64,000 bases of DNA from a bacterium BMS3Abin14 (lineage in GTDB: Bacteria > BMS3Abin14). The stretch covers positions 62,001 through 126,000 of the forward strand of contig BDTG01000010.1 of NCBI GenBank assembly GCA_002897695.1. Direction: 5' to 3'. A model generated the notes under the pieces. That model saw only the letters and a program-made list of their open reading frames with translations, made no database searches and was not told the origin of the DNA. Shown in pieces: positions 1 to 64,000 of this stretch; within the stretch, counting starts at the first letter, position 1; each line of letters begins with the position of its first letter. Both the position numbers and the translations under genes were made by a program.

Positions 1-1
1 T

Positions 2-1207
2 GTCCCGACAATCGGGGAGGTTTACAGACAGCCTGATATAGCCGGAATGTTCAAAACGCTTATTGAGGCGGAAATACGAGCAGGTAAAAGTGGACGCAGA
101 GCTGGCCTCCAGGCGGCGCACGACGTGTTTTACAGGGGTGAGATCGCGGAACGGATAGTTAAATTCGTTCAGGAAACCAGGGCTCCCGATTCCCTGGGGA
201 ACAGGTTTGCCGGTCTTTTAACGAAGGAAGATCTCCTTAGGCACACAATGCGGGTCGAAGAGCCGGTTTCTACCACCTACAGGGAATATGAGGTCTTCAA
301 GTGCGGTCCATGGACACAGGGACCGGTTTTTTTGCAGCAGCTAAACCTTCTCGAAGGGTATGACCTCTCCTCAATGGGGCAAAATTCGCCCGAATACATT
401 CATCTCCTGACGGAAGTCGCCAAACTGGCCTTTGCGGACCGGGAAAAATATTACGGGGATCCCGACTTTGTCCACGTACCCCTCAATATCCTTTTAGACA
501 AAGGATATTCAGCCAAACGCCGCAAATTGATCGACCCGGATCACGCTTCAATGGACCTTCGCCCCGGCAATGCCGCTTCAAGCCGGCCCCGGCAAGAGAA
601 TGGAAACCCCAACGTATTCAAGGGAGACACCACCCACCTTGATGCCGTGGACCAGTGGGGCAATATGATCGCCGCCACTCCCTCCGGCGGATGGTTTGCC
701 AGTTCCCCCGTCATAACCGGGCTTGGATTTCCGCTGGGTTCCCGCATGCAGATGTTTTCTCTTGACCCGGACCATGCCAATGCTCTCATGCCAGGCAAGC
801 GGCCCAGAACAACCCTCACACCATCGCTTGTCCTCCGTCAGGGGAAGCCATTCATGGTTTTCGGGACTCCCGGCGGGGACCAGCAGGATCAATGGACCCT
901 CCAGTTTTTCCTGAATTGTGTGGATTTTGACATGAACATGCAGGCCGCTGTTGACGCCCCGACCTTCCACTCGAGCCATTTTCCTGCGTCCTTTTATCCC
1001 CACAGTGCAAGTCCCGGCAGCCTGACTGTTGAGGGCCGGGTCCCGGAGACGACCATCAGCGCTCTCCGTGAAAAAGGACACGATGTGCAGGTGGCTGGGG
1101 ACTGGAACCACGGGCGGGTGCTGGGTATAAGGTTCGATTCCGGCAGTGGAGTTATTTCAGGGGTGTCCACCGCCCGACTGGAAACCGGCTACGCCATCGG
1201 GTGGTAG
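2..1207 (+). CDS. ggt: gamma-glutamyltransferase, C-terminal part (5' end outside window)
   Basis: Enzyme of the Ntn-hydrolase gamma-glutamyltranspeptidase family, which cleaves and transfers the gamma-glutamyl group of glutathione and related amides, normally in the periplasm. The frame is open from base 2, so the true start lies left of the window; about 401 residues are visible. The segment AFYRGEIAERIV-like (around 120-170) and the block GDTTHLDAVDQWGN are family hallmarks. The first Thr of TTH (codon 629-631) corresponds to the autoprocessing nucleophile that becomes residue 1 of the small subunit. The glycine-rich GTPGGDQQ near base 870 fits the family oxyanion region. It ends just before a bidirectional terminator and converges on ppdK. 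Family assignment is secure; the substrate is not determined. Confidence 0.9.
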   Translation, partial: VPTIGEVYRQPDIAGMFKTLIEAEIRAGKSGRRAGLQAAHDVFYRGEIAERIVKFVQETRAPDSLGNRFAGLLTKEDLLRHTMRVEEPVSTTYREYEVFKCGPWTQGPVFLQQLNLLEGYDLSSMGQNSPEYIHLLTEVAKLAFADREKYYGDPDFVHVPLNILLDKGYSAKRRKLIDPDHASMDLRPGNAASSRPRQENGNPNVFKGDTTHLDAVDQWGNMIAATPSGGWFASSPVITGLGFPLGSRMQMFSLDPDHANALMPGKRPRTTLTPSLVLRQGKPFMVFGTPGGDQQDQWTLQFFLNCVDFDMNMQAAVDAPTFHSSHFPASFYPHSASPGSLTVEGRVPETTISALREKGHDVQVAGDWNHGRVLGIRFDSGSGVISGVSTARLETGYAIGW

Positions 1208-1224
1208 GGTGTAACACCCTACAT

Positions 1225-1262
1225 AAAAAAAGCTTCCTCCGCAGTCGGGGGAAGCTTTTTTT
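1225..1262. terminator. bidirectional rho-independent terminator between ggt and ppdK
   Basis: An A-run, then AGCTTCC and its complement GGAAGCT around a GC-rich loop, then a T-run. The T-tract on both strands lets it serve both converging genes. Confidence 0.85.
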
Positions 1263-1280
1263 ATGTTACTTGTTGCTGTT

Positions 1281-3944
1281 TTAAACCGCGGCTTTTGACC
1301 TGCCCTTTTTGATCTTTTTCTTTAATGTCGCCTGGGCCGCCGCAAGGCGGGCTGCAGGCAGCCTGAACGGGGAAGCGCTGACATAGGTGAGTCCTATTTC
1401 GTAGCAGAATTCCACCGAGTCGGGGTCCACCTGCTCCCCGCAGATTCCCATCTTCATACCCTTTTTAATCTTCCTGCTGCTGTCGATGGCCATCCTCATG
1501 AGCAGGCCAACACCCTTGCGGTCGATGGTCATGAACGGATCGGCCTCAAATATTCCGTGCTCAACGTAATAAGGCAGGAAGCTTCCGGCATCGTCCCTCG
1601 ATAGCCCGTAAGTGGTCTGGGTCAGATCATTGGTGCCAAAGGAGTAGAAGTCAGCCTCCGGGGCTATTTCATGGGCAAGCAGGGCTGCTCGAGCGATCTC
1701 GATCATGGTTCCAACGTCGTAGGGAATCTTCACCTTGTAGCGGTTTTCTACTTCTTCGGCCACTCTCACTGTCAGTTCGCGCATCACGGTAAACTCTTTT
1801 ACGTCGGCAATGAGGGGGATCATGATCTCGGGGATTGCCTTGATGTTCTTTTTGGCCACCTGACAGGCAGCTTCCATGATGGCCCTGACCTGCATCTCGG
1901 CAATCTCGGGATAGGTGATGGCAAGCCTGCACCCCCTGTGGCCGAGCATGGGGTTGAATTCGCGCAGCGACTTGTTCCTTGCCCGGAGTTTTTCCAGGGG
2001 AACACCCATATCCTCGGCCAGAGACTTGAGATCCTTCTCGGTTTTGGGAAGAAACTCGTGCAGGGGTGGATCAAGGAGCCTTATGGTCACCGGCAGGCCG
2101 TCCATCACTTTGAAGATATTGATAAAGTCTTTCCTCTGCATGGGAAGTATTTTTTTGAGGGCCTTTTTCCTGCCGGCCGAATCGTCCGCCAGAATCATCT
2201 CACGCACTGCTTTGATCTTTTTGGCATCGAAGAACATATGCTCGGTGCGTACCAGTCCGATTCCTTCAGCGCCAAATTTCAATGCCATACGGGCATCGGC
2301 AGGGGTATCTGCATTCGCTCTGACACCCAGCTCCCTTATCTCGTCGGCCCACTTCATGATGGTGTTGAAATCACCCGTGAGACCTGGTGTGACAAGGGGA
2401 GCCTGTCCGAGTATCACCTCTCCTGTTGAACCGTTGAGGGTGATATAATCCCCCTCCTTTATGACATGAGGCTCGACGATAAAGGATTTCTTCTTCTCGT
2501 TGATGTTGAGAGCGGTGCAGCCTGCGACACAGCACTTGCCCATGCCTCTGGCCACCACCGCTGCATGGGAGGTCATCCCTCCCCTGGCGGTGAGGATTCC
2601 CTGGGCGGCATCCATCCCGCCTATGTCCTCCGGTGAGGTCTCCGGTCTTACCAGGATCACCTTCTCGCCCTTTGATGCGGCCTTTTCGGCATCCGCCGCC
2701 GAAAACACGACCTTGCCCACCGCAGCTCCGGGGGAGGCAGGAAGGCCTTTGGCGATGATCTCAACAGACGCTTTGGGGTCAAGTGTCGGGTGGAGAAGCT
2801 GGTCAATCTGGTTGGCGTCGATCCTCATGATTGCGGTTTTTTTGTCGATGACTTTTTCCTTGACCAATTGAATGGCAATCTTGAGGGATGCCGCCGCCGT
2901 GCGTTTTCCAATCCTGGTCTGGAGCATGTACAGTTTTCCGTCCTGTACAGTGAACTCAAGGTCCAGCATGTCCTTGTAGTGTTTCTCGAGTTTTTTATAG
3001 ATCTTATCCAGTTCCTTATAGGTGTCCGGAAGCTTCTTCTTCATTTCGTTGATGTGGAGGGGAGTCCTGATTCCAGCGACAACATCCTCTCCCTGAGCGT
3101 CGATAAGGTATTCGGCAAAAAACTTCTTGCGGCCGGTGGAGGGGTCCCTCGTAAAGCCCACGCCGGTTCCGGAATTTTCTCCCATGTTTCCGAAAACCAT
3201 CGCCTGTACATTGCAGCCTGTGCCAAGATCGTCAGGAATCCCGTTCAGCCTTCTGTATGTTCCGGCTCTTTCCCCGAACCAGGAATCGAAAACGGCATTG
3301 ATGGCCAGCTTGACTTGCTGCAAGGGGTCTTTGGGGAAGGCTTTACCTGTCCTGGAGCGGTATATTTTTTTGAATTCATCCACCAGTTCCCTGAGGTCGG
3401 CGGCGGTCAGGTCCGTGTCGTTCTCGATGCCCCTCTTGTTTTTCATCTTTTCCAGAGCGGTTTCGAAAAGCTGCCGATCCACCCCCATGACGGTGTCCCC
3501 GAACATGGATATGAGCCTTCTGTAGGTGTCCAGAGCAAATCGCTCGTTGCCTGTTTTCTTGATGATGGCCTTTAAAGTGGACTCATTGAGTCCAAGATTC
3601 AAGACAGTGTCCATCATTCCCGGCATAGAAAACCTGGCGCCAGACCGAACGGAAAGCAGAAGGGGATTTTTGGAATCCCCCAGCTTCATGTCCATTGCCT
3701 TCTCAACCTTTTCCAGGTTATCAAGCACCTGGTCCCACATGCCGTCAGGGTATTTCTTGTCGTTGTCAAAATAGGCGTTACAGGCCTCAGTGGTAATTGT
3801 GAAGCCAGCGGGAACGGGGATCTTGAGTTTGGTCATTTCCGCCAGGCCGGCGCCTTTTCCACCAAGAAGATCCTTCATTTTTCCGCTGCCGTCAGCCTTC
3901 CCATCCCCAAAGAAATAGACAAACTTTGACGTTTTAACTGTCAT
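1281..3944 (-). CDS. ppdK: pyruvate, phosphate dikinase
   Basis: Interconverts pyruvate, ATP and Pi with PEP, AMP and PPi in central carbon metabolism; in anaerobes it often runs toward PEP, drawing on pyrophosphate chemistry. The 887-residue length matches the family. The ATP-grasp domain is N-terminal (GGKGAGLAEM near residue 30). The phospho-histidine domain carries GGMTSHAAVVARG with the swivelling His at about 460. The TIM-barrel PEP/pyruvate domain has the acid/base Cys in GICGEQ at about 835. I chose ATG at 3944, 12 codons inside the longest frame, because GGGAGG lies just upstream. It is a single gene between a terminator and a small membrane-protein gene. The membrane pyrophosphatase in this window consumes the same PPi pool. 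Confidence 0.96.
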   Translation of the reverse strand: MTVKTSKFVYFFGDGKADGSGKMKDLLGGKGAGLAEMTKLKIPVPAGFTITTEACNAYFDNDKKYPDGMWDQVLDNLEKVEKAMDMKLGDSKNPLLLSVRSGARFSMPGMMDTVLNLGLNESTLKAIIKKTGNERFALDTYRRLISMFGDTVMGVDRQLFETALEKMKNKRGIENDTDLTAADLRELVDEFKKIYRSRTGKAFPKDPLQQVKLAINAVFDSWFGERAGTYRRLNGIPDDLGTGCNVQAMVFGNMGENSGTGVGFTRDPSTGRKKFFAEYLIDAQGEDVVAGIRTPLHINEMKKKLPDTYKELDKIYKKLEKHYKDMLDLEFTVQDGKLYMLQTRIGKRTAAASLKIAIQLVKEKVIDKKTAIMRIDANQIDQLLHPTLDPKASVEIIAKGLPASPGAAVGKVVFSAADAEKAASKGEKVILVRPETSPEDIGGMDAAQGILTARGGMTSHAAVVARGMGKCCVAGCTALNINEKKKSFIVEPHVIKEGDYITLNGSTGEVILGQAPLVTPGLTGDFNTIMKWADEIRELGVRANADTPADARMALKFGAEGIGLVRTEHMFFDAKKIKAVREMILADDSAGRKKALKKILPMQRKDFINIFKVMDGLPVTIRLLDPPLHEFLPKTEKDLKSLAEDMGVPLEKLRARNKSLREFNPMLGHRGCRLAITYPEIAEMQVRAIMEAACQVAKKNIKAIPEIMIPLIADVKEFTVMRELTVRVAEEVENRYKVKIPYDVGTMIEIARAALLAHEIAPEADFYSFGTNDLTQTTYGLSRDDAGSFLPYYVEHGIFEADPFMTIDRKGVGLLMRMAIDSSRKIKKGMKMGICGEQVDPDSVEFCYEIGLTYVSASPFRLPAARLAAAQATLKKKIKKGRSKAAV

Positions 3945-4154
3945 AATCAACCTCCCTGAATTCTTGTTGAGCTGTGACAAAACATGAAAAGCTCTGTTAT
4001 TGACTACTGAATACGGGACAATCGACTGCCCAGGGCCTACTCCAGAAAAATCCTGATCAGCATGTCGAACCGGAAATTAAAACTATCGATAAACAGGAAA
4101 AACAACCGACACTGGAGACAATTTATCAGCCAAACGAAGCTCCGTCAATGGTGT

Positions 4155-4334
4155 TTACCTCTTTCGGTGCATCAGTTTGTCCAGGAGGAAAACTCCACCC
4201 GTAATCAGGTAGATCAGGGCCACTCTTATGACAGGGTTCTTCATCCCGTAGGTGAGTCCAAAGCCCAGCAGGAGCCCTATGAAGATGGAAATATTCTTGC
4301 GTCTTTTTTTTGGGAACCATTCTACTCTTTTCAT
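4155..4334 (-). CDS. small two-helix membrane protein
   Basis: A 59-residue protein not recognised by family. It has a basic start (KRVEWFPKKRRKN), two hydrophobic helices (about residues 15-31 and 35-53) joined by a short loop, and a basic tail (LMHRKR), so both ends should face the cytoplasm. The ATG at 4334 is preceded by GGAAAGGGAGAGG, a good ribosome-binding site; the longer upstream reading is less likely. It lies 210 bases upstream of ppdK on the same strand and is divergent from the P-loop protein gene. Resembles small AtpI/DUF-type membrane proteins only in general layout; function unknown. Confidence 0.6.
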   Translation of the reverse strand: MKRVEWFPKKRRKNISIFIGLLLGFGLTYGMKNPVIRVALIYLITGGVFLLDKLMHRKR

Positions 4335-4511
4335 TGTTGAGACCTCTCCCTTTCCTGGATTTGTCTGTTGTAACCTCCCCGGTATGGCTTGGTCAAGTCC
4401 CATGAACAGGGTCCGGCAAATCGGTCGAACACAGGTTTCAAGCTGGTCCGACCCTTCCTTTTAAACCGGGAAAGTAGTAAAATCAAAACTCGCTGGAAAG
4501 GACTTGAAAAA

Positions 4512-6323
4512 TTGAAAATTACTCCACCGGAAAAAGCTGATTTATTTTTGACTAACCTGTTTTGGCATGGAAAACAGGTTATCCTCCGCTCCGACGGCAT
4601 CCTTTGCGCCAATGCTTACGAACTGGTTCACAGTTGGGCGTTCGAGACCGTTTTCAGTCTGTTTGTGGATCATATCCTTGAAGAACAGGACTCTGTCCTG
4701 AACGGCATGACGTCCGATCTGGAAACGGAAGAGGGTAGGCAACGGCTTTTGTCCCTCCTTCGCACCGTTGCCGAGGTGCCCTTTGAAAACGCTGCCAGGG
4801 TGATCCCCGGGGCTGAGCATTATCAGTCAAACCCCAGGGCGCTATACCTTTTCGTGGAGGCCTTCTACGATTACTGGCGGTCGTATGACCGCTACCTCGT
4901 TTGCCACTCCGAACAGGGCCCCAGAAGCCATGACAAGAGGCCGTACAGGACCTTCAATGCTACCATCGAAAGGCTGACGGGCCTGATACGTTCCCTTTAC
5001 CGGGACATGTGCGAAAATATCACAGGGGACCATTCCCGCATCTACAGGCAGGTCGCGGCCGGATGCAATGTGGGTGTCATAGCCACCCGGAAGGAGTGGA
5101 ATCCGCCCAACCCCGGCACCCTTGCCCTTACCGACATACCCTTCATAAGACAGGTCCTCATTAATCCACCCCTCATTATCGACCCTCCCGAGAACCGACG
5201 GTCAGGCCAATTCATCAAGGTGGACCGTGACCCTCTCGAGGGGCTGGAACTTGAATCCGACGAGTGGCTTTGCTACCCCGCCCAGGTGGGTCCACTTTCC
5301 ATCTTCATCTATTTTCACCATATTTTCATGGGACTTGGATGCTCCCTTGCCAACCTTTTTGAACTTGGTTCCGACGAAATGATCGCTTCGGGTCCGGATG
5401 CCGTTTTCATGTACGGGGTCCCACCCGGTCATCTCGCGGAATACGGCGATGTGCCAACCGTTTTTTTTGATGATGATGTTAACGGCATTCTGACCGGGGC
5501 CATTCCCGGGGAAGACAGGTTCGGGTATTTCGGCTATCTCAAGAAGATGGCATTGACGCTGCATAATATCAAGATGATGAAGAGGGGGCGAATGCCTTTT
5601 CATGGTGCGATGGCGCGGATCATGCTCAGGAACGGTAATGAGGCCACCGTCCTTGTCATGGGCGAGACAGCCACCGGCAAGTCGGAGACCCTGGAAGCCC
5701 TGCGCTTTATCGGCCGGAAGTTCATTCGGAACATATCCATTATCTCGGACGACATGGGATCCCTGGAGATCGACGAAGAGGGACGGGTCCTGGGCTACGG
5801 GACCGAGACAGGGGCTTTTATCCGGCTTGACGATCTTCAGCGTGGGTACGCCCTTAAACAGATCAACAGGGCCATTATTATGAGCCCCCAAAAGGCCAAC
5901 GCGAGGGTACTCATTCCGGTAAACTTCATCGAGGAGATACTGAAAGGTTATCCCGTGGACTATATTCTTTATGCCAACAATTACGAACAGGTGGATGCGG
6001 ACCATCCCGTCATACAGACTCTCCCCACTGCGGAGGTCGCCATGGCTGTTTTTCGGGAAGGGGCGGCGATGTCCAAGGGCACAACCACCTCAACTGGCCT
6101 GACCCACAGTTATTTCGCAAACATCTTCGGGCCGCCCCAGTATCGAGAGGTGCACGAAGAACTGGCTGTCAGGATCTTCCATGCCGCTTTTGCCTCCGGG
6201 ACATTGATTGGTCAGATGAGAACCCGCTTGGCCGTCCCTGGGTTCGAGAGGGAAGGCCCACTCCTGGCGGCGACGGAATTGCTTAGACTTATCACTGAGA
6301 ATGAGGAGGGGAAGAACCTTTAG
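4512..6323 (+). CDS. PEP carboxykinase / HPr-kinase-like P-loop protein
   Basis: A large protein whose C-terminal half looks like the PEPCK/HPrK P-loop fold. It has a Walker A variant GETATGKSE (codons from base 5661), a following acidic pair SDDMG like the metal-binding site of that superfamily, and a later ARVLIPVNF strand. The N-terminal 380 residues are not recognised and show no signal peptide. ATP-PEPCK itself has GxSGTGKT, so this is a divergent relative and may phosphorylate a protein or small molecule rather than decarboxylate oxaloacetate. The start is uncertain: TTG at 4512 follows GGAAAGGA, while a TTG at 4389 would add 41 residues of unlikely composition. Its 3' end overlaps the convergent zinc-ribbon gene by 32 bases. 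Confidence 0.65.
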   Translation: MKITPPEKADLFLTNLFWHGKQVILRSDGILCANAYELVHSWAFETVFSLFVDHILEEQDSVLNGMTSDLETEEGRQRLLSLLRTVAEVPFENAARVIPGAEHYQSNPRALYLFVEAFYDYWRSYDRYLVCHSEQGPRSHDKRPYRTFNATIERLTGLIRSLYRDMCENITGDHSRIYRQVAAGCNVGVIATRKEWNPPNPGTLALTDIPFIRQVLINPPLIIDPPENRRSGQFIKVDRDPLEGLELESDEWLCYPAQVGPLSIFIYFHHIFMGLGCSLANLFELGSDEMIASGPDAVFMYGVPPGHLAEYGDVPTVFFDDDVNGILTGAIPGEDRFGYFGYLKKMALTLHNIKMMKRGRMPFHGAMARIMLRNGNEATVLVMGETATGKSETLEALRFIGRKFIRNISIISDDMGSLEIDEEGRVLGYGTETGAFIRLDDLQRGYALKQINRAIIMSPQKANARVLIPVNFIEEILKGYPVDYILYANNYEQVDADHPVIQTLPTAEVAMAVFREGAAMSKGTTTSTGLTHSYFANIFGPPQYREVHEELAVRIFHAAFASGTLIGQMRTRLAVPGFEREGPLLAATELLRLITENEEGKNL

Positions 6324-6459
6324 GGGAACCGCATTTCGGGCACTCGTGCGCTTTTTTTAAAATCCATAAACCGCAGCCCTTGCATTTTTCCAATCTCACC
6401 AGGGCCGTCACACCGACAATAGCCATTATTCCGAAAAATATTCCAAAAGCCAGGATCAC
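6292..6459 (-). CDS. small membrane-anchored zinc-ribbon protein
   Basis: A 55-residue protein with one N-terminal transmembrane helix (ILAFGIFFGIMAIVGVTALV) and a cytoplasmic or exposed zinc ribbon built from CKGCG and CPKCG (four Cys, two CxxC knuckles). GTG at 6459 is chosen as the start because GAGAGGAGG lies six bases upstream; the longer TTG reading would translate through that ribosome-binding site. It is convergent with, and overlaps, the end of the P-loop protein gene. Function unknown; small zinc-ribbon membrane proteins of this type are common and uncharacterised. Confidence 0.6.
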   Translation of the reverse strand: MILAFGIFFGIMAIVGVTALVRLEKCKGCGLWILKKAHECPKCGSPKGSSPPHSQ

Positions 6460-6598
6460 AGCAGAACCTCCTCTCAAATCATGAGTACTTTACCCTTGTT
6501 CTCTGGCCCAGGGGATAAACTGATCCAGCTGCGACATTATAGCATCACCGGCGGCCCTGAGAGAAGTATCGGATGCCTGCGAAAAATATCCGGCGTTC

Positions 6599-7783
6599 CT
6601 AATCCTCATGGAGGCTGGAAAATGTATAGACGCTGCCCACCGGGGAAAGATGGTTCTTTGTGAGCATAAACGGCCTGTTTGATTTCCGGTTCTCCTGCCA
6701 TAGAAGGTTTACCAGCGCCCAGGGTGAACAGTGGGTTGGGATTATGTAGCGGATATTCTGGGAGCGCAGGTCCCTTGCCGTTGCATCAACATCGGAGTTC
6801 GGATGAAACCCCCCGTAATAACAGTGGACGCTATCGCTGCCGGTAATGGCCTTCGCATACGCGACGGACGTGTTGACCCCAGCGTGGGAACATCCGCTGA
6901 TGACCACGAGCCCCTTGTTCCTGACATTGAAAACGATGGAGGTGTCCTCGTCGGCGGTATCCTGCAGATCCCTGCTCACAACATTCCCGTTCTTGTCGCA
7001 CTCGAAGAACCTGGGCCAGGGGCGGGGCGTCATCTCATAATCCTTCGCAATCCCCATTTTACGGGCCTCCGGTCGAATGCTTCCAAGGTAGAGTACCATG
7101 TTGTCCATGACCAGAGTGGGGCGCTGCGAGATGATCCATTTACCGCCGCGTTTTTCGGCCCCCTGCCTGTCGGGCGTTAGAACGATGTATTCTCCGGCAT
7201 CGAGAAAATCCTCCCCGGACACTTTGGTTCTCGGTCTGAAGAAGCTTTCCCCGCCGACATAGATGGGGATCTCCCTTTTGGCGCCGGGGTTGACGATTTC
7301 CAGTGTCCTGTTGAGATTATAATAGTGGTCCGAATGCCCGTGGCTCAAAAGGATCATCTCCATTTTTTGCGGGTCGAATTCTCTGTCCAGAGCACTGAAC
7401 GCCTTAATGTTTTGCTCAAGCGCAGTTTCGTTCTGGCCCACGTCGAAGAGAAGGCAGCGGGACCGGCCGTCCTTTGTGATCTTTATATAGCTCGAAAAGG
7501 CATGGGCCCCGCAGAAGCTGTGCTCAGGGCCGGACAGATCGTAATTTCCCGATGGATTCAGAATAACATGACCGTTTTTATCCTCGATTCGGCTCCCCTG
7601 AACCCCGGCGTAGTCTCCCATGAGTTCGTAAATCCGGATCTCGTCCACGGGTTCAATGTCAAACGTCCCTGGTTCGTTCATTGACATAACCTCTTCGGTC
7701 TCCATGGCGCACCGAATTTTTTCTGCCAGTTCAAACTTATCCTCAACCCCGCTCATCATTTCCCCCGGGGACCGTCTGGCCAT
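6599..7783 (-). CDS. metallo-beta-lactamase fold hydrolase (RFA-P synthase-like subfamily)
   Basis: Metallo-hydrolase with the signature HGHSDH (residues 148-153), giving a binuclear metal site. Further ligands are GCSHAG near residue 290 and HCSP near 350. The layout with CSHAG and GGFH resembles the subfamily named after 7,8-dihydropterin-6-yl-methyl-4-(beta-D-ribofuranosyl)aminobenzene 5'-phosphate synthase, most members of which have unknown substrates. No signal peptide is visible. The start is unsure: ATG at 7783 is the longest, but GAAGAGGT lies ahead of ATG codons at 7687 and 7681, so the mature N-terminus may be about 34 residues shorter. It follows the ThiF-family gene by about 80 bases on the same strand, suggesting a two-gene unit. 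Confidence 0.8.
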   Translation of the reverse strand: MARRSPGEMMSGVEDKFELAEKIRCAMETEEVMSMNEPGTFDIEPVDEIRIYELMGDYAGVQGSRIEDKNGHVILNPSGNYDLSGPEHSFCGAHAFSSYIKITKDGRSRCLLFDVGQNETALEQNIKAFSALDREFDPQKMEMILLSHGHSDHYYNLNRTLEIVNPGAKREIPIYVGGESFFRPRTKVSGEDFLDAGEYIVLTPDRQGAEKRGGKWIISQRPTLVMDNMVLYLGSIRPEARKMGIAKDYEMTPRPWPRFFECDKNGNVVSRDLQDTADEDTSIVFNVRNKGLVVISGCSHAGVNTSVAYAKAITGSDSVHCYYGGFHPNSDVDATARDLRSQNIRYIIPTHCSPWALVNLLWQENRKSNRPFMLTKNHLSPVGSVYTFSSLHED

Positions 7784-7866
7784 GGACCCAATTGTACTGG
7801 ATGGATCGAAAAAAACACATCAGCAAAACCCGGTGTCAGAGCTCTTTGACAGCGAAGGTTTTTACC

Positions 7867-8967
7867 TTACCTCTCCGGAACAATTTTGCCCGATAATCCC
7901 AGACCATCTACAAGAATGGACCTATAGGTCTCAAGTACACTTTCCTTGACATCCGATTTCACACCTGGAGCTGCCTGTGCGATCATAATCCCGCTCTTGA
8001 GGATGCTGACGGTAATATCTTCAGCCTGGTCAAATGTCAGGCCGAAAGCGCCCGACGATCTGACGAAAAAGCCCTTCTCGTTGAGCAAACCCGCCACCTG
8101 GTCAAGAGGAATTTCAATCCGTTTTCTGGGTGAAATAATAAAATTTCTGCGCCCATCTCTTGCGCACGTTTCCTCAAAAAACTTTTCGGTTACCGGCTTC
8201 GGTAACTCCGACGGATTAACACCGCACACAGGACAATCCTCACGTTGGGTCAATTCCAGCGTATGGAATTTAAAATCCCCAAGGTCGATGTACAGCAGTT
8301 TGTTCAATAGTTTCGGCTCACGGTTAACAATGAGGTTGACCGCCTCAAAAACCTGTATGCTCGTTACGATGCCCAGGATTGAAGGATGCACACCCACGAC
8401 ACCACATTTCGGCAGATCGTTTTCTTTGAGACCGCCCATGAAACATTCAAGGCAAAGGGTGCGGCCTGGCACCAGGGTGGATACGTTTCCAAGGGTCTGT
8501 ATCGCGGCGCCAAAAATATAAGGTATTTTCAGCTTATTGCAGGTCCGGTTGACAAGATAGCGAGGCTCAGGCTGGTCAAGACCGTCCATAACAACATCCA
8601 TGCCGCCGATCAATTCATTAACATTGATTGAATTCAGGGATTCGGGAATTGCCTCCAATGTCACGTCAGGGTTTAACCTCCCCAATTTTTCGAGTGCTAC
8701 CTCAACCTTGGGCCGCCCCAGTGAATCGGCATCATAGAGATTTTGCCTGTGCAGATCTGAACGGGAGACGATATCTCTATCGACCATTCGCAAATGTCCG
8801 ATTCCCATCCCAACGAGCTTTTGGGCGATCAATGACCCCAAACCGCCCATTCCAATAATGGCTGCTCCGGCATTTCTGATCTTTACCTGCCCGTCGTAGC
8901 CAATTTCCTCCAGGACTATTTGCCTCGCATAGGTCTCCAGTTCAACATCAGAGAGTTTTTTCTTCAT
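7867..8967 (-). CDS. ThiF/MoeB/HesA-family adenylyltransferase (E1-like)
   Basis: E1-like enzyme expected to adenylate the C-terminal Gly of a ubiquitin-like carrier such as ThiS or MoaD. At 366 residues it has the nucleotide loop GMGGLGS (about 39-45), the R-Q-N block SDLHRQNL, and an aspartate region DGLDQPEPRYLVN. The zinc pairs are CLEC and CPVC, and a Cys in LPKCGVVG sits in the crossover loop. A 100-residue C-terminal extension after the second CxxC is not recognised. I start at ATG 8967, preceded by GAGGAG, 18 codons inside the longest frame. No carrier-protein gene is adjacent, so the target pathway (thiamine, molybdopterin, cysteine or other sulfur transfer) cannot be named. Confidence 0.82.
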   Translation of the reverse strand: MKKKLSDVELETYARQIVLEEIGYDGQVKIRNAGAAIIGMGGLGSLIAQKLVGMGIGHLRMVDRDIVSRSDLHRQNLYDADSLGRPKVEVALEKLGRLNPDVTLEAIPESLNSINVNELIGGMDVVMDGLDQPEPRYLVNRTCNKLKIPYIFGAAIQTLGNVSTLVPGRTLCLECFMGGLKENDLPKCGVVGVHPSILGIVTSIQVFEAVNLIVNREPKLLNKLLYIDLGDFKFHTLELTQREDCPVCGVNPSELPKPVTEKFFEETCARDGRRNFIISPRKRIEIPLDQVAGLLNEKGFFVRSSGAFGLTFDQAEDITVSILKSGIMIAQAAPGVKSDVKESVLETYRSILVDGLGLSGKIVPER

Positions 8968-9014
8968 CGGCAGCTCCTCAGTTCCTTTTCCTTCAGGTTG
9001 TTTCCATCCATTTT

Positions 9015-9095
9015 GGTTCATCCTGGGAACGTGTACCTGGATAAATACCGGACTGGCGAAGAGCTAATTTAACACAGGGTGCACAGAGTTTCACC
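9015..9095. repeat. dispersed repeat family B, copy 1
   Basis: Matches 27366-27439 in both halves: GGTTCATCCTG-AACG-GT-CCTGGAT followed about 30 bases later by AATTTAACACAGGGT-CAC-GAG. Partial copies of the second half occur near 49677 and 62573. It sits just upstream of the ThiF gene start. No coding potential. Confidence 0.65.
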
Positions 9096-9136
9096 CGTCT
9101 TCGTTTTTCACACTACGCCGTGGCCGGTAGATGATT

Positions 9137-9194
9137 TCGCAAAAAGTCACGAACCTGCCTGTGCGTTGCACGCAGACAGGTGGACTTTTTGCGA
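9137..9194. repeat. palindromic repeat family A, copy 1
   Basis: Outer inverted ends TCGCAAAAAGTC and GACTTTTTGCGA flank an inner hairpin CCTGCCTGTGCGT / CACGCAGACAGG. Related palindromes occur at 50577, 56384 and 58389. The remainder of the intergenic stretch 9195-9401 holds no gene or further structure that I can support. Confidence 0.7.
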
Positions 9195-9401
9195 CTCCCC
9201 TCTATCAAGATTGATGGACTGACGACGTTGGGGTCGGAGCACTCTGACAATTTTTCTCCTAAAGAACAGAAGAACTCCTGATGGCTGGTTTGGTATGCCT
9301 TTCCAACTGAGAGAAACAGAGCTATTTTAACTTGAGGATATTCTTGTCCGCCATAGCTAATCGCAGACTGAAAACAAGATGGCGCCCCGGGAACGAGATC
9401 T

Positions 9402-9749
9402 ATGAAATTAGAGCAGCTTAACAGATGGGAGCTGTCCCCTTCTGAAGCCATCGAGGTCCAGAGAAAATTGGCTGGGAAGATTCGGGGTGGAAAGCTTCCG
9501 GAAGTCCGAACGGTGCTTGGTGTGGACGTGTCATACCGCAGAGAGGATAAGACTTTCATGGCAGCGGCGGTCATGCTGCAGTTCCCGGAGATGGCTCTGA
9601 AACAATCCATGTGTGTCCAGGGCGCAACCGCGATATATGACAGAGCCGGTTATTGGTCCGATATGCGCCGGGCGTGGGAGTTGTGGGCCAGGCGGCTGAC
9701 GGGGATCCTCACGGGCCAGGCGCCGGGAAAGGTAGTCAGAATCAAATAA
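9402..9749 (+). pseudogene. endonuclease V N-terminus fused in frame to a phage-integrase C-terminus
   Basis: Residues 1 to about 69 match the start of endonuclease V (Nfi), the inosine-specific repair nuclease. They include a Trp-rich opening (LNRWELSPSEAIEVQ) and the LGVDVSY strand with the first catalytic Asp, then AAAVMLQFPEM. From about residue 73 the sequence changes to IYDRAGYWSDMRRAWELW and ends GQAPGKVVRIK, the typical end of P4-type tyrosine integrases (YDR..Y...R.AL..W...L..I..G). The rest of both genes is missing: no later Nfi catalytic residues, no integrase Arg/His/Tyr. I infer a deletion junction near base 9606 left by decay of an integrated element. A terminator follows at 9777. 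Confidence 0.75.
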
Positions 9750-9752
9750 GGA

Positions 9753-10238
9753 TTAACGGGAAAGATTCGTGATGTGGGCCGCCCGAGAGGCGGCCTTTTT
9801 CTGCTCTCCGAAAGTCTCCAACGAATTTACGCGGCAGAAGGACGCCATGGGCCAGGGTGCTGAGTCCACTTGAAGCGGTGTAAGCGTATTTACCACCCAG
9901 CGGTAAGCGGTGGTCCTGTGAATCCCAAACCGCCGGGATAAATACTCCACCTGGCCGGATTGGTGAAACACGACCGTTTCTCCAAACCCCCTTAACACCT
10001 GGTCAACAGGAACCTCCGCGCGGTCCTCTAGCTTGTAGTCTGGAAAAACTTCCGCCAGGCACTCCGTACCGTCAACCCAGCTACAGCCGGTCCCAGAACA
10101 GATATTCCAGTAACTGCCTGAATACCCGCGAAGAAATTTCCCTTTATTTTCGCCCAAATGCAACACCCTCCGAAGCTCCAGTTCGTTCAGGCTATATTGA
10201 AGCCGTGATAGCACATAGGCCACCATTCTTAATAGCAT
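9753..10238 (-). CDS. hypothetical protein with helix-turn-helix
   Basis: A 161-residue reading frame not recognised as a named family. Residues around 98-118 (VEYLSRRFGIHRTTAYRWV) form a convincing helix-turn-helix, so DNA binding is plausible. The N-terminal half has Cys and aromatic residues (YWNICSGTGCSW) but no clear zinc motif. The ATG at 10238 has a poor ribosome-binding site and lies only 18 bases from the divergent AlpA gene start. Its last 15 codons overlap a terminator that faces the other strand. It may be a regulator of the decayed element or a broken gene. Confidence 0.4.
   Translation of the reverse strand: MLLRMVAYVLSRLQYSLNELELRRVLHLGENKGKFLRGYSGSYWNICSGTGCSWVDGTECLAEVFPDYKLEDRAEVPVDQVLRGFGETVVFHQSGQVEYLSRRFGIHRTTAYRWVVNTLTPLQVDSAPWPMASFCRVNSLETFGEQKKAASRAAHITNLSR
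9777..9800 (+). terminator. rho-independent terminator after the nfi-integrase remnant
   Basis: GGCCGCC, five-base loop, GGCGGCC, then TTTTT. Its position after the integrase end fits a former integrase terminator. Confidence 0.8.
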
Positions 10239-10256
10239 TTTTTGGGAGGAATTTTT

Positions 10257-10463
10257 ATGAAAAGCGAGAGAGTGTTAAGTCCGAAGAAGTTGGCTCAGGA
10301 ACTCGGGATCGCCCGATCATCCTTGTATCGGCTGCGGGTTGGGGAGCCGTCGTTTCCAAAGCCCATCCGGTTGTCTGAACGCCGGGTAGGGTGGCGGGAG
10401 TCGGAGGTCCAGGCGTGGATCGAATCCCGGCCCAGGGTCGCCACGGGCTCTCGGGAAAAGTAG
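10257..10463 (+). CDS. AlpA-family phage regulator / excisionase-like protein
   Basis: A 68-residue MerR-like winged-helix protein of the AlpA type. These regulate or assist integrase-mediated excision in prophages and integrative elements. It shows LSPKKLAQELGIARSSLYRL, then FPKPIRLSERRVGWRESEVQAWIESR, the classic AlpA pattern (F-P-xx-xL-xxxx-xW-xxxEV-xW). ATG at 10257 is set by GGGAGGAATTTTT just upstream. It is the first of a plus-strand run of small genes and supports the view that this is the control region of a decayed mobile element. Confidence 0.85.
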   Translation: MKSERVLSPKKLAQELGIARSSLYRLRVGEPSFPKPIRLSERRVGWRESEVQAWIESRPRVATGSREK

Positions 10464-10478
10464 GGATCCATCCACAAT

Positions 10479-10838
10479 ATGGACGCTCCCCGAATCTCGC
10501 GGAGTTGGCGGAAGGTTTACCGGGCGTGGGTGAAACCGGAAGTGCTCGCGCATCCGTATGCAGCGAAGTTACTTCTTCACCTGGTTTTCAAGTCCGCCTT
10601 CAAGGCCGGTGCAGTTGGGCGGGATGAGATTCGCCTTGAAGAGGGCCAGGCTGTCGTGAGCCGCCGGGGCCTGGCAAAGGCGGTTAATGTCTCTGGGAGC
10701 ACCGCCGGGAGAACACTGGAGTTTCTGGTTAAAATGGGGATCGTGAACCAGCAAACGGACCACGGCCACACGATTATTACCCTTATATTTCCGGGAGTTC
10801 CGGCCGATCCTCCCTCGAAGGTGGACCTAATCTATTAA
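10479..10838 (+). CDS. phage-type replication protein, winged-helix N-domain
   Basis: A 119-residue protein resembling the N-terminal domain of phage or plasmid replication initiators and replisome organisers. WRKVYRAWVKPEVLAHP leads, then EIRLEEGQAVVSRRGLAKAVNVSGSTAGRTLEFLVKMGIV, a winged helix, followed by a TIITL strand. Full-length relatives carry a linker and C-terminal partner-binding part. Here the frame stops at 10838, and the frame just ahead continues into the small ORF at 10850. A natural short form or a frameshifted longer protein are both possible. It follows the AlpA gene by 15 bases. Confidence 0.65.
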   Translation: MDAPRISRSWRKVYRAWVKPEVLAHPYAAKLLLHLVFKSAFKAGAVGRDEIRLEEGQAVVSRRGLAKAVNVSGSTAGRTLEFLVKMGIVNQQTDHGHTIITLIFPGVPADPPSKVDLIY

Positions 10839-10849
10839 AGTCTTCTTCT

Positions 10850-11020
10850 ATGAAGGAAAGGCTTACTGAAGGAAAGGCGAAAAAAGAGGGACTGGGGGAG
10901 AAGAAAATCAAACTCGCCCAAAACTTGAAAATTGGGGATGTGGAATTCGGGAAGGTGATTCATTCATTCCACCCCACAACCGGCGAGCCGCGAGACATTG
11001 ACGACTACATCATTTTTTAG
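10850..11020 (+). CDS. small 56-residue ORF, possible C-terminal part of the replication protein
   Basis: Starts ATG at 10850 and ends TAG at 11020. It is Lys-rich at first (MKERLTEGKAKKEG), then IGDVEFGKVIHSFHPTTGEP, and ends DIDDYIIF. There is no ribosome-binding site. Its frame is open upstream through 10838, where the preceding gene stops, so it may be read by frameshift or be the detached tail of that gene after a one-base change. Not recognised as a family. Confidence 0.4.
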   Translation: MKERLTEGKAKKEGLGEKKIKLAQNLKIGDVEFGKVIHSFHPTTGEPRDIDDYIIF

Positions 11021-11077
11021 GTTGGAAAAAAACACGCAAAATTCGCAAGTCGTTTTTCAGGGACAGGAGGTGTTTAG

Positions 11078-11290
11078 ATGCCCGATAAAGTCAACTATTT
11101 TCAGGCCAGAATAATGATGACGAAGGCCACCGCGAAGTTTCGCCTAGCCGCCCGGCTTCGAAAGGCCGGAGTTCACGAAGCGGCGGAGAGACTCGAAATT
11201 GAAGCCCGTGCCCTGGCTGCGATCTGCCAGCCGGTGGTTGAGGCCAGGATTGCCGAAAGCGACGCCATTCTCGCAGACAAGGAGGAATGA
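11078..11290 (+). CDS. small hypothetical protein of the mobile element
   Basis: A 70-residue, largely helical protein (KATAKFRLAARLRKAGVHEAAERLEIEARALA) with an acidic tail. ATG at 11078 is well supported by GGACAGGAGGTG. Its stop and the next ATG are one base apart, indicating translational coupling. No family recognised; composition fits accessory phage proteins. Confidence 0.6.
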   Translation: MPDKVNYFQARIMMTKATAKFRLAARLRKAGVHEAAERLEIEARALAAICQPVVEARIAESDAILADKEE

Positions 11291-11291
11291 C

Positions 11292-11579
11292 ATGAGCGAG
11301 AGAGAAGCAAGGCAACGAGTCGACGCAAGATTTGGAAATCGTCCGTCCGGACTTCACCGGCGGGCTCAGGCGCAAGGGGAGCTGGTCGGCAGCATCCCGG
11401 ACGGCCCCCGCCAGGAGCTCCGAGTTTATCAGCTCGGTGGGGAAATTTTCATCGGACGGTGGAAGGAGGATTTACGGTCCCAGGAAACAAAGCGCCTGGT
11501 TCCCTGCCACCCGGAAACCTTCGGGTTCTTGCTCATCTCGGAGGAAGTCGGGGCGGCATTGTCCAAACTGCTGAAATAA
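11292..11579 (+). CDS. small hypothetical protein of the mobile element
   Basis: A 95-residue protein starting at ATG 11292 behind AAGGAGGA in the end of the preceding gene. It is Arg-rich at the start (SEREARQRVDARFG), then a beta-rich middle (ELRVYQLGGEIFIGRW) and a hydrophobic end (FLLISEEVGAALSKLL). No family recognised. Coupled to the preceding gene and 19 bases before the next, so part of one plus-strand unit. Confidence 0.6.
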   Translation: MSEREARQRVDARFGNRPSGLHRRAQAQGELVGSIPDGPRQELRVYQLGGEIFIGRWKEDLRSQETKRLVPCHPETFGFLLISEEVGAALSKLLK

Positions 11580-11598
11580 CCTGGAAGGAGAAAATGCT

Positions 11599-11856
11599 AT
11601 GAGTGAACATTTTTTTGTGAAGGAAAATCCCTCGATCGACGATCCCGGAGCGGTCACCCGCGAGCTTGACAGGCGGGCAAAATATCTTCAACTGCTTCAC
11701 GGCTTGGATTATGACAAGGCCATAGAGGCGGTTTTCCTGTCCGACAAGGTCTTGCAGGCAAAATATTCTGCGCTCGGCAGCCCGCCGGTTATCCAGGTGA
11801 GGAAGTCCGGGGAAGCGGCGCCGGGAATCGGACACCCGACGCTCGAACCGGAATAA
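11599..11856 (+). CDS. small hypothetical protein of the mobile element
   Basis: An 85-residue protein starting at ATG 11599 after GGAAGGAG. It is mostly helical (AVTRELDRRAKYLQLLHGLDY) with a Pro/Gly-rich end. Its last codons include 14 bases identical to the 3' part of tRNA-Thr at 12739-12752 (see the repeat at 11820). No family recognised. Confidence 0.55.
   Translation: MSEHFFVKENPSIDDPGAVTRELDRRAKYLQLLHGLDYDKAIEAVFLSDKVLQAKYSALGSPPVIQVRKSGEAAPGIGHPTLEPE
11820..11833 (+). repeat. 14-bp copy of the tRNA-Thr T-arm/acceptor sequence
   Basis: GCCGGGAATCGGAC occurs here and, in the same orientation, at 12739-12752 inside tRNA-Thr. Integrases of the P4 type commonly use the 3' end of tRNA genes as attachment core, so this could be an attachment remnant. 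At 14 bases, chance or recombination debris is also possible. Confidence 0.35.
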
Positions 11857-11964
11857 AGAACCCTTCCGGCGATTGCCGGATTTGCGGGGTGCGGCCTCCG
11901 GGGGGTGCTTTTACCTTTCTTTCCTTCTCCCCTGGGGGCCGCTTTTTCAGGGAGGACACACGAC

Positions 11965-12348
11965 ATGACAAAATCACGCAGAAAGAAACTGGACGGCATA
12001 CCCGGGCCGGAAGTATCCATCCGGGACAAGGTGCTGCTCATGCTCAAGGCTGGGCATTCTGTGCGGGCCGCTTGTGGCGCGGCCGGAGTGAGCACGGCAA
12101 CCTATTTTCGGCAGCGAGCCTCTGATATGAACTTTGCCCTGGACTGTGACGCTGCGAAGGCTGGCGCCCTGGCCCACGTGGAAAGCAAACTCTTGGAGGC
12201 CATCGACAAGGGCGAGCTCGTCGCGGCGATTTTCTTTCTCAAGTCCCGGGCCGGTTCGTCTTGGGGAACCGCCTCTGAAGTGAACGAGTCGCCCGGCCTG
12301 CTCCCGCTGGCCGAGGTTCCGGAAGTGGCCGATCTCCTCCTGAGGTGA
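11965..12348 (+). CDS. helix-turn-helix protein resembling a phage terminase small subunit
   Basis: A 127-residue protein. After a basic start, residues 16-60 read DKVLLMLKAGHSVRAACGAAGVSTATYFRQRASD, a helix-turn-helix of the kind used by terminase small subunits and related phage proteins. The following helices contain AHVESKLLEAIDKGELVAAIFFLKSR, a motif of the same family (repeated helical unit then IFxLKxR). Terminase small subunits bind packaging-start DNA and recruit the large subunit. No large subunit, portal or capsid gene follows, so the packaging module is lost. ATG at 11965 is set by CAGGGAGGA. Confidence 0.65.
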   Translation: MTKSRRKKLDGIPGPEVSIRDKVLLMLKAGHSVRAACGAAGVSTATYFRQRASDMNFALDCDAAKAGALAHVESKLLEAIDKGELVAAIFFLKSRAGSSWGTASEVNESPGLLPLAEVPEVADLLLR

Positions 12349-12444
12349 TAGCCCCTTAAAAAAGCCCCGCCCGGGTTCACGGAAGCGCACCCGGCGCCGC
12401 CACAGGAGCCCTGTGAGCGACGAACGCCGCCCGGCCTTACCCTT

Positions 12445-12678
12445 TTACCCTGCCGTTATTTCCTCCGGTATGGCGGCTATCCGCTGCGACCGGGAGGACG
12501 TGCGCTTGTCGATGCCGAGGTCGGATAAACTGGTAACACCCCTGTCACTGGTTTGTGGTGTGGGCCTCCCACCCTTATCCATCTCCCCTCTTTCCTTCAT
12601 CTCCCGGAGCAGCTCCCCCAGTCGGCGGTGGTATTTATCCCTTTTTGAAGGCGTTACTGCTCCCAGGAGCGCTCCCAA
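12445..12678 (-). pseudogene. fragment of a phage-associated protein (LADLGI..SSR-type)
   Basis: The 77 codons contain YHRRLGELLREMKERGE and later TSLSDLGIDKRTSSRSQRIAAIPEE. This pattern (L-GELL-xM ... LxDLGIxKxxSSRxQxxAAIPEE) is known from phage and island proteins found near DNA-methyltransferase genes. The frame stops right after PEE, where relatives continue for a hundred residues or more, so I read a truncated remnant. It lies just downstream of tRNA-Thr. The opposite-strand frame over the same bases ends in the tRNA and is not a gene. The bases from 12349 to 12444 hold nothing else I can support. Confidence 0.4.
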
Positions 12679-12691
12679 AACCGGGATGAAG

Positions 12692-12724
12692 AAAAAGGGA
12701 TCACGGCGAAAACGCCGTAACCCC
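12692..12724 (-). terminator. rho-independent terminator of tRNA-Thr
   Basis: On the minus strand GGGG-TTACGGCG, TTTT loop, CGCCGTGA-TCCC (12-base stem with two wobbles), then TTTTTC. Confidence 0.85.
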
Positions 12725-12734
12725 TTGTTTTTAT

Positions 12735-12810
<76 letters not shown>

Positions 12811-12827
12811 GTTGCATCAACGGCGGA

Positions 12828-12856
12828 ATGATAGTCAAAGGCAGTAAAGCTGTCAA
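12828..12856 (-). promoter_or_regulatory. sigma-70-type promoter of tRNA-Thr
   Basis: Minus strand TTGACA (12856-12851), 17-base spacer, TATCAT (12833-12828), ending 18 bases before the tRNA 5' end. Confidence 0.8.
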
Positions 12857-12970
12857 GCAACGTACTTGCCGGGGAGGTGATCCAAGTGTCGAGGAAAGGG
12901 AATAGAATTTGAGGTTTGAGGTTACAATCTGGGAACCAGGCACTGGATCCTGCCAATTGATTGCAGGGTA

Positions 12971-12999
12971 TTGACCTTTGCCCTGCTTCCCCATAATGT
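12971..12999 (+). promoter_or_regulatory. sigma-70-type promoter of cooT
   Basis: TTGACC, 17-base spacer, TAATGT, about 38 bases ahead of the cooT ATG. Confidence 0.7.
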
Positions 13000-13037
13000 T
13001 AGACTGTCGTTGACCATTGGCGAAAGGAGAAGAAACC

Positions 13038-13220
13038 ATGTGTGGAGAGTCGGCATTTGTCCTTTTTTTCCCGGAAGGCCACCGTCACCTGGACGATGTG
13101 GATCTCATGGAGTTTACGGATGAGGGCATCAAACTGCGGGATATGAACGGGAATGAAACCGCCGTGCCGGGCCGGATCAGGACCATTGATTTCGTGAACC
13201 GGAGAATCGAACTGGCGTAG
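13038..13220 (+). CDS. CooT-family nickel-binding protein
   Basis: A 60-residue protein beginning MCGESAFVLFF, followed by a small beta-domain ending GRIRTIDFVNRRIELA, the full length and pattern of the CooT family. CooT dimers bind one Ni(II) through the N-terminal Met-Cys and are linked to nickel insertion into carbon monoxide dehydrogenase in Rhodospirillum. Many anaerobes encode one away from CODH genes, as here. ATG at 13038 follows AAAGGAG; placing Cys at position 2 is required for metal binding and decides the start. It has its own promoter (12971-12999) and stands alone. Confidence 0.85.
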   Translation: MCGESAFVLFFPEGHRHLDDVDLMEFTDEGIKLRDMNGNETAVPGRIRTIDFVNRRIELA

Positions 13221-13321
13221 CTGAAGCTCGGTTTCATGTTCCAGGTTCCAGGAGCTTTATCGCCTTGGACTTTGGACGTTGGGCTTTGGACGTTACTCCC
13301 ATACCCCCATACCTGAACGCG

Positions 13322-14758
13322 TCACCCCTTCCTCTTCTTTCCGCGTTCTTCCAGAAGGCCGTACTTCCTGAGCCTTTCGCGCAGCGTGTTCCGGTTAATC
13401 CCCAATATTCCGGCCGCCCTGACCTGGTTTCCACCGGAAGCCTCCATGGTCAGTTCGAAAAGCGGCTTTTCCATCTGCGCAAGGAGTTGGTCGTAAAGAT
13501 CCCCTTCTTCGAGGTGGCTCCATGTGGAGACAATCTCCCCTATCCGGGCACGGAGCAGTTCCCCGAAGGAATCCTCCCCGTCACCGTCCTTCGCGATCCC
13601 ATCCAGTTCCAGATCCTTCGTTTGGATAATCTGCCCCTGGGTCAGTACGGAAGCCCTTCTGATGACGTTCATCAGCTCCCGGACGTTTCCGGGCCACGGA
13701 TATCCGACAAGAAGCTTACCTGCGTTCTCTGACAGACGCTTTGGAGGATACCCGCCTTCCTCCGCGAAGATCCTGAGGAAATATTCCACCAGGACAGGAA
13801 TGTCTTCCTTTCTCTCCCTCAACGGAGGGATATTAAGGGATACGACATTGAGCCGGTAATACAGGTCCTCGCGAAACTCACCCGTGGCAACAGCCTCCCT
13901 GAGGTCCCGGTGTGTAGCCGAGATGGTCCTCACATCGGACATGATGCTCCGGTGACCTCCGACCCGTTCGAACTCCCTGTTTTCCAGAACCCGAAGGATC
14001 TTTGCCTGGAGGTTCATGGACATGTCACCTATCTCATCCAGGAATAAAGTCCCCCCCTTCGCCAGCTCGAATTTCCCCCTGTGTGTCTCGGTCGCCCCGG
14101 TGAAAGCCCCTTTTTCGTGCCCGAAAAGAACGCTCTCGAGAAGTTCTCCCGGTATGGCGGAGGCGTTGACAGCGATGAAAGGCCCGCCTGAACGTCCGCT
14201 GAATCTGTGGATGGCCCGGGCCACCAGCTCCTTTCCGGATCCGCTCTCCCCCAGAATGAGAACTGTGGCCTCGGTTGCGGCTACGCGCCCCATGGCCTTG
14301 AAAAGATCCTCCATGATAGATGAACTGCCGATCATGTCATCCGTTTTCGCAGGCGCCCGGGACGCCATGACCTGCACACCTCCACCCTCTGCAAGCGCCA
14401 GCCCGCGCGCGACAAATTCCAGCAGGACGGGAATGTCGAAAGGTTTGGGAAGATAATCAAAAGCCCCATGGCGCATGGCCTCGATGGCGTTGGCCATGAT
14501 GTTCTGGGCCGTAATTATCAGGACTGGCAGGAAGGGTTTCGATTCCTTGATTCTCTTTAAAACGGTGAGGCCGTCCATGTCGGGCATAAGGATGTCCAGA
14601 ATTACCATATCGACATCATGCCGCCTGGCGGTGGAAAGTCCATCCATGCCGCCGGAGGCCGTGTCGACCAGGTATCCTTCATTGGTCAGGGCCTTTTCCA
14701 GAACCCATCGCATGCTCTGGTCGTCTTCGATGATGAGCACTTTTTCTGCGGGCATCAA
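13322..14758 (-). CDS. NtrC-family sigma-54 response regulator
   Basis: Cytoplasmic activator that hydrolyses ATP to open sigma-54 RNA polymerase promoters once phosphorylated. There are three domains in 478 residues. The receiver has acceptor Asp55 (VILDILMPD). The AAA+ domain has Walker A GESGSGKE and the sigma-54 loop GAFTGA. The C-terminal Fis-type helix-turn-helix reads GGNQVRAAGILGINRNTLRERLRKYG. Its start overlaps the end of the kinase gene by four bases (ATGA), so the pair is translated together. The NtrBC-like layout points to nitrogen status or a similar signal, but no target gene is adjacent. Confidence 0.93.
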   Translation of the reverse strand: MMPAEKVLIIEDDQSMRWVLEKALTNEGYLVDTASGGMDGLSTARRHDVDMVILDILMPDMDGLTVLKRIKESKPFLPVLIITAQNIMANAIEAMRHGAFDYLPKPFDIPVLLEFVARGLALAEGGGVQVMASRAPAKTDDMIGSSSIMEDLFKAMGRVAATEATVLILGESGSGKELVARAIHRFSGRSGGPFIAVNASAIPGELLESVLFGHEKGAFTGATETHRGKFELAKGGTLFLDEIGDMSMNLQAKILRVLENREFERVGGHRSIMSDVRTISATHRDLREAVATGEFREDLYYRLNVVSLNIPPLRERKEDIPVLVEYFLRIFAEEGGYPPKRLSENAGKLLVGYPWPGNVRELMNVIRRASVLTQGQIIQTKDLELDGIAKDGDGEDSFGELLRARIGEIVSTWSHLEEGDLYDQLLAQMEKPLFELTMEASGGNQVRAAGILGINRNTLRERLRKYGLLEERGKKRKG

Positions 14759-15837
14759 CCTTTCCTTTCGTTGTCGGGCAAGGGCAGGACAACCCTTGCC
14801 CTGGCGCCTCCTACGGTCATATTCTCAAGCAGGAGGTTGCCCCCATGATTTTGAATGATCTGTTCGCTGATGGCAAGGCCAAGCCCGACGCCTTTTGGCT
14901 TGGTGGTGAAGAAAGGGGCCGCCAAATCATCAATGTCGGGACCAAAGCCAGGCCCATTGTCCATAATATTGACTTCCAGAACGCCTCCCCGGAGGCCGGC
15001 GGCAGGGTTGCCTGGCCCTGCAACCGGCGCCAGGGTCCTGATGGTAATCGTTCCATTACCTCCCGAGGCCTCCACCGCATTCTTTATCAGGTTGAGAAAG
15101 ACCTGGATCAGGCCGTTCCTGTCCCCGAGTACATGAGGAAGGCTGGGATCGAAGTCCCTGGCGAATGTCGTATGGGAAGCTTCTTCCCAACGTTTGATAA
15201 GGTGAAGAACATCGTCGAGGACCTCGTGGATATTCAAAAGATTCAAAGGTGCGTTTTCCCTGGGTGCGGCTGCAAGCAGGTTCTCAAGGAGGGAGTCTAT
15301 CCTTTCAACCTCGCGAAGAATGATATCGCAGTTTTCCAGGAGGGGGCTGCCGGACTCAAGCTCGGATCGAAGAAGCTGGGTCGCCCCCTTGATTCCGCCG
15401 AGGGGGTTCTTGACCTCATGGGCCATTCCCAGATTGAGGCTCCCAATGGTCGCCAGGTGGTCCGCCCTGCGGAAAGAGCGAGAAAGCTCACTGAGCAGAG
15501 TTTCATCACTGGCAAGAAGGATGACACCCCGTACCTTTCCGTCCGGTTCCTGGAGAGGAGAAAGGCTGACGGAAAGTTGAAAACGGGTCCCCTCAAGAGA
15601 GACAAGACTGACCCCCCGGCTCGTTACGGGCCGGTTCTCTTTAAGAACGCCGGCAACAAGGTCGCACAGATCACTGTTTTCTGGAAAGATATCTTCGGGT
15701 GATCTGCCAAGGAGGGATTTTTTCGAACGTCCGGCGAACCTTTCCGCTGCAGGGTTGAGGCGCACAAGAACAGCTTCCGTGTCGAAGATGAACAGTCCCT
15801 CTGAAAGGCTGGGGATTATGTAGGATTCGAGGGTCAT
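14755..15837 (-). CDS. NtrB-like PAS sensor histidine kinase
   Basis: A 360-residue soluble kinase partner of the downstream regulator. A PAS domain (about 10-110, with GLFIFDTEAVLVRLNPAA) precedes a dimerisation/phosphoacceptor domain with MAHEVKNPLGGIKG (His140). The catalytic domain has the N box NLIKNAVEAS, G1 DNGPGFG and G2 KGVGLGLAI. There is no transmembrane segment, as in NtrB. The lack of an input other than PAS leaves the signal unknown. It is the first gene of the two-gene operon; dus lies 70 bases beyond its upstream side in the direction of transcription. Confidence 0.92.
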   Translation of the reverse strand: MTLESYIIPSLSEGLFIFDTEAVLVRLNPAAERFAGRSKKSLLGRSPEDIFPENSDLCDLVAGVLKENRPVTSRGVSLVSLEGTRFQLSVSLSPLQEPDGKVRGVILLASDETLLSELSRSFRRADHLATIGSLNLGMAHEVKNPLGGIKGATQLLRSELESGSPLLENCDIILREVERIDSLLENLLAAAPRENAPLNLLNIHEVLDDVLHLIKRWEEASHTTFARDFDPSLPHVLGDRNGLIQVFLNLIKNAVEASGGNGTITIRTLAPVAGPGNPAAGLRGGVLEVNIMDNGPGFGPDIDDLAAPFFTTKPKGVGLGLAISEQIIQNHGGNLLLENMTVGGARARVVLPLPDNERKG

Positions 15838-15907
15838 GGTTTTAGGTTCCAGTTTATGGACCCAGTGTCAAGGGTCTGGGGTCTAGGATCTGGACACTTC
15901 AACAGGT

Positions 15908-16879
15908 TCACCGTTTCAGGTCCAGAAACTCAACAGCCAAATTAACGATGTCGTCAGGATTTTCCAGCCCGTTTATTGCCCTACGGAACCCTGATCCCCC
16001 TGGAATTCCTTTGCTGTACCAGCCGAGATGTTTTCTAAGGTGTCCCACACCTCTTCGGCCGGGCATTTCCCTGACAATAAGGCCAATGTGTGTTGATATC
16101 AGCCCGCGTTTGAACTGGTCGTCGAATTTCCCCGGGCGGCCCTCAATCGCGGATTTGATCTCCCCGAAGATCCAGGGTCTTCCGAAAGCCCCCCTGCCGA
16201 TCATGACGGCATCGCATCCCGTGGTCTGGAACATGGCGACGGCATCCTCCCCTGTCTGGACATCGCCGCTTCCGATGACGGGAATGGCGACGGTTTCCTT
16301 CAAAAAAGCGATGTGCTTCCATTGGGCCTTGCCCGAATAGCCCTGCACCCTGGTCCGGGGATGAAGGGTAATCGCCGACAATCCCTCGGATTCCAGGATG
16401 CGGGCGATGGACGTGTAATTCGCCTCTGTGGCCGACCATCCCAGACGGATCTTGGCTGTCACAGGCACGTCCACCCGCGCGACGACGGCCCCGGCAATCG
16501 CGCCTGCACGGTCAGGCTCCCTCATGAGTTGAACCCCGCTTCCGCTCTTCAGAATCTTTTTGACGGGACATCCCATGTTGATGTCAATAATGGCCGCCCC
16601 GGCCTCGACCATGTATTGAGCCGCAAAGGCCATCTCCTCGGGCTCTCTCCCGAAGATCTGGGCGGCCACCGGGCGCTCGTCCGGGTGAAACAGACCCATT
16701 TCTTTCGTTCTGCGGGACCCGAATCTCATCGCCCTTGCGCTTATCATTTCCGTAAAGACCAGCCCGGCTCCTCCCGCCCGGCAAACACGGCGAAAAGGCC
16801 CGTTGGAAATCCCGGCCATGGGCGCCAGAAGCAGGGGCGATGTCCTGACAGATCCGATTTCTATATCCCTGATGGGCAG
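15908..16879 (-). CDS. dus: tRNA-dihydrouridine synthase, probable CTG start
   Basis: FMN enzyme that reduces specific uridines in tRNA D-loops. It shows LAPMAGISN at the N-terminus, the catalytic Cys loop DINMGCPVKKILKSGSG, HPRTRVQGYSGKAQW, and the phosphate-binding IGSGDVQTGEDA and IGRGAFGRPWIF. The first conventional start is ATG 16819, which would cut the protein inside its conserved first strand (LLLAPMAG). The frame is open further back to a TGA with no ATG, GTG or TTG. CTG at 16879 is preceded by AGGAAAGG at five bases and gives 323 residues, the normal length. I therefore propose CTG as the start. Confidence 0.9.
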   Translation of the reverse strand: MPIRDIEIGSVRTSPLLLAPMAGISNGPFRRVCRAGGAGLVFTEMISARAMRFGSRRTKEMGLFHPDERPVAAQIFGREPEEMAFAAQYMVEAGAAIIDINMGCPVKKILKSGSGVQLMREPDRAGAIAGAVVARVDVPVTAKIRLGWSATEANYTSIARILESEGLSAITLHPRTRVQGYSGKAQWKHIAFLKETVAIPVIGSGDVQTGEDAVAMFQTTGCDAVMIGRGAFGRPWIFGEIKSAIEGRPGKFDDQFKRGLISTHIGLIVREMPGRRGVGHLRKHLGWYSKGIPGGSGFRRAINGLENPDDIVNLAVEFLDLKR

Positions 16880-16946
16880 GTTATCCTTTCCTGGCAGTGT
16901 CGTAAAAAGTGCATTGCATCAGCCGGGCAGTGGAGATGCAAACTGT

Positions 16947-18443
16947 TCAGCTCGGATTCTCGGAGCATACCGACACCCTGTCCCTGATATAGTTGAAGTT
17001 GTCACTATGAGCGTTGGTGTGGCAGGTGCGGCAGACGCTTGCCTTCGGGATCTTCACCATGTGGTACAGATCGGGTGAGGAGGCATGGAGAGATCCCATG
17101 CCGTGACAGGCCTCACACTGGACGCTGAGGAGATCCTTTCTCGGCCGGGCTGGAGCATACCCTGTGGGCCGTAGATACCCGGTGACGTGGCAGGGAACGC
17201 AATCCGGGTCGGCCTGGGCGTCCTTGCGGCCAAGCGACTGGATGGCGGTTGAGTGCGGCGTTTTATTCCAGAATGCATACCGTTTCCTGTGACAGTCCAT
17301 GCATAGGTCAGAACCTGTATACCTTATCGCCGGGTTTTCCGTATAGTTTCCGGATGCGGCCTTGCCCGCGTTCTCCTTGAGACTCCTTCGATAGTCTCTG
17401 ATCATGGCGGCGATCTTTGGATCGTCCATAAAGGATGAAGACAGGGATACCATGTCGCCGTCGTAGCGGGTCCTCTTTTCAAGGCCGGCCAACTCTTTTT
17501 CAAAGCCACCGGCCTGTCCGCTCCCAGGCTTGGATGGCCCCTTGTTCTTTTCGGAGGCCAACCGTTTTCTGAGGAAGTCGATCCTCGGCCCCGACGCCCA
17601 CCCCCTGCCGGACCAGGCAGGTCCGTTAAGGTGCAGGAGAAGTTTACCTGCTGCCCTGCCCTGAAAATACCCCGAGGTGATAAGAGCGCCGCTCTCCTCC
17701 CTGGGGTTCTTGAGCCATGTCCGGCTTCTTCCGCCGACTATGACATCAATCCCCTTGACGGCGCTCGCCAACTCCCTGTCCTCTGGAAAACCTATATGGG
17801 TAAGGGCGATCACCAGATCGGTTTTCTTCTTCAGCTCGGGAACAACTCTGGAAGCGACCTTGATGGGATCATCTACCCAGATGTTCGGTGCCCGGTGTTC
17901 CATGAGACCGACATCCACCTGTCTGGAGGTCAGCCCGAACACTCCGACCCTGGCGCTGCCCACGTCGAAGATTGCCCATGGTTCGAAAACAGGCTCTCCT
18001 GACGAATTCTTCACGTTGGCGGAAAGGAAATGTATTTTGGTGGATGCTGCAAGCCTCTTCAGGTTTTCCAGCCCCAGGTAAAGATCAAGTTCCCCGACTG
18101 CGGCCGCCCGGTAACCCATCGTTTCCATTGCCGCAAGAATAAGTCTGGCCTTCTTCAACGTCGGCCCGATGGATGCCTCCGGAAGTGGTTTTTCAGCGAA
18201 GAGGTTCCCGGAATCCAGCAGCAGAGTGGGAATCCCGTCTCTTTTTTCCTGGCGGATAAATGTGGCCCGGCGGGGTAGCCCCCCCACCTGCGCCGTCCTT
18301 CAGCCGCACGGGTCGAGCGCGCCGCCCACATCTCCGGTGTAGATAATTTTAACAGGACCCACCGCTCTTTCCTCGGAGCTGCAGCTCGACAGGATAAAAA
18401 TCGGCAGGATCACCATGAGAAACATGTATGTGGTGTGTCGCAT
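16947..18443 (-). CDS. 5'-nucleotidase-like tetrahaem cytochrome c lipoprotein with predicted selenocysteine 48
   Basis: A 498-residue exported protein. Residues 1-21 are a lipoprotein signal ending in lipobox LSSC (Cys21). Residues 31-300 follow the UshA/5'-nucleotidase-like metallophosphatase layout (IIYTGDVGG..., LLLDSGNLF, THIGFPEDRELA, VIVGGRSRTW). A c554-type domain has four CxxCH haem sites at about 381, 415, 443 and 471. An in-frame TGA (18302-18300) falls in LDPCG-TGA-RTAQVGGLPRRAT. Relatives, as I recall them, read PCGC..GGLARRA here, so UGA replaces a conserved Cys. A SECIS-like hairpin follows and selC lies in this window. Without recoding, only a fragment from GTG 18287 with no signal peptide would be made, unable to mature haem. 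Substrate unknown; likely periplasmic redox role. Confidence 0.8.
18269..18302 (-). promoter_or_regulatory. candidate bacterial SECIS element with the UGA codon
   Basis: After TGA (18302-18300) come 11 bases. Then GGTGGGG pairs with CCCCGCC (seven pairs, one wobble) around loop GGGCTA. Distance, stem length and G at the loop start fit the loose bacterial SECIS consensus bound by SelB. Confidence 0.65.
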
Positions 18444-18713
18444 GTTATAATAGTCCAGAGTCCAGAGTTGACAGACTCGTCCAAGGTCCGATGTCCCAAG
18501 TTCAACGTGCCGCGATTGTCATCGCGCCTGTCACGTCGCAGCCTCGGCGAAGACGGAAACCCTGCCAATTGTCAATTCCTCACCCATCGCCTATTGCCTG
18601 TTCCCCATTGCCTATCGCCAACACCTCGATACTTCGACACCTCGTTACTTCGATACTGTTTTCTCCCCTCTGGACTCTGGACACTGGACTCTGGACTGTC
18701 TTTAAGACACATT
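18444..18713. repeat. intergenic stretch of degenerate GGAC/GTCC word repeats
   Basis: No gene is visible. The stretch is made of short imperfect reiterations such as TCCAGAGTCCAGAGT, CCAAGGTCCGATGTCC and TGGACTCTGGACACTGG, with runs like CCTATTGCCTGTTCCCCATT. Similar text occurs at about 13262-13296, 15843-15900, 49520-49560, 52316-52352 and 59600-59656. Confidence 0.55.
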
Positions 18714-19922
18714 CTACATATCCTTGAGGACACGGTAAAGGCCGGTTGCCTGTTCATCGGAGGGGGGAGGGACGATGGCCACGGACCAGCCCTGTCCCCA
18801 GGCCAGCAGCAGACCACTGACAAGATCATCCACAGGCACCTGTTCACCGGTTTTCCAGTCCCTGGACTGGAATTTAAGGATAACCCGTGTCTTTTGTTCT
18901 AATCGTTGGGACAGGTCCTGCAGGGACTTGTCCAGCAGTTCGAGCACCTGTGTCAGCGTCAATCCCAACTCATCCTGCATCTGTCGATGATAGAGCATTA
19001 TGCCCGCGTAGGATGGACCGCGGGCCAGGGCGGAGCGCAGGTCCTGGGACAGCCACAGCCGGCCGTTTTTCGGCGAGGTTACCGCTTCATAAGTAAGATT
19101 CATTATCATTCGTATCCCGGGATTGAATTTGCGAACTGTGTCCTCCAGCTCCCGGGCCAGCGATGTGATCCCCTCCGTCTTCCATTGCACCCATCCATCG
19201 AATGCCGAGGATGCCTTTATGTAGGTTTTACCATCGTCCCCGTGTTTCGAAAAAAGATGCGAATAGGGCGGGACCTGATCACCGGTCTGCTGCATGTAAC
19301 GGGCAAGATTGCCCTTGGTAAAGCCTTCCCCTATTCGGGAAGCCAGGTCATCCTGCAGGAGGATCCCATCGACACCCGTTGATGCCAGGTCAACGTAAAG
19401 ATTTTTCAGATAAGCCCTGACCCTGGGATCGAAGATGTCCAGGTCCGTCAGGGTGTGGAATGTGTTCTCGTCCGGTGAATAGACAACATCTCCTGGAAGA
19501 TCAGGGTTACCGAAGGCGCCCTTTCGGGTAACCATCCACGCGTAGGCATTAAGCCCCTCCTTATGACAAAGACGGACGAATGAAGTCATCAGGTCTTTCA
19601 CCACGGGTGCGTGCCGGGTTGGAAAGTAGACCCCCTCACGCTTTATTCCGGGCTGTCCGGCAGCGGCCGCATGGTAGCGATCCCCGTCCAGTTGGAAAGC
19701 TCTCAGGATCACGGTGTTAAAACCCATCCTTCGGATCCGGTTGAGCCAGAGAGCAGTTGATGCGTCGTCTTTTGAACGGAGTACCAGGACCTGGACTGCC
19801 TTGATGCGTTCGAGCCCCTGGATCTCGGGCGCTATTATGACCCGGTTCGCACAGCCCGAGAGGAGGATCAGAAGGGCAAGAACGATAGGGAGGCGTCTAG
19901 TTGAAAGCCGCATCAAGGGCAT
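18714..19922 (-). CDS. lipoprotein with PgaB-like glycoside hydrolase fold
   Basis: A 402-residue envelope lipoprotein: basic start, hydrophobic stretch, lipobox LSGC near residue 24. The body resembles the C-terminal glycoside-hydrolase-like domain of PgaB and related putative hydrolases. It shows GFNTVILRAFQ, then GLNAYAWMV, YVDLASTGVDGILLQDD with an acidic pair in the usual catalytic position, and later GIMLYH. PgaB-type domains cut or bind poly-N-acetylglucosamine; here neither the deacetylase half nor pga genes are present, so the substrate is open. ATG at 19913 is an alternative start with better-spaced GAGG. It overlaps the radA 3' end by 26 bases and is probably co-transcribed. Confidence 0.7.
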   Translation of the reverse strand: MPLMRLSTRRLPIVLALLILLSGCANRVIIAPEIQGLERIKAVQVLVLRSKDDASTALWLNRIRRMGFNTVILRAFQLDGDRYHAAAAGQPGIKREGVYFPTRHAPVVKDLMTSFVRLCHKEGLNAYAWMVTRKGAFGNPDLPGDVVYSPDENTFHTLTDLDIFDPRVRAYLKNLYVDLASTGVDGILLQDDLASRIGEGFTKGNLARYMQQTGDQVPPYSHLFSKHGDDGKTYIKASSAFDGWVQWKTEGITSLARELEDTVRKFNPGIRMIMNLTYEAVTSPKNGRLWLSQDLRSALARGPSYAGIMLYHRQMQDELGLTLTQVLELLDKSLQDLSQRLEQKTRVILKFQSRDWKTGEQVPVDDLVSGLLLAWGQGWSVAIVPPPSDEQATGLYRVLKDM

Positions 19923-21252
19923 CCTCGATGTTCCGGACGGGCACGATCTTTATACCGTCGACCTCGGGAAGGCGCTTTGTGCCTGAGGCGGACACGATTG
20001 CTCTTTCCATGCCCATCCTTGCGGCCTCCCTGAGGCGTCCCTCCAGACGTGGGACAGGCCTGACCTCGCCGGCCAGACCGAGTTCCCCGGAAATACCCGT
20101 CCTCGGGTGGATAGACCGTTCCCGCATGCTGGATACCATGGCAAGGGCGATCCCCAGGTCAGCGGCAGGTTCGGTGAGTTTCAGGCCCCCAGCGACGTTT
20201 ACGAACACATCCAGCCCGCTCATCTGAACCCCCGCTTTTCTTTCCAGAACGGCGAGAATAAGAAGGACCCTGGACATGTCAGCCCCGGTTACGGTGCGGC
20301 GGGGGTTGGAGAATGGGGATGGGGCGGTTAATGCCTGAATCTCGACCATGATGGCCCGCGTACCCTCTATCCCCATGACGGCGGCAGAACCGGAGGAGTG
20401 TCGTCCGGGGGAGGGGAGGAAAAGGCTCGACGGGTCCGTGACCTCAATGAGGCCCTGTCCCGTCATCTCCAGCAGGGCGATCTCGTTGGTGGAGCCGAAC
20501 CGGTTTTTTACCGCCCGCAGAATGCGGTAGTTGTGGGATGAGTCGCCTTCGAAATATAGTACCGTGTCAACAAGGTGCTCAAGGACCCTCGGCCCGGCAA
20601 TAGCCCCGTCTTTGGTCACGTGGCCTACGAGCCAGACGGCTATATCCCGGGATTTGGCAAGAGTGACGGCCTGGGACGCTATCTCCCGGACCTGGGTAAT
20701 GCTTCCCGCCGAGGATGGTATGTCCGGATGGTACAGAGTCTGGACTGAATCCAGGACGAGGGCGTCCGGAGCGGTGGAGCGGATCGCTTCCTGTACGGAT
20801 GGAAAACTGTTTTCAGCCAGCACAAGAAGATTGTCCGATTCGGCGCCGATTCTCCTGGCCCGAATCCCGATCTGCTTTGCGGACTCCTCGGCGGTGGCGT
20901 AGAGAACCTTTTTCCCGTTCTCTGAGAGGGCGGACATCGCCTGGAGAAGCAGGGTCGATTTGCCGATGCCCGGATCCCCGCCCAGGAGAATGGCGGATCC
21001 CGGTACGATGCCCCCCCCGAGGACCCTGTCCAGCTCGGCCGAACCAGTGGAAAATCGTTTGGCGGCGTCCTCCGGGATGCGGGAAACGGGGACTGGCTCC
21101 GCCGAAGGAGAAAGGGTATTTACTCTCTCAAAAGATCGGCGGAGTTGTTCCTCAACCGATCCCCATGCACCGCAGTCCGGGCACCGACCGAACCACTTCG
21201 GGCTGGTGGCACCGCACTCCCGGCAAGCGAAAATGGTTTTGGGCGCAGCCAT
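19897..21252 (-). CDS. radA: DNA repair protein RadA
   Basis: RecA-like helicase that drives branch migration during recombinational repair. At 451 residues it has an N-terminal zinc finger (C10, C13, C24, C27), Walker A GGDPGIGKST at 91-100, and the RadA signature KNRFGSTNEI. A C-terminal Lon-protease-like domain (LDVFVNVAGGLKLTEPAADL) lacks protease function in this family. ATG at 21252 starts only two bases after the mlaD stop, so it belongs to the alr-mlaEFD-radA unit. Confidence 0.96.
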   Translation of the reverse strand: MAAPKTIFACRECGATSPKWFGRCPDCGAWGSVEEQLRRSFERVNTLSPSAEPVPVSRIPEDAAKRFSTGSAELDRVLGGGIVPGSAILLGGDPGIGKSTLLLQAMSALSENGKKVLYATAEESAKQIGIRARRIGAESDNLLVLAENSFPSVQEAIRSTAPDALVLDSVQTLYHPDIPSSAGSITQVREIASQAVTLAKSRDIAVWLVGHVTKDGAIAGPRVLEHLVDTVLYFEGDSSHNYRILRAVKNRFGSTNEIALLEMTGQGLIEVTDPSSLFLPSPGRHSSGSAAVMGIEGTRAIMVEIQALTAPSPFSNPRRTVTGADMSRVLLILAVLERKAGVQMSGLDVFVNVAGGLKLTEPAADLGIALAMVSSMRERSIHPRTGISGELGLAGEVRPVPRLEGRLREAARMGMERAIVSASGTKRLPEVDGIKIVPVRNIEDALDAAFN

Positions 21253-21254
21253 GA

Positions 21255-22772
21255 TCAGGGGATTCCGGCGTTGCCGAGGATATACTTGATATCATCGTCC
21301 CTGAAGGTGAGACCGAGGCCTACCAGGATGCCGGGGTCACGAACATTGTTGATAATATCGTCCACGCCAAGGTCGACATGGAAGTAGTTCATGAATTTGT
21401 AGGCCAGGTAGGCGGTCAGGTGAGGATTTTCATCTCGGCTGAAATCAAAGGCGTCCAACGTGAAGCGAAGGTTGTCGTTCATGGCAAACTGGTCCACACC
21501 CACCCCGAAGGATGACTCGATGTACCCGATGCGAAGGGCCGTGTCGGTGTACCGTCTGCCGAACTCCACCGAAAGTTTTAATATGTCCTCGTTTTTGACC
21601 TCTTTCGTCTGGCTAATGGTGGTCGTTCCACCGGTTGTCGTGGTGGTCGTGATGTTTCTCCATGTCCGTTTTCCCTCCGAATCATCTACCAGTTCGAGGC
21701 GATAAAACTTGTTCTTTTGGGGAATGATGTCCAATCTTCCGTAGCCTTTGAACGTATCGGGTGTTTCAAGATAGTGCCCGTAAAAGTCCCACTTCAACTT
21801 GATCGCATCCTTTTTCTTGACGGCCTTGCTGATCCCTTTAAGTGTCTCGTTGAGGTTGTTGTATACCTCTTTCTCATTGATGAGCTTGCCCACGGTCCCC
21901 TGTCCCGATTCGATGCGATCTGCGATTGACCTGACTGATTCCAGGGTGGTTCCAAGAATTTCCGAGTCCCTCTGAATGCGTTCGATGGTGGATTTAATTT
22001 TCTCCCGGTTTTCCGAGATGATCCCGGTAACCTCATCGGAAGCATTCCCAAGCTTTGATGTGAGGGCGGGCAGGTCATTCCTGAGGTTTTCCGATACCTG
22101 GCGGATGTTGGAAATGGCCATTCTGAACTGCTCCCTGTTTTCCAATGCGACGGCGTTCAGGTTCTTCGAGAGCCTTTCAACGTTGGACAGAATCCGGTTC
22201 ACCTTTTCCTGGTTTTCGAGAACCATGCGGTTCAGGTTGACGGAAAGGTCTCTGGTGTTCTTCAGGATCTGGGAAAGGGACTTTTCTCCATCGCTGGAGG
22301 CGAAAACCTTTCGCAGGCTGCTGAGGAGACCGGACAGGTCCCGTCCGGCGGATTCCAGCGATTGAAACAGCTTGTCCAGGTCAACGGACGATCTGGTATT
22401 CACCACCGTGTCGCCCGGACGGTAATAGTTCTTCGCGGTCCCGGGCTCGATCTGAATGTACTTGTCTCCCAGGATCCCCTGGTTTTTTATGGACATGGAG
22501 GCGTCACGATCCACGCTGAATCGATCCTCGACGATCATGGTGACCCGGGCGCGGCGCTCAAAAACATCTATGGCCTTTACCCTGCCCACATTAACTCCCA
22601 CCATCCTTACCGGCGCATTGATGTCAAGGCCGCTGGCGTCGTCAAAGACAGCCGTCAGTTCATAGCCGCCCTTTTCCCCGAGTTGGGTCACCTTCATGGT
22701 GCCCCAGACTAAGATGGCAAAGCCGACGATTACGAAGACTCCCAGGCGGGCTTCAGTGCTGAATTTTGCCAT
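21255..22772 (-). CDS. mlaD: MlaD-like MCE-domain protein with C-terminal beta-barrel-like region
   Basis: Substrate-binding part of the Mla phospholipid transporter, anchored in the inner membrane and reaching into the periplasm. It has an N-terminal transmembrane helix (LGVFVIVGFAILVWGTM) and an MCE domain (about 35-115, including SGLDINAPVRMVGVNVGRV). Long heptad-rich helices follow (about 150-330). A C-terminal 150 residues of alternating amphipathic strands (FGRRYTDTALRIGYIE, HLTAYLAYKF, ILVGLGLTFRDDDIKY) resemble an outer-membrane barrel. At 505 residues it is far longer than Escherichia coli MlaD (about 183). ATG 22772 follows GGAGAAG. It sits 13 bases after mlaF. Confidence 0.85.
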   Translation of the reverse strand: MAKFSTEARLGVFVIVGFAILVWGTMKVTQLGEKGGYELTAVFDDASGLDINAPVRMVGVNVGRVKAIDVFERRARVTMIVEDRFSVDRDASMSIKNQGILGDKYIQIEPGTAKNYYRPGDTVVNTRSSVDLDKLFQSLESAGRDLSGLLSSLRKVFASSDGEKSLSQILKNTRDLSVNLNRMVLENQEKVNRILSNVERLSKNLNAVALENREQFRMAISNIRQVSENLRNDLPALTSKLGNASDEVTGIISENREKIKSTIERIQRDSEILGTTLESVRSIADRIESGQGTVGKLINEKEVYNNLNETLKGISKAVKKKDAIKLKWDFYGHYLETPDTFKGYGRLDIIPQKNKFYRLELVDDSEGKRTWRNITTTTTTGGTTTISQTKEVKNEDILKLSVEFGRRYTDTALRIGYIESSFGVGVDQFAMNDNLRFTLDAFDFSRDENPHLTAYLAYKFMNYFHVDLGVDDIINNVRDPGILVGLGLTFRDDDIKYILGNAGIP

Positions 22773-22785
22773 GTACTTCTCCGCG

Positions 22786-23571
22786 TTATATTTGTCCCGG
22801 TTTTGTTTCCAGTTCGTCGGTGATGGGCCCCTGCGCCCTGCCGTTGATGAACTGCTGAACGTAGGGGTTGCCGGTTGTCCGGATCTCCTCCGGCGTGCCG
22901 CTCTCGATGATCTTTCCTTTGTACAACATGGCGATGCGGTCGGCAATCCTGTATGCGCTGGTCATGTCGTGAGTAATGGATATGGAAGTAATCCCCAGGT
23001 CCTCCCTCAGCTGGACAATGAGGTTGTTGATGACATCCGCCATAATGGGGTCAAGACCGGTTGTGGGCTCGTCGTAGAGGAGAATCTCGGGTTCTGTCGC
23101 GATGGCCCTGGCGAGCCCCACCCGCTTGCGCATGCCGCCGGACAGCTCGGACGGGAATAGGTCAAGGATGCCGGACAGTCCCACTCTGCCGAGCTTCTCC
23201 TCGGCGATTCGCCGGACTTCCCTGTCCTTGAGACCTGAATGCTGGATCAGGGCAAAGCCAACATTCTCCCAGACCCTCAGGGAGTCGAAGAGGGCCGCTC
23301 CTTGAAACAGCATCCCGAACTTCCTTCTCACCCGGTCCATCTCCTCCGGAGATTGGCCCGTGATGGGGGCGCCGTCAACTTCAATTTCCCCCGCATCGGG
23401 CTTCAGAATCCCGATGATGCACTTTATCAGAACACTTTTCCCCACCCCGCTTCCGCCGATTACCACCAGGCTTTCACCCTTCATGACGTCAAGCTCGGCG
23501 CCATCGAGGACAAGTTTTTTCCCGAATGATTTTACCAGTCCCCTGACCTTTATCTTCGGTTGTGCGTTCAT
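22786..23571 (-). CDS. mlaF: Mla ABC transporter ATP-binding protein
   Basis: ATPase of the Mla phospholipid transport system. It has Walker A GGSGVGKS, signature LSGGMRKR, Walker B ILLYDEPTTGLDP and the switch His in SITHD. A final SPEEIRTTGNPYVQQFINGR tail is typical of MlaF. Length 261. ATG at 23571 shares one base with the mlaE stop (TGATG), so translation is coupled; the longer upstream reading would run back into mlaE. Confidence 0.94.
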   Translation of the reverse strand: MNAQPKIKVRGLVKSFGKKLVLDGAELDVMKGESLVVIGGSGVGKSVLIKCIIGILKPDAGEIEVDGAPITGQSPEEMDRVRRKFGMLFQGAALFDSLRVWENVGFALIQHSGLKDREVRRIAEEKLGRVGLSGILDLFPSELSGGMRKRVGLARAIATEPEILLYDEPTTGLDPIMADVINNLIVQLREDLGITSISITHDMTSAYRIADRIAMLYKGKIIESGTPEEIRTTGNPYVQQFINGRAQGPITDELETKPGQI

Positions 23572-24347
23572 CAGAACATGAAAGCCGTGAGAAAATAGTT
23601 GAAGATGAGGATGAGGATGGATGCCCCCACCACGGCTCTGGTGGTGGCTCTCCCCACTCCCTCCGCGCCCCCGCCGGCTCGAAACCCCATGTGACATCCC
23701 ACCAGCGCGATTATCATTCCGAAGATGGATGCCTTGAATAGACCAGCTGTTATGTCAGAAAATTCCAGATATTGGAGGGTCCGATTAACGTAGGTGGCGC
23801 TGCCGGTTCCAAGAATGGTCACTGATACCAGATAGCCTCCAGCGATGCCTATCAGATCGGCGAACACCACGAGAAACGGGAGCATGATCATCGATGCGAT
23901 GAAGCGGGGTACGACCAGGTAGCGGACCGGATCTGTAGCCAGGGTGACCAGGGCGTCGATCTGCTCCGTTACCTTCATGGTTCCCAGTTCTGCCGCCATT
24001 GCCGAGCCGACGCGGCCTGCCACCATTATGCTTGCCAGCACCGGGCCCAGTTCGCGGGTCATTGACAGTGCGACTACCGTTCCGACCAGGCCCTCCGCAC
24101 CGAATCTTTTGAATCCGCTGAAGGTCTGAAGGGCCAGAACTGCACCGGTGAAAAGTCCCGTAACCAGGACAACAGGAAGGGAGCGGACCCCCACTTCCTC
24201 CATCTGCTGAATGGTCAGGCGAACGGGGACCGGCAGGTGAAAAATGCCGCGAACGACCCGTATCAGCAGAAGAAAACCGTCCCCTGTCTCCTCCAGAAAT
24301 GTGAGGCTTCGTTCGCCGATCCATTCGAAAGGGGAGGCGAGTCGCAT
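23571..24347 (-). CDS. mlaE: Mla ABC transporter permease
   Basis: Inner-membrane permease of the Mla lipid system, about 258 residues. The family block MTRELGPVLASIMVAGRVGSAMAAELGTMKVTEQIDAL lies in the middle, with several hydrophobic helices and an end in ILILIFNYFLTAFMF. The start ATG 24347 is preferred, four bases after the alr stop. The longer frame to 24455 runs through alr and would add residues unlike the family. Together with mlaF and mlaD it forms the core transporter; no mlaC or mlaB is visible nearby. Confidence 0.93.
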   Translation of the reverse strand: MRLASPFEWIGERSLTFLEETGDGFLLLIRVVRGIFHLPVPVRLTIQQMEEVGVRSLPVVLVTGLFTGAVLALQTFSGFKRFGAEGLVGTVVALSMTRELGPVLASIMVAGRVGSAMAAELGTMKVTEQIDALVTLATDPVRYLVVPRFIASMIMLPFLVVFADLIGIAGGYLVSVTILGTGSATYVNRTLQYLEFSDITAGLFKASIFGMIIALVGCHMGFRAGGGAEGVGRATTRAVVGASILILIFNYFLTAFMF

Positions 24348-24351
24348 GATT

Positions 24352-25509
24352 TCAGGAGCTTTCAAGACCGCTATCCAGATAAACCCTCGGGACCCTGCCG
24401 GAAATGCCGCAGAATATTTCGTAGTTGATGGTATGGCAAAGATCTGCGATCTCATCGGCTGTTACCGACACATCACCCTGCCGTCCTATCAGTACAGCCT
24501 CTTCCCCCGGTAAAATACCGTCCATCCCGGTAATATCTACCATGGTCATATCCATGGTCACCCGCCCCGCCACTGGAACACGCCGCCCTCCGAGGAGGAC
24601 TTGTCCGCAGTTGGTAAGGGATCTTGGATATCCGTCCGCGTATCCAACAGCGATGGTGGCGATACGGCTCTCCCGGGAAGTGATGAAGTCGTGTCCGTAG
24701 CTGATCCCGGTGCCGGGAGGGACATCCTTGACCTGTATGACACGACACTTCCACGTCAGGATGGGTGACAGTTCGCCGCTGGCGGTTTCAGAGGAAGGCG
24801 CAGCCCCGTACAGCATGATTCCAGGCCGGACTCCGGTGCCCTCGGGATATCTTGATGTGAGGACGGCGGCGGAGTTGGCAAGGTGGTAAAGGTTGTCAGA
24901 AAATCCCGCCTCACGAAGGCGGTTCCGTATTTCCTCGAACCTTTCGATCTGGATCGCGGTCATCCCGGCGTCGGCAAGGTCCGCATTGGCAAAATGAGTG
25001 TAGATACCAGCTATCTCCAGGGCCGGCAGATCCCGAATTGCGGTCGCCTCCTGTAGTGCGCTATGCCATGGAATGCCAAGTCGTGACATGCCGGTGTCCA
25101 CCTTCAGGTGCACCTTCATCCGGCGGCCGCGGCGGAGAGCTATCTCCGAAAGTTTTTCAGCGAGTCCGGTATGGGGGATAGTCAACTCTACGCCCCATCT
25201 GACCGCTTGTTCAAGCTCGGCCTCAATGGTTCTTCCCATGATCATTACCCTGCCGGAAATACCCGCAACGCGCAGTTCACGGGCCTCATCCACGTTGGCC
25301 ACCCCCAGAATCGATGCGCCCTCCTCCACAAGCGTTCGGGCGATGGGTACAACCCCATGGCCGTAGGCATTGGCCTTTACAATGGATATTATTGGTGTGT
25401 CGGGGGATGTCTGTCGGCGGACAAGCCTGAAGTTACGGCGCAGGGCGGAAAGGTCAACTTCAACCCAGCAGGCCATATTTCCATGTATTGGCAGCTTCGC
25501 ATGCGACAT
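24352..25509 (-). CDS. alr: alanine racemase
   Basis: PLP enzyme making D-alanine for peptidoglycan, 385 residues. PLP Lys sits in SIVKANAYGHG near residue 46, and the second catalytic Tyr in GISYGHDF. KVDTGMSRLG and RVTMDMTMVDIT are family blocks. ATG at 25509 is used; an inner ATG 11 codons on (MACWVEVDLSALRRN) starts closer to the conserved region. It follows dnaB by eight bases and precedes mlaE by four. Confidence 0.95.
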   Translation of the reverse strand: MSHAKLPIHGNMACWVEVDLSALRRNFRLVRRQTSPDTPIISIVKANAYGHGVVPIARTLVEEGASILGVANVDEARELRVAGISGRVMIMGRTIEAELEQAVRWGVELTIPHTGLAEKLSEIALRRGRRMKVHLKVDTGMSRLGIPWHSALQEATAIRDLPALEIAGIYTHFANADLADAGMTAIQIERFEEIRNRLREAGFSDNLYHLANSAAVLTSRYPEGTGVRPGIMLYGAAPSSETASGELSPILTWKCRVIQVKDVPPGTGISYGHDFITSRESRIATIAVGYADGYPRSLTNCGQVLLGGRRVPVAGRVTMDMTMVDITGMDGILPGEEAVLIGRQGDVSVTADEIADLCHTINYEIFCGISGRVPRVYLDSGLESS

Positions 25510-25517
25510 GGGAGCCC

Positions 25518-26861
25518 CTAGAAAGTCTGGCGGTCAGTGAGATCTTCGAATCGGGTGTACTTGTCGAGCCATGCAAGCTTTCGGGTGCCCACGGGGCCGT
25601 TCCTCTGCTTGCCGATGATGATTTCCGCGGAGCCCTTATCCGCGGATCCCTTGTTGTAGAATTCATCACGATAGATAAAAAAGATGACGTCCGCATCCTG
25701 TTCAATGGCGCCGGACTCCCTCAGGTCAGCCAGCATGGGCCTCTTGTCCTGCCGGTTTTCCACTGCCCTGTTGAGCTGGGAAAGGGCGACGACGGGAAGG
25801 GCCAACTCCTTGGCCAGGGACTTTAGCGAACGGCTGATTTCAGAGATCTCCTGCTCCCTGCTGTCGATTCTTCCTCTTCCGCGCATCAGCTGCATATAGT
25901 CCACAATGACCAGGTCAAGGCCCTTATCCGCTTTCATACGGCGTGATTTTGCCCGCATCTCCATGGCGCTGAGAGCCGGTGTGTCGTCGATGAAAATGGA
26001 GGCCTCCGACAAGAGACCGGCGGCGGTGGTCAGCTTGGGCCAGTCGGTATCTCCAAGATATCCGCTCCGCAGACGGTGAGCGTCTATTCGCGCCTCGGAA
26101 CACAGCATCCTCGTCACAAGCTGTTCCCTGGCCATCTCCAGGCTGAAGATGGCAACGTTGAGTTTACTCTTGCAGGCGGCGTTATGTGCGATATTGAGGG
26201 CGAAGGCGGTTTTACCCATGGAGGGGCGGCCGGCGACGATGATCAGGTCGGAAGACTGCAGTCCGGATGTCAGATCATCGATGTCCTTAAACCCGGTGGG
26301 GACTCCGGTAACATGTTCCTTGCGGGCGTAAAGGCCCTCGATGGTGCTGAAACTGCTCTTGACGATCTCTCTAATGGAGTAAAACGCAGCGCCGATCCTT
26401 CGGTCGGATATTTTGAATATACGGCGCTCGGCCTCGTCGATGATCTCATCGACATCGCCGGGCGAATCGAAACATTCCTCGACGATTTCGGAGGAGGTGG
26501 TGATGAGATCCCTGAGGATTGCCTTTTCCTTGACGATATTCGCATAGTGAGCCGCTCCGGCGGATGTGGGTACGCCCCCGGCAAGGGAAGGGATATAGCC
26601 TGCTCCTCCTGCACGTTCCAGAAGGCCGTCAGATCTCAATCGGTTGGTGAGTGTTACAAGATCGATGGGCTGCCCGCGCTCATTGAGGGCGAGCATGGAG
26701 GAAAAAATGGTTCGATGGCCCTCTTGGTAGAAGGCGTTGGGTTCGAGGGCCTCCATAACGGAGTAAATGACCTGATTGTCCAGAAGAATAGCGCCGAGGA
26801 CGGCTCTTTCCGCCTCCAGGTTCTGGGGGGGGACTTTCCTTGGATCAACGTGGTCAGACAT
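25518..26861 (-). CDS. dnaB: replicative DNA helicase DnaB
   Basis: Hexameric helicase of the replication fork, 447 residues. The N-terminal primase-interaction domain begins PPQNLEAERAVLGA. The RecA-like C-domain has Walker A GRPSMGKTA, then DLVIVDYMQLM, the DnaB block ALSQLNRAVENR, and the arginine finger region near the end. No intein is present. It lies eight bases downstream of rplI in the conserved rpsF-ssb-rpsR-rplI-dnaB order. Confidence 0.97.
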   Translation of the reverse strand: MSDHVDPRKVPPQNLEAERAVLGAILLDNQVIYSVMEALEPNAFYQEGHRTIFSSMLALNERGQPIDLVTLTNRLRSDGLLERAGGAGYIPSLAGGVPTSAGAAHYANIVKEKAILRDLITTSSEIVEECFDSPGDVDEIIDEAERRIFKISDRRIGAAFYSIREIVKSSFSTIEGLYARKEHVTGVPTGFKDIDDLTSGLQSSDLIIVAGRPSMGKTAFALNIAHNAACKSKLNVAIFSLEMAREQLVTRMLCSEARIDAHRLRSGYLGDTDWPKLTTAAGLLSEASIFIDDTPALSAMEMRAKSRRMKADKGLDLVIVDYMQLMRGRGRIDSREQEISEISRSLKSLAKELALPVVALSQLNRAVENRQDKRPMLADLRESGAIEQDADVIFFIYRDEFYNKGSADKGSAEIIIGKQRNGPVGTRKLAWLDKYTRFEDLTDRQTF

Positions 26862-26869
26862 GGGGCATC

Positions 26870-27331
26870 TTATTGAGCGTCACTTTTCGCTTCCTCGACG
26901 ACTGCGACTTTGACGGTAGCGGAAACGTCCTGGTGGAGCTTGATAGGCACCTCGAATTCACCAAGTTCCTTGATGTTGTCCTCAAGCAGAATGTTCCTGC
27001 GGTCTATATCTATCCCTTCGGCTGCCAGGGCTTCTCCAATGTCCATGTTGGTTACCGATCCGAAAAGCCTTCCTCCATCTCCTGCCTTTCTGGTCAGCGT
27101 CAGAGAAACTTCGGAAAGCTTTTCAGCAAACGATTGGGCATCTATACGTGTTTTCTCAACCTTTCGCCGAAGGGCGTGCAACTGGTGTTCCTGGGATTTG
27201 ATGTTTCTGGACGTAGCCTGAACCGCCAGCTCGCGGGGAAAAAGGTAATTTCTGGCATACCCCTGCCGGACTTCCACCGTGTCTCCCATCTTACCAAGGC
27301 TGGATACGTCTTCCAAAAGTATAATCTTCAT
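26870..27331 (-). CDS. rplI: 50S ribosomal protein L9
   Basis: A 153-residue two-domain L9. The N-domain MKIILLEDVSSLGKMGDTVEVRQGYARNYL is the family signature, followed by a long helix and a C-domain ending near VKVAVVEE. It binds 23S rRNA domain V and helps keep frame. ATG 27331 is preceded by GGAGATAG. A repeat-bearing gap of 176 bases separates it from the DUF2232 gene. Confidence 0.97.
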   Translation of the reverse strand: MKIILLEDVSSLGKMGDTVEVRQGYARNYLFPRELAVQATSRNIKSQEHQLHALRRKVEKTRIDAQSFAEKLSEVSLTLTRKAGDGGRLFGSVTNMDIGEALAAEGIDIDRRNILLEDNIKELGEFEVPIKLHQDVSATVKVAVVEEAKSDAQ

Positions 27332-27365
27332 CGTCTATCTCCTCTGTCCGTTATTTTTTAGTGTT

Positions 27366-27439
27366 GGTTCATCCTGAAAACGAGTGCCTGGATGAAGATC
27401 GTAACAGGAAAAAACCAATTTAACACAGGGTACACGGAG
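27366..27439. repeat. dispersed repeat family B, copy 2
   Basis: Same two blocks as 9015-9095, again in an intergenic gap of a minus-strand operon, here between the DUF2232 gene and rplI. Confidence 0.65.
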
Positions 27440-27507
27440 CGGCACAGGGTAAAAGCACAAAAAACGTGATGCCGGTCCAGCATCCACCAGAATAAATCAT
27501 GACGGAC

Positions 27508-28500
27508 TCAAGTGACATCAGGGGGGGCGGTATCCTTTCCAAGGGGAAACCGCCGCCTGAAGTCGAACCATGTGTCGAACAATCCCAGCAGGGCAATTGT
27601 CAGCATCAGGACCATCGGCAGCTGCATGGCCAGAAAAGCAAGAACCAGCGCCCGGAGGAATAACGGGAGTGAATAACGGGCAAACAAATGACCCATGACC
27701 AGCATGCCCTGAACGCCGTAAAGAGTCGCAAGCGGCAGCATGGCGTTCAGGCCCACATCCCTGATCGTTCCCTTGCTGGCCAGCACCATGAGCGCGAGGC
27801 CGACAAAGACGCCTACAAACGGGAAAGGGAGCGCCCATGTGGAGAAGTAGTTGGGCGTGTCCCCGGCCGTTCCCTCCGATACCTGGACCCATCTTCTGAC
27901 TACCGACGAGTAGACGCTGATCAGAAGGATCAATGTAGACAGCCAGATCCCTACAAGCATGCGCTTCCAGATTTCCAGAATCCAGGCAATCCGTGCAGCA
28001 TCCTCGGCGGAGATATCCGCGCTGCCTCCAGCGGGGAGAGATTTCATCATCAGACCCATCTGGTCCAGGGATTTTTTGTAGACCCCCGACATGCCATCTC
28101 CGGAAACGGCTCCGTAGATAACAAGCGCTGCCAGGGCTGATGCTGCTACCAGACCCACCGCCATTGCCACTGAAATGTATGGCTGCCTGTTGGAACCCGC
28201 GACCCAGTAGATACCCAGACACATGGGAATGGTCTCAACCAGGAAATATATCCCGGGCCCGGCGCCCTGGACGATCAAAACGACCGACGCGACGGCCGCG
28301 ACGGCCGTTATTCCTTCCGGAATATTCCGCCGTTTCATTCCGTATGCGAGAGGCAAGGGCGTAAGGACCGCAAGAGCGCCCCCCAGCGGCGGGCTGAATG
28401 CCTGGACCGAAAGGGGGATCAGGGCAAACCCCAGGAGGCGCAGCCACAGGGAGACAACCTCCTTGTGGGATGCAGCCGTCACGGTTTTCTCAGCGCTCAA
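27508..28500 (-). CDS. DUF2232 (YybS-like) membrane protein
   Basis: A 330-residue polytopic inner-membrane protein with about eight hydrophobic segments, opening [28 protein letters not shown]. Genes of this family typically sit between rpsR and rplI in Desulfobacterota and Firmicutes, exactly as here. Role unknown; an S-component-like transport role has been suggested for relatives. It overlaps the rpsR end by 11 bases. Confidence 0.85.
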
Positions 28501-28717
28501 CCGTAAAGGGTAAAAAGGCGATGTTGCGGGCCTTTTTTATGGCGTGTGTGAGCATCCGCTGATGTTTCGCACAGTTGCCTGAAATCCTGCTGGGCAGAAT
28601 TTTACCCCTATCGGTAATATATCTCTTAAGGGCGATGGCGTTCTTGTAATCAACGTGATTAATTTTGTCTACGCAGAAGTGACAGACTTTTCGCCGTCTT
28701 ATGAACTGTTTTTTCAT
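28490..28717 (-). CDS. rpsR: 30S ribosomal protein S18
   Basis: A 75-residue S18 with the basic start [14 protein letters not shown], then [20 protein letters not shown] and ARNIAFLPF. It forms a platform pair with S6, whose gene is upstream. It has a CHFC pair, but I do not see the full four-Cys zinc set. ATG 28717 follows GGGAAAA. Confidence 0.96.
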
Positions 28718-28759
28718 TTTATTTTTCCCTGTTGGTGATAAGTTTCCTTGGGACGTGCC

Positions 28760-29164
28760 TTAAAAGGGGATGTCGTTATCGTCAAATTCAGGGGGCGAAT
28801 CGTTGCCCCCCTTGCCCGACTGGGCTGTGTCGGATTTCCCGGACCCGAGGAACTGGACGTTGGAGGCAACAACCTCGACTTTGCTCCGTTTCTGTCCGTC
28901 ATCGGTTTCCCACCGTCGCTGCTGGAGACGTCCTTCGATCAACACCTGGCGTCCTTTCTCCAGGTATTCGCTGCAATTCTCCGCCTGTTTGCCGAACACG
29001 ACGATATCGAAGAAGCTGACCTCTTCCTTGGTCTGGTCATCACCTTTCCAACGTCGGTTGACGGCAAGCGAAATATTGGATACCGCCGTGCCGTTTGGAG
29101 TGTATCGCAGTTCAGGATCACGCGTCAGGCGTCCCATGAGGATTACCCGGTTAAAATCTGCCAT
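28760..29164 (-). CDS. ssb: single-stranded DNA-binding protein
   Basis: A 134-residue SSB: OB fold from MADFNRVILMGRLTRDPELRYT to about residue 105, short Gly/Ser linker, and the conserved acidic tip DDNDIPF that recruits repair and replication partners. It overlaps rpsF by 14 bases, so the S6-SSB-S18 transcript is coupled. Confidence 0.97.
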   Translation of the reverse strand: MADFNRVILMGRLTRDPELRYTPNGTAVSNISLAVNRRWKGDDQTKEEVSFFDIVVFGKQAENCSEYLEKGRQVLIEGRLQQRRWETDDGQKRSKVEVVASNVQFLGSGKSDTAQSGKGGNDSPPEFDDNDIPF

Positions 29165-29519
29165 TGTAACCTTCCCTTATGGATAAGGTCGGGTCGTCCA
29201 GGAGGTGGGGCCTGATCTTCTCGGCCGCGTCCAGATCCTCAACCCGAACGGTCATGTAGCGGATATTTTGCTCGGAAATTCGCAGTTTTCTCTCAAACTC
29301 GGCAATGGTCTGGGGGGGTCCCGTGAACAGGAGACAGACGAAGTTGCCGTTGGCATGGCCCTGCACCTTGTAGGCGAGTTTACGGAGTCCCCAGATATCG
29401 GATTTGCGAACTTCACCACCCTGTTCGGTGATGACGCTTGAAAACTGTTCAGTGAGATCCTTCACCTCCTCCTCAGTGAGGTCGGGGTGGAGGATTATTA
29501 CCGTCTCGTAGCCTTTCAC
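29151..29519 (-). CDS. rpsF: 30S ribosomal protein S6
   Basis: A 122-residue S6 (KGYETVIILHPDLTEEEVKDL ... RYMTVRVEDLD). The GTG at 29519 is chosen since AAAGGAG lies eight bases upstream and the family begins at this Lys-Gly-Tyr block; the longest frame adds 49 unrelated residues. First gene of the rpsF-ssb-rpsR-DUF2232-rplI-dnaB series. Confidence 0.95.
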   Translation of the reverse strand: MKGYETVIILHPDLTEEEVKDLTEQFSSVITEQGGEVRKSDIWGLRKLAYKVQGHANGNFVCLLFTGPPQTIAEFERKLRISEQNIRYMTVRVEDLDAAEKIRPHLLDDPTLSIREGYNGRF

Positions 29520-29676
29520 GCAGATTTTCTCCTTTCGGGCTGCAGCCCCCACCCACCGGGGGGTTCCGGTAACGGGAGCAAGGAGTTGGAGTTCCCTCCT
29601 TTGGAGGGACAGACTGTGTATGTTCGGTAGTTTTCTAGCATAATTGAGGAGCCTAATCAAGGGCAAGCTGGGGTCT

Positions 29677-29715
29677 AAAAAACAGAATGCCAGCCCAATT
29701 AGGGGTCGGCATTCT
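29677..29715 (-). terminator. rho-independent terminator of hppA
   Basis: Minus strand AGAATGCC-GACCCC, small loop, GGGCTGGCATTCT, then GTTTTTT. It ends the pth-hppA transcript before rpsF. Confidence 0.85.
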
Positions 29716-29741
29716 ACGCCAGAGAAAATGTGGCCCGAATC

Positions 29742-31751
29742 CTACTTAATGAGAGGTGTAACCGCGACAAAGAGCGGCGCGAGAACCAGGGAGACCACCG
29801 ACATGAGCTTGATCAAGATGTTCATGGCGGGTCCGGAGGTGTCCTTGAAGGGGTCGCCCACGGTGTCCCCGACGACGGCGGCCTTGTGGGGTTCTGAACC
29901 CTTGCCCCCGAAGTGGCCCTCCTCGATGTATTTCTTCGCGTTATCCCATGCCCCGCCGCCGTTTGACATGAACAGGGCCAGGAAAACACCTGTGACGGTC
30001 GCCCCGGCAAGGGTCCCTCCCAGGGCCTCCTTGCCGAGTATAAGCCCGACGAGCAGGGGAGTGATGATGGCGATGATGCCGGGCAGGATCATCTCCTTGA
30101 GGGCGGCCCTGGTCGCGATGTCGACGCATCTCGCCGAATCAGGTTTGCCCGTTCCGTCCATGATCCCGGGTATCTCACGGAATTGGCGTCGGATCTCCTC
30201 GACCATCGTGAAAGCGGCCTTGCCCACAGAGGTCATGGTCAGCGCGGCGACCAGAAAAGGAACGATTCCCCCGAGGAACATGCCGGCGACCACCTTGGGG
30301 TCGAGGAGGTTGATGTTTTTCAGGCCCACCGCGGCAGCGTAGGCTGCAAACATGGCCAGGGCCGTCAGGGCCGCGGAACCGATGGCAAATCCCTTCCCGA
30401 TGGCGGCCGTGGTGTTTCCCAGGGCATCGAGGCTGTCCGTGATCTTCCTTGTCTCCGGCCCCAGGCCGGCCATCTCCGAGATACCGCCTGCGTTGTCGGC
30501 GATGGGGCCGTAGGCGTCAACCGACATGGTGATGCCCACGGTGGCCAGCATCCCAACGGCTGCCACAGCGATGCCGTACAGCGGCTCGGGAGCCGCCATT
30601 TTGGACGCCAGCAAGATGGTTACGGCGATGACCAGAATGGGGGCGGCCGTCGACTCGTAACCGACTGCCAGGCCGGTTATGATGTTTGTGGCCGGGCCGG
30701 TCTGGCTGGATTCCGCTATCTGGCGGATAGGCTTGGCCGAAGTGTAGTATTCTGTAATGAGACCAATGAGAATCCCCGCCAGGGTGCCGCAGAGGATAGC
30801 GTAAAAGATGCCGGAATTGACGCCGGTGGCCTGCACCAGAAAATAGGCCGAAACGAGCATCAGACCCGCCCCGATAAAGGTCGAGTATCTCAGCGCCGCC
30901 TGTGGGGACATCCTCTCCAGGACCTTGATGGAAAGAATTCCCACAACGGAACATGCAAGCCCTGCCATGGCGAGAAGGATGGGCAGTTCCATATAGCTCA
31001 TTCGCATTGCAGGGGCGATGGAAACAGATGTCGCTCCGATGGCAATGGTCGCGATCATGGAACCGACGTAGGATTCAAATATATCGGCTCCCATTCCGGC
31101 GATGTCACCCACGTTGTCACCGACATTGTCGGCTATGACCCCCGGGTTCCTCGGGTCATCCTCGGGAATCCCGGCTTCGATCTTTCCGACGAGGTCGGCG
31201 CCGACATCGGCCGACTTGGTGAAGATGCCTCCACCGACACGGGCGAAGAGGGCAATGGACGATGCGCCCATTGCGAATCCATTGATATACTTGGCAGTGA
31301 TGGGATCACCGAAGAAGAAAAACGCAATCCCCAGCCCCAAAAGCCCGAGGCTGGCCACCGACACGCCCATGACCGCCCCCCCTGCGAAGGAAACGCTAAG
31401 GGCCTTGGCCTGGCCGCTTTCAGTCGCCGCCTGGGAGGTCCTGACGTTTGCTTTCGTTGCCGCGTTCATCCCGAAGTAACCGGCCACCATGGAGCAGGAG
31501 GTGCCGCCCAGGAATGCCAGCGCGGTCTGCACTTCCAGCTTCCACCAGAGAAGCGCGAATACCACAATGATGTAGGCAATCAGAATGGTGTACTGACGCC
31601 TCAGGTAGACCATCGCGCCGTCGTGAATCGCGTCGGCGATCTCCGCCATTAAATTGGTGCCTACGGGCTGTTTCTTGATAAAATTGTAGATCCCCATGGC
31701 AAACAGCAGGCCTGCAATGCCAAACAGGGGGGCAAGGGTAGTCAAACGCAT
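29742..31751 (-). CDS. hppA: membrane-bound ion-pumping pyrophosphatase
   Basis: Polytopic enzyme (about 16 helices, 669 residues) that couples PPi hydrolysis to H+ or Na+ export. It contains the PPi-binding block [41 protein letters not shown], and a C-terminal [17 protein letters not shown]. Ala in [10 protein letters not shown], where the K+-independent class has Lys, points to the K+-dependent class. Which ion is pumped cannot be told from what I see. It shares its start region with the pth end (overlap 10 bases) and probably recycles PPi energy alongside ppdK. Confidence 0.96.
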
Positions 31752-32326
31752 AGCTCCTCCTCCGAATCTGTTAAATTTATCGTGATAGTGTCCATCTCCC
31801 CCTCGGAGATGACCTTCCCAGCCAGGTCGGCGGCGGCCTCCAGCATTCTGCCCACAACAGGAGCTTCCTTCCGGGTGACTTCTGAAAGAACGTAATCAAC
31901 GTCCTTCCCGATGTTGCCCGGTCTGCCGATTCCAAGCCTGATCCTTTTGAAGCCTTCGAACCCTAGGCAGCGGATGACGGAATCCACGCCCCTGTGCCCG
32001 CCGCTGCCCCCCTTTTTTTTGAAACGCAAGGTGCCCAGGGGGAGATCCATGTCATCGAAGATGACGACGATTCGGCTCTCCTCAATCCCCTCTCTGCGAA
32101 CAAGGGGGGCAAGAACCTCGCCGCTCCTGTTCATATATCCCTGGGGTTTTACCAGGAGGATGTCTTTTCCCCCATGCCGCCCCCGGCCCTGGTCGAGGAA
32201 CCCGGAACACCGGGCGAAAGGAATTTTCCACCTTCGCGAAATGAGTTCTAATGCCTGAAAACCCAGGTTGTGTCGCGTTCCCTCATATTTGGGGCCGGGA
32301 TTTCCCAGCCCAGCGATAAGCCACAT
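31742..32326 (-). CDS. pth: peptidyl-tRNA hydrolase
   Basis: Releases peptides from stalled peptidyl-tRNA. 194 residues with [17 protein letters not shown] (catalytic His in TRHN), then [27 protein letters not shown] and RLGIGRP. Lies 30 bases after rplY in the conserved prs-rplY-pth order. Confidence 0.96.
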
Positions 32327-32356
32327 GCAGATGGTCGGTCAAGAGGATATCGGCGC

Positions 32357-33022
32357 CTAATCCTCCTGGCCTTCCTCCTCTTCCTTGCCCTTGCTGATAA
32401 CCTCGGGTTCGGTCGATTCCTCATCCTCGATGGCCTCTTCCTCCTCTTCCTCCTCGGCGGCGGCTCCTACGATGGTGAGGATAGTGAAGTTGACGTCATG
32501 AAGTATGGTAACCCCCTCAGGCGCTTCCAGCGACTCCACATGGACGGAGTCGCCAATGTCCATGTCGCTGATGTCGATGGTGATGGACTCAGGAATACTG
32601 TCGGGAAGGCAGGAGACCTCCAACTCCCTCCGGTTGAACGCCAGGTTGCCGCCCATCGTGATACCCTTGGATTCACCTACGAGTATCACTGGAACCTTTA
32701 CGGTGAGCGTTTCATCCAGGGCGATCTCCTGAAAATCGACGTGGTAAATATATTCTCTGAAGGGATGTCTCTGAATCTCCCTGATAAGGACATCTTTACC
32801 GCTCGTTTTTGTGTCCTTCCCGATCTGAAGCTTCAGAATGTTTGTAGTTGCCTTACCACCGGCAAGCAGGTGCGATAGTTCATCGGAATTCAGGACCAGA
32901 GATATGGTGACCTCACCCCGGCCGTAGAGAACGGCCGGGATTTTCCCGTCCCGGCGAAGCTTTCTGGCAACGCCTTTTCCGGAATCCTCACGGAGTTCGG
33001 CAAAAAGTTTTAAAGCTTGCAT
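32357..33022 (-). CDS. rplY: 50S ribosomal protein L25, long (CTC) form
   Basis: 5S-rRNA-binding protein of the general-stress CTC type, 221 residues. The N-domain (KLFAELREDSGKGVARKLRRDGKIPAVLYG) is followed by the TL5-like beta domain. A low-complexity acidic tail (run of Glu) ends it. Typical neighbour of prs and pth. Confidence 0.95.
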   Translation of the reverse strand: MQALKLFAELREDSGKGVARKLRRDGKIPAVLYGRGEVTISLVLNSDELSHLLAGGKATTNILKLQIGKDTKTSGKDVLIREIQRHPFREYIYHVDFQEIALDETLTVKVPVILVGESKGITMGGNLAFNRRELEVSCLPDSIPESITIDISDMDIGDSVHVESLEAPEGVTILHDVNFTILTIVGAAAEEEEEEEAIEDEESTEPEVISKGKEEEEGQED

Positions 33023-33048
33023 GCTGGTAACTCCTCCTTTTAACCCCT

Positions 33049-33990
33049 TCAGACGAAGAGGGAACTGACCGATTCATGGTTGTGTGTCCTTCGGATCGCC
33101 TCACTCAGGATTCCGGCAACGTTCAACTGGACTATCTTGTCGCACTCCTTTGCTTCAGGCTGCAGCGGGATCGTGTCCGTAACGATGATCCGTTCAGCGG
33201 GAGACTGAGCAAGCCTCTCAATGGCGGATCCGGAAAAGACCGGATGCGTGGCACACGCAAATATCCGGCGGGCCCCTGCCTCCAACAGGGATTCCATGCC
33301 CTGGACCAGTGTCCCGCCGGTGTCGACAATGTCGTCCACAATGACGACATCTTTCCCTTTCACATCACCGACGATGTGCATTACCTGGCTGACATTGGGC
33401 CCGGTTCTTCTTTTGTCAATAATGGCCAGGCCGGCTTTCAGCCTTTTGGCGAAGGCACGCGCCCTTTCTACCCCGCCCGCATCGGGTGAAATAACCACGA
33501 TGTCCTCCAGGTGCAGTCTGTCCAGGTAGGAAAGGAGGACGGGGGCAGCGTAGAGGTTGTCGACGGGGATATCAAAAAAGCCCTGTATCTGACCGGCGTG
33601 CAGGTCCATGGTAAGAACCCGGTCAGATCCGGCTACGGTGATCAGGTTCGCCACCAGTTTAGCGGTTATGGGCGCTCTGGGGGCCACCTTCCGGTCCTGT
33701 CTCGCGTATCCGAAATAGGGGATAACCGCGGTTATCCTCCATGCGGACGCTCTTTTGAGCGCATCGATGAGGATCAACATTTCCATCAGTGTCCTGTTTC
33801 CGGGCCTTGATGTGGACTGAATGACGAACACGTCCGTTCCCCGAATATTTTCGGAGATCTCAACCATGATTTCCCCGTCGGAAAAATCACGGACCACCGC
33901 ATTGCCCAGAGGCTCGTTCAGATTGCTGCAGATGGACTGTGCGAGTTCAGGATTTGCGTTGCCTGTGAACAGCTTTATTCTGTTTGTCAT
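33049..33990 (-). CDS. prs: ribose-phosphate pyrophosphokinase
   Basis: Makes PRPP from ribose 5-phosphate and ATP for nucleotide, His and Trp synthesis. 313 residues with the flexible-loop/ATP block DRKVAPRAPI, DLHAGQIQGFFDIPVDNL, and the PRPP loop VIVDDIVDTGGTL. Follows tRNA-Gln on the same strand. Confidence 0.97.
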   Translation of the reverse strand: MTNRIKLFTGNANPELAQSICSNLNEPLGNAVVRDFSDGEIMVEISENIRGTDVFVIQSTSRPGNRTLMEMLILIDALKRASAWRITAVIPYFGYARQDRKVAPRAPITAKLVANLITVAGSDRVLTMDLHAGQIQGFFDIPVDNLYAAPVLLSYLDRLHLEDIVVISPDAGGVERARAFAKRLKAGLAIIDKRRTGPNVSQVMHIVGDVKGKDVVIVDDIVDTGGTLVQGMESLLEAGARRIFACATHPVFSGSAIERLAQSPAERIIVTDTIPLQPEAKECDKIVQLNVAGILSEAIRRTHNHESVSSLFV

Positions 33991-34029
33991 GATAGTTCCG
34001 TGCCGTCAGTGCCGGCTATGTCGTTTGTC

Positions 34030-34104
34030 TGGCTGGGGCGGTAGGATTCGAACCTACAAATGCGGGAGCCAAAGTCCCGTGACTTACCATTTGTCGACGC
34101 CCCA
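34030..34104 (-). tRNA. tRNA-Gln (anticodon TTG)
   Basis: Acceptor TGGGGCG/CGCCCCA, anticodon stem CGGGA/TCCCG around CTTTGGC, T-loop GTTCGAATC, encoded CCA. No separate strong promoter seen, so it is likely processed from the spoVG-prs transcript. Confidence 0.94.
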
Positions 34105-34167
34105 GGAAGGGTTATTCTCCCCAGCGCCCCCGGCCCTCGAAGTGCTCCTTCCAAAAAAACGGGGCAG

Positions 34168-34683
34168 TTATTCCTCGTAGCTGAACGCTTTCTCCGGGTC
34201 GTCCGTGGGTTCAATAGTCGGGTTGTCGGTCGGTAATTGTTCCGGTTCCGTATCCTCGACGGGTTCAGTGGCGCCTGCCTCCGCAGTCGAAGGGGTGGAT
34301 TCCTCCAGCGTGTCCACGGATTCTTCCGCCGGGGATTCTTCCGCCGGATCTTCGGCCAGGTTCACATCCGGATTCCGGGCAGGCTCCGGTTCGGAATCCA
34401 CATCGGGGCCGGCAGGTTCGGGGATAACGACTTCCGCCTCCTGTTCGTATACCCTGAGAACCGCCTCCTCAATCAACTTTCTGGTCTCACTGTTCAGGGG
34501 ATGGGCTACGTCCCTGAAGGTGCCGTCCTTACGCTTCTTGCTGGGCATCGCGATAAAAAAACCTTTGTTCCCGCTGATGACCTTCAGGTCCCTGACGATG
34601 AAACAGTTATCGAAAGTGATCGTGGCATAGGCCTTCAGCTTTTCCTCCTCCACCGGGAATACCTTTACGTCCGTTATGTCCAT
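34168..34683 (-). CDS. spoVG: SpoVG-family RNA/DNA-binding regulator with long acidic tail
   Basis: Residues 1-85 match SpoVG: MDITDVKVFPVEEEKLKAYA, the GFFIAMPSKKRKDG nucleic-acid-binding block, and DVAHPLNSETRKLIE. SpoVG proteins regulate gene expression by binding RNA or DNA and also exist in non-sporulating bacteria. Residues 86-171 are an unusual Pro/Glu/Asp-rich disordered tail that roughly doubles the usual length. It lies between ispE and tRNA-Gln, its common place in Desulfobacterota. Confidence 0.93.
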   Translation of the reverse strand: MDITDVKVFPVEEEKLKAYATITFDNCFIVRDLKVISGNKGFFIAMPSKKRKDGTFRDVAHPLNSETRKLIEEAVLRVYEQEAEVVIPEPAGPDVDSEPEPARNPDVNLAEDPAEESPAEESVDTLEESTPSTAEAGATEPVEDTEPEQLPTDNPTIEPTDDPEKAFSYEE

Positions 34684-34776
34684 CCCCGCACCATCCCTTC
34701 ACTGTTGTCGTATTTTGAAACCCGGAGGTTTGACCCTGACAGGGCCGTAATAATGTCCATTCCGGATTACCGGCGT

Positions 34777-35640
34777 CTACGAAAAAATGGCCCGGGCGAC
34801 GATCGCATCGAACCTTTCCACCTCGATTATTTTCCGGGCGGCCTCCTGCGCGTCACCCATGTTTTCAAAAAGCCCGAAAACAGCGGAACCGCTCCCCGAC
34901 ATCAATGATGCCCTTGCCCCATGTCGGATCAGGACTTCCTTGCATCTCTTGACCTGAGGAAACCGCTCAAAAACACAGGTTTCCAGGTCGTTGACGAGGA
35001 AACCTCCCCACATACCCGGGGGCAACTCTTTTCCCGCAACTCTGGAAAGTGGAGAAATCCTATATTTCCCCGGGCTTTTTGTCAAACGGAAATTGGAATA
35101 AACCCACTGGGTGGAAACCGCCACGGCAGGGTAGGCGATAACAAAGGCAGCATTAATCCGGAGATCGGATGGTTTGACAATCTCTCCCCGCCCACGGATG
35201 ACCGCCGGTGATGGATGGAGAAAGAGGGGAACATCCGAACCCAGCTGCCCTGCAATGTCCAGGAGGATGTCCCTGTCGAGGGAAAGCTGCCACAGGTGGT
35301 CCAGGCCCAGGAGTACGGCGGCCGCATCGCTGCTGCCCCCCCCGAGCCCTGCCCCGTGGGGGATGCGCTTGTCCAGATGGATCCGGACTCCCCTGGCTGG
35401 AATGCCGGCCGACTTCCGGAGCAGCTCAGCAGCCCTTTGGACGATGTTTCCGGAATCCGTGGGCAGTGTTGGATCGCTGCACCGGAGCGTAATCTTTCCA
35501 TCGGAGGAACTTTCAAGCATGATCCTGTCGTAGAAATCCACCTTCTGAACGAGGCTTTCAATACTGTGGTATCCATCCGGGCGTTTGCCCAGAACCTGGA
35601 GAGTCAGGTTCAGTTTAGCGGGAGCCAGGAGCCTTATCAT
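34777..35640 (-). CDS. ispE: 4-diphosphocytidyl-2-C-methyl-D-erythritol kinase
   Basis: GHMP kinase of the MEP isoprenoid pathway, 287 residues. It has APAKLNLTLQVLGKRPDGYH at the start, the ATP loop PHGAGLGGGSSDAAAVL, and a C-terminal MSGSGSAVFGLF. Overlaps the upstream LolB-like gene by four bases (ATGA). Confidence 0.96.
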   Translation of the reverse strand: MIRLLAPAKLNLTLQVLGKRPDGYHSIESLVQKVDFYDRIMLESSSDGKITLRCSDPTLPTDSGNIVQRAAELLRKSAGIPARGVRIHLDKRIPHGAGLGGGSSDAAAVLLGLDHLWQLSLDRDILLDIAGQLGSDVPLFLHPSPAVIRGRGEIVKPSDLRINAAFVIAYPAVAVSTQWVYSNFRLTKSPGKYRISPLSRVAGKELPPGMWGGFLVNDLETCVFERFPQVKRCKEVLIRHGARASLMSGSGSAVFGLFENMGDAQEAARKIIEVERFDAIVARAIFS

Positions 35641-36416
35641 TGGTCGGTCTCGAGGTCGTGTACAGGTATATTGGGGGGGATCGGGCGCAAAAAAGCCCCC
35701 GGGGGGGCGTTTTCCAAAATTCTGGAGTCCTCCAGCGTTGCTTTTAGCGTGGCAGTATCCGACCGGAATCGGAACCTGATGGGCAGGTACGGCGCTTCCC
35801 TGGAGTTTACGACCGTTATCGTCCCTCCCCTGACCCGGGCGGACAGTTCAATGGGATAGGGGACGGGGCCGGGTCCAAAAATGTACTGCCAGGACCCCCA
35901 ATCCCGGACATCAAGATAAAGCTCGATCCCTCCAGAATCCAGCTCGTAGGCCATGGCCCCGGAGTAATCAAAGTCGGGCGGCAGCGATCCTGTCACCAGG
36001 AAGGGGATCCAGGCCGGGTCCAGCGGAAAGGGAAATGGAAGGTAGGGAGAAAGGGCCATCCCGTGGGCGGATGTGCGGTAGGCGGCGCCGTCCCTGGGAT
36101 AGTACGCCCAGACATCCTTCCCGTCACCCACCATGAGAAGAAGGGTGCTTCCCAGGATTCCCGGGATCTCCAGACGGAAGTGCTGGGGTTGGGAAACAAG
36201 AAGGTAGGCTTTCCCGGAAAAATGCCGGCCGTCTTCTGTGAAATTCATCCGCATGGTTGTCGAAAAAGCTCCGGCCATACGGGACCGGTCCCTCAGGATA
36301 TCAAGGAACGGTTTGGGATCGACAGATCTGATCCGCCTAATCTCAACCGGGGCGCAGGAGGTCAGGAAAACGGCAATGGCGCAAAGGGTGAAAAATGTGC
36401 GGAGGCGGGTTCTCAT
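35637..36416 (-). CDS. LolB-like outer-membrane lipoprotein
   Basis: A 259-residue lipoprotein (signal then LTSC near residue 21). Beta-rich body: MRMNFTEDGRHFSGKAYLLV, FRLEIPGILGSTLLLMVGDGKDVWAYYP, then LYLDVRDWG. This is the half-barrel pattern of LolA/LolB and DUF4292 proteins, which carry or receive lipoproteins at the outer membrane. In Desulfobacterota such a gene commonly precedes ispE, as lolB does in Gammaproteobacteria. Overlaps its neighbours on both sides by four bases. Confidence 0.75.
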   Translation of the reverse strand: MRTRLRTFFTLCAIAVFLTSCAPVEIRRIRSVDPKPFLDILRDRSRMAGAFSTTMRMNFTEDGRHFSGKAYLLVSQPQHFRLEIPGILGSTLLLMVGDGKDVWAYYPRDGAAYRTSAHGMALSPYLPFPFPLDPAWIPFLVTGSLPPDFDYSGAMAYELDSGGIELYLDVRDWGSWQYIFGPGPVPYPIELSARVRGGTITVVNSREAPYLPIRFRFRSDTATLKATLEDSRILENAPPGAFLRPIPPNIPVHDLETDQ

Positions 36417-38158
36417 TGTCCGGCAGGGGATTGACCCAGTTTACGGAGTTCTTTGCGTATACGATCATTGTCCGGGTCGGCTTTAAGTGTGCGTTGGTAA
36501 TATTCCACAGCCTTGTCCATCTCTCCGATCTTTCGGTACGTGTCCCCGATATGTCCAAGGACCGTTGGATCCTTTGACATCCCCCCCTCAGCCTTCAGAA
36601 GATACTTCAGCGCCTCTGTGTAGCGGCCCAACCGAAAGTAGACCCAGCCAAGGCTGTCCATTATATATGGGGCGCCCGGTTTGAGGTCCAATGCCCTTTT
36701 TACAAATTTGAGGGCTTCGTCGAGGTGGATTCCCTTCTCGGCCCACGAGTAGCCCAGGTAGTTCAAGGCATCGTGGTGGGAGGGGTCCATTTTGATGATT
36801 TTCCGCATTATCTCCTCGGTTTTGGAGAAATCTCCTCTGCGGTCGTATACGATCCCAAGTTGGTAGAGGAGAGAGGAGTCCCCGGGTTTTTTCTTCACAC
36901 CCTCCTCAAGTAGTGTAATAGCCTCATCATACCTCTTCATGTCCGCCAGAACCTGCCCCTTGAAGGCAATGAGGGAGGTCCTGCCCGGTTCCAGCGAAAT
37001 GGCCGTCTGAAGATGCTTCAGGGCCTCTGTCCGATTCCCCATGGTATCGTAGACGACAGCAATGTAGAAATGAGGCTCGTAGCGTTTCGGCGCCAGCAGC
37101 GCGGCCTCACCGAACGTCTTTATGGCCTCGTTGTAACGATGAAGTTTCCTCTGAAGTGTCCCCACCTCCATGGTAATCTCGTAATTTGAGGGAGCTAAAA
37201 CCTTTGCCTTTTTCATAAAGAAAAGGGCCTCTTTAAAGTTTTTCTCCTGTGCGTTCACCAGCCCCATCATCAGCAGGGCATTACTGTTGCCCGGTTCCCG
37301 GGAAAGAATGATCTTAAGCTCCTGTTTTGCCGTTTCGAATTTTTCCTCCTTCACCAGCAGGTGCACCAGCAGCTGTCTTACGCTGGTCTCTTCCCCGTTG
37401 GTCTTCAAGAATCCCCTGTAGAGTTTTTCGGCTTTGTCGGGACTGCCCTGCTTTTCATAGATCTTTGCGAGTTCGCTGATGGCCGACAGGAAGGAAGGAT
37501 TCCGCTCAATGGCCTTCTTCAGGAACATCAGTGACTCACCGGACTTGCCCCGGCGGGCCTGGATCTGCGCCATGTAGTAATAGGCTATCGCCGAGTGATT
37601 TTCGTGTGCGGCAAGCTTCTTGAGCGTTCCCAGGGCCTTCTCCCAATCTCCGGTTTTTTCGTAGGTTTCGGCGAGCAGGATGTAGGGGGTTATGCTCTCC
37701 GGGTCAAGTTCGATGCTCCTCTTAAAGTGTTCTGTCGCTGCAGCCGGTTCGTCCTTTTCAGCAAGAGTTCTTCCGATGAAAGTATGGATCTCTGCTCTGT
37801 CCGGGTTGATTTTCATGACCTTCTGAGCGGTTTCCCATGCATCATCCTTTCTTCCTGCGTCCAGTTGGAGCTTGAGCAGTTCCATCAGGATGGTGTCAGA
37901 CGCAGGGTCAAGTTTGGCGGCCCTTTCAAAATCCAGGATGGCTTCGTCACGCCTGCCGGCCCCGGATGCGATTATCCCCATGATGAAATGGGTGTAGGCC
38001 TCCGACTGCCGGGTGGTCGTTCCCCTTTGCCCGGATCCCGGGTGTGCGGCCACGGAGGGGTGCCCCTCGGGGAGCGCCTCCGGCCCATTGACTGCCGGAA
38101 TCGTTGCGCAGGCTGAAAGAAAAATTACTAAAAGGAAGGAAAGTGAGAGTGTTTTCAT
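36413..38158 (-). CDS. TPR-repeat lipoprotein
   Basis: A 581-residue envelope scaffold: lipoprotein signal (FLSAC near residue 17), then about 13 tetratricopeptide repeats (for example YAHFIMGIIASG.., PDKAEKLYRGFL, ALNYLGYSWAEKG, AVEYYQRTLKADP). TPR solenoids bind partner proteins; this type often works with outer-membrane assembly or exopolysaccharide systems. Located between tsaD and the LolB-like gene in the same overlapping series, three bases after tsaD. Confidence 0.88.
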   Translation of the reverse strand: MKTLSLSFLLVIFLSACATIPAVNGPEALPEGHPSVAAHPGSGQRGTTTRQSEAYTHFIMGIIASGAGRRDEAILDFERAAKLDPASDTILMELLKLQLDAGRKDDAWETAQKVMKINPDRAEIHTFIGRTLAEKDEPAAATEHFKRSIELDPESITPYILLAETYEKTGDWEKALGTLKKLAAHENHSAIAYYYMAQIQARRGKSGESLMFLKKAIERNPSFLSAISELAKIYEKQGSPDKAEKLYRGFLKTNGEETSVRQLLVHLLVKEEKFETAKQELKIILSREPGNSNALLMMGLVNAQEKNFKEALFFMKKAKVLAPSNYEITMEVGTLQRKLHRYNEAIKTFGEAALLAPKRYEPHFYIAVVYDTMGNRTEALKHLQTAISLEPGRTSLIAFKGQVLADMKRYDEAITLLEEGVKKKPGDSSLLYQLGIVYDRRGDFSKTEEIMRKIIKMDPSHHDALNYLGYSWAEKGIHLDEALKFVKRALDLKPGAPYIMDSLGWVYFRLGRYTEALKYLLKAEGGMSKDPTVLGHIGDTYRKIGEMDKAVEYYQRTLKADPDNDRIRKELRKLGQSPAGQ

Positions 38159-38161
38159 CTG

Positions 38162-39214
38162 CTATTGTTCCTTTCGAACGGGCCCGCGGATTCGAAGCGA
38201 TTTGGTGGAATAGGCGTTCAGACTCAGAATGTCCGTTCCTGCACGGCCACGCATGCGGTATCCTATCGCAGCCACCATCGCGGCATTATCCGAACACAGT
38301 GATGGAGGTGGAAAGTGGGGCCTGAACCCGTCCATAACCCCTGCCTCCATCATGCGGATTCTCAACAGGCTGTTTCTGGCCACCCCCCCGGTCACGATCA
38401 GATGTTCTACCCCGCAGCTTTTAACGGCCTGTCTGCACTTTGCCACAAGGACGTCAATTACGGCAGCAAGATATGAGGCTGCCAGATCAGCAACGTCCGG
38501 AGCCGGCCGGTCTCCTGCCCCGGTGTCGGTGCCCAGGTACCCATTCCTGAGCAGATAGGTATACAGGGCGGTTTTAAGACCGCTGAAAGAAAAGTTCAGG
38601 TTGTCTTTGCCCACGAGGGGGCGCGGCAGAGTCAGGGCTTCCGGATTTCCTTTCAGCGCGGCTATTTCCACCGCTGGTCCCCCCGGATAACCCAGGCCGA
38701 GCAGTTTGGCGGCCTTGTCGAGGGCCTCACCGGCAGCGTCGTCAAGAGCTCTTCCCACGGATTTGATGGAACCTGCGGATCCGATTTCAAATAACGTGGT
38801 ATGGCCGCCCGAAGCCACAAGCGCCACCGACGGGGTCGGCGTTCCTCCCGCGAGATCCATGGTCATCAGGTGTGCCTGGATGTGATCCACAGCAACCAAC
38901 GGCAGCCCAATGGAAAACGATAGCCCCTTCGCAAAGGAAAGCCCGACCAGAAGGGAGCCGAGCAGGCCGGGGCCAGCCGTTACGGCGACAAGATCCATCT
39001 CCGCGGGGTTTGTGCCCGCTTCATCAAAGGCTGCTGCTACTACACCGTCAATGCGTTCAAGATGGCAGCGTGAGGCCATCTCGGGGACGATTCCCTGGTA
39101 TGGGGCATGAACCGAGTCCTGAGAGGAAACGATGGATGACAGGACTTCCCCGCCATCCCGCACGACGGCTGCGGCCGTATCGTCACAGGATGTCTCAATT
39201 CCCAGAATCAGCAC
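38162..39214 (-). CDS. tsaD: tRNA N6-adenosine threonylcarbamoyltransferase
   Basis: Transfers threonylcarbamoyl to A37 of ANN-decoding tRNAs. 350 residues; MLILGIETSCDDTAAAVV opens the ASKHA fold, metal ligands in DHIQAHL, VALVASGGHTTL, and the TGGVARNSLLR phosphate loop. Overlaps the deacetylase gene end by 20 bases. Confidence 0.96.
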   Translation of the reverse strand: MLILGIETSCDDTAAAVVRDGGEVLSSIVSSQDSVHAPYQGIVPEMASRCHLERIDGVVAAAFDEAGTNPAEMDLVAVTAGPGLLGSLLVGLSFAKGLSFSIGLPLVAVDHIQAHLMTMDLAGGTPTPSVALVASGGHTTLFEIGSAGSIKSVGRALDDAAGEALDKAAKLLGLGYPGGPAVEIAALKGNPEALTLPRPLVGKDNLNFSFSGLKTALYTYLLRNGYLGTDTGAGDRPAPDVADLAASYLAAVIDVLVAKCRQAVKSCGVEHLIVTGGVARNSLLRIRMMEAGVMDGFRPHFPPPSLCSDNAAMVAAIGYRMRGRAGTDILSLNAYSTKSLRIRGPVRKEQ

Positions 39215-40097
39215 GAGCCAGGACCTCCTCCACCGTACCCCACCGGATGCCCCGCCGCCGGGCCTCTTCAGCCAGCCTTCTCAAGGCATCCGCGGTTTCG
39301 GGATATGGATGCCCGATGCCGATGGCCCAACCCCTTTCCTCCGCCCTGTCCAGAAGTTTTCCGGCCTGAATGTCAATGTCTTCGGGTGTCCGTTCGTTGT
39401 CCAGAAACACGTCCCTTTCACCTGTGGACATTTTCATGCCTTTGGCGAGCTTGTAGGCGACAGTGTCGGCGGAGGTCCTGCTGTCAATGAAAAACAGCCC
39501 TTTCTTCTTGATAACGTTGAGAACGGCCAGCATGGTGCGTTCGCCAGATGTGGCTTTTGACCCCATGTGGTTGTTTATTCCCGCCGCGAAAGGAAACTCC
39601 TCGAGGTCATTCGTGATGGTCCGCTCGATTTCATCGGGAAGAAAACTCACGAGGATTGCCCCTTTTCCGGGATCTACCGTCGGGTATCCGACGGGTTCCA
39701 TGGGCAGATGAAGGAGGACCGTCTTTCCGGTCTCATGGGCCTCCCGGGCGAGTTCCCTCGAGTGCGGCCGCATGGGAAGAAATGCGAGTGCAACCGGTTG
39801 GTCGAGTTCCAGAAACGGGGCGGCCGCAGCGCGGTTGTGCCCCAGATCGTCGATAATGACGCAAAAAATATTGATCTTTACCGGGGGCACAGGGATCGGC
39901 GCCGGTATAGGGGGCCGAGGGGGCGGCGGCGCTGTCGGCGGCCTGAAAAACAGGACCAGAAAAAGGAGTGCGGCCAGTAATCCACCGAGCAGTAAGGCCT
40001 TTTCACCGCCTTTTATCCAACGGGCTGCTGTCTTTTGTCTCTTTCTGCTTTTCCCTTTGTTTCGGCCTTGCTTGCCGGCGGATGATTTATTGCCCAG
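39195..40097 (-). CDS. YibQ-like divergent polysaccharide deacetylase, membrane anchored, probable CTG start
   Basis: The catalytic part (from about residue 75) shows VIIDDLGHN, then FLPMRPHSRELAREA, LLHLPMEPVG, NNHMGSKAT and IDSRTSA, the divergent polysaccharide deacetylase family next to EnvC/CtpA in many bacteria. The only conventional start (GTG 39890) has no ribosome-binding site. The same frame extends upstream without stop through a Pro-rich linker, a hydrophobic helix (ALLLGGLLAALLFLVLFF) and a Lys/Arg-rich start: a signal-anchor architecture. CTG at 40097 lies eight bases after GGAG and 11 bases inside ctpA, giving 300 residues. No ATG, GTG or TTG is available in that extension. Confidence 0.8.
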   Translation of the reverse strand: MGNKSSAGKQGRNKGKSRKRQKTAARWIKGGEKALLLGGLLAALLFLVLFFRPPTAPPPPRPPIPAPIPVPPVKINIFCVIIDDLGHNRAAAAPFLELDQPVALAFLPMRPHSRELAREAHETGKTVLLHLPMEPVGYPTVDPGKGAILVSFLPDEIERTITNDLEEFPFAAGINNHMGSKATSGERTMLAVLNVIKKKGLFFIDSRTSADTVAYKLAKGMKMSTGERDVFLDNERTPEDIDIQAGKLLDRAEERGWAIGIGHPYPETADALRRLAEEARRRGIRWGTVEEVLARADSGN

Positions 40098-41457
40098 TTG
40101 TTTTCTCCGATTTCCCCTGAGTCCCAGGCGGCTGGTTGTTCCTGAAAAAATCCAGCCCCTTCAGAAGGTCCACGGCTCTCATAAGCTGTTCATCGTCCTT
40201 GGGATTGTCCGGGACCAGGTCCATTTGAGGAGCGGCCCCTTTATCTTTTCCTTCCGCTGCTTTCTTTTTTCCCTTTAACTGCTCGTTGGCAAGGTGCCCG
40301 GCGAGGTCCTTTTCCCTTATGTGGCCTGTGGACTTTCCGGTATGGTTTTCAACGACGATGTCGGGTTCAATGCCCGTATTTTGAATGGAACGTCCGCTGG
40401 GGGTGTAGTATTTGGCGGTTGTGACCCTCATTCCTGATCCGTCACTCAGTCGGTAGATGGTCTGCACCGACCCTTTTCCGAAGGTTGTTGTTCCCATGAT
40501 GATGGCTCTTTTATCGTCCTGCAGGGCGCCGGCGACGATCTCGGAGGCGCTTGCGGAACCGCCGTTTACCAGAACTACGATGGGATAATCCGGCTCCGTT
40601 CCCTTCTTCTGGGCATTATAGGAATAGTTCTGGTTCTTCAGCCGGCCCTTGGTGGAGACAATGGGTCCGGAGGTGATGAACCTGTTGGCTATGTCTATGG
40701 CGGACATCAGGAGGCCGCCGGGATTGTTTCTGAGGTCAATAATAAGCCCCTTGAAGGAATCCTTCTTGTCCTTCCGGACCTTCTTTAAGGCCTTGTCAAA
40801 TTCTTCCATGGTCTTCTTCTGAAACTGGGTAATCCGGATGTACCCTATGTCATTACCGACTTCCTTTGTCTTGACGCTGATAAGAGGGATGACATCCCTG
40901 GTAATGGTAAAATTAATGGGCTTGTCCGCACCCTTGCGAACGATGGTGATGGTTACATCCGTTCCTTTGGGCCCCCGCATGAGTTTTACCGCTTCCATGA
41001 GGGACATGTCCTTTGTGGGTTTGTCCTTGATCTTGATAATCTTATCCCCTGCCAGGATGCCGGCTCTGAAGGCGGGAGTGTCGTCGATAGGGGCAATCAC
41101 GGTAAGGATGTTTTCCCGAATTCCGATGGTAATGCCGACACCCTGAAACTCACCGGTAGTGTCGATCTGCATCTCTTTGTACATGTCGGGATCCATGAAT
41201 GAGCTGTGGGGATCAAGAGTACGCAGCATTCCCTTGATGGCTCCGCGCACCATCTCCCTGGTGTCGGGGACATCCACATAGTTCCGCTGAACGATGGAAA
41301 GGGCCTGGGAGAAGACCTTGATCTGGTCGTAGGTTGACCCGCCTGTCCCGGCAAAGGCCTGGGCATCCGGAATGGGGTGGTAGTCGCCTGTCGATATGCC
41401 GAGCAGGAAAAGGAGAGCGATCAGAGTTCCAATCTTAACCCAGCGAAAACGCTTCAT
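40087..41457 (-). CDS. ctpA: carboxyl-terminal processing protease (S41)
   Basis: Periplasmic Ser/Lys protease of 456 residues. N-terminal signal or anchor (GTLIALLFLLGIS), PDZ domain (about 95-175, GVGITIGIRENILTVIAPIDD), then the catalytic domain with Ser in NGGSASASEIVAGAL and Lys in TFGKGSVQT. In Escherichia coli and Pseudomonas such proteases degrade peptidoglycan hydrolases, which fits the envC-ftsEX neighbours. It follows envC by 16 bases. Confidence 0.95.
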   Translation of the reverse strand: MKRFRWVKIGTLIALLFLLGISTGDYHPIPDAQAFAGTGGSTYDQIKVFSQALSIVQRNYVDVPDTREMVRGAIKGMLRTLDPHSSFMDPDMYKEMQIDTTGEFQGVGITIGIRENILTVIAPIDDTPAFRAGILAGDKIIKIKDKPTKDMSLMEAVKLMRGPKGTDVTITIVRKGADKPINFTITRDVIPLISVKTKEVGNDIGYIRITQFQKKTMEEFDKALKKVRKDKKDSFKGLIIDLRNNPGGLLMSAIDIANRFITSGPIVSTKGRLKNQNYSYNAQKKGTEPDYPIVVLVNGGSASASEIVAGALQDDKRAIIMGTTTFGKGSVQTIYRLSDGSGMRVTTAKYYTPSGRSIQNTGIEPDIVVENHTGKSTGHIREKDLAGHLANEQLKGKKKAAEGKDKGAAPQMDLVPDNPKDDEQLMRAVDLLKGLDFFRNNQPPGTQGKSEKTTGQ

Positions 41458-41473
41458 TGTTTCCTCCTGTTAT

Positions 41474-42652
41474 TCATCCACCGGAAAACCATGGTATGGG
41501 GTCCACCGGTTTCCCGTGGTGCCTGATCTCAAAATAAAGGGCGGGGCCTTCCAGAGAACCGCTCTCTCCGGCGAGGCCGATCACCTCATCTGTGTCAACC
41601 TCCTGGCCTATCTTCACGTCGATGGCCGAAAGGTGGCCATAGAGGGTGTAATAACCTCCCCCGTGATCCAGGATGACGATCCTGCCGTATCCCCGGAACC
41701 AGTCTGCAAACAGGGCCTTTCCTTTAAAGACGGCCCTGACGGGTGTTCCTTCCGCCGAGCGGATAGTGATTCCTCTCGACAGGGTAAATGTGTTGAATCT
41801 GGCGTTCCTGTTCTTTCCAAAACCCACCACGATCTTGCCCGAGACGGGACGCTTTAACGCCCCCTTGAGCATGGGGAAGGCCGATTCACCGGTTTCGGCC
41901 TGTTGACTAAGAGCCTTGATAAGCTGGATGAGCCGGTTGGAAGATGCCTCCAATTCATTGATAAGGTCGGAATACCTTTTTCTGTCATTTCTCGCGGAAG
42001 CCAGAAGAATATCCCGGGACCGTTTTTTTCGGGAAAGAACCGAAAGATCCAATTCCAGGTTCCGGCGAGTTTCGACCAGGCGTTTTTTCTTTTTGAGAAG
42101 CAGACTTTCCTCCTGCTTCTCCTGACGATAGAGATTGGCCGCGCGGTGAAAAAGCTCAGAATCGTAGGACGAAACCTTTCTGAGGTAGTATAGCCTGCGT
42201 GTCAGATCGTTAATCCCGCCGGCGCCTAAAATCACCCCTAGATAGCTCACATTACCTGCTTTGTAAAGAGCGGTGGTTCTTGCCATGAGCCGACTTCTCG
42301 CCGATTCCCGTTTTTTTGCGATAGACTTCAGGTTTTTCTCCGCATGATCGATATCCGTACGCAATTCACCCTCATCCCGCCGCAGTATGCCTACCTTTTT
42401 TTTCTTGGCCCCGATGTCCCGGTCCAACGCTTCGAGTTCACCGAGAATTGTCCTCTCTCTGCCTTTGGATTGCCGAACTTTTTTTATGGCGGTTTGTTTC
42501 TTCCTCTCAATCTCCTGAAGCTTCTCCCTGGTTTTCTCGATGGACCCTCCAGCGTCATTTCCGGCGGCGGCGGCAGGCATGATCCAGGTGAACAGGAGGA
42601 AGACGGACAGAGCGAAAATAGGGGTTAAAGAGGCGAAAGGCCGCCGAATCAC
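41474..42652 (-). CDS. envC: EnvC-type murein hydrolase activator
   Basis: Exported protein of 392 residues: signal peptide ending AAAAG, long coiled coil (about 35-250, rich in K/R/E heptads), then a LytM domain. The LytM part reads YYTLYGHLSAIDVKIGQ and ends LYFEIRHHGKPVDPIPWF. As in EnvC, the LxHxHxE metal site is not intact (LYFEIR), so it should activate amidases rather than cut peptidoglycan. It overlaps ftsX by four bases, in the family's normal place: EnvC is controlled by FtsEX. Confidence 0.9.
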   Translation of the reverse strand: MIRRPFASLTPIFALSVFLLFTWIMPAAAAGNDAGGSIEKTREKLQEIERKKQTAIKKVRQSKGRERTILGELEALDRDIGAKKKKVGILRRDEGELRTDIDHAEKNLKSIAKKRESARSRLMARTTALYKAGNVSYLGVILGAGGINDLTRRLYYLRKVSSYDSELFHRAANLYRQEKQEESLLLKKKKRLVETRRNLELDLSVLSRKKRSRDILLASARNDRKRYSDLINELEASSNRLIQLIKALSQQAETGESAFPMLKGALKRPVSGKIVVGFGKNRNARFNTFTLSRGITIRSAEGTPVRAVFKGKALFADWFRGYGRIVILDHGGGYYTLYGHLSAIDVKIGQEVDTDEVIGLAGESGSLEGPALYFEIRHHGKPVDPIPWFSGG

Positions 42653-43539
42653 CTGGAAAATCTCCCCACAGACGCCAGGCTCCCCACCCCACCTAACGTC
42701 ATGCCTCCAACAATGATGGTAAGGACAGTGGCGGGAGTGAGGAAACGGAGAGAGGCGATTCCCAGAATCTGAAAAACCGTCGGGTCTATCCTGGTTACAA
42801 GAACCTGGAACAAAATCACCAGAAGCCCGATGGAAATTATCGACCCTGCGAGACCCTGCATCAGCCCCTCTATGAGGAACGGTGTGCGGATAAATCCCTC
42901 CGTGGCGCCGACGAGGCGCATTATTTCCAGCTCCTCTTTTCTGGCCAGAACGGTCAGCTTGATGGTGTTGGAGATGATAAAGATGGCCGCCAGGCAGAGG
43001 ATGCCGCCCAGGACTGCGGCGATGAGGTTGACCACTTTCATGACTTTTTCAAGCCGCTGAAGCCAGTCCTTCCCATAAGCGATTTCCTCTACCAATGGAT
43101 CATCGCCGATTCTGGAGAGGATGGAACGAATCCCTTCCACGTTCCGGTATTCGCTGCGCGGCGTCAGGCGCAGACTCGCCGGCAGCGGTTTTTCGTCCAG
43201 GCCATCCAGGAGATCCTTTTCCCCTCCGAGCATGGTTTTAAACTCCTCTAGCGCCTGTTCTTTGGTAACGTAGGTTACCGATTCCATCTCGGGAAATCCC
43301 GACACCCTGTCGATCAGGGCGTTCACATCCGAAGCGGTGAAACCGTCCCTCAGATAGATGGTTATCCGGACATCCCCTTTCCACTGCTCCACAACGTCTT
43401 GAAGGTTGTGGGCCAGAAGGAGGTAGCTGCCCACCATCAGGAGGCTGATGGCGATTATACCGGTGGTTATCATGCTGCTGACCCAGCTCTGCCTGAGGTT
43501 GGCCATGGCCCTGAAAAGGGAAGATACGAGTCGGTTCAG
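42649..43539 (-). CDS. ftsX: cell division protein FtsX, probable CTG start
   Basis: Permease-like partner of FtsE. Four transmembrane segments (one after residue 25, three in the last 140 residues) and a periplasmic domain that binds EnvC. ATG 43506 is available, but FtsX proteins start with a basic amphipathic stretch (LxRLxxxLxRAxxNLRxxxxxS). The frame upstream encodes exactly this ([19 protein letters not shown]). CTG at 43539 overlaps the ftsE stop as CTGA and lies five bases after GGAGGG. That gives 296 residues. Confidence 0.92.
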   Translation of the reverse strand: MNRLVSSLFRAMANLRQSWVSSMITTGIIAISLLMVGSYLLLAHNLQDVVEQWKGDVRITIYLRDGFTASDVNALIDRVSGFPEMESVTYVTKEQALEEFKTMLGGEKDLLDGLDEKPLPASLRLTPRSEYRNVEGIRSILSRIGDDPLVEEIAYGKDWLQRLEKVMKVVNLIAAVLGGILCLAAIFIISNTIKLTVLARKEELEIMRLVGATEGFIRTPFLIEGLMQGLAGSIISIGLLVILFQVLVTRIDPTVFQILGIASLRFLTPATVLTIIVGGMTLGGVGSLASVGRFSR

Positions 43540-44201
43540 GGTATCCCTCCCCGCGCAACGCTTCCGTTTTCCAGGTGAATGACATCCCTGCTCATGTTAT
43601 TGACCATGTCGATGTCGTGGGTTGCTACAATAACGGTGGTTCCCCGGGCATTTACGTCGGAAAAAATCTCCATGATATGCCGGGATGCCTCGTTATCAAG
43701 GCTTCCGGTTGGTTCATCGGCGATGAGGATAAGGGGCTCGTTGACCAGGGCTCGGGCAATGGCTACCCGCTGTTGTTCCCCTCCCGAAAGGGTCAACGGG
43801 TTTGCCCTCATCTTGTGGTGGACACCAAGGCGCTTGAGGATAAGCCATACCCGTCGGCTGGTCTCCCGCCTGGGGATACCGAGCACCTCCAGGGCCAGGG
43901 AGACGTTTTCAAAAACATTTCGGTTGGGCAGAAGTTTGAAGTCCTGAAACACCACCCCGATCTCCCTTCTCAGCGTCGGGATCTTCGAGTTGGGCAGGCG
44001 CGCGATATTGCGGCCGTGGACGAGTATCTGTCCTTTTGTCGGCCTTTCTTCGGCGAAGATAAGCTTCAGAAGGGTGCTTTTACCCGCCCCGCTTGGGCCG
44101 GTGATGAAAACAAAATCGCCCTTGGGAACGTGGATATTCATCTCGTACAGGGCGGGTACGTCTTTCTGATAATATTTGCTGACGTGAAATAGCTGAATCA
44201 T
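43536..44201 (-). CDS. ftsE: cell division ATP-binding protein FtsE
   Basis: ABC ATPase of the FtsEX division complex, 221 residues. Walker [11 protein letters not shown] loop VFQDFKLLP, signature LSGGEQQR, Walker [13 protein letters not shown], switch ATHD. It couples cytoplasmic ATP hydrolysis to EnvC in the periplasm. Overlaps ftsX by four bases. Confidence 0.95.
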
Positions 44202-44217
44202 TCAGTCGCGGAGTCCA

Positions 44218-44664
44218 TTAGTCCTCGTCCATCTCGGATGCGAGATATTCAAGAATCACCTGATCCAGATTTTTCTCCCTGAAAGGTTCAGGGGAATGCA
44301 CCGGTCCCGGGGCGGCGTCAGGCGTTTTCATGACCGGTGTGGCGACCTGCGGGGGAGCCTCAGGGGTCGGAGCCGGAGACGGGGGAGCAGGTGTGGAAGG
44401 ATCGGGGGGGGTCGAGTCGGGGATGGCCCCGGCTTTTACGGCCTGTATCATGGCACGATGCTGCTTCTCCAGCAGGGTACGCAACCGTGTCAGGAAACCT
44501 TCCGTGCCGATGATTTCGGCGTAGTTTGTCTTCTTGGAGGCGAGAATCCGCCCTCCCTGGTATATCAGGCTTACAATCACCGGGTGTTTGTCGCCGCCAT
44601 CTTCCGTCTGGACGTGGTAGACCGTTCCGCCGTGTTTGATGTCGGTGTTATATCCTGTGATCAT
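44218..44664 (-). CDS. conserved hypothetical protein with Pro-rich linker
   Basis: A 148-residue protein. The N-terminal 75 residues (YNTDIKHGGTVYHVQTEDGGDKHPVIVSLIYQGGRIL) match a small conserved domain I associate with Desulfobacterota and relatives. A 50-residue Pro/Ala-rich linker and an acidic C-terminal helix (LDQVILEYLASEMDED) follow. No signal peptide. First gene of the ftsEX series, behind its own promoter, 16 bases from ftsE. Function unknown. Confidence 0.75.
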   Translation of the reverse strand: MITGYNTDIKHGGTVYHVQTEDGGDKHPVIVSLIYQGGRILASKKTNYAEIIGTEGFLTRLRTLLEKQHRAMIQAVKAGAIPDSTPPDPSTPAPPSPAPTPEAPPQVATPVMKTPDAAPGPVHSPEPFREKNLDQVILEYLASEMDED

Positions 44665-44735
44665 CTTGTATCGTACCTGTCCTCAATATTGTGCCCCCTG
44701 TTTGCACCAGCGTTTTCTGGGGTTATCAACCGATG

Positions 44736-44763
44736 ATTATATAACTCCTGCTCATTACTTCAA
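44736..44763 (-). promoter_or_regulatory. sigma-70-type promoter of the hypothetical-ftsEX operon
   Basis: Minus strand TTGAAG (44763-44758), 16-base spacer, perfect TATAAT (44741-44736), about 70 bases upstream of the first ATG. Confidence 0.7.
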
Positions 44764-44779
44764 GACCCGACCGGCATGT

Positions 44780-45685
44780 TCAACCGGAAGATCCGGTCAG
44801 GTTTTCCAGAAGGCATTGAGCGGCAGGGGGAAGGCTCCTTGATCGATGGGTTACAATGAAAAACCCGCGCTTCACCTCCAGCCATGGGACCTGCAGCTCC
44901 ATGAGTTCTCCCGACTCCATCTCTTTTTCAACCGTCATGCCGGAAAGGAAGGCCGCCCCCATCCCTGTGAGGGACCCTTCGAGCACAGACCTGGTGCTGC
45001 CTAAGGTGGCGATCCAGGGAAGGCTTTCCGGCTTGATATTGGAATCCCTCAACGCCGCCTCCACCGCCATCTGGGTCCCTGAGCCGGATTCCCTTCGAAT
45101 GAGCGGGATGCGCTGAAGATCCTCTTTTTCCACCAGCGGCGGAATCGGCTCCTTTTTGATCAGATCGGGGGCGGCCACGAGGATGATCCTGTCCTCTCTG
45201 AAAAGGTCCGAATGAAGCGACGGGTGTGAGGCCTCGGTTCCAGCGAGGCCGAAGGCGGCGCTGCCGCTCTGGACCCGCTCCATTACGGCCTGCGAATCGC
45301 CGACGGCGAGCTTGACCCGGACCTCCGGAAAACGCCGGCTGAAAAAGGTAAGGAGGCGCGGGAGGAGATACTCCCCGGGCACCGTGCTGGAGGCGATCGC
45401 CACCTCGCCCCTGATCTCTTCCATGAAGGTGCTGACGGCCTGACTCGCCTCTTGGCAAAGGCTCAGGATCCTGTCGGCGTAATCGACAAAAACAGCGCCC
45501 GCAGGTGTCAGTGTAACCGTTCTGCCGGTCCTGTCGAGCAGCCTGACCCCCAGATCCTTTTCAAGGTTCCGGATGTGCGTGCTTAAGGTCGGCTGGCTTA
45601 TCTCCACCTCCCTGGATGCCTTTGAAAAACCGCCGTACTTCGCAACTGCGCTCAGGGCGCGTATCTGTCGAAGGTCAAAGGACAT
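44780..45685 (-). CDS. LysR-family regulator of the selenium-metabolism-associated type
   Basis: A 301-residue LysR: helix-turn-helix at 1-60 (GGFSKASREVEISQPTLSTHIRNLEKDLGVRLLDR), linker helix, then a substrate-binding-like domain with ASSTVPGEYLLPRLLTFFSRRFPEVRVKL. That GEYLLP segment is, as I recall, characteristic of LysR proteins annotated as selenium-metabolism-associated in Sec-using bacteria; this subfamily call is an inference from memory. It lies 42 bases after metH on the same strand. Target genes are not evident. Confidence 0.85.
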   Translation of the reverse strand: MSFDLRQIRALSAVAKYGGFSKASREVEISQPTLSTHIRNLEKDLGVRLLDRTGRTVTLTPAGAVFVDYADRILSLCQEASQAVSTFMEEIRGEVAIASSTVPGEYLLPRLLTFFSRRFPEVRVKLAVGDSQAVMERVQSGSAAFGLAGTEASHPSLHSDLFREDRIILVAAPDLIKKEPIPPLVEKEDLQRIPLIRRESGSGTQMAVEAALRDSNIKPESLPWIATLGSTRSVLEGSLTGMGAAFLSGMTVEKEMESGELMELQVPWLEVKRGFFIVTHRSRSLPPAAQCLLENLTGSSG

Positions 45686-45727
45686 ATCGAGAGCCCTCGC
45701 TCGGGCGGCGGGCTCTATTCGGGCCGG

Positions 45728-48151
45728 TCACCGTTTTTTCTCCTCATCGATAAGACGCCTGAAAATATCCACCGCCGCCGTGGCATCCCCGGCGTAGCCG
45801 TCCGCCCCGATCTCCTCTGCGAAATCATCGGTCACGGCCGCGCCCCCGATCAGGACGGGAATTTCGATCCCCGCCGTTTTCAGATCATGAACGGCTTCCT
45901 TCATCTTGACCATAGTGGTTGTCATGAGGGCCGAGAGGCCGATGGCGTCGATCTTTTTCTCCCTGGCCGCCCGGACAATTTTTTCCGCTGGGACATTTTT
46001 CCCCAGATCGTACACCTCGTAGCCGTAGTTTTCCAGAAGGGTAATGACTATGTTCTTGCCTATGTCGTGGATGTCGCCCTCCACCGTGGCCATGAGGATG
46101 TGCCCACGAGACGGCAGGCCCTCGCCCTTGAGCTTTTTTCTGATGGGCTCAAAGGCGGCTTTCATGGCCCTGGCCGACATGATGACCTGGGGCAGGAAAT
46201 ACTCGTTGGAGGCGAACCTGGAACCCACCTCGGACATGGCCGGGATGAGGATGCCCTCACCGATCTCCATGGGGAGAGTTCCCCCATCCAGAAGTTCCGC
46301 AGACAGCTTGCGCGCCTGGTCGGGGTCCCCGTGAATAATGGACCTTGACAGCATCTCCTCGGGGGACGCGGCGCCATCATCATTCCGGACCGCGGCCGGT
46401 CCCCCGTCATCTCCCGAATAAAGCCGGATGTATGCCCTGGCCTGGGAGTCCTGGTTCAGGATGACCCTGGATGCGCCCATGATCGCCATGGATGTACTGT
46501 GGAAAGGATTGATGATGGCGGCCGAAAGCCCTGCCGACGCGGCCATTGCGAGGAATGCAGCGTTGAGGTTTTCCCTTGCCGGCAGCCCGAAGGACACGTT
46601 GCTGATACCTAAAATGGTATTCAGGCCCAACTCCTCGCGGACCATTCTCAGTGCCTTGATGGTCTCGAACACCGATTCCTGTTCCGCCCCGGCCGAAAGT
46701 GTCAGACAATCTATTACGATATCGGCGGGGTTCATCCCCGCCCTGACCGCTTCACGGAGTATCCGTTTGGCTATGGCCGCGCGATCCGACGCCCTGGAAG
46801 GGATCCCGCTTTCGTCCAGCGTAAGGCCCAGTACCGCCGCTCCGTACCGCACCGCCAGAGGCAGGACCTTTTCAAGACTTTCCGAATCTCCCGTGACCGA
46901 ATTGATCAGGACCTTGCCGTCGGCGGCCTTAAGCCCTTCCTCGATGACCTCGGGCCGCGGCGAATCCAGGCTCAGGGGGACGGGGGAGGACTGCTGAACC
47001 ATGAGGACGGCCTCTCGCATGGCGGCGCCCTCATCTATTCCAGGAACCCCGACGTTGACATCCAGGATGTCGGCGCCGGCCTCGACCTGGGCACGCGCCT
47101 CGTCGCGGTAAAGATCCATCCTTCCGTCCTTCAGGGCCTGTGCGAGGGTCTTCCTGCCCGTGGGATTGAGCCGCTCCCCAATGGCCCGAATCGGGCTGTT
47201 GCCCCCGAGAAAGAGGACGGATTGACGACATGAAAGCCTGGTTGCTTTGGGGTCGGTCAGGGTCCTTGGGGCCCGAAGGCCTGACCGGTCCAGTTTCTCG
47301 CGTAACTTCGATATATGTGCCGGCGTGGTTCCGCAGCAACCCCCGATGACCCCCGTGCCGATAGCCAGCAACTCCTCGACGGCGTCTGCCGTCTGGTCCG
47401 GTGTTCCCGGGAAAACCGTCTTCTCCTCCACCAGTTGGGGCATCCCGGCGTTGGGAATGGATGCCAGGGGCAGGTCTGTCGCCGAAGCCATGCGGCGAAG
47501 GATGTCAAGTATGCCCTCGGGGCCCAGGCCGCAGTTGGAGCCCACCGCGTCCACCCCGAGGGCATCGAGGGTGACCGCGGCTGCCTCGGGAGTCGTCCCC
47601 AGGAGGGTCTTCCCCACAGGTTCAAAAGTCATCATGGCGACGATGGGGATGTTGCAGAGGGAACGGACGGCGATGATGGCGGCCCGCAGTTCCTTGATAT
47701 CGGAAAAGGTTTCAAGGAGGATCAGGTCGGCTCCGGCCTCGATGAGCGCATCGGCCTGTTGGCGAAAAACATCGAAGGCCTCAGAAAAATCCATGTCGCC
47801 CACCGGATTGAGAAACCTCCCCGTGGGGCCGATGCTCGCGCCCACCATGGCCCGCCCGTTCGCTGCATCCCGGGCGATCTTTACGGCCCTGGAGTTGACC
47901 TCCTCAGTCCGGTCTTCAAGCCCGAACGAGGAAAGCTTTACCCGGTTTCCGCCGAAGGTATTTGTTTCAATAATGTCCGCGCCGGCCTCGATGTAGGCCA
48001 GGTGAACGGCGGAAATGGCCTGGGGGCTCCGGATGTTGAGAAGCTCGGGACACTGTCCCACCTGAAGGGCCGAGGACTGCAGCATCGTCCCCATGGCCCC
48101 GTCACAGAGCAGGGTCTTTTCCCTGAGCCTTTCACGGAATGGATATGCCAT
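45728..48151 (-). CDS. metH: cobalamin-dependent methionine synthase without reactivation domain
   Basis: Makes methionine from homocysteine and methyltetrahydrofolate through a corrinoid. It has 807 residues in four parts. The homocysteine barrel has zinc Cys in GSNCGLGP and GGCCGTTPAH. The pterin-binding barrel spans GERLNPTGRK to ILGISNVSFGLP. The cap is at about 600-680. The B12 domain has GDIHDIGKNI (axial His). The C-terminal AdoMet-binding reactivation domain is absent; many anaerobes have this short form and use a separate reactivator. ATG 48151 is preceded by GAGGTGG. Upstream is an AT-rich gap with no recognised riboswitch. Confidence 0.93.
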   Translation of the reverse strand: MAYPFRERLREKTLLCDGAMGTMLQSSALQVGQCPELLNIRSPQAISAVHLAYIEAGADIIETNTFGGNRVKLSSFGLEDRTEEVNSRAVKIARDAANGRAMVGASIGPTGRFLNPVGDMDFSEAFDVFRQQADALIEAGADLILLETFSDIKELRAAIIAVRSLCNIPIVAMMTFEPVGKTLLGTTPEAAAVTLDALGVDAVGSNCGLGPEGILDILRRMASATDLPLASIPNAGMPQLVEEKTVFPGTPDQTADAVEELLAIGTGVIGGCCGTTPAHISKLREKLDRSGLRAPRTLTDPKATRLSCRQSVLFLGGNSPIRAIGERLNPTGRKTLAQALKDGRMDLYRDEARAQVEAGADILDVNVGVPGIDEGAAMREAVLMVQQSSPVPLSLDSPRPEVIEEGLKAADGKVLINSVTGDSESLEKVLPLAVRYGAAVLGLTLDESGIPSRASDRAAIAKRILREAVRAGMNPADIVIDCLTLSAGAEQESVFETIKALRMVREELGLNTILGISNVSFGLPARENLNAAFLAMAASAGLSAAIINPFHSTSMAIMGASRVILNQDSQARAYIRLYSGDDGGPAAVRNDDGAASPEEMLSRSIIHGDPDQARKLSAELLDGGTLPMEIGEGILIPAMSEVGSRFASNEYFLPQVIMSARAMKAAFEPIRKKLKGEGLPSRGHILMATVEGDIHDIGKNIVITLLENYGYEVYDLGKNVPAEKIVRAAREKKIDAIGLSALMTTTMVKMKEAVHDLKTAGIEIPVLIGGAAVTDDFAEEIGADGYAGDATAAVDIFRRLIDEEKKR

Positions 48152-48333
48152 TGTAGACCACCTCGTAATAAATCCCATGGTTCGGGGGTTGATATTTCAA
48201 TCTCCGCAAGGTCCGGCTGCTGAGCTATTGAATTTATTGATAGGTATAGCATATCTAATAAAGCGGTTCATCCGGTAATGCGCACCTTAAACTGTATTAT
48301 TTTCACCACATTGCAGCCGCTTAAGTTGGATAA

Positions 48334-48363
48334 AGTGTAAAATACATAACAAAGTATTACACT
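48334..48363 (+). promoter_or_regulatory. operator-like inverted repeat upstream of the NmrA-like gene
   Basis: AGTGTAAAATAC and GTATTACACT are complementary halves (one extra A) around an eight-base spacer, 50 bases before the ATG at 48414. Position and AT-rich context suggest a regulator-binding site. Confidence 0.45.
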
Positions 48364-48413
48364 GGATTTTTACTCTACTGTGGCATTATGCTTAGAAGTA
48401 CGGAAAGGAGATA

Positions 48414-49289
48414 ATGGTCATGGATAAATCTGTCCTCGTTGTAGGCGCGACCGGAATGCTTGGAATGCCGGTTGCGCGGCAATTACATAAAGACGGATAT
48501 GCTGTTCGTGTTCTAACGCGAAATCCGGAGAATGCCAAAACGAAACTTGGAGATTCATTCGATTACTTTAGAGGTGATGTCGAGGATCCTTCTTCATTGG
48601 AAAACGCCATCGATGGATGCTTCGGGGTCCATATCAACTTGAAGGGCGGCCCTAAAGTCAAGGACTTCGACCGAATCGAATATAAAGGTACAGCTAACAT
48701 TGCCAAGGTATCTGCAATCAAGGGAGTGGAACGTATAACATATCTGTCCGGCGCGGCAACCTTTGAAGAGAATGCGTGGTTTTCTATGGTTAAAGCAAAG
48801 CTTCAAGCGGAAAAAGCCATCCGTGACAGCGGTGTCCCCTATACAATCTTTTGCGCAACACATATTATGGAATCTCTGCCTCTTGCCGTTAGAGGTAATC
48901 GTGCCATGATTATCGGAAAGCAACCACACCGTTTGCATTGGCTTGCTTCAAGTGATTACGCAAAGATGGTTTCCAGGGCATTTCAACTACCCGAAGCGGC
49001 GAACAGGAGACTCTTCGTTTATGGTCCCGAAGCATTGACAATGTCGGAGGCGCTTAACAGGTATTGCTCGATTGTGCATCCCGACATAAAGGTTTCCTCT
49101 GTTCCGATTTGGTTGCTGTCATTGATCGGCAAATTATCTTTCAATCCGGAATTACAATTCATCGCCGGATTGATGAGGTTTTTTGGAAAAGTGGGTGAAA
49201 GGGGGGATCCTTCGGAAGCGAATAACCTGCTTGGCACTCCCGCGACTACTTTGGAACAATGGTGTGAGAAACAACGAAACCCCGCTTGA
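48414..49289 (+). CDS. NAD(P)-binding NmrA/SDR-like protein
   Basis: A 291-residue atypical short-chain dehydrogenase. N-terminal Rossmann motif VVGATGMLGMPVARQL, then VRVLTRNPENA, DYFRGDVEDPSSLENAIDG and the family YLSGAATFEENAWF, with a C-terminal NmrA-like half. No YxxxK dyad is obvious at the usual place, so a redox-sensing or quinone-reductase-like role is as likely as catalysis. ATG 48414 follows AAGGAG. Codon use looks more AT-rich than the metH neighbour, consistent with acquisition. Confidence 0.82.
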   Translation: MVMDKSVLVVGATGMLGMPVARQLHKDGYAVRVLTRNPENAKTKLGDSFDYFRGDVEDPSSLENAIDGCFGVHINLKGGPKVKDFDRIEYKGTANIAKVSAIKGVERITYLSGAATFEENAWFSMVKAKLQAEKAIRDSGVPYTIFCATHIMESLPLAVRGNRAMIIGKQPHRLHWLASSDYAKMVSRAFQLPEAANRRLFVYGPEALTMSEALNRYCSIVHPDIKVSSVPIWLLSLIGKLSFNPELQFIAGLMRFFGKVGERGDPSEANNLLGTPATTLEQWCEKQRNPA

Positions 49290-49389
49290 TAAGTCGCCGT
49301 ACCTGGCCGCAGTTCCGCTGCACTCCATGGCGGCAAAGGCTACCTCTCGGGGGCTCTGGCCCCACGCGTCTCCGGGATCGCCCCCTCTC

Positions 49390-49516
49390 AGACGGTTTGA
49401 ACCTCGCCCTCGTCGTCCGGCAGGATTGCCGCTTGGTCACCGCTAAAAGGGAGTTTTACGATGCCGTCCGTGGGACGCCGTTCGCTAAACACCTGAAGTG
49501 GGTGGGGAGTGTCTGA
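49390..49516 (+). pseudogene. C-terminal fragment of a VapC-type PIN-domain toxin
   Basis: The frame encodes DGLNLALVVRQDCRLVTAK followed by REFYDAVRGTPFAKHLKWV. This is the C-terminal part of VapC toxins (acidic residue, LVTADxxFYxA, then TPxAxHLxWVxD). The upstream two-thirds with the other PIN acidic residues are missing and the preceding frame is not family-like, so this is a remnant. Confidence 0.6.
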
Positions 49517-49826
49517 CGTATAACGTCCAAGGTCCAACGTCCAATGCCTGTCACGTCGACTTGTCACGTCGAAGCTGAAAGCGAAGACGGAAGCTTTATC
49601 CGAAGGCGGCTGAAAGGAGAGGACTGCGGTGAGGGGGAAATCGTTTTTGGGCAGGCGCAATCCCGGAAGATCAAAGGCAAACTTAACACAGAGCAGCCCA
49701 TCGAAGGCTGCTCCACAGGGTGACACAGGGTTTCACAGAGGAAGGAGCATCCCCTCACCAATGCTGCTGCTTTAAGGGATGCGGTTCTTGGTGCCTCTTC
49801 ATGGGCGGCACCAGAGGTTCCCCATG
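49517..49826. repeat. gene-free stretch with word repeats and a family B fragment
   Basis: Contains GTCCAAGGTCCAACGTCC, a doubled TGTCACGTCGA, and TTAACACAGAGCAGCCC with a later GGTGACACAGGGTTTCACAGAG related to the dispersed family B. No gene seen. Confidence 0.5.
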
Positions 49827-50102
49827 TTATCGATCCTCGTGCGTATGCCACAGACGCAGTACGTAGATAGTGGATTCCTGAATTTCGTAGCGCATCTCAT
49901 AGTGACCGACGAGGATTCGGCGTACCTCGCGCGGGTCGAATTCTTCGAGCCTTTCGCCGATGCGCGGGTTCTCCAACAAGCCGGCCGGAGCAGCGGTGAG
50001 CATCTGAACAGTGTGCGCAACCGCTTCCCTGTGTACAGGTGCCAGAAACTCATACAGCCGTGCCATGTCGGATACCGCCTTGCCGGTCCACTTCAAGTCC
50101 AT
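49827..50102 (-). CDS. ParE/RelE-superfamily toxin
   Basis: A 91-residue toxin fold: LKWTGKAVSDMARLYEFL start, then LENPRIGERLEEFDPREVRRILVGHYEMRYEI and the final strand IYVLRLWHTHEDR, the standard ParE pattern. ParE toxins poison gyrase, RelE relatives cut mRNA; the RxxxxGxYEMRYEI segment fits ParE better. Its ATG overlaps the antitoxin stop by one base, so the two are co-translated. Confidence 0.9.
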   Translation of the reverse strand: MDLKWTGKAVSDMARLYEFLAPVHREAVAHTVQMLTAAPAGLLENPRIGERLEEFDPREVRRILVGHYEMRYEIQESTIYVLRLWHTHEDR

Positions 50103-50371
50103 CAGCGCGGCGTCGGCAACGGGTCGTCGGTATCCAGGCTATCGGCCCACGCCCGCACAGCCTGGTGGTCGATGACGTGATCGGCATCCACATCAGCCAA
50201 CGCTTCTCTCGTAAGACGGCCGCGTTCCTCTTCCTGGTCGATCCAGGCCGACAGCGCCTGCTTTATGATCCAGCCGCGTGAACGCTCAAGGCGAGCGGCT
50301 ATCTGATCGACCTTCTCGGCCATCGGCAGTGGGACGTGTGCAGTAAACACCTTGGTTTTTGTCTGTGCCAT
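50102..50371 (-). CDS. ribbon-helix-helix antitoxin of the ParE-type pair
   Basis: An 89-residue antitoxin. N-terminal RHH DNA-binding domain (VFTAHVPLPMAEKVDQIAARLERSRGWIIKQALSAWIDQEEE) followed by an acidic flexible tail that would cap the toxin. Such antitoxins neutralise the partner and repress their own promoter. ATG 50371 follows GGGAGGTCA. Confidence 0.9.
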   Translation of the reverse strand: MAQTKTKVFTAHVPLPMAEKVDQIAARLERSRGWIIKQALSAWIDQEEERGRLTREALADVDADHVIDHQAVRAWADSLDTDDPLPTPR

Positions 50372-50576
50372 GACTGACCTCCCGTTCCCTCTGTGATGGA
50401 GTAAATTCGCAACTTAGTCTGTCCCGAAGGCGAGACTGAGCCGCCTCCCCGGTACCCTTGATTCTGATTGAATCATAATGATTAACAATGATTTTGTCAA
50501 ACCCTGGGGGTCCTGGGGCAGGGAATTTGTCAATTTCCGACCTGATCATCTGGTTTTGCGTATAACTTTGATATGG

Positions 50577-50680
50577 TCGCAAAAAGTCCATTCGGGGCTT
50601 TTTGCTCAACGGGAAGCGAAAAATGTCATTTTCACTTTCCTTATGCGCCCTCTCCGGGAGCGTTGATGGACTTTTTGCGA
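50577..50680. repeat. palindromic repeat family A, copy 2
   Basis: Begins TCGCAAAAAGTCCATTC and ends GGACTTTTTGCGA, about 104 bases, containing a second GCTTTTTGC segment. The flanking GATATGG is shared with the copy at 56384. It overlaps the 5' part of the gene at 50602. Confidence 0.75.
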
Positions 50681-51645
50681 GTCCATCAAGCCTTAACGAT
50701 GAAATTCCCGATCGCATTCTGGATCTCCATTGGAAACAATGGACAACGTTCGGTGTGTCCTCCCATTATGACCAGTCCAGCGAGTATATACTGGATCTCG
50801 AGGCCCTTGTCGTTTCAACCCTGACCATCGGGCTCCGGGACAAACGGATGTTGGGAGTTGCCCTGGAGTGGACCCAGGTGAACAGGTCGTGGCTGAATCT
50901 CAACCGCGTCAAAAGGATCGGGAAGTATTTCACCTCGTGTGAAATACTTCAAAAGAGACCTTTGTTAAGCAGCTACGTAATGGAATCCCTGATAAATTTT
51001 CTGAAAAATGCCCGCACTTCATTGGCAGAAGGGGGAGATGGAATCAACGACACGGGTTACCCTCAACATGATTATATTGAGTTGTTCCAGAACTATATGG
51101 GGCGGGGAGTCGTTGTGGAGCCGGATATTAAATCACCCTGCCTTCTACAGCTGTGTGTAAGGAACTTTTTTGGTGTGGACGCACGAGCTGAAATGTTTCT
51201 GTATTTTCTCGCCGGCAGGAGGGGCAACTCTAACTCGATCTCCGGTGAGATCTTTTTAGAGCAGAAGAACCTTTACAGGATCCTCAACAACTGGGCCAAT
51301 GCAGGAATTATCGAGGAGGATCTGGAGGTCAGCAGCCCGGATTATGGCCTCAAGAACAGGGAACAATGGATACAAACATTCCAAATCAACGAGATACCGG
51401 CTTATGTGAACTGGCCACGCATCTATCAGTTTCTGGACCTTATAACCGTTCACTTGACAGATCCAGCTGTGCAGGACGATACTTATCTGGCGTCGTCCTT
51501 CTTCAGGGATATTCAACCTGAAGCCCGGTATGTAGCTAGCGTCACGAAAATAGACTTACCATCCCCGAAATCTTTCCCGGGTAAAGAGTATTACGAACCC
51601 TTTGCGGGTAGTGTGTTGCAGATAGCGGAAAAGCTTATGCAGTAA
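50602..51645 (+). CDS. conserved hypothetical protein with repeat-derived N-terminus
   Basis: A 347-residue frame, not assigned to a named function. From about residue 30 it looks like a real soluble protein (EIPDRILDLHWKQWTTFG, WLNLNRVKRIGKYFTSCEIL). A winged-helix-like segment lies near 200-250 (AEMFLYFLAGRRGNSNSISGEIF, LYRILNNWANAGIIEE), suggesting DNA binding or a sensor of nucleotidyltransferase-type modules. The first 26 codons lie inside the palindromic repeat at 50577-50680, so the natural N-terminus has probably been lost or replaced. No ribosome-binding site is visible at 50602. It may be a 5'-truncated gene. Confidence 0.55.
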   Translation: MLNGKRKMSFSLSLCALSGSVDGLFASPSSLNDEIPDRILDLHWKQWTTFGVSSHYDQSSEYILDLEALVVSTLTIGLRDKRMLGVALEWTQVNRSWLNLNRVKRIGKYFTSCEILQKRPLLSSYVMESLINFLKNARTSLAEGGDGINDTGYPQHDYIELFQNYMGRGVVVEPDIKSPCLLQLCVRNFFGVDARAEMFLYFLAGRRGNSNSISGEIFLEQKNLYRILNNWANAGIIEEDLEVSSPDYGLKNREQWIQTFQINEIPAYVNWPRIYQFLDLITVHLTDPAVQDDTYLASSFFRDIQPEARYVASVTKIDLPSPKSFPGKEYYEPFAGSVLQIAEKLMQ

Positions 51646-52396
51646 TTGCCGGCTCAGACCAGACCATTTTGAATAGTTCCTCTCGATCCAGAAGGGGTCT
51701 CCTGGGGCCGGACCTCATTTTCTCAGGTTTTGAAGTTGATTATCTGAAACCGGGGCCCCTGGCATCGTACATCGCATCCTCAGGTTTATTAGAAAGCCGC
51801 CGTACTTTTGCGGAAACCCGAACCACACCTTACGCTCAAATCACAAAACCGCCCTGACCGGTGGGCGGTTTTATCATGGACCACAGCCTCCATCCCTTCG
51901 GCACCATGGAATCAGCCTTTCACGGGAATACGGTCAGGTCACGGTGCTGAACCTGGATTAGTTCCCCTCCCAATCTCCGAACCCCATGATATTGGATCAT
52001 CGCAACAACGAGTACCTGGTTTTGAACCCTTTTTCCTCACGCTCGCTCGTCACACAGCAAACGTGGCTCGCTAAAGGCGCAAAGAACGCAAAGAAACCCT
52101 CTACCGCGGATAAACGCAGATGGACGTTAACGCCCTTGGAGGACGTATATGGGAGTGGCTACCTTGGAACCTGGAACTGTTTTTATCTCACCTTTCGTTG
52201 ACACCGCTCCCCGCCGTGACGTACCATTATATATGAGTCCAGGGCCCAGTGAAGGACAAGACAGTGAAGGGCAAGGCAGAAGCGGAGACGCGGGGAAGTA
52301 TCGAAGTGTCTGGAACTCAAGGTCCGACGTCCAATGTCCAACGGCCAACGTGGAGGGAACCTCAAACCTTCCCCAAGGGCCTGTCAGGGAGAAACA
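51646..52396. other. gene-free accessory stretch
   Basis: About 750 bases without a convincing gene. It holds a strong hairpin at 51845-51872 and degenerate word repeats (GGCGCAAAGAACGCAAAG, GTCCGACGTCCAATGTCC). Short open frames here lack codon structure and ribosome-binding sites. Confidence 0.5.
51845..51872. terminator. bidirectional rho-independent terminator
   Basis: AAAACCGCCC, eight-base loop, GGGCGGTTTT: perfect ten-base inverted repeat with A/T tracts on both sides, 200 bases after the stop at 51645. Confidence 0.8.
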
Positions 52397-53551
52397 ATGT
52401 CCAGTGAACCGTCGAAACGGTCATTGAAGCTGCCGCCGTTTATCGTGATGGATGTCCTCGAACACGCCCAGGAGCTCGAGCGTGGCGGGCGTTCCATCGT
52501 CCATATGGAGGTGGGTGAACCGGATCTCGATACGCCGTCGTGCATCAGGGAAGCCGCGATTCGAGCCCTCAGGGACGGGGAGACGCACTATACCCACAGC
52601 CTCGGCCTGATCAAACTCAGGGAGGCCATCTGCGAGCACTACCATGGCAGGTATGGCGTTTCCGTCGGTCCGGACCAGGTTATCGTCACATCCGGCACAT
52701 CTCCCGGCCTTTTTCTGGTATTCGCGGCGCTACTGGAACCGGGAGACGAGATTGTGATGACGGATCCGCACTACGCCTGTTATCCAAACTTCGTGTCTTT
52801 CCTCGGCGGCAGCCCTGTCTTTACCACCGTGACGGCGCAGGGCGGCTACCAGCTGGACCTTGATGATCTGGGCAGAAAACTCGGCCCGGGGACACGGGCA
52901 ATCCTTATCAATTCACCTGGAAATCCCACCGGGGCCGTCATGCCCCCGGAGACCCTTGCGAAGGTGGCTTCCCTTGGACCGATGGTGATCTCGGACGAGA
53001 TCTACCACGGTCTGGTATATGGGGACAGGGAGCACTCCATTCTGGAGTATACATCGGAGGCCTTTGTCCTCAACGGTTTTTCCAAACTCTATGCCATGAC
53101 GGGGTGGCGCTTGGGCTACGTCATCGTCCCCAAACGGTTCGTGCGGCCAATGCAGAAGATCCAGCAGAATTTTTTTATCTCTGCGGGTTCCTTTGTCCAG
53201 TGGGCCGGTATCGCGGCCCTGAAGGAGGGTGGAGAGGACGCCCGACGGATGGTTGAAATATATGGAGAGCGGAGGAATCTGTTGTTGAAGGGGCTGAGGG
53301 AGATAGGCTTCCGGATCCCCGTGGACCCTGAGGGGGCTTTCTACGTCCTCGTGGATACTCGCCGCCTTGATGACAACTCATACCGCCTGGCCTTCGACAT
53401 ACTTGACCAGGCCGGGGTGGCGGTAACGCCGGGTATCGATTTTGGCGCTGCGGCAGAGGGGCACCTCAGGTTTTCCTACACCAACAGTCTGGCAAATATC
53501 AGGGAGGGGCTGGACCGCCTGGGAAATTATGTGAGGGGGAAGAGGATATGA
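52397..53551 (+). CDS. class I/II pyridoxal-phosphate aminotransferase
   Basis: A 384-residue fold-type I aminotransferase: HMEVGEPDLDTP start, VTSGTSPGLFLVFAALLEPGD, NSPGNPTGAVMPPE, then SDEIYHGLVYG and PLP Lys in NGFSKLYAMTGWRLGYV, with a final RFSYTNS carrying the carboxylate-binding Arg. It resembles the aspartate/aromatic/alanine aminotransferase subgroup; the amino donor cannot be fixed. ATG 52397 follows CAGGGAGAAA; the longest frame starts in word-repeat sequence and is rejected. Its end overlaps the next gene by four bases. Confidence 0.93.
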   Translation: MSSEPSKRSLKLPPFIVMDVLEHAQELERGGRSIVHMEVGEPDLDTPSCIREAAIRALRDGETHYTHSLGLIKLREAICEHYHGRYGVSVGPDQVIVTSGTSPGLFLVFAALLEPGDEIVMTDPHYACYPNFVSFLGGSPVFTTVTAQGGYQLDLDDLGRKLGPGTRAILINSPGNPTGAVMPPETLAKVASLGPMVISDEIYHGLVYGDREHSILEYTSEAFVLNGFSKLYAMTGWRLGYVIVPKRFVRPMQKIQQNFFISAGSFVQWAGIAALKEGGEDARRMVEIYGERRNLLLKGLREIGFRIPVDPEGAFYVLVDTRRLDDNSYRLAFDILDQAGVAVTPGIDFGAAAEGHLRFSYTNSLANIREGLDRLGNYVRGKRI

Positions 53552-54171
53552 GAATTTTTTGTTGTGGAAAACAGATTTCGTGTCGAGGCCTGGTCTGTCT
53601 GGTGGCCCTGTCCATGGTTTTTACCCTTTCGTGCGCATCGAAACCTGTTAAAGACTACCGTCTGGTCGCCCAGGGGAGCCTTTCGGCATCCCGGGTGGTG
53701 ACCGTCAAGGGGGTGAAGGTCGCCGCTGTTTACCTTGACGAAAAACATCTGGCGGAAACGCTGCGGGAAAAGGGATTCGAGAGGTTATCCAGCACGCTGC
53801 AGGAATTGCCCCTGGATTATTTTCTGCTCACCATTACCAACGGAGCTTCGCTTCCAGTGGACTTCAACCCCCGTGAAGTCAATCTTATGGATGGCGGCTG
53901 GACAAACCTGTCTCCCGTTGATTTTTCTGATCTATATATGCTCCTCCCACCGGGATCGGGCCGAAAGACGGTTCTGCAGGACCTTCAGAAACTCACGTTG
54001 AACAGGGTGATGAGAATAAAACCGGGAGGGACGCTGGAGGGGATGTTCCTGTTCCAGAAACCGGAATCCATGGGAAAAAATGTGGTCCTGGCGCTGGACG
54101 GATTCTACCTTGGCGGGGAACCGATGTCGGTGATGCTCACCTTCAACGCCATTTCCCGGGAAGGGGAGTAG
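53548..54171 (+). CDS. lipoprotein, possibly LEA14-like
   Basis: A 207-residue lipoprotein with signal and lipobox LSCA near residue 28. The body has beta-rich stretches (LLTITNGASLPVDFNPREVNLMDGG, RIKPGGTLEGMFLFQKPE, VVLALDGFYLGG) that recall water-stress/LEA14-type immunoglobulin-like domains; this is a weak resemblance. ATGA overlap with the aminotransferase gene shows translational coupling. Function unknown. Confidence 0.65.
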   Translation: MRIFCCGKQISCRGLVCLVALSMVFTLSCASKPVKDYRLVAQGSLSASRVVTVKGVKVAAVYLDEKHLAETLREKGFERLSSTLQELPLDYFLLTITNGASLPVDFNPREVNLMDGGWTNLSPVDFSDLYMLLPPGSGRKTVLQDLQKLTLNRVMRIKPGGTLEGMFLFQKPESMGKNVVLALDGFYLGGEPMSVMLTFNAISREGE

Positions 54172-54179
54172 TTTGAAAT

Positions 54180-54449
54180 TCAGGAATTCTGAAGCAGGGA
54201 GAGGATCTTCAGCGCCCTTGGGTCCTTGATACAGTAGATGGAATGCCCCCCCTCCCGCCTGAGGGACAGGATGCCGCGGGATCGCAGAATTCCCAGGTGT
54301 TGGGAAATGTTCGACTGTTTCAGATCCAACTTTTCCCCGATGTTGGTCACGCAGCGCCCTTCCTTCTGCAGCATCTCCAGAATGCTGATGCGGGTGGGGT
54401 GGGCGAGCGCCTTAAGGTACTCCGCCTGGGTTCCCCTGTCCTCCTCCAT
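54180..54449 (-). CDS. ArsR-family winged-helix repressor
   Basis: An 89-residue ArsR/SmtB protein: YLKALAHPTRISILEMLQKEGRCVTNIGEKLDLKQSNISQHLGILRSRGILSLRREGGHSIYCI. The helix 3 has one Cys (RCVTNIG) where metal-sensing members carry CVC, so a metal site is incomplete; another ligand or redox sensing is possible. Converges on the lipoprotein gene with eight bases between. Own promoter at 54502-54530 with AT-rich inverted sequence suggests autoregulation. Confidence 0.9.
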   Translation of the reverse strand: MEEDRGTQAEYLKALAHPTRISILEMLQKEGRCVTNIGEKLDLKQSNISQHLGILRSRGILSLRREGGHSIYCIKDPRALKILSLLQNS

Positions 54450-54501
54450 GCCGTTATCCTCCGCTGGTTCCTCAGTTCATTTGATTATCGTGATATTGTA
54501 A

Positions 54502-54530
54502 TTATTAGAATATGATAATGTATCTGTCAA
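54502..54530 (-). promoter_or_regulatory. promoter of arsR-type gene with operator-like AT symmetry
   Basis: Minus strand TTGACA, 17-base spacer, TAATAA. The ATTATCATATTC and later TATCACGATAATC segments give imperfect ArsR-like symmetry. Confidence 0.75.
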
Positions 54531-54531
54531 C

Positions 54532-54563
54532 AAAAAAACCACACTTGAAGCGTGGTTTTTTTT
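54532..54563. terminator. terminator after tatA
   Basis: AAAAAAACCACAC, TTGAAG loop, CGTGGTTTTTTTT; works on the minus strand for tatA and separates it from the arsR-type promoter. Confidence 0.85.
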
Positions 54564-54583
54564 ATCCTTAATAAGGGACGAAA

Positions 54584-54790
54584 TCAGGATTTGCCGTCCT
54601 CTTTTTCGCCCTCGTCGATCTCCTTCTTCTCCGGTGTCACATCGATCTCATCCTCTCCGGATGTTGCTTTTTTGAAGTTTTTGATGCCCTTTCCGAGGCC
54701 GGCCCCTATCTCGGGAAGCTTTCCCGCCCCGAAGATAACGAGGACGATAACGAGGATGATAATCAGTTCCGAAACACCAAATCCAAACAT
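54584..54790 (-). CDS. tatA: Sec-independent translocase protein TatA
   Basis: A 68-residue TatA/E: short periplasmic start, transmembrane helix [21 protein letters not shown] with the FGxGKLPE hinge, amphipathic helix [12 protein letters not shown] and an acidic tail. It forms the pore of the twin-arginine pathway; tatC is not in the window. 75 bases downstream of the response-regulator gene. Confidence 0.94.
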
Positions 54791-54865
54791 CTTTTTCCCC
54801 CTTCGCTTCTTGCTGACCTGGGGGCATGCCGGAACTTCCCGACAGCCTTTCAGGTGGAGTCAATC

Positions 54866-55279
54866 CTACGAAGATGTTGCTATGCCCTGAATCACCCCCG
54901 GCAGTTCATCGGGCGGAGTAGACTTGGGAATGTGCACCACCTCCGAAAATCCGGTGTGGGCACGGCTCCTCCGGGCCGTTTCGTCACCTTCCTTGATGGT
55001 GGAACTGTAGATGACGAGCAGACATTCCTTACTGTTGGAAAGGTCCTTCACGGACATGAGAAAACGTGTTCCTCCTGCCTGGGGCATGATCCTGTCCAGG
55101 ATGACCACGTCCGGTGAAACCTCCCTGTATATTTCGAAACCTTCATTGCCATCAGGCGCCGTAAAGGTTTTGTAACCATCTTTCTGAAACGCGTCGCTGA
55201 GCGTAGTCCTGTAAAACTCATCGTCGTCGACGATGAGAATAACGGGTTTGCCGCCGGGATGCAACCGGGAAGGGGACAT
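54866..55279 (-). CDS. stand-alone response-regulator receiver protein
   Basis: A 137-residue single receiver domain: acidic pair VDDDE near residue 19, phospho-acceptor Asp in VVILDRIMPQ (about 58), Ser/Thr in VIYSST and Lys in HIPKS. No output domain, so it acts through protein contacts. It begins 14 bases after the rplC stop, so probably co-transcribed with a ribosomal protein gene. Partner kinase unknown. Confidence 0.9.
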   Translation of the reverse strand: MSPSRLHPGGKPVILIVDDDEFYRTTLSDAFQKDGYKTFTAPDGNEGFEIYREVSPDVVILDRIMPQAGGTRFLMSVKDLSNSKECLLVIYSSTIKEGDETARRSRAHTGFSEVVHIPKSTPPDELPGVIQGIATSS

Positions 55280-55293
55280 AACGCGCAGAGGGG

Positions 55294-55974
55294 CTATTCT
55301 TCCCCTGGATCCTCATTTTCGGATGCCTTACGTGGAACCATGGGTTTCTTCATGGCATTTTTGATAACCAGCAGACCGTTTTTTCCTCCCGGAACCGGAC
55401 CTCTGATGGCGATGAGGTTCTGATCTTCCCGGACGTCCGCCACCTGGAGGTTCTGAACCGTCACGGCATGGTTGCCCATCTGGCCGGCCATCTTGGTGCC
55501 CTTGAAGACTTTGGCCGGATACGCTGCGGCGCCGATCGACCCACCGCCGCGCTTGCTCTCATGGGTACCGTGGGATGCCTTGAATCCCTTGAACCCGTGC
55601 CGTTTCATGACCCCGGCAAAGCCCTTTCCCTTGGATGTGCCCGTGACGTCGACGAAATCACCAATCTGGAATGTGCCGGCGGAAATAACCTGCCCGAGTT
55701 CATAGGATTCCGGATCGGGAACTCTGGTTTCCCTGAGATATCTTTTCGGAGTAGTTCCGGATTTGGAGAAATGCCCGAGAGCAGGTTTGTTGGTCCGCTT
55801 TTCTTTCCTGTCGTCAAAACCGATCTGGATGGCGTTATAGCCTTCCTTCGCATCGGTCTTGACCTGGGTTACGGTGCAGGGTCCTGCCTGAATGAGGGTT
55901 ACCGGAATGACGTTTCCCACATGATCGAAGATCTGGGTCATGCCCAGTTTCTTCCCGAGAATTACGGTGGTCAT
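55294..55974 (-). CDS. rplC: 50S ribosomal protein L3 outside the S10 operon
   Basis: A 226-residue L3: MTTVILGKKLGMTQIF start, VDVTGTSKGKGFAGVMKRHGFKG, GTHESKRGGGSIGAAAYPAKVFKGTKMAGQMGN core that reaches the peptidyl-transferase centre, and AIRGPVPGGKNGLLVI, plus a 15-residue acidic tail. ATG 55974 lies eight bases after GGAGG. It is not followed by rplD/rplW as in the S10 operon but by a response regulator and tatA. It is therefore either a relocated sole copy or a second L3. Own promoter at 56043-56071. Confidence 0.93.
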   Translation of the reverse strand: MTTVILGKKLGMTQIFDHVGNVIPVTLIQAGPCTVTQVKTDAKEGYNAIQIGFDDRKEKRTNKPALGHFSKSGTTPKRYLRETRVPDPESYELGQVISAGTFQIGDFVDVTGTSKGKGFAGVMKRHGFKGFKASHGTHESKRGGGSIGAAAYPAKVFKGTKMAGQMGNHAVTVQNLQVADVREDQNLIAIRGPVPGGKNGLLVIKNAMKKPMVPRKASENEDPGEE

Positions 55975-56042
55975 CTTATGTGCCTCCATTGACTATCTTA
56001 TCCGCACTCGACCGCGGCGGATGTTTTAGCGGGAGGGGTGTC

Positions 56043-56071
56043 TTGTTACATGAAAAAGGGACCTGCGTCAA
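56043..56071 (-). promoter_or_regulatory. sigma-70-type promoter of rplC
   Basis: Minus strand TTGACG, 17-base spacer, TAACAA, about 68 bases before the rplC ATG and after selC. Confidence 0.6.
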
Positions 56072-56149
56072 GCCTGCCGAAAACCCTCGGACTTCCCTGC
56101 AGAAGTGTTGATGGCCCCTTAAAAAATCATGGAATGGGCAAGAGCTTTG

Positions 56150-56247
56150 TGGCGGAAGTGCATGGGAATCGAACCCACCGTCCCGGGTGTTAACCGGGAC
56201 CACTGGATTTGAAGTCCAGGAGAGCCACCAGTGCCCTAGGCACTTCC
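56150..56247 (-). tRNA. selC: tRNA-Sec (anticodon TCA)
   Basis: About 98 bases including CCA. Eight-base acceptor GGAAGTGC/GCACTTCC, anticodon loop CTTCAAA within CTGGA/TCCAG, long variable arm (GGTCCCGGTTAACACCCGGGAC), T-arm GGTTCGATTCC. The size, long extra arm and TCA anticodon identify selenocysteine tRNA, so the organism decodes UGA as Sec. Confidence 0.95.
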
Positions 56248-56253
56248 AAGGAA

Positions 56254-56282
56254 AGAGTATCCGCCGTCCGGAGTTGTGTCAA
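56254..56282 (-). promoter_or_regulatory. sigma-70-type promoter of selC
   Basis: Minus strand TTGACA (56282-56277), 17-base spacer, TACTCT (56259-56254), seven bases before the tRNA. Confidence 0.8.
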
Positions 56283-56383
56283 GGGGCGCATGGGAGAACA
56301 GACGCGGGGAGACGGGGGCACCGGAAGGCGAATTCGGAAGCTCTTCGAGCTATGGTGGACAGGCAGCGCAGCCCCTGATATGG

Positions 56384-56452
56384 TCGCAAAAAGTTCATTC
56401 GTGGCTTTTTATTCCACCATCTCCCCCAGGCGCGTTGATAGAATTATTGCGA
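56384..56452. repeat. palindromic repeat family A, copy 3
   Basis: TCGCAAAAAGTTCATTCGTGG at the left and GAATTATTGCGA at the right, preceded by GATATGG as in the copy at 50577; a degenerate version. The rest of 56283-56599 holds no gene; a ribosome-binding site for the next gene lies at its end. Confidence 0.65.
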
Positions 56453-56599
56453 GTCCCTCAACTTTGGTATAGTTTTAACCTAAGGGCGTTATAAAGAATT
56501 ACTCGCCTGGAAACCCTGATCAAGGGGATGAAAAAAGGTACCTCCGGGTATGAAAAGCAATGAAAATCCAGGAGATATGTTGAATGGGAGGAGACCGTC

Positions 56600-58291
56600 T
56601 TGATCCGTAAAATCGGCATTATCGGGCGCACGTATCGTCATATGCAGCGGTATCGACAGATTCTGACAGTACTGTTTAAATATGGATTCGGCGATCTGGT
56701 GGACAGCCTCAACGTGGAACAGTACCTGGAGATCGGTCTTCAGATGGTCTCCCGCAAGAGGCGGAAGAAAACTGAGAAACTGACCAAGGCCGCCCGTTTG
56801 AGAATCGCACTGGAGGAACTTGGCCCAACCTTTATCAAGTTGGGTCAGATCCTCTCTACCCGCCCGGACTTTCTCCCCGTGGAATTCATAAAGGAGCTGG
56901 AGAAATTGCAGGATGATGTTCCTCCTTTTCCCGGCGTCCAGGCCAAAACCATCATTGAATCAGAACTTGGGCGCCCTATCGAGGATGTGTTTGAGCATTT
57001 CGAGGAAAGTCCCATAGCATCAGCCTCCTTGGGGCAAGTGCACCGGGCGCGACTTGCTGACGGAGAAATAGCGGCGGTCAAGGTCCAGCGGCCCGACATC
57101 AGGAAAACCATAGAAGTGGATCTTGAAATCTTATTGCATATGGCCACCCTGATGGAAAAACACCTTGAGGGCTGGGAGATCCACAAACCCACCCGGATTG
57201 TTGCGGAATTCTCCAGCTCTCTTGAAAAAGAGTTGGATTACAATATCGAGGCCTCCCACATGGAAATGTTCGCAAGGAACTTCCCGGATGATCCTACAGT
57301 CTACGTTCCAAAGGTTTTTCACGAGGCGACTACAAAACGGATTCTTTGCATGGAGTATATAGAGGGGATCAAGCCCTCGGATATCCAGGGGTTGGAAGAG
57401 TCCGGACTTGACAGAAAGGCAATCGCTTCCAGGGGCGGTGATCTGATAATGAAACAAATATTCGTGCACGGTTTTTTCCATGCGGACCCACATCCGGGCA
57501 ACCTCCGGATCCTTCCCGATAATGTCATCTGCTATCTGGATTTTGGCATGATGGGCCGCATTGACCGGCAGGCTCGTGAGAATTTTGCCGAGTTAGCCAT
57601 TGGTGTCATAAAGCGGGATGAGGTCAAAGCCTCGGAGGCCCTGCTCAAACTCACGCATTTCCCGGAGAAGCCCGATATAAGGCTGTTGCAAAGAGATGTT
57701 GCCGAATTTATGGAACAGCATTTTTACGGGCCGCTGAAGGATCTGGACCTTGGAACATTGCTGCACCAGCTTCTTAATATAGTTTCCAGACACCATTTGG
57801 GCCTTTATCCGGAACTGTACCTGATGCTCAAGGCCATGAGCACGGTGGAGGGGCTTGGCCGCTTACTTGACCCTGATTTCGATATTACCGGGCAAGCCGC
57901 ACCTTTTATTCGGCGCATCCGGATGGAGCGCATCAACCCCCGGCGTATATTCGACGAGGTGACGAATTCCGGAGCTGAAATCCTCCGTCTCCTGAAGGAG
58001 ATTCCGGGCGAACTAAGCGAAATCCTTCATCTTGCCGGAGAAGGTAAAATCAAGATGGAATTCGAGCATACCGGGTTGGAACCGCTGCTCTCCTCGCACG
58101 AAAAAAACAGCAACCAGCTTGCCTTTGCCATAGTCCTTGCATCTCTCGTGATCGGATCGAGCCTTATCGTGCTTTCCGATGTTCCGCCCAAATGGCATGA
58201 GATACCTGTCATCGGTCTGGCGGGTTTTCTGGTGGCGGGAATGATGGGATTCTGGTTGCTGGTGTCCATCCTGAAACGGGGCAAAATGTAA
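56600..58291 (+). CDS. ABC1/UbiB-family atypical kinase
   Basis: A 563-residue ABC1 protein. KxGQ motif in GPTFIKLGQILSTRPD, Ala-rich loop SASLGQVHRA, VAVK-like AAVKVQRP, catalytic GFFHADPHPGNL, metal DFG in YLDFGMMGR, and two C-terminal transmembrane helices (LAFAIVLASLVIGSSLIVL, VIGLAGFLVAGMMGFWLLV). UbiB relatives are ATPases or kinases that aid ubiquinone or other lipid-quinone synthesis at the membrane. Start TTG at 56600 follows GGGAGGAG. Stands alone. Confidence 0.92.
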   Translation: MIRKIGIIGRTYRHMQRYRQILTVLFKYGFGDLVDSLNVEQYLEIGLQMVSRKRRKKTEKLTKAARLRIALEELGPTFIKLGQILSTRPDFLPVEFIKELEKLQDDVPPFPGVQAKTIIESELGRPIEDVFEHFEESPIASASLGQVHRARLADGEIAAVKVQRPDIRKTIEVDLEILLHMATLMEKHLEGWEIHKPTRIVAEFSSSLEKELDYNIEASHMEMFARNFPDDPTVYVPKVFHEATTKRILCMEYIEGIKPSDIQGLEESGLDRKAIASRGGDLIMKQIFVHGFFHADPHPGNLRILPDNVICYLDFGMMGRIDRQARENFAELAIGVIKRDEVKASEALLKLTHFPEKPDIRLLQRDVAEFMEQHFYGPLKDLDLGTLLHQLLNIVSRHHLGLYPELYLMLKAMSTVEGLGRLLDPDFDITGQAAPFIRRIRMERINPRRIFDEVTNSGAEILRLLKEIPGELSEILHLAGEGKIKMEFEHTGLEPLLSSHEKNSNQLAFAIVLASLVIGSSLIVLSDVPPKWHEIPVIGLAGFLVAGMMGFWLLVSILKRGKM

Positions 58292-58388
58292 TAACATCTG
58301 CCTCCGCGGAGGCGGGATTCCGGCACAAATTTTCAGGTTTCTAACCTTCTGATGATATTACAGAGATAGTTGGGTGTCCTGTCGAGGA

Positions 58389-58417
58389 GCGAAAAGTCCC
58401 GGCTGGACTTTTCGCGA
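58389..58417. repeat. palindromic repeat family A, copy 4 (minimal)
   Basis: GCGAAAAGTCC, five-base loop, GGACTTTTCGC: a perfect 11-base inverted repeat abutting the 3' end of the Fic-type gene. Confidence 0.7.
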
Positions 58418-58422
58418 CCATG

Positions 58423-58854
58423 TCAAGAGTCGTATGGAGTAAAAGCCGTCAATCCATTCCTGATGAATTTTTTAATTTCCTTTATAACGCTCTCCCTGTA
58501 TTTCGGATTGCTCTTTGCGACTTCAATGGATGTCTGATAGAAAGATTCACTTGGAACATTTAACCATTTATTGTTCATCGCGAGAAATACTACGAGAGTT
58601 GTCAGAGCAATTCTTTTATTACCATTAAGAAATGGTTGGTTTTTTATCATAAGGTAGAAAAGCATCGCAGCCTTATCAATAAGAGTCGGGTAAAGGTCTT
58701 TGCCGCCGAAAGTTTGTAATACGGTTGCCAGACAACTTTCCAGTTTACCCGGGTAACGGGTCTCAAAGTCCGGTATCGGCTCATCCCACTCAAGATGTTT
58801 TCGAGCGAGAGTGTGAGCGATATGCTCGACCTCGCTTATCTTTATTGACCTCAT
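58423..58854 (-). CDS. Fic/Doc-family toxin with altered catalytic motif
   Basis: A 143-residue Fic-fold protein of the Doc (death-on-curing) type. The active loop reads KNQPFLNGNKRIALTT, while Doc/Fic enzymes have HxFx(D/E/N)GNKR. The catalytic His is Gln here. Fic proteins transfer AMP or phosphate to targets such as EF-Tu; loss of His usually abolishes this, so the protein may be inactive or have another activity. It overlaps the upstream DNA-binding partner gene by four bases, a toxin-antitoxin arrangement. Confidence 0.85.
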   Translation of the reverse strand: MRSIKISEVEHIAHTLARKHLEWDEPIPDFETRYPGKLESCLATVLQTFGGKDLYPTLIDKAAMLFYLMIKNQPFLNGNKRIALTTLVVFLAMNNKWLNVPSESFYQTSIEVAKSNPKYRESVIKEIKKFIRNGLTAFTPYDS

Positions 58855-59102
58855 TCTTTTCCAAGCCGCTTAAGAACATCTCCGTATTCCCGGACAGTTC
58901 TATTGACGGCTTTGTCTATTTTTGCCCTGGCTGCAGGAGTGATGTCCTGGTAAATATCTCCCAGATCCCGGCGGTCAATTACATAGTTGCGGCCAACCTT
59001 GGCCGCAACTATGTCTCCTTTTTTTATTTTCTTGAAAACGGCAACCCTGCTTATACCCATAATTCTGGCGGCCTCTGAAGTACCAATAAGGTTTTTCACC
59101 AT
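58851..59102 (-). CDS. excisionase-type DNA-binding antitoxin candidate
   Basis: An 83-residue protein with an N-terminal winged helix of the excisionase/MerR type (GTSEAARIMGISRVAVFKKIKKGDIVAAKVGRNYVIDRRDL) and a helical C-terminus (ARAKIDKAVNRTVREYGDVLKRLGKE) that could bind the Fic partner. Located directly upstream and co-translated. Upstream of its start are four palindromes at 29-base intervals, the likely autoregulatory operators. Called an antitoxin by context. Confidence 0.8.
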   Translation of the reverse strand: MVKNLIGTSEAARIMGISRVAVFKKIKKGDIVAAKVGRNYVIDRRDLGDIYQDITPAARAKIDKAVNRTVREYGDVLKRLGKE

Positions 59103-59165
59103 CGCGTCAACTCCTTGACCACAGGGACTGTAAAGCTTCCATAAACCATAACCAATTGATTCCAG

Positions 59166-59268
59166 ATTAACATAGGTTAACCACTCAGCGGATTGTTAAC
59201 AAATGCTAACTAACCCAAGTTTGATTAACCTATGTTAACCATCTGCCGTAACGTTAACATATGTTAAC
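59166..59268. promoter_or_regulatory. array of four 16-bp GTTAAC-type palindromes at 29-bp spacing
   Basis: Sites at 59166, 59195, 59224 and 59253, each 16 bases and variants of GTTAACATATGTTAAC (the last is perfect). Starts are exactly 29 bases apart. They lie 64-166 bases upstream of the antitoxin ATG. Probably operators or iterons for the excisionase-type protein. Confidence 0.8.
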
Positions 59269-59301
59269 TACACTGTAAACACCTTTCGTGCTCACTGTTG
59301 T

Positions 59302-59522
59302 CTGAAACAGCTGATTTCAGGTTCAGAAAATCGATTGCTACCGTTTAGAGATACAAAAGCAACTTTTTTAGTAGATTCAGTTGATGATTTCAGGGAATTC
59401 CTTCAGAAACAAGGTGCATCCATATTGGAAGAACCAAAATCTGTTCCAACCGGTAAAATATGAGAGTAAAGCATATAGATGGTTTGGTCGTTGAATATGT
59501 CGAACATTCACCCTCCCCTTAG
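59302..59522 (+). pseudogene. glyoxalase/VOC-family C-terminal fragment with frameshift
   Basis: The frame reads FRDTKATFLVDSVDDFREFLQ, then GASILEEPKSVPTGK before a stop near 59460. One base off, it continues MRVKHIDGLVVEYVEH, the end of VOC-superfamily dioxygenase/glyoxalase proteins (VPTGR.LxVxHPDGxxVEYVE). No start or N-terminal half is present. A dead fragment. Confidence 0.65.
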
Positions 59523-59665
59523 TCCCCTCCCCTCAAGGGCGGGGGAAAAAGGATCCCTCGATGCTCCTCGCAAGGACATTCTTTTGCTCCATGTCCGCTT
59601 TTCCACGTTGGACATTGGACGTTGGACCCGTCTTATTCCTCTGGACTCTGGACTTCCGGCCGATC

Positions 59666-62491
59666 TTAAGGGCCGGCCAGGACTTTCCCCAGGAACCGTC
59701 CGGTATAGGATTCCCGGCACCGGGCCACTTCCTCGGGGGTTCCGAATGCCACCACGGCCCCGCCGCGGTCACCGCCCTCCGGGCCGAGGTCAATAACGTA
59801 ATCGGCGGATTTGATCATCTCCAGGTTGTGTTCGATGACGATCACCGTGTTTCCCTTTTCCACGAGATTGTTGATCACCGCGAGGAGCTTGACCATGTCG
59901 TCGAAGTGAAGGCCCGTGGTCGGCTCGTCCAGGATGTAGAGCGTGTTTCCGGTGTCCCTTTTGGATAGTTCCTTCGAGAGCTTTACGCGCTGCGCCTCGC
60001 CCCCGGAGAGGGTTGTGGCGGGCTGTCCAAGCTGGATGTAACCCATCCCCACTGCCTGCAGGGTTTTAAGCTTCCGGGCGATGGCCGGGACATTTGCGAA
60101 CAGCTCGGCGGCCTGGTTGACCGTCTTCGACAGGACCTGGGAGATATTTACGCCTCTGTAGGTCACCTCCAGGGTTTCCCTGTTGAACCGTTTTCCTCCG
60201 CAAACCTCGCAGGTCACCTGTATGTCGGGGAGAAAGTGCATCTCGATCTTCTTCACGCCATCGCCCTGACAGGCCTCGCAGCGTCCGCCCTTGACGTTGA
60301 AGCTGAACCTTCCGGGCTTATAACCTCTTATCCTTGATTCGGGGACCTGGGCGAACAGTTCCCTGATGGGCGTGAATGCGCCCGTGTAGGTCGCGGGGTT
60401 TGACCTTGGGGTCCTGCCGATGGGCGACTGGTCGATGTCGATCACCCGGTCGATGAACTCGGCCCCCAGGATCTTGACGTGCTTTCCCGGTCTGGGAGCT
60501 GAAACCGAGCGGCTTCTCGCCAGTGCGCGGTAGAGGGTGTCGTTGACCAGGGATGATTTTCCCGAACCGGATACACCCGTGACGCAGGTAAAAAGGCCGA
60601 TGGGGAAGTTGACGTCGATATTCCGGAGGTTGTTATGCGCGGCGCCCGTGACCTTCAGGTTTCCCCTCGCACCGGTTTGCCGCCTTGTCTTTGGGACAGC
60701 GATGGAAAGCCGGCCCGACAGGTACTTCCCCGTCAGGGAACGGTCGGAGGCCATAATGGTTTCAGGGGTCCCCGAGGATACAACCTCCCCTCCCAGCCTG
60801 CCTGCCCCGGGCCCCATGTCCACGACGAAATCGGCCGCCCGGATCGTCTCCTCATCGTGTTCGACAACGATCACGGTGTTCCCCATGTCCCTCATTTGCA
60901 TGAGGCTTTTTAACAGGCGAGTGTTGTCCCGCGGGTGAAGCCCTATGCTCGGTTCATCCAGGATGTAGAGGACTCCCACGAGGCTCGAACCTATCTGGGT
61001 CGCCAGGCGGATCCGCTGCCCTTCACCTCCGGAGAGGGTTCCCGACGCCCTGTTTAAGGTGAGGTAATCCAGGCCCACGGCCACCAGAAAATCGAGCCGT
61101 TCCCGGATCTCCTTGAGTATCCTCCGTGCGATCTCGTAATCCCTTTCCTCCAGGGAGACCTCCTCGAAGAAGGAGGCGGCCTGAAGCACCGACAGGCTGG
61201 TTAATTCATGGATATTGCGTTCCCCTACCTTTATATGCAGGCTTTCAGGCCTGAGCCGCGCCCCCCCGCAGGCGCTGCATGGATTGTAGCCCATGAACGT
61301 CTCGATCTCGTCCCTGGCCGCGTCCGAACTCGTATCCAGGTACCTTCTCCTGAGATTGGGGATGATCCCCTCGAACGGTTTTTTCGTCCGCCAGAGCTGC
61401 CTCCCGTCCTCATATTGGAAGGTGATCTTCTCCGAATCCGATCCGTAAAGGATGACATGCCTGACCAGATCCGGAAGTTCCGCAAAGGGCGCGTCCAGAT
61501 CGAACTTGAAGTGGGATGCCAGCGATTCGAGGGACTGGTAGTAGAACATGCTGCTGCGCTTCCGCCATGGGGCGATGGCCCCGTTTCGGATTGAAAGGGA
61601 CGGGTCGGGGATGACCAGGTCAGGGTCGATGGAACTTGTGGTGCCCAGCCCGGTGCACTGCGGACAGGCGCCGGTGGGATTGTTGAAGGAGAAGAACCGC
61701 GGGGATATCTCCGGATAGCTTATTCCGCAGGTGGTGCAGGCCAGGTTCTCGGAGAATACCTGTTCCCGGTCCCCGGGGAGAATAACGTAAAGAAGCCCGT
61801 CACCCATCTTCAGCGCCAGTTCAATGGAATCCGCCAGCCTGTTACGAATCCCCGTTTTCATCACGATGCGGTCGATGACCAGGTCGATGTCGTGCTTCCG
61901 CTTCCGGTCGAGGGTGATCTCCTCGTCCAGGCTCCTGATCAGACCGTCGATTCTGACCCTCAGGAAGCCCTGCCGGACAAGGTGTTCCAGTTCACGACGA
62001 TACTCCCCCTTCCGTCCACGCACGATAGGAGCCAGGATGGTCAGCCTGTCACCTTCGGGGGCCGCCATGATTGAATCTATGATCTGCTGTGAGGTCTGAG
62101 CCTCGATCCGTTTCCCGCACTTGTAGCAGTAGGGGATTCCAATGCGGGCGAAGAGAAGGCGGAAATAGTCGTAGATCTCCGTCACGGTGCCCACGGTGGA
62201 TCTGGGGTTTTTGCTTACCGTTTTCTGCTCGATGGAGATGGCGGGGGAGAGACCCTCGATGTAGTCGATGTCGGGCTTGTCCATCTGGTCCAGAAACTGC
62301 CTGGCGTAGGCAGAGAGGGATTCGACATACCGCCGCTGCCCTTCGGCGTAGAGTGTGTCGAAAGCCAGAGACGATTTCCCCGATCCGGACACCCCGGTAA
62401 TCACCACGAGGGAATCCCTCGGTATCTCGATATTGACGTCCTTCAGGTTATGTTCCCGGGCGCCCTTGATGACGATGCGATCTATGGCCAT
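59666..62491 (-). CDS. uvrA: excinuclease ABC subunit A
   Basis: Damage-recognition ATPase of nucleotide excision repair, 941 residues. First ATP site [19 protein letters not shown] and second [18 protein letters not shown] signatures [14 protein letters not shown] and [15 protein letters not shown]. Zinc modules are CTTC...CPQC and CEAC...CEVC; a CYKC pair lies near residue 120. Ends in a short [16 protein letters not shown] tail. Full length with no break. Alone on the strand. Confidence 0.97.
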
Positions 62492-62796
62492 GATGAATCG
62501 AACCTCTCAATCTCTACTCCCCTCACTGAACCCGGTTGTGTTATTATGCCGGTCGGCGAGTTCCCAACCACCTAATTTAACACAGGGTGAAACCCGAAGG
62601 GAAAAGAAAAACCCAGAGGAAAGATCTCAAGCATTTAGGCATCAAGGCACTGGGTTTCTCGCAGAGTACGCGGAGAAAGGATTTGGGTAAAGAAAGATTA
62701 AACCCTGGTTTTGGTTTTTTCTGTGAGCTTTGCGTGCTTGAGCGAGCCTAAGCGCGCGGGCGAGAGGAAAGAGGAGGTTTTTCAGGATGGAACGGC
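62492..62796. other. gene-free stretch with a partial family B repeat
   Basis: Includes CTAATTTAACACAGGGTGAAACCC near 62571-62594 (family B second half) and degenerate words like GTTTCTCGCAGAGTACGCGGAG and AGCTTTGCGTGCTTGAGCGAGCC that resemble 52030-52095. It ends with GAGGAGG, the probable ribosome-binding site region of oppD. Confidence 0.5.
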
Positions 62797-63786
62797 ATGG
62801 CCGAAAACCTTCTTGACGTAATAGATCTGGTCACGAGGTTTCCCACCGAAAGGGGAGAACTCCGTGCGGTGGACGGGGTCTCATTCTCCCTCAGACGCGG
62901 TGAGATCCTCAGCCTGGTGGGCGAGTCCGGCTGCGGGAAGAGCATGACCGCACTGAGCATCATGCGGCTGGTCCCTCCCCCGGGGGAGATCGTATCGGGT
63001 CAGGTCCTCTTTGAGGGCCGGGACCTGATGTCCATGGATGGCGAGCGGATAAGGGAGCTTCGGGGAGACCGCATTTCCATGGTCTTTCAGGAACCCATGA
63101 GCGCGCTTAACCCCGTTTTCACCGTGGGGGACCAGGTCGCCGAGGTCCTGAGGATTCACAGGAAAATGGACGCGAAGAACGCCATGGAGGCAGCGTTGGG
63201 AATCCTGAAACGTGTCGGCCTGCCCGATCCCGAAAGCAGGATTACGGAGTACCCGCACCAGATGTCAGGGGGGATGCAGCAGAGGATTCTCATTGCCATG
63301 GCCGTTGCCTGTGAACCCGCTGTTCTCATTGCGGACGAACCCACGACGGCCCTTGATGTCACCGTCCAGGCCCAGATCCTTCGTCTCATGGAGGAGATAA
63401 TCAGGCTTGGAGAGGGGGGCGCGGCGCTGCTCATTACCCACGACCTCGGGGTCGTTGCCGAAGTGGCCGACAGGGTGTGCGTCATGTACGCCGGGGCGAT
63501 CCTTGAAAAGAGCCCTGTCCGGGAGCTTTTCGCTGACCCATGGCATCCGTACACCATGGGTCTTATCAGGTCCCTTCCAACCCTGAAGAGGCGTGAGTTT
63601 CATGCCATTCCCGGGGCGGTCCCCGACCTCGCCAGGCTGCCGGGGGCCTGCAGATTTCATCCCAGATGTCCCCGGGCTCAGGGAATTTGCGGGGAAAAGG
63701 AACCGGCTCTTCTAACAACCGGTGAAAGATCAGTCCGGTGTCACTTTCCCGGGGCGGAGAACGCGGGCCTCAGGAGGTCGATCTGA
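62797..63786 (+). CDS. peptide/nickel-type ABC transporter ATP-binding protein (OppD/DppD)
   Basis: A 329-residue ABC ATPase: Walker [19 protein letters not shown] loop [18 protein letters not shown], signature MSGGMQQRI, Walker [15 protein letters not shown], switch [12 protein letters not shown], and the C-terminal oligopeptide-family extension with Cys cluster ([20 protein letters not shown]), which in Opp/Dpp ATPases binds an iron-sulfur cluster. First visible gene of the transporter operon; permease genes are not on this side. Confidence 0.93.
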
Positions 63787-64000
63787 GCCCCCCACTGCTT
63801 CAGATACGGGACCTGACCAGAATCTTCCCCGTCAAGGGGGGCGTCCTCGGCAAGGTCACAGGCGGCATAAGGGCCGTGGACCACGTCTCCTTTGATATCG
63901 GCAGGGGAGAGGTCTTCGGGCTCGTGGGCGAATCGGGGTGCGGCAAAACCACGCTGGGAAGGATGCTGCTCCGGCTCATTGAACCCACGGAAGGCGCCGT
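63783..64000 (+). CDS. peptide ABC transporter ATP-binding protein (OppF/DppF), 5' part, CTG start
   Basis: The window ends inside this gene. Visible residues begin [20 protein letters not shown], continue [20 protein letters not shown] and Walker [16 protein letters not shown]: the second ATPase of Opp/Dpp systems. The first in-frame ATG comes only after Walker A, and no GTG or TTG fits. CTG at 63783 overlaps the oppD stop as CTGA and follows GGAGG at five bases, so CTG is the start. Confidence 0.88.

Follow-up and report, generated by a model that had tools for sequence, protein, structure and literature searches.

The gene described here lies on the minus strand of a 64,000-nucleotide stretch of the bacterium BMS3Abin14 genome, hereafter the window, and is predicted to encode a selenocysteine (Sec)-containing lipoprotein with c-type haem sites. 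Its frame runs from an ATG at 18443 to a TGA at 16949-16947, and the sole interruption is another TGA, at 18302-18300, which is codon 48. With this TGA read as U, the translation is MRHTTYMFLMVILPIFILSSC..DPCG-U48-RTAQVGGLPRRAT.., which opens with a hydrophobic segment and a lipobox. The initial annotation had described a frame from this ATG through the UGA and on for 450 further residues with four CxxCH sites, as translation confirmed, and had expected a standard gene caller to start at GTG 18287 and drop the signal peptide, as the ORF finder indeed did (446 aa). Short direct repeats of the GTCCAGAGTCCAG type are found upstream of the gene, at window positions 18460-18700. The features are as follows.

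16947-18443, minus strand: gene for an UshA-like (seleno)protein, family NF041198, with four haem sites; 498 residues including Sec48 (reading frame, profile match, orthologues)
18381-18443, minus strand: predicted N-terminal signal peptide with lipobox ILSSC (Cys21); in an orthologue of the same genus, conservation reaches back to Met1
17622-18353, minus strand: UshA/CD73-type metallophosphatase-fold domain with a degenerate metal site (phmmer, Foldseek, alignment)
18306-18308, minus strand: codon of the partner Cys46, which forms a C-G-U pair with Sec48
18300-18302, minus strand: in-frame TGA, predicted Sec48 (codon comparison among orthologues and wider relatives)
18269-18288, minus strand: SECIS-like hairpin with a 7-pair stem and the loop GGGCUA, 11 nt after the UGA, overlapping the spurious GTG 18287 start
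17289-17303, minus strand: CxxCH haem site 1, CMDCH, residues 381-385 (motif; Pfam Cytochrome_C554)
17187-17201, minus strand: CxxCH haem site 2, CVPCH, residues 415-419 (motif)
17103-17117, minus strand: CxxCH haem site 3, CEACH, residues 443-447 (motif)
17019-17033, minus strand: CxxCH haem site 4, CRTCH, residues 471-475 (motif)
56150-56247, minus strand: tRNA-Sec gene (selC), 72.7 bits against RF01852

The protein scored 343.4 bits with the profile NF041198 (UshA_like_PCGU), whose cut-off is 275 (335.6 bits in the genome search), and it has the PCGU motif at residues 45-48 and a C-terminal haem region with the four CxxCH sites. The match falls in two stretches, model positions 2-269 and 344-518, the second of which is the haem part, so this part too belongs to the described family.

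A search of 12 genomes of the bacterial family, which are also the whole sample of the phylum, recovered eight orthologues including the window's own, the other seven being 44-79% identical to it over the protein. Their orthology is backed by synteny, as the order mlaD-radA-(GHL13 lipoprotein where present)-selenoprotein gene-dus-ntrB-ntrC is kept. Codon 48 is TGA in all eight, which span several genera, and because the triplet recurs in independent assemblies a sequencing error, which the initial annotation had named as a possible refutation, is very unlikely. Among the ten codons 5' of the TGA, three first, three second and nine third positions vary in the orthologue alignment, and this concentration at third positions indicates that selection acts on the protein encoded upstream of the TGA, in the frame that continues after it. 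Coding conservation is thus seen both before and after codon 48.

The genome also encodes the machinery for Sec insertion. Profile searches found selA (574.7 bits), selB (361 bits) and selD (355 bits), all above their cut-offs, where the initial annotation had proposed to look for them, and the selC that it placed at 56150 was recovered as the tRNA-Sec gene listed above; selB is present in all seven near-complete genomes of the bacterial family. The selD gene of this genome (contig C8, 25519-26442) itself contains one in-frame TGA, so its selenophosphate synthetase is probably a selenoprotein as well. We give hardly any credence to the idea that codon 48 is a true stop or an error, with a signal-less protein translated from GTG 18287, or that the gene is decaying: the standard ORF call of 446 aa agrees with it, but the TGA in every orthologue, the coding conservation from the signal peptide up to the UGA and the Sec machinery all oppose it, and the short form would lack the export that c-type haem attachment requires.

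The hairpin just 3' of the UGA, for which the initial annotation had given the seven pairs, the G-led loop and the 11-base spacing exactly, has the stem GGUGGGG/CCCCGCC and a minimum free energy of -23.2 kcal/mol (z = -2.4 relative to dinucleotide-shuffled sequences). All seven pairs can form in 8/8 orthologues, and at one stem position two orthologues belonging to different genera have a compensatory A-U pair in place of G-C; since six of the seven stem pairs never vary among the eight orthologues, covariation by itself lends the hairpin weak support. We also compared the hairpin with random synonymous recodings that leave the protein unchanged, in 43 Sec and 34 Cys members. Hairpins were stronger than their recodings in the Sec set (mean z of -0.79 in Sec vs 0.09 in Cys members; Mann-Whitney p = 4.5e-4, an optimistic value, given that the sequences share ancestry and are not independent). 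Hairpins that qualified, with G within the first two bases of the loop, occurred in 98% of the 43 Sec vs 53% of the 34 Cys members. The loop codon GGT was found in 18/42 Sec vs 7/31 Cys members, a difference that is suggestive only (Fisher p = 0.085). An Rfam scan of the region returned chance matches only and none to a SECIS family. These comparisons support a role for the hairpin as a predicted SECIS.

For a wider view, 290 genomes were searched with NF041198, and the loci were fetched and profile-aligned, which gave 77 relatives whose residue at the position of interest is Cys or Sec; many of these score below the NF041198 cut-off and are best regarded as motif-bearing relatives, not all of them formal members. 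The initial annotation had placed Sec48 where relatives have Cys in a PCGC motif, and the alignment bears this out: the codon is TGC or TGT in 34 of the 77 and TGA in the other 43. The position of the partner Cys46 is Cys in 75/77. On a quick tree of the relatives, parsimony required about 13 changes between Sec and Cys; strongly supported branches force two of them, and many forks are weak. Sec and Cys thus swap at codon 48, as is expected of a genuine Sec site. Together with selA, selB, selC and selD in the genome and a predicted SECIS directly after the UGA, as bacterial selenoproteins have, this comparative evidence makes it very probable that the UGA is read as selenocysteine in a secreted lipoprotein of the NF041198 family.

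A scan of contigs with two narrow peptide patterns yielded four close relatives, all from MAGs, and the best matches listed in a tblastn search of plasmids were ordinary UshA-type nucleotidases with about 23-30% identity. In one relative's genome tandem paralogues stand side by side, one with TGA and the other with TGT at the Sec position. Gene clusters around the more distant relatives of the selenoprotein showed no recurring functional partner, and the neighbours kept around the orthologues are mlaD, radA, the GHL13 lipoprotein where present, dus, ntrB and ntrC, so gene neighbourhoods name no substrate.

Foldseek placed the N-terminal domain in the UshA/CD73 fold (E = 9e-21), and phmmer matched it to 5'-nucleotidases. 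In the alignment, however, the D-x-H, GD, GNHE and GHxH motifs, which we take to be the metal ligands of UshA and CD73, read D-V-G, GN, GELD and GRSR, leaving two of eight canonical residues (D38 and H216), fewer than an active 5'-nucleotidase has. The Asn-His catalytic pair of UshA was found in none of the 77 motif-bearing relatives, and the His of DxH is absent from all 43 Sec members. Canonical residues are more often kept in the seven relatives without C-x-C/U, three of which have all eight. Given that Asn-His is lost in 77/77 and the Cys46 position is kept in 75/77, what the family conserves is the C-x-C/U pair and not the phosphatase site. The description "5'-nucleotidase-like" in the initial annotation therefore holds for the fold, but as a statement of activity it is probably wrong, since most metal ligands are lost, and the "5'-nucleotidase" label probably misleads. 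In the predicted structure, residues 39-51, which form the loop with Cys46 and Sec48, have pLDDT below 50, and the whole haem part is likewise of low confidence.

Pfam matches in the C-terminal part were to Cytochrome_C554 and Cytochrome_C7. At least three CxxCH sites follow the motif in 33 of the 43 Sec members; the other ten lack three downstream CxxCH, so the haems are not needed in every branch. Near the C-terminus, Cys493 (VC[SE], window 16965-16967) is conserved in the orthologues of this clade, and more distant members often have His there; Cys493 is possibly an exchanged haem ligand. This genome also carries other CxxCH proteins, which match NF041198 weakly (contigs C4, C13, C19, C30, C32 and C42).

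We favour the interpretation that the protein performs selenol/thiol redox chemistry in the periplasm, on a metallophosphatase scaffold that is no longer active, and that its haems serve as an electron relay. The phosphatase fold would no longer hydrolyse phosphate esters, and Cys46-Gly-Sec48, in a loop just after a former metal-ligand position, would carry out redox chemistry of the selenenylsulfide/dithiol type on some periplasmic or envelope substrate, while the four C-terminal c-type haems would deliver or remove the electrons of the Cys46-Sec48 pair. We regard this mechanism, selenol/thiol redox by Cys46-Sec48 with a haem relay, as reasonably probable. A broader and more tentative proposal, to which we would not yet commit, is that NF041198 may be a distinct oxidoreductase class in which the metal chemistry of a metallophosphatase scaffold has given way to a Cys-x-Sec/Cys active site. 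In most Sec members this scaffold would be fused to a four-haem relay, directly linking thiol/selenol chemistry in the envelope with the flow of respiratory electrons through haems.

Two other functions were weighed against this redox role. The C-x-C/U pair could bind a metal or metalloid (e.g., Cu, Hg or As), with the haems a separate electron carrier; two S/Se ligands lie close together in a loop beside the former metal site, as such a function would have it, but frequent exchange of Sec and Cys is typical of redox-active residues, and the genes conserved next to the orthologues include none for metal resistance, so we consider metal binding unlikely. We think it less likely still that the protein functions as a metal-dependent 5'-nucleotidase or a SoxB-like hydrolase, with Sec doing no more than modulating a haem-linked regulatory disulfide: fold and sequence match CD73, UshA and SoxB and a few ligands are left, such as Asp38 and His216, but all four ligand motifs are altered and no relative has the Asn-His pair.

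The initial annotation knew of no described selenoprotein of this architecture, a claim refuted by the NF041198 match above cut-off and by published lists. In 2008 the Global Ocean Sampling selenoproteome counted "COG0737, UshA-like, CxU" (PMC2398784), a 2022 review lists an UshA-like CxU selenoprotein family (PMC9312934), and a 2026 review lists an UshA-like selenoprotein family with NF041198 (PMC13188914). Judged from its sequence, the protein is a convincing further instance of a family listed since 2008 and not a new kind of selenoprotein. In the literature searched, the coverage of which was incomplete, we found no description of metal-site loss or haem coupling in UshA-like selenoproteins. 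What is added here is a functional argument, that the UshA-like family would be one of redox proteins built on an inactive phosphatase. The family goes under the names "UshA-like" or COG0737, yet across the sampled members the metal site is degenerate and C-x-C/U is kept, so haem-coupled thiol/selenol redox is a better target for assays than nucleotidase activity.

Compared with NF041198, the protein has the same PCGU motif, UshA-like domain and C-terminal haem part, and differs only in coming from a lineage that appears to be little sampled and in having GN, GELD and GRSR where metal ligands would stand. Its match to UshA-like (seleno)protein family 2 (NF049981, a model of 262 positions) is weak and covers residues 31-117 (50.7 bits, below the cut-off of 140). 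The ExtKL multihaem (seleno)protein (NF040886) is likewise a selenoprotein with multiple c-type haems, but the match to it extends over one haem segment only (13.4 bits vs a cut-off of 250) and leaves the N-terminal part unmatched. With the UshA and CD73 5'-nucleotidases and the SoxB thiosulfohydrolase it shares the fold of the N-terminal domain; unlike them, it lacks most of the metal ligands and catalytic His residues and has a haem domain in the C-terminal part.

Follow-up and report, generated by a model that had tools for sequence, protein, structure and literature searches.

The four phased palindromes at positions 59166 to 59268 of the window (the whole 64-kb stretch of DNA that was analysed) probably form the autoregulatory operator of an HTH_17-Doc toxin-antitoxin operon, which the antitoxin would bind cooperatively, as a chain. 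This reading is the best one because the array is conserved, overlaps a likely promoter and accompanies a partner protein that resembles Xis and BldC. The sequence-only reading of this DNA had suggested cooperative binding and tight repression by the partner of the toxin. The conserved phased array, the promoter overlap and the Xis/BldC-like partner favour that suggestion, but the array is not a set of four independent sites, as its half-sites follow steps of 10 and 18/19 bp. The device is of a familiar kind, a toxin-antitoxin operator, and its geometry is unusual. The features of the locus are as follows.

58423..58854, minus strand: Fic/Doc gene, proposed toxin, 143 aa; Fic / DOC_P1 above cut-offs; ATGA overlap with the antitoxin gene
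58851..59102, minus strand: HTH_17 gene, proposed antitoxin and repressor, 83 aa; Pfam HTH_17 above cut-off; winged-HTH model
59166..59181, no strand: palindrome 1, nearest the antitoxin gene; kept in the same-genus genome G001
59195..59210, no strand: palindrome 2, one half degenerate (GCTAAC on the + strand); kept in G001
59224..59239, no strand: palindrome 3; kept in G001
59251..59256, minus strand: proposed -10 hexamer TAACGT with TGT before it (extended -10), inside palindrome 4
59253..59268, no strand: palindrome 4, perfect, one half overlapping the proposed -10 box; kept in G001
59274..59279, minus strand: proposed -35 hexamer TTTACA, 17 bp from the -10; identical in G001

The palindrome array and its relatives

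The array features four GTTAAC-N4-GTTAAC-type palindromes that start at window positions 59166, 59195, 59224 and 59253, with a start-to-start distance of 29 bp three times and spacers of 13 bp. Palindrome 2 (59195) is the weakest of the four sites and palindrome 4 (59253) is a perfect palindrome. A pattern search of the 64-kb window that allowed up to two mismatches and counted both strands returned 10 matches, 8 of them from the four sites; 1.4 matches are expected by chance, and 10 were reached in 0 of 100 shuffles. The coordinates and exact spacing first reported for the array are confirmed by these results. At a threshold of at least 10 of the 12 half-site letters, only the four array sites are found within the 64 kb, and elsewhere in the 2.28-Mb genome (up to two mismatches) there is one further cluster, on contig C5, along with scattered single matches. 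The array ends 63 bp upstream of the 83-aa antitoxin gene on the minus strand. Its placement upstream of a Fic-type toxin module also stands, with overlapping ORFs that match HTH_17 and Fic / DOC_P1 above the cut-offs.

Related modules, which the sequence-only reading had proposed to search for the same motif and period, were drawn from a genome-contig scan (2 loci), from a search of 386 genomes and from further searches in the phyla to which seven members belong. The 386-genome search yielded 8 members of full length (E below 1e-50), one of them that of the window, as well as two partial members (G131, G228); the seven phylum sets have no genome in common. The 17 modules analysed are those with a placeable antitoxin start, 15 in genomes of seven phyla and 2 from named MAGs. 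Toxin matches left out of the 17 are L043, which has another partner gene, L049, and L078, a fragment in which no antitoxin and no phased half-sites were found. At L049:1443-1530 (G131), half-sites at 19-10-19 bp stand directly before a toxin remnant, and the antitoxin and the toxin start are gone.

Half-site cores (GTTAA or TTAAC) were sought up to 200 bp upstream of the antitoxin gene, and over only 68 bp in the case of L077. Half-sites lie at 10, 18/19 and 28/29 bp in 16 of the 17 modules, with 26, 28 and 39 pairs observed at these distances in the 16; across 1000 dinucleotide shuffles the mean numbers of pairs are 0.08, 0.15 and 0.12 and the maxima are 3, 2 and 2. The 17th module, L038, features a GTTAC/GTAAC-like half-site three times, exactly 28 bp apart (2636, 2664 and 2692, by eye), and the HTH region and wing of its antitoxin are unlike those of the others, a single case that suggests covariation between half-site and recognition helix. 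No pair at the array distances was found in 491 control segments elsewhere in the same loci, and these segments together with the shuffles rule out chance or AT-richness as the origin of the array. Additionally, the array was rejected as a general trait of Doc loci, as no phased half-sites were found at 25 other Fic/Doc loci; this control was taken without L011 and L034, and in many of its members the Fic domain belongs to a longer protein, with the 700 bp scanned perhaps partly coding. Absence of the array from homologous modules, set beforehand as the refuting outcome, is not what the relatives show. The comparison supports the array as a conserved part of the putative toxin-antitoxin cassette.

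Genome G001, of the same genus, encodes both proteins with identities of 92% (antitoxin) and 86% (toxin). The block that can be aligned runs from window position 58442 to 59285 (845 bp, 85.6% identity) and the flanks do not align; the block stops 17 bp past the array, which makes the two genes and the array a shared cassette. The G001 array has four sites at 29-bp spacing with no indel. Site letters are identical at 57 of 64 positions and spacer letters at 20 of 39 (Fisher p = 3e-5), which indicates that the sites and their spacing are held while the spacers drift. A 42-aa frame at window 59335-59463 (+), just outside the cassette, has no Pfam match and looks like a truncated gene remnant.

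Half-site geometry and the proposed promoter

A 10-bp step and an 18/19-bp step together make up the 28-29 bp period. There are four palindromes in the window and G001, three in L073 and L075, and three with a degenerate outer half in L048 and L076, while L037, L039, L045, L046, L072 and L077 each feature a single full palindrome flanked on both sides by a lone half-site (steps of 18-10-18, one of the 18s being a 19 in some). Array ends are without a 10-bp partner in 18 of 32 cases and without an 18/19-bp partner in 14 of 32. Because the ends can lack either partner, both contacts seem to matter, and a dimer confined to either the 10-bp or the 18/19-bp pair was rejected, as neither pair is clearly the sole unit.

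An A follows the left half-site in 25 of 33 cases and a T precedes the right half-site in 27 of 39, a T that a TG before the -10 box would also favour. For lone half-sites, which were typed by distance alone, A follows the left ones in 6/7 and T precedes the right ones in 13/13. Because the flanking bases give the half-site orientation, the 10-bp steps are read as convergent and the 18/19-bp steps as divergent. The 10-bp step itself is present and the flanking bases point to inverted half-sites, with some doubt left by the self-complementary core as to direct repeats.

The array overlaps a likely promoter. TTGACA matches were counted at every offset before the right half-sites, and with a 17-bp spacer to TAAC-N-N, 10 of 16 modules, among them that of the window, reach five or more of the six letters; a higher score is reached only at the trivial offset of the neighbouring half-site. 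In these 10 modules a right half-site would thus serve as the extended -10 box as well. The promoter arrangement of the window is the same in G001 and recurs, with a TTGACA-like -35, in 8 further modules. No -35 of at least five letters is found at 17 bp in 6 of the 16 modules (L039, L047, L050, L072, L074 and L077); L072 has 4/6 letters, L050 has 4/6 with a spacer of 18 bp, and in L077 the available stretch is too short for a decision. L038 features TTGTAA-17-TATGAT. A general consensus scan for promoters and terminators did not list the proposed window promoter because TAACGT matches only 3 of the 6 letters of TATAAT, and the case for this likely promoter rests on the preceding TG and on the repeated 17-bp spacing. 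The transcript is predicted to begin near 59244 on the minus strand, and the remaining sites would fall in a leader estimated at about 140 nt in the window.

The encoded proteins and modes of binding

Two small overlapping genes, the antitoxin first and then a Doc-family toxin, are found in the same order in all 17 modules analysed. The toxin profile was compared with solved structures, and the sole match below 0.01 is 9vzc, a death-on-curing protein (E 1e-10). From sequence, the locus is assigned as a putative type II toxin-antitoxin operon with a Doc-family toxin, for which we infer toxicity and neutralisation. The window toxin features the motif NQPFLNGNKR, with a Q where the other 8 of 8 aligned members have H (HPFxNGNKR), and the catalytic motif H-x-F-x-x-x-N-K-R is not intact. 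Because Q replaces the motif H, the window copy of Doc is perhaps inactive and the family still fits; the Q may also be an assembly error. At L047:1501-1914 (G160) there is a stop within the motif region of the toxin frame and no good -35 at the operator, and this module is possibly decaying. Owing to the His to Gln change in the window and the stop in the L047 toxin frame, it is not certain that toxin activity maintains the array.

The antitoxin matches Pfam HTH_17 with 31 bits (cut-off 27). Phd is absent from its Pfam matches, and NCBIfam doc_partner reaches 17 bits, below the cut-off of 55.9; a Phd/YefM or AbrB-type antitoxin was rejected, as HTH_17 was matched instead and Phd was not. The AlphaFold2 model of the antitoxin (three sequences) features a winged HTH and a C-terminal helix at residues 56-79, with a moderate mean pLDDT of 74.9. 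Foldseek returned no match below E 0.001 for this model (best E 0.05), and among the highest entries of its list are RdfS, BldC, RacA and Pukovnik Xis. VIA-align ranks BldC best (Z 8.1, rmsd 1.9, 53 residues), followed by Pukovnik Xis (Z 7.6), lambda Xis (6.8) and RdfS (6.7). The sole match below 0.01 of the antitoxin profile to solved structures is 4j2n (E 0.0047), which is Pukovnik Xis according to the Foldseek listing. With moderate confidence, the antitoxin is predicted to adopt a Xis/BldC-type winged-helix fold of the HTH_17 family, in agreement with its first description as an excisionase-type protein. The C-terminal motif E-Y-G-x-x-L-x-x-L-G is invariant in 11 members and would fit a toxin-binding segment. 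Within the antitoxin gene, window 58981-59014 contains a perfect 16-bp inverted repeat and then a T run on the + strand; by eye, this repeat is not perfect in G001.

In the mechanism that we infer, the antitoxin would be the binder, and its protomers would occupy oriented half-sites (about RGTTAACA) in alternating orientation. Neighbouring protomers would be 10 bp apart (convergent) or 18 or 19 bp apart (divergent), giving the 28-29 bp period, and contacts across both steps would join the neighbours into a short chain of this small protein. Because one half-site is the extended -10 box, the chain would cover the core promoter, and it would mostly extend into the leader. With enough antitoxin the chain would close and transcription of antitoxin and toxin would be turned sharply off; upon loss of the antitoxin the chain would fall apart and the operon would restart. 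A fuller version of the proposal stands somewhat short of an even chance: an undescribed HTH_17-Doc family in at least seven phyla, with an antitoxin that polymerises via alternating 10-bp convergent and 18/19-bp divergent interfaces into an open chain of inverted protomers, the extended -10 box being one link. If true, such a chain would differ from the head-to-tail filaments of BldC and Xis and from the two-dimer Phd operators.

A possible though decidedly minority reading is conditional cooperativity bridged by Doc, where one antitoxin dimer would sit on each 16-bp palindrome and Doc would bridge the 18/19-bp gap, so that the spacing would be dictated by the toxin, in the manner of P1 Phd-Doc. 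This model is a variant of the best explanation and not its opposite. The available text of PMC4803016 describes Doc joining Phd dimers on two adjacent sites, and both the Doc-family partner in an overlapping operon in 17/17 modules and the invariant antitoxin C-terminus, as a candidate toxin-binding segment, are consistent with such a bridge. However, lone half-sites at 18/32 array ends are odd for dimers on whole palindromes, and the E. faecalis Phd-Doc complex does not bind DNA, according to the part of PMC13034048 that was available.

A head-to-tail filament of the BldC/Xis type, which would read the GTTAAC units as direct repeats, extend along the DNA and fill the 18/19-bp gap non-specifically, is unlikely. 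The fold likeness to BldC/Xis argues for it, GTTAAC is its own reverse complement and a direct reading is possible, and the 10-bp step resembles the 9-11 bp steps given for BldC and Apl in the accessible parts of PMC5859096 and PMC7498355. Repeats at a 10-bp lag also precede another HTH_17 gene of the same genome. Nevertheless, the mirrored bases beside the lone half-sites fit inverted protomers, with a T bias that is perhaps partly due to the extended -10. The second HTH_17 gene (L035:2580-2888, G000:C5:5579-5887) encodes 74 aa and is preceded, at a distance of about 39 bp, by five half-sites spaced exactly 10 bp from one another, among them GTTAAC, GCTAAC and GTTAGC; these repeats look like a BldC/Xis-type direct-repeat operator. 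Relatives of this gene in G010 and G001 (L080, L081) have other sequences, which are repeated at a lag of 10 or 20 bp.

It is very improbable that the palindromes act as hairpins of the leader transcript. The leader of the window does fold better than its shuffled versions (z -3.9, or z -2.2 for 133 nt) and z is negative in 17/17 leaders (-0.9 to -5.1), but any set of palindromes folds, the G001 leader folds weakly (z -0.9) and no Rfam match was found. Moreover, in modules such as L037, L044, L045 and L046 the -10 box coincides with the first half-site, which is hence untranscribed. Palindromes 1 and 3 (window 59166-59239) have complementary centres, ATAG and CTAT, which are paired as a long hairpin in the predicted leader RNA; by eye, this pairing has no consistent counterpart in relatives.

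The iteron-like device of the sequence-only reading, or a partition or recombination site, is the least credible, phased repeats and an excisionase-type protein being set against a chromosomal locus that adjoins uvrA (154-kb contig), a search of 72,556 plasmid records at E 1e-5 that gave no match to the antitoxin of G001, and arrays that precede the same operon in all relatives, across several phyla. A plasmid iteron beside a replication initiator was rejected, as the array is neighboured by the HTH_17-Doc operon and by two genes identified by eye, uvrA and a frame for an AarF-like kinase. When plasmids and phages were searched with the toxin of G001, only Docs below 60% identity were returned, and the viral-contig scan gave no match.

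Comparison with known systems

An HTH_17-Doc pair or such an array was not found in the literature searched, mostly outside subscription journals, and the HTH_17-Doc toxin-antitoxin family is apparently undescribed so far. The 17 natural operators, with 3 to 8 half-sites, are a series for asking how a tiny winged-HTH antitoxin represses cooperatively. They bear on whether the toxin sets the spacing and on whether Xis/BldC-like proteins bind inverted as well as direct repeats, and they give an operator signature with which a Doc partner family can be searched for.

The comparisons below draw on the parts of the cited papers that were available. Phd-Doc of P1 and E. faecalis resembles the present module in its Doc-family toxin, its small antitoxin gene in first position and its palindromes at the promoter (PMC13034048, PMC4803016); P1 Phd-Doc has two adjacent palindromes and E. 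faecalis Phd has one (PMC13034048). In contrast, the antitoxin here is a predicted winged HTH (HTH_17) and not Phd or AbrB-like, and up to four palindromes at 28-29 bp result as steps of 10 bp alternate with steps of 18/19 bp.

BldC, Xis, RdfS and Apl share with the antitoxin the predicted fold, the small size and sites one helical turn apart, and the known cases assemble cooperatively (PMC5859096, PMC11963761, PMC7498355). BldC (PMC5859096) and phage 186 Apl (PMC7498355) bind direct repeats about one turn apart, cooperatively. These systems feature direct repeats and head-to-tail protomers, whereas the half-sites here look inverted and include a second step of 18/19 bp, and the protein adds a C-terminal helix and a toxin partner. 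Makarova et al. 2009 described truncated-MerR predicted antitoxins with PIN toxins (PMC2701414), which are similar in using a MerR-like HTH as a predicted antitoxin; they differ in their PIN partner and in an extra domain that is N-terminal. The Fic/Doc partners given in the available portion of that paper are AbrB, Xre, YhfG and PHD (PMC2701414).

The earlier remark that one or two sites are usual in a toxin-antitoxin operator is fair, but arrays of repeats are known as well. YefM relies on a pair of palindromes separated by 12 bp and is sensitive to their spacing, and omega assembles on contiguous heptad arrays (PMC4803016); because of these cases, multi-site operators are not new. YefM-YoeB and omega-epsilon-zeta are toxin-antitoxin loci that resemble the present one in their spacing-sensitive palindromes (YefM) and their repressor on repeat arrays (omega), but their DNA-binding folds are unrelated and their spacing is 12 bp or contiguous heptads (PMC4803016), as opposed to alternating steps of 10 and 18/19 bp.
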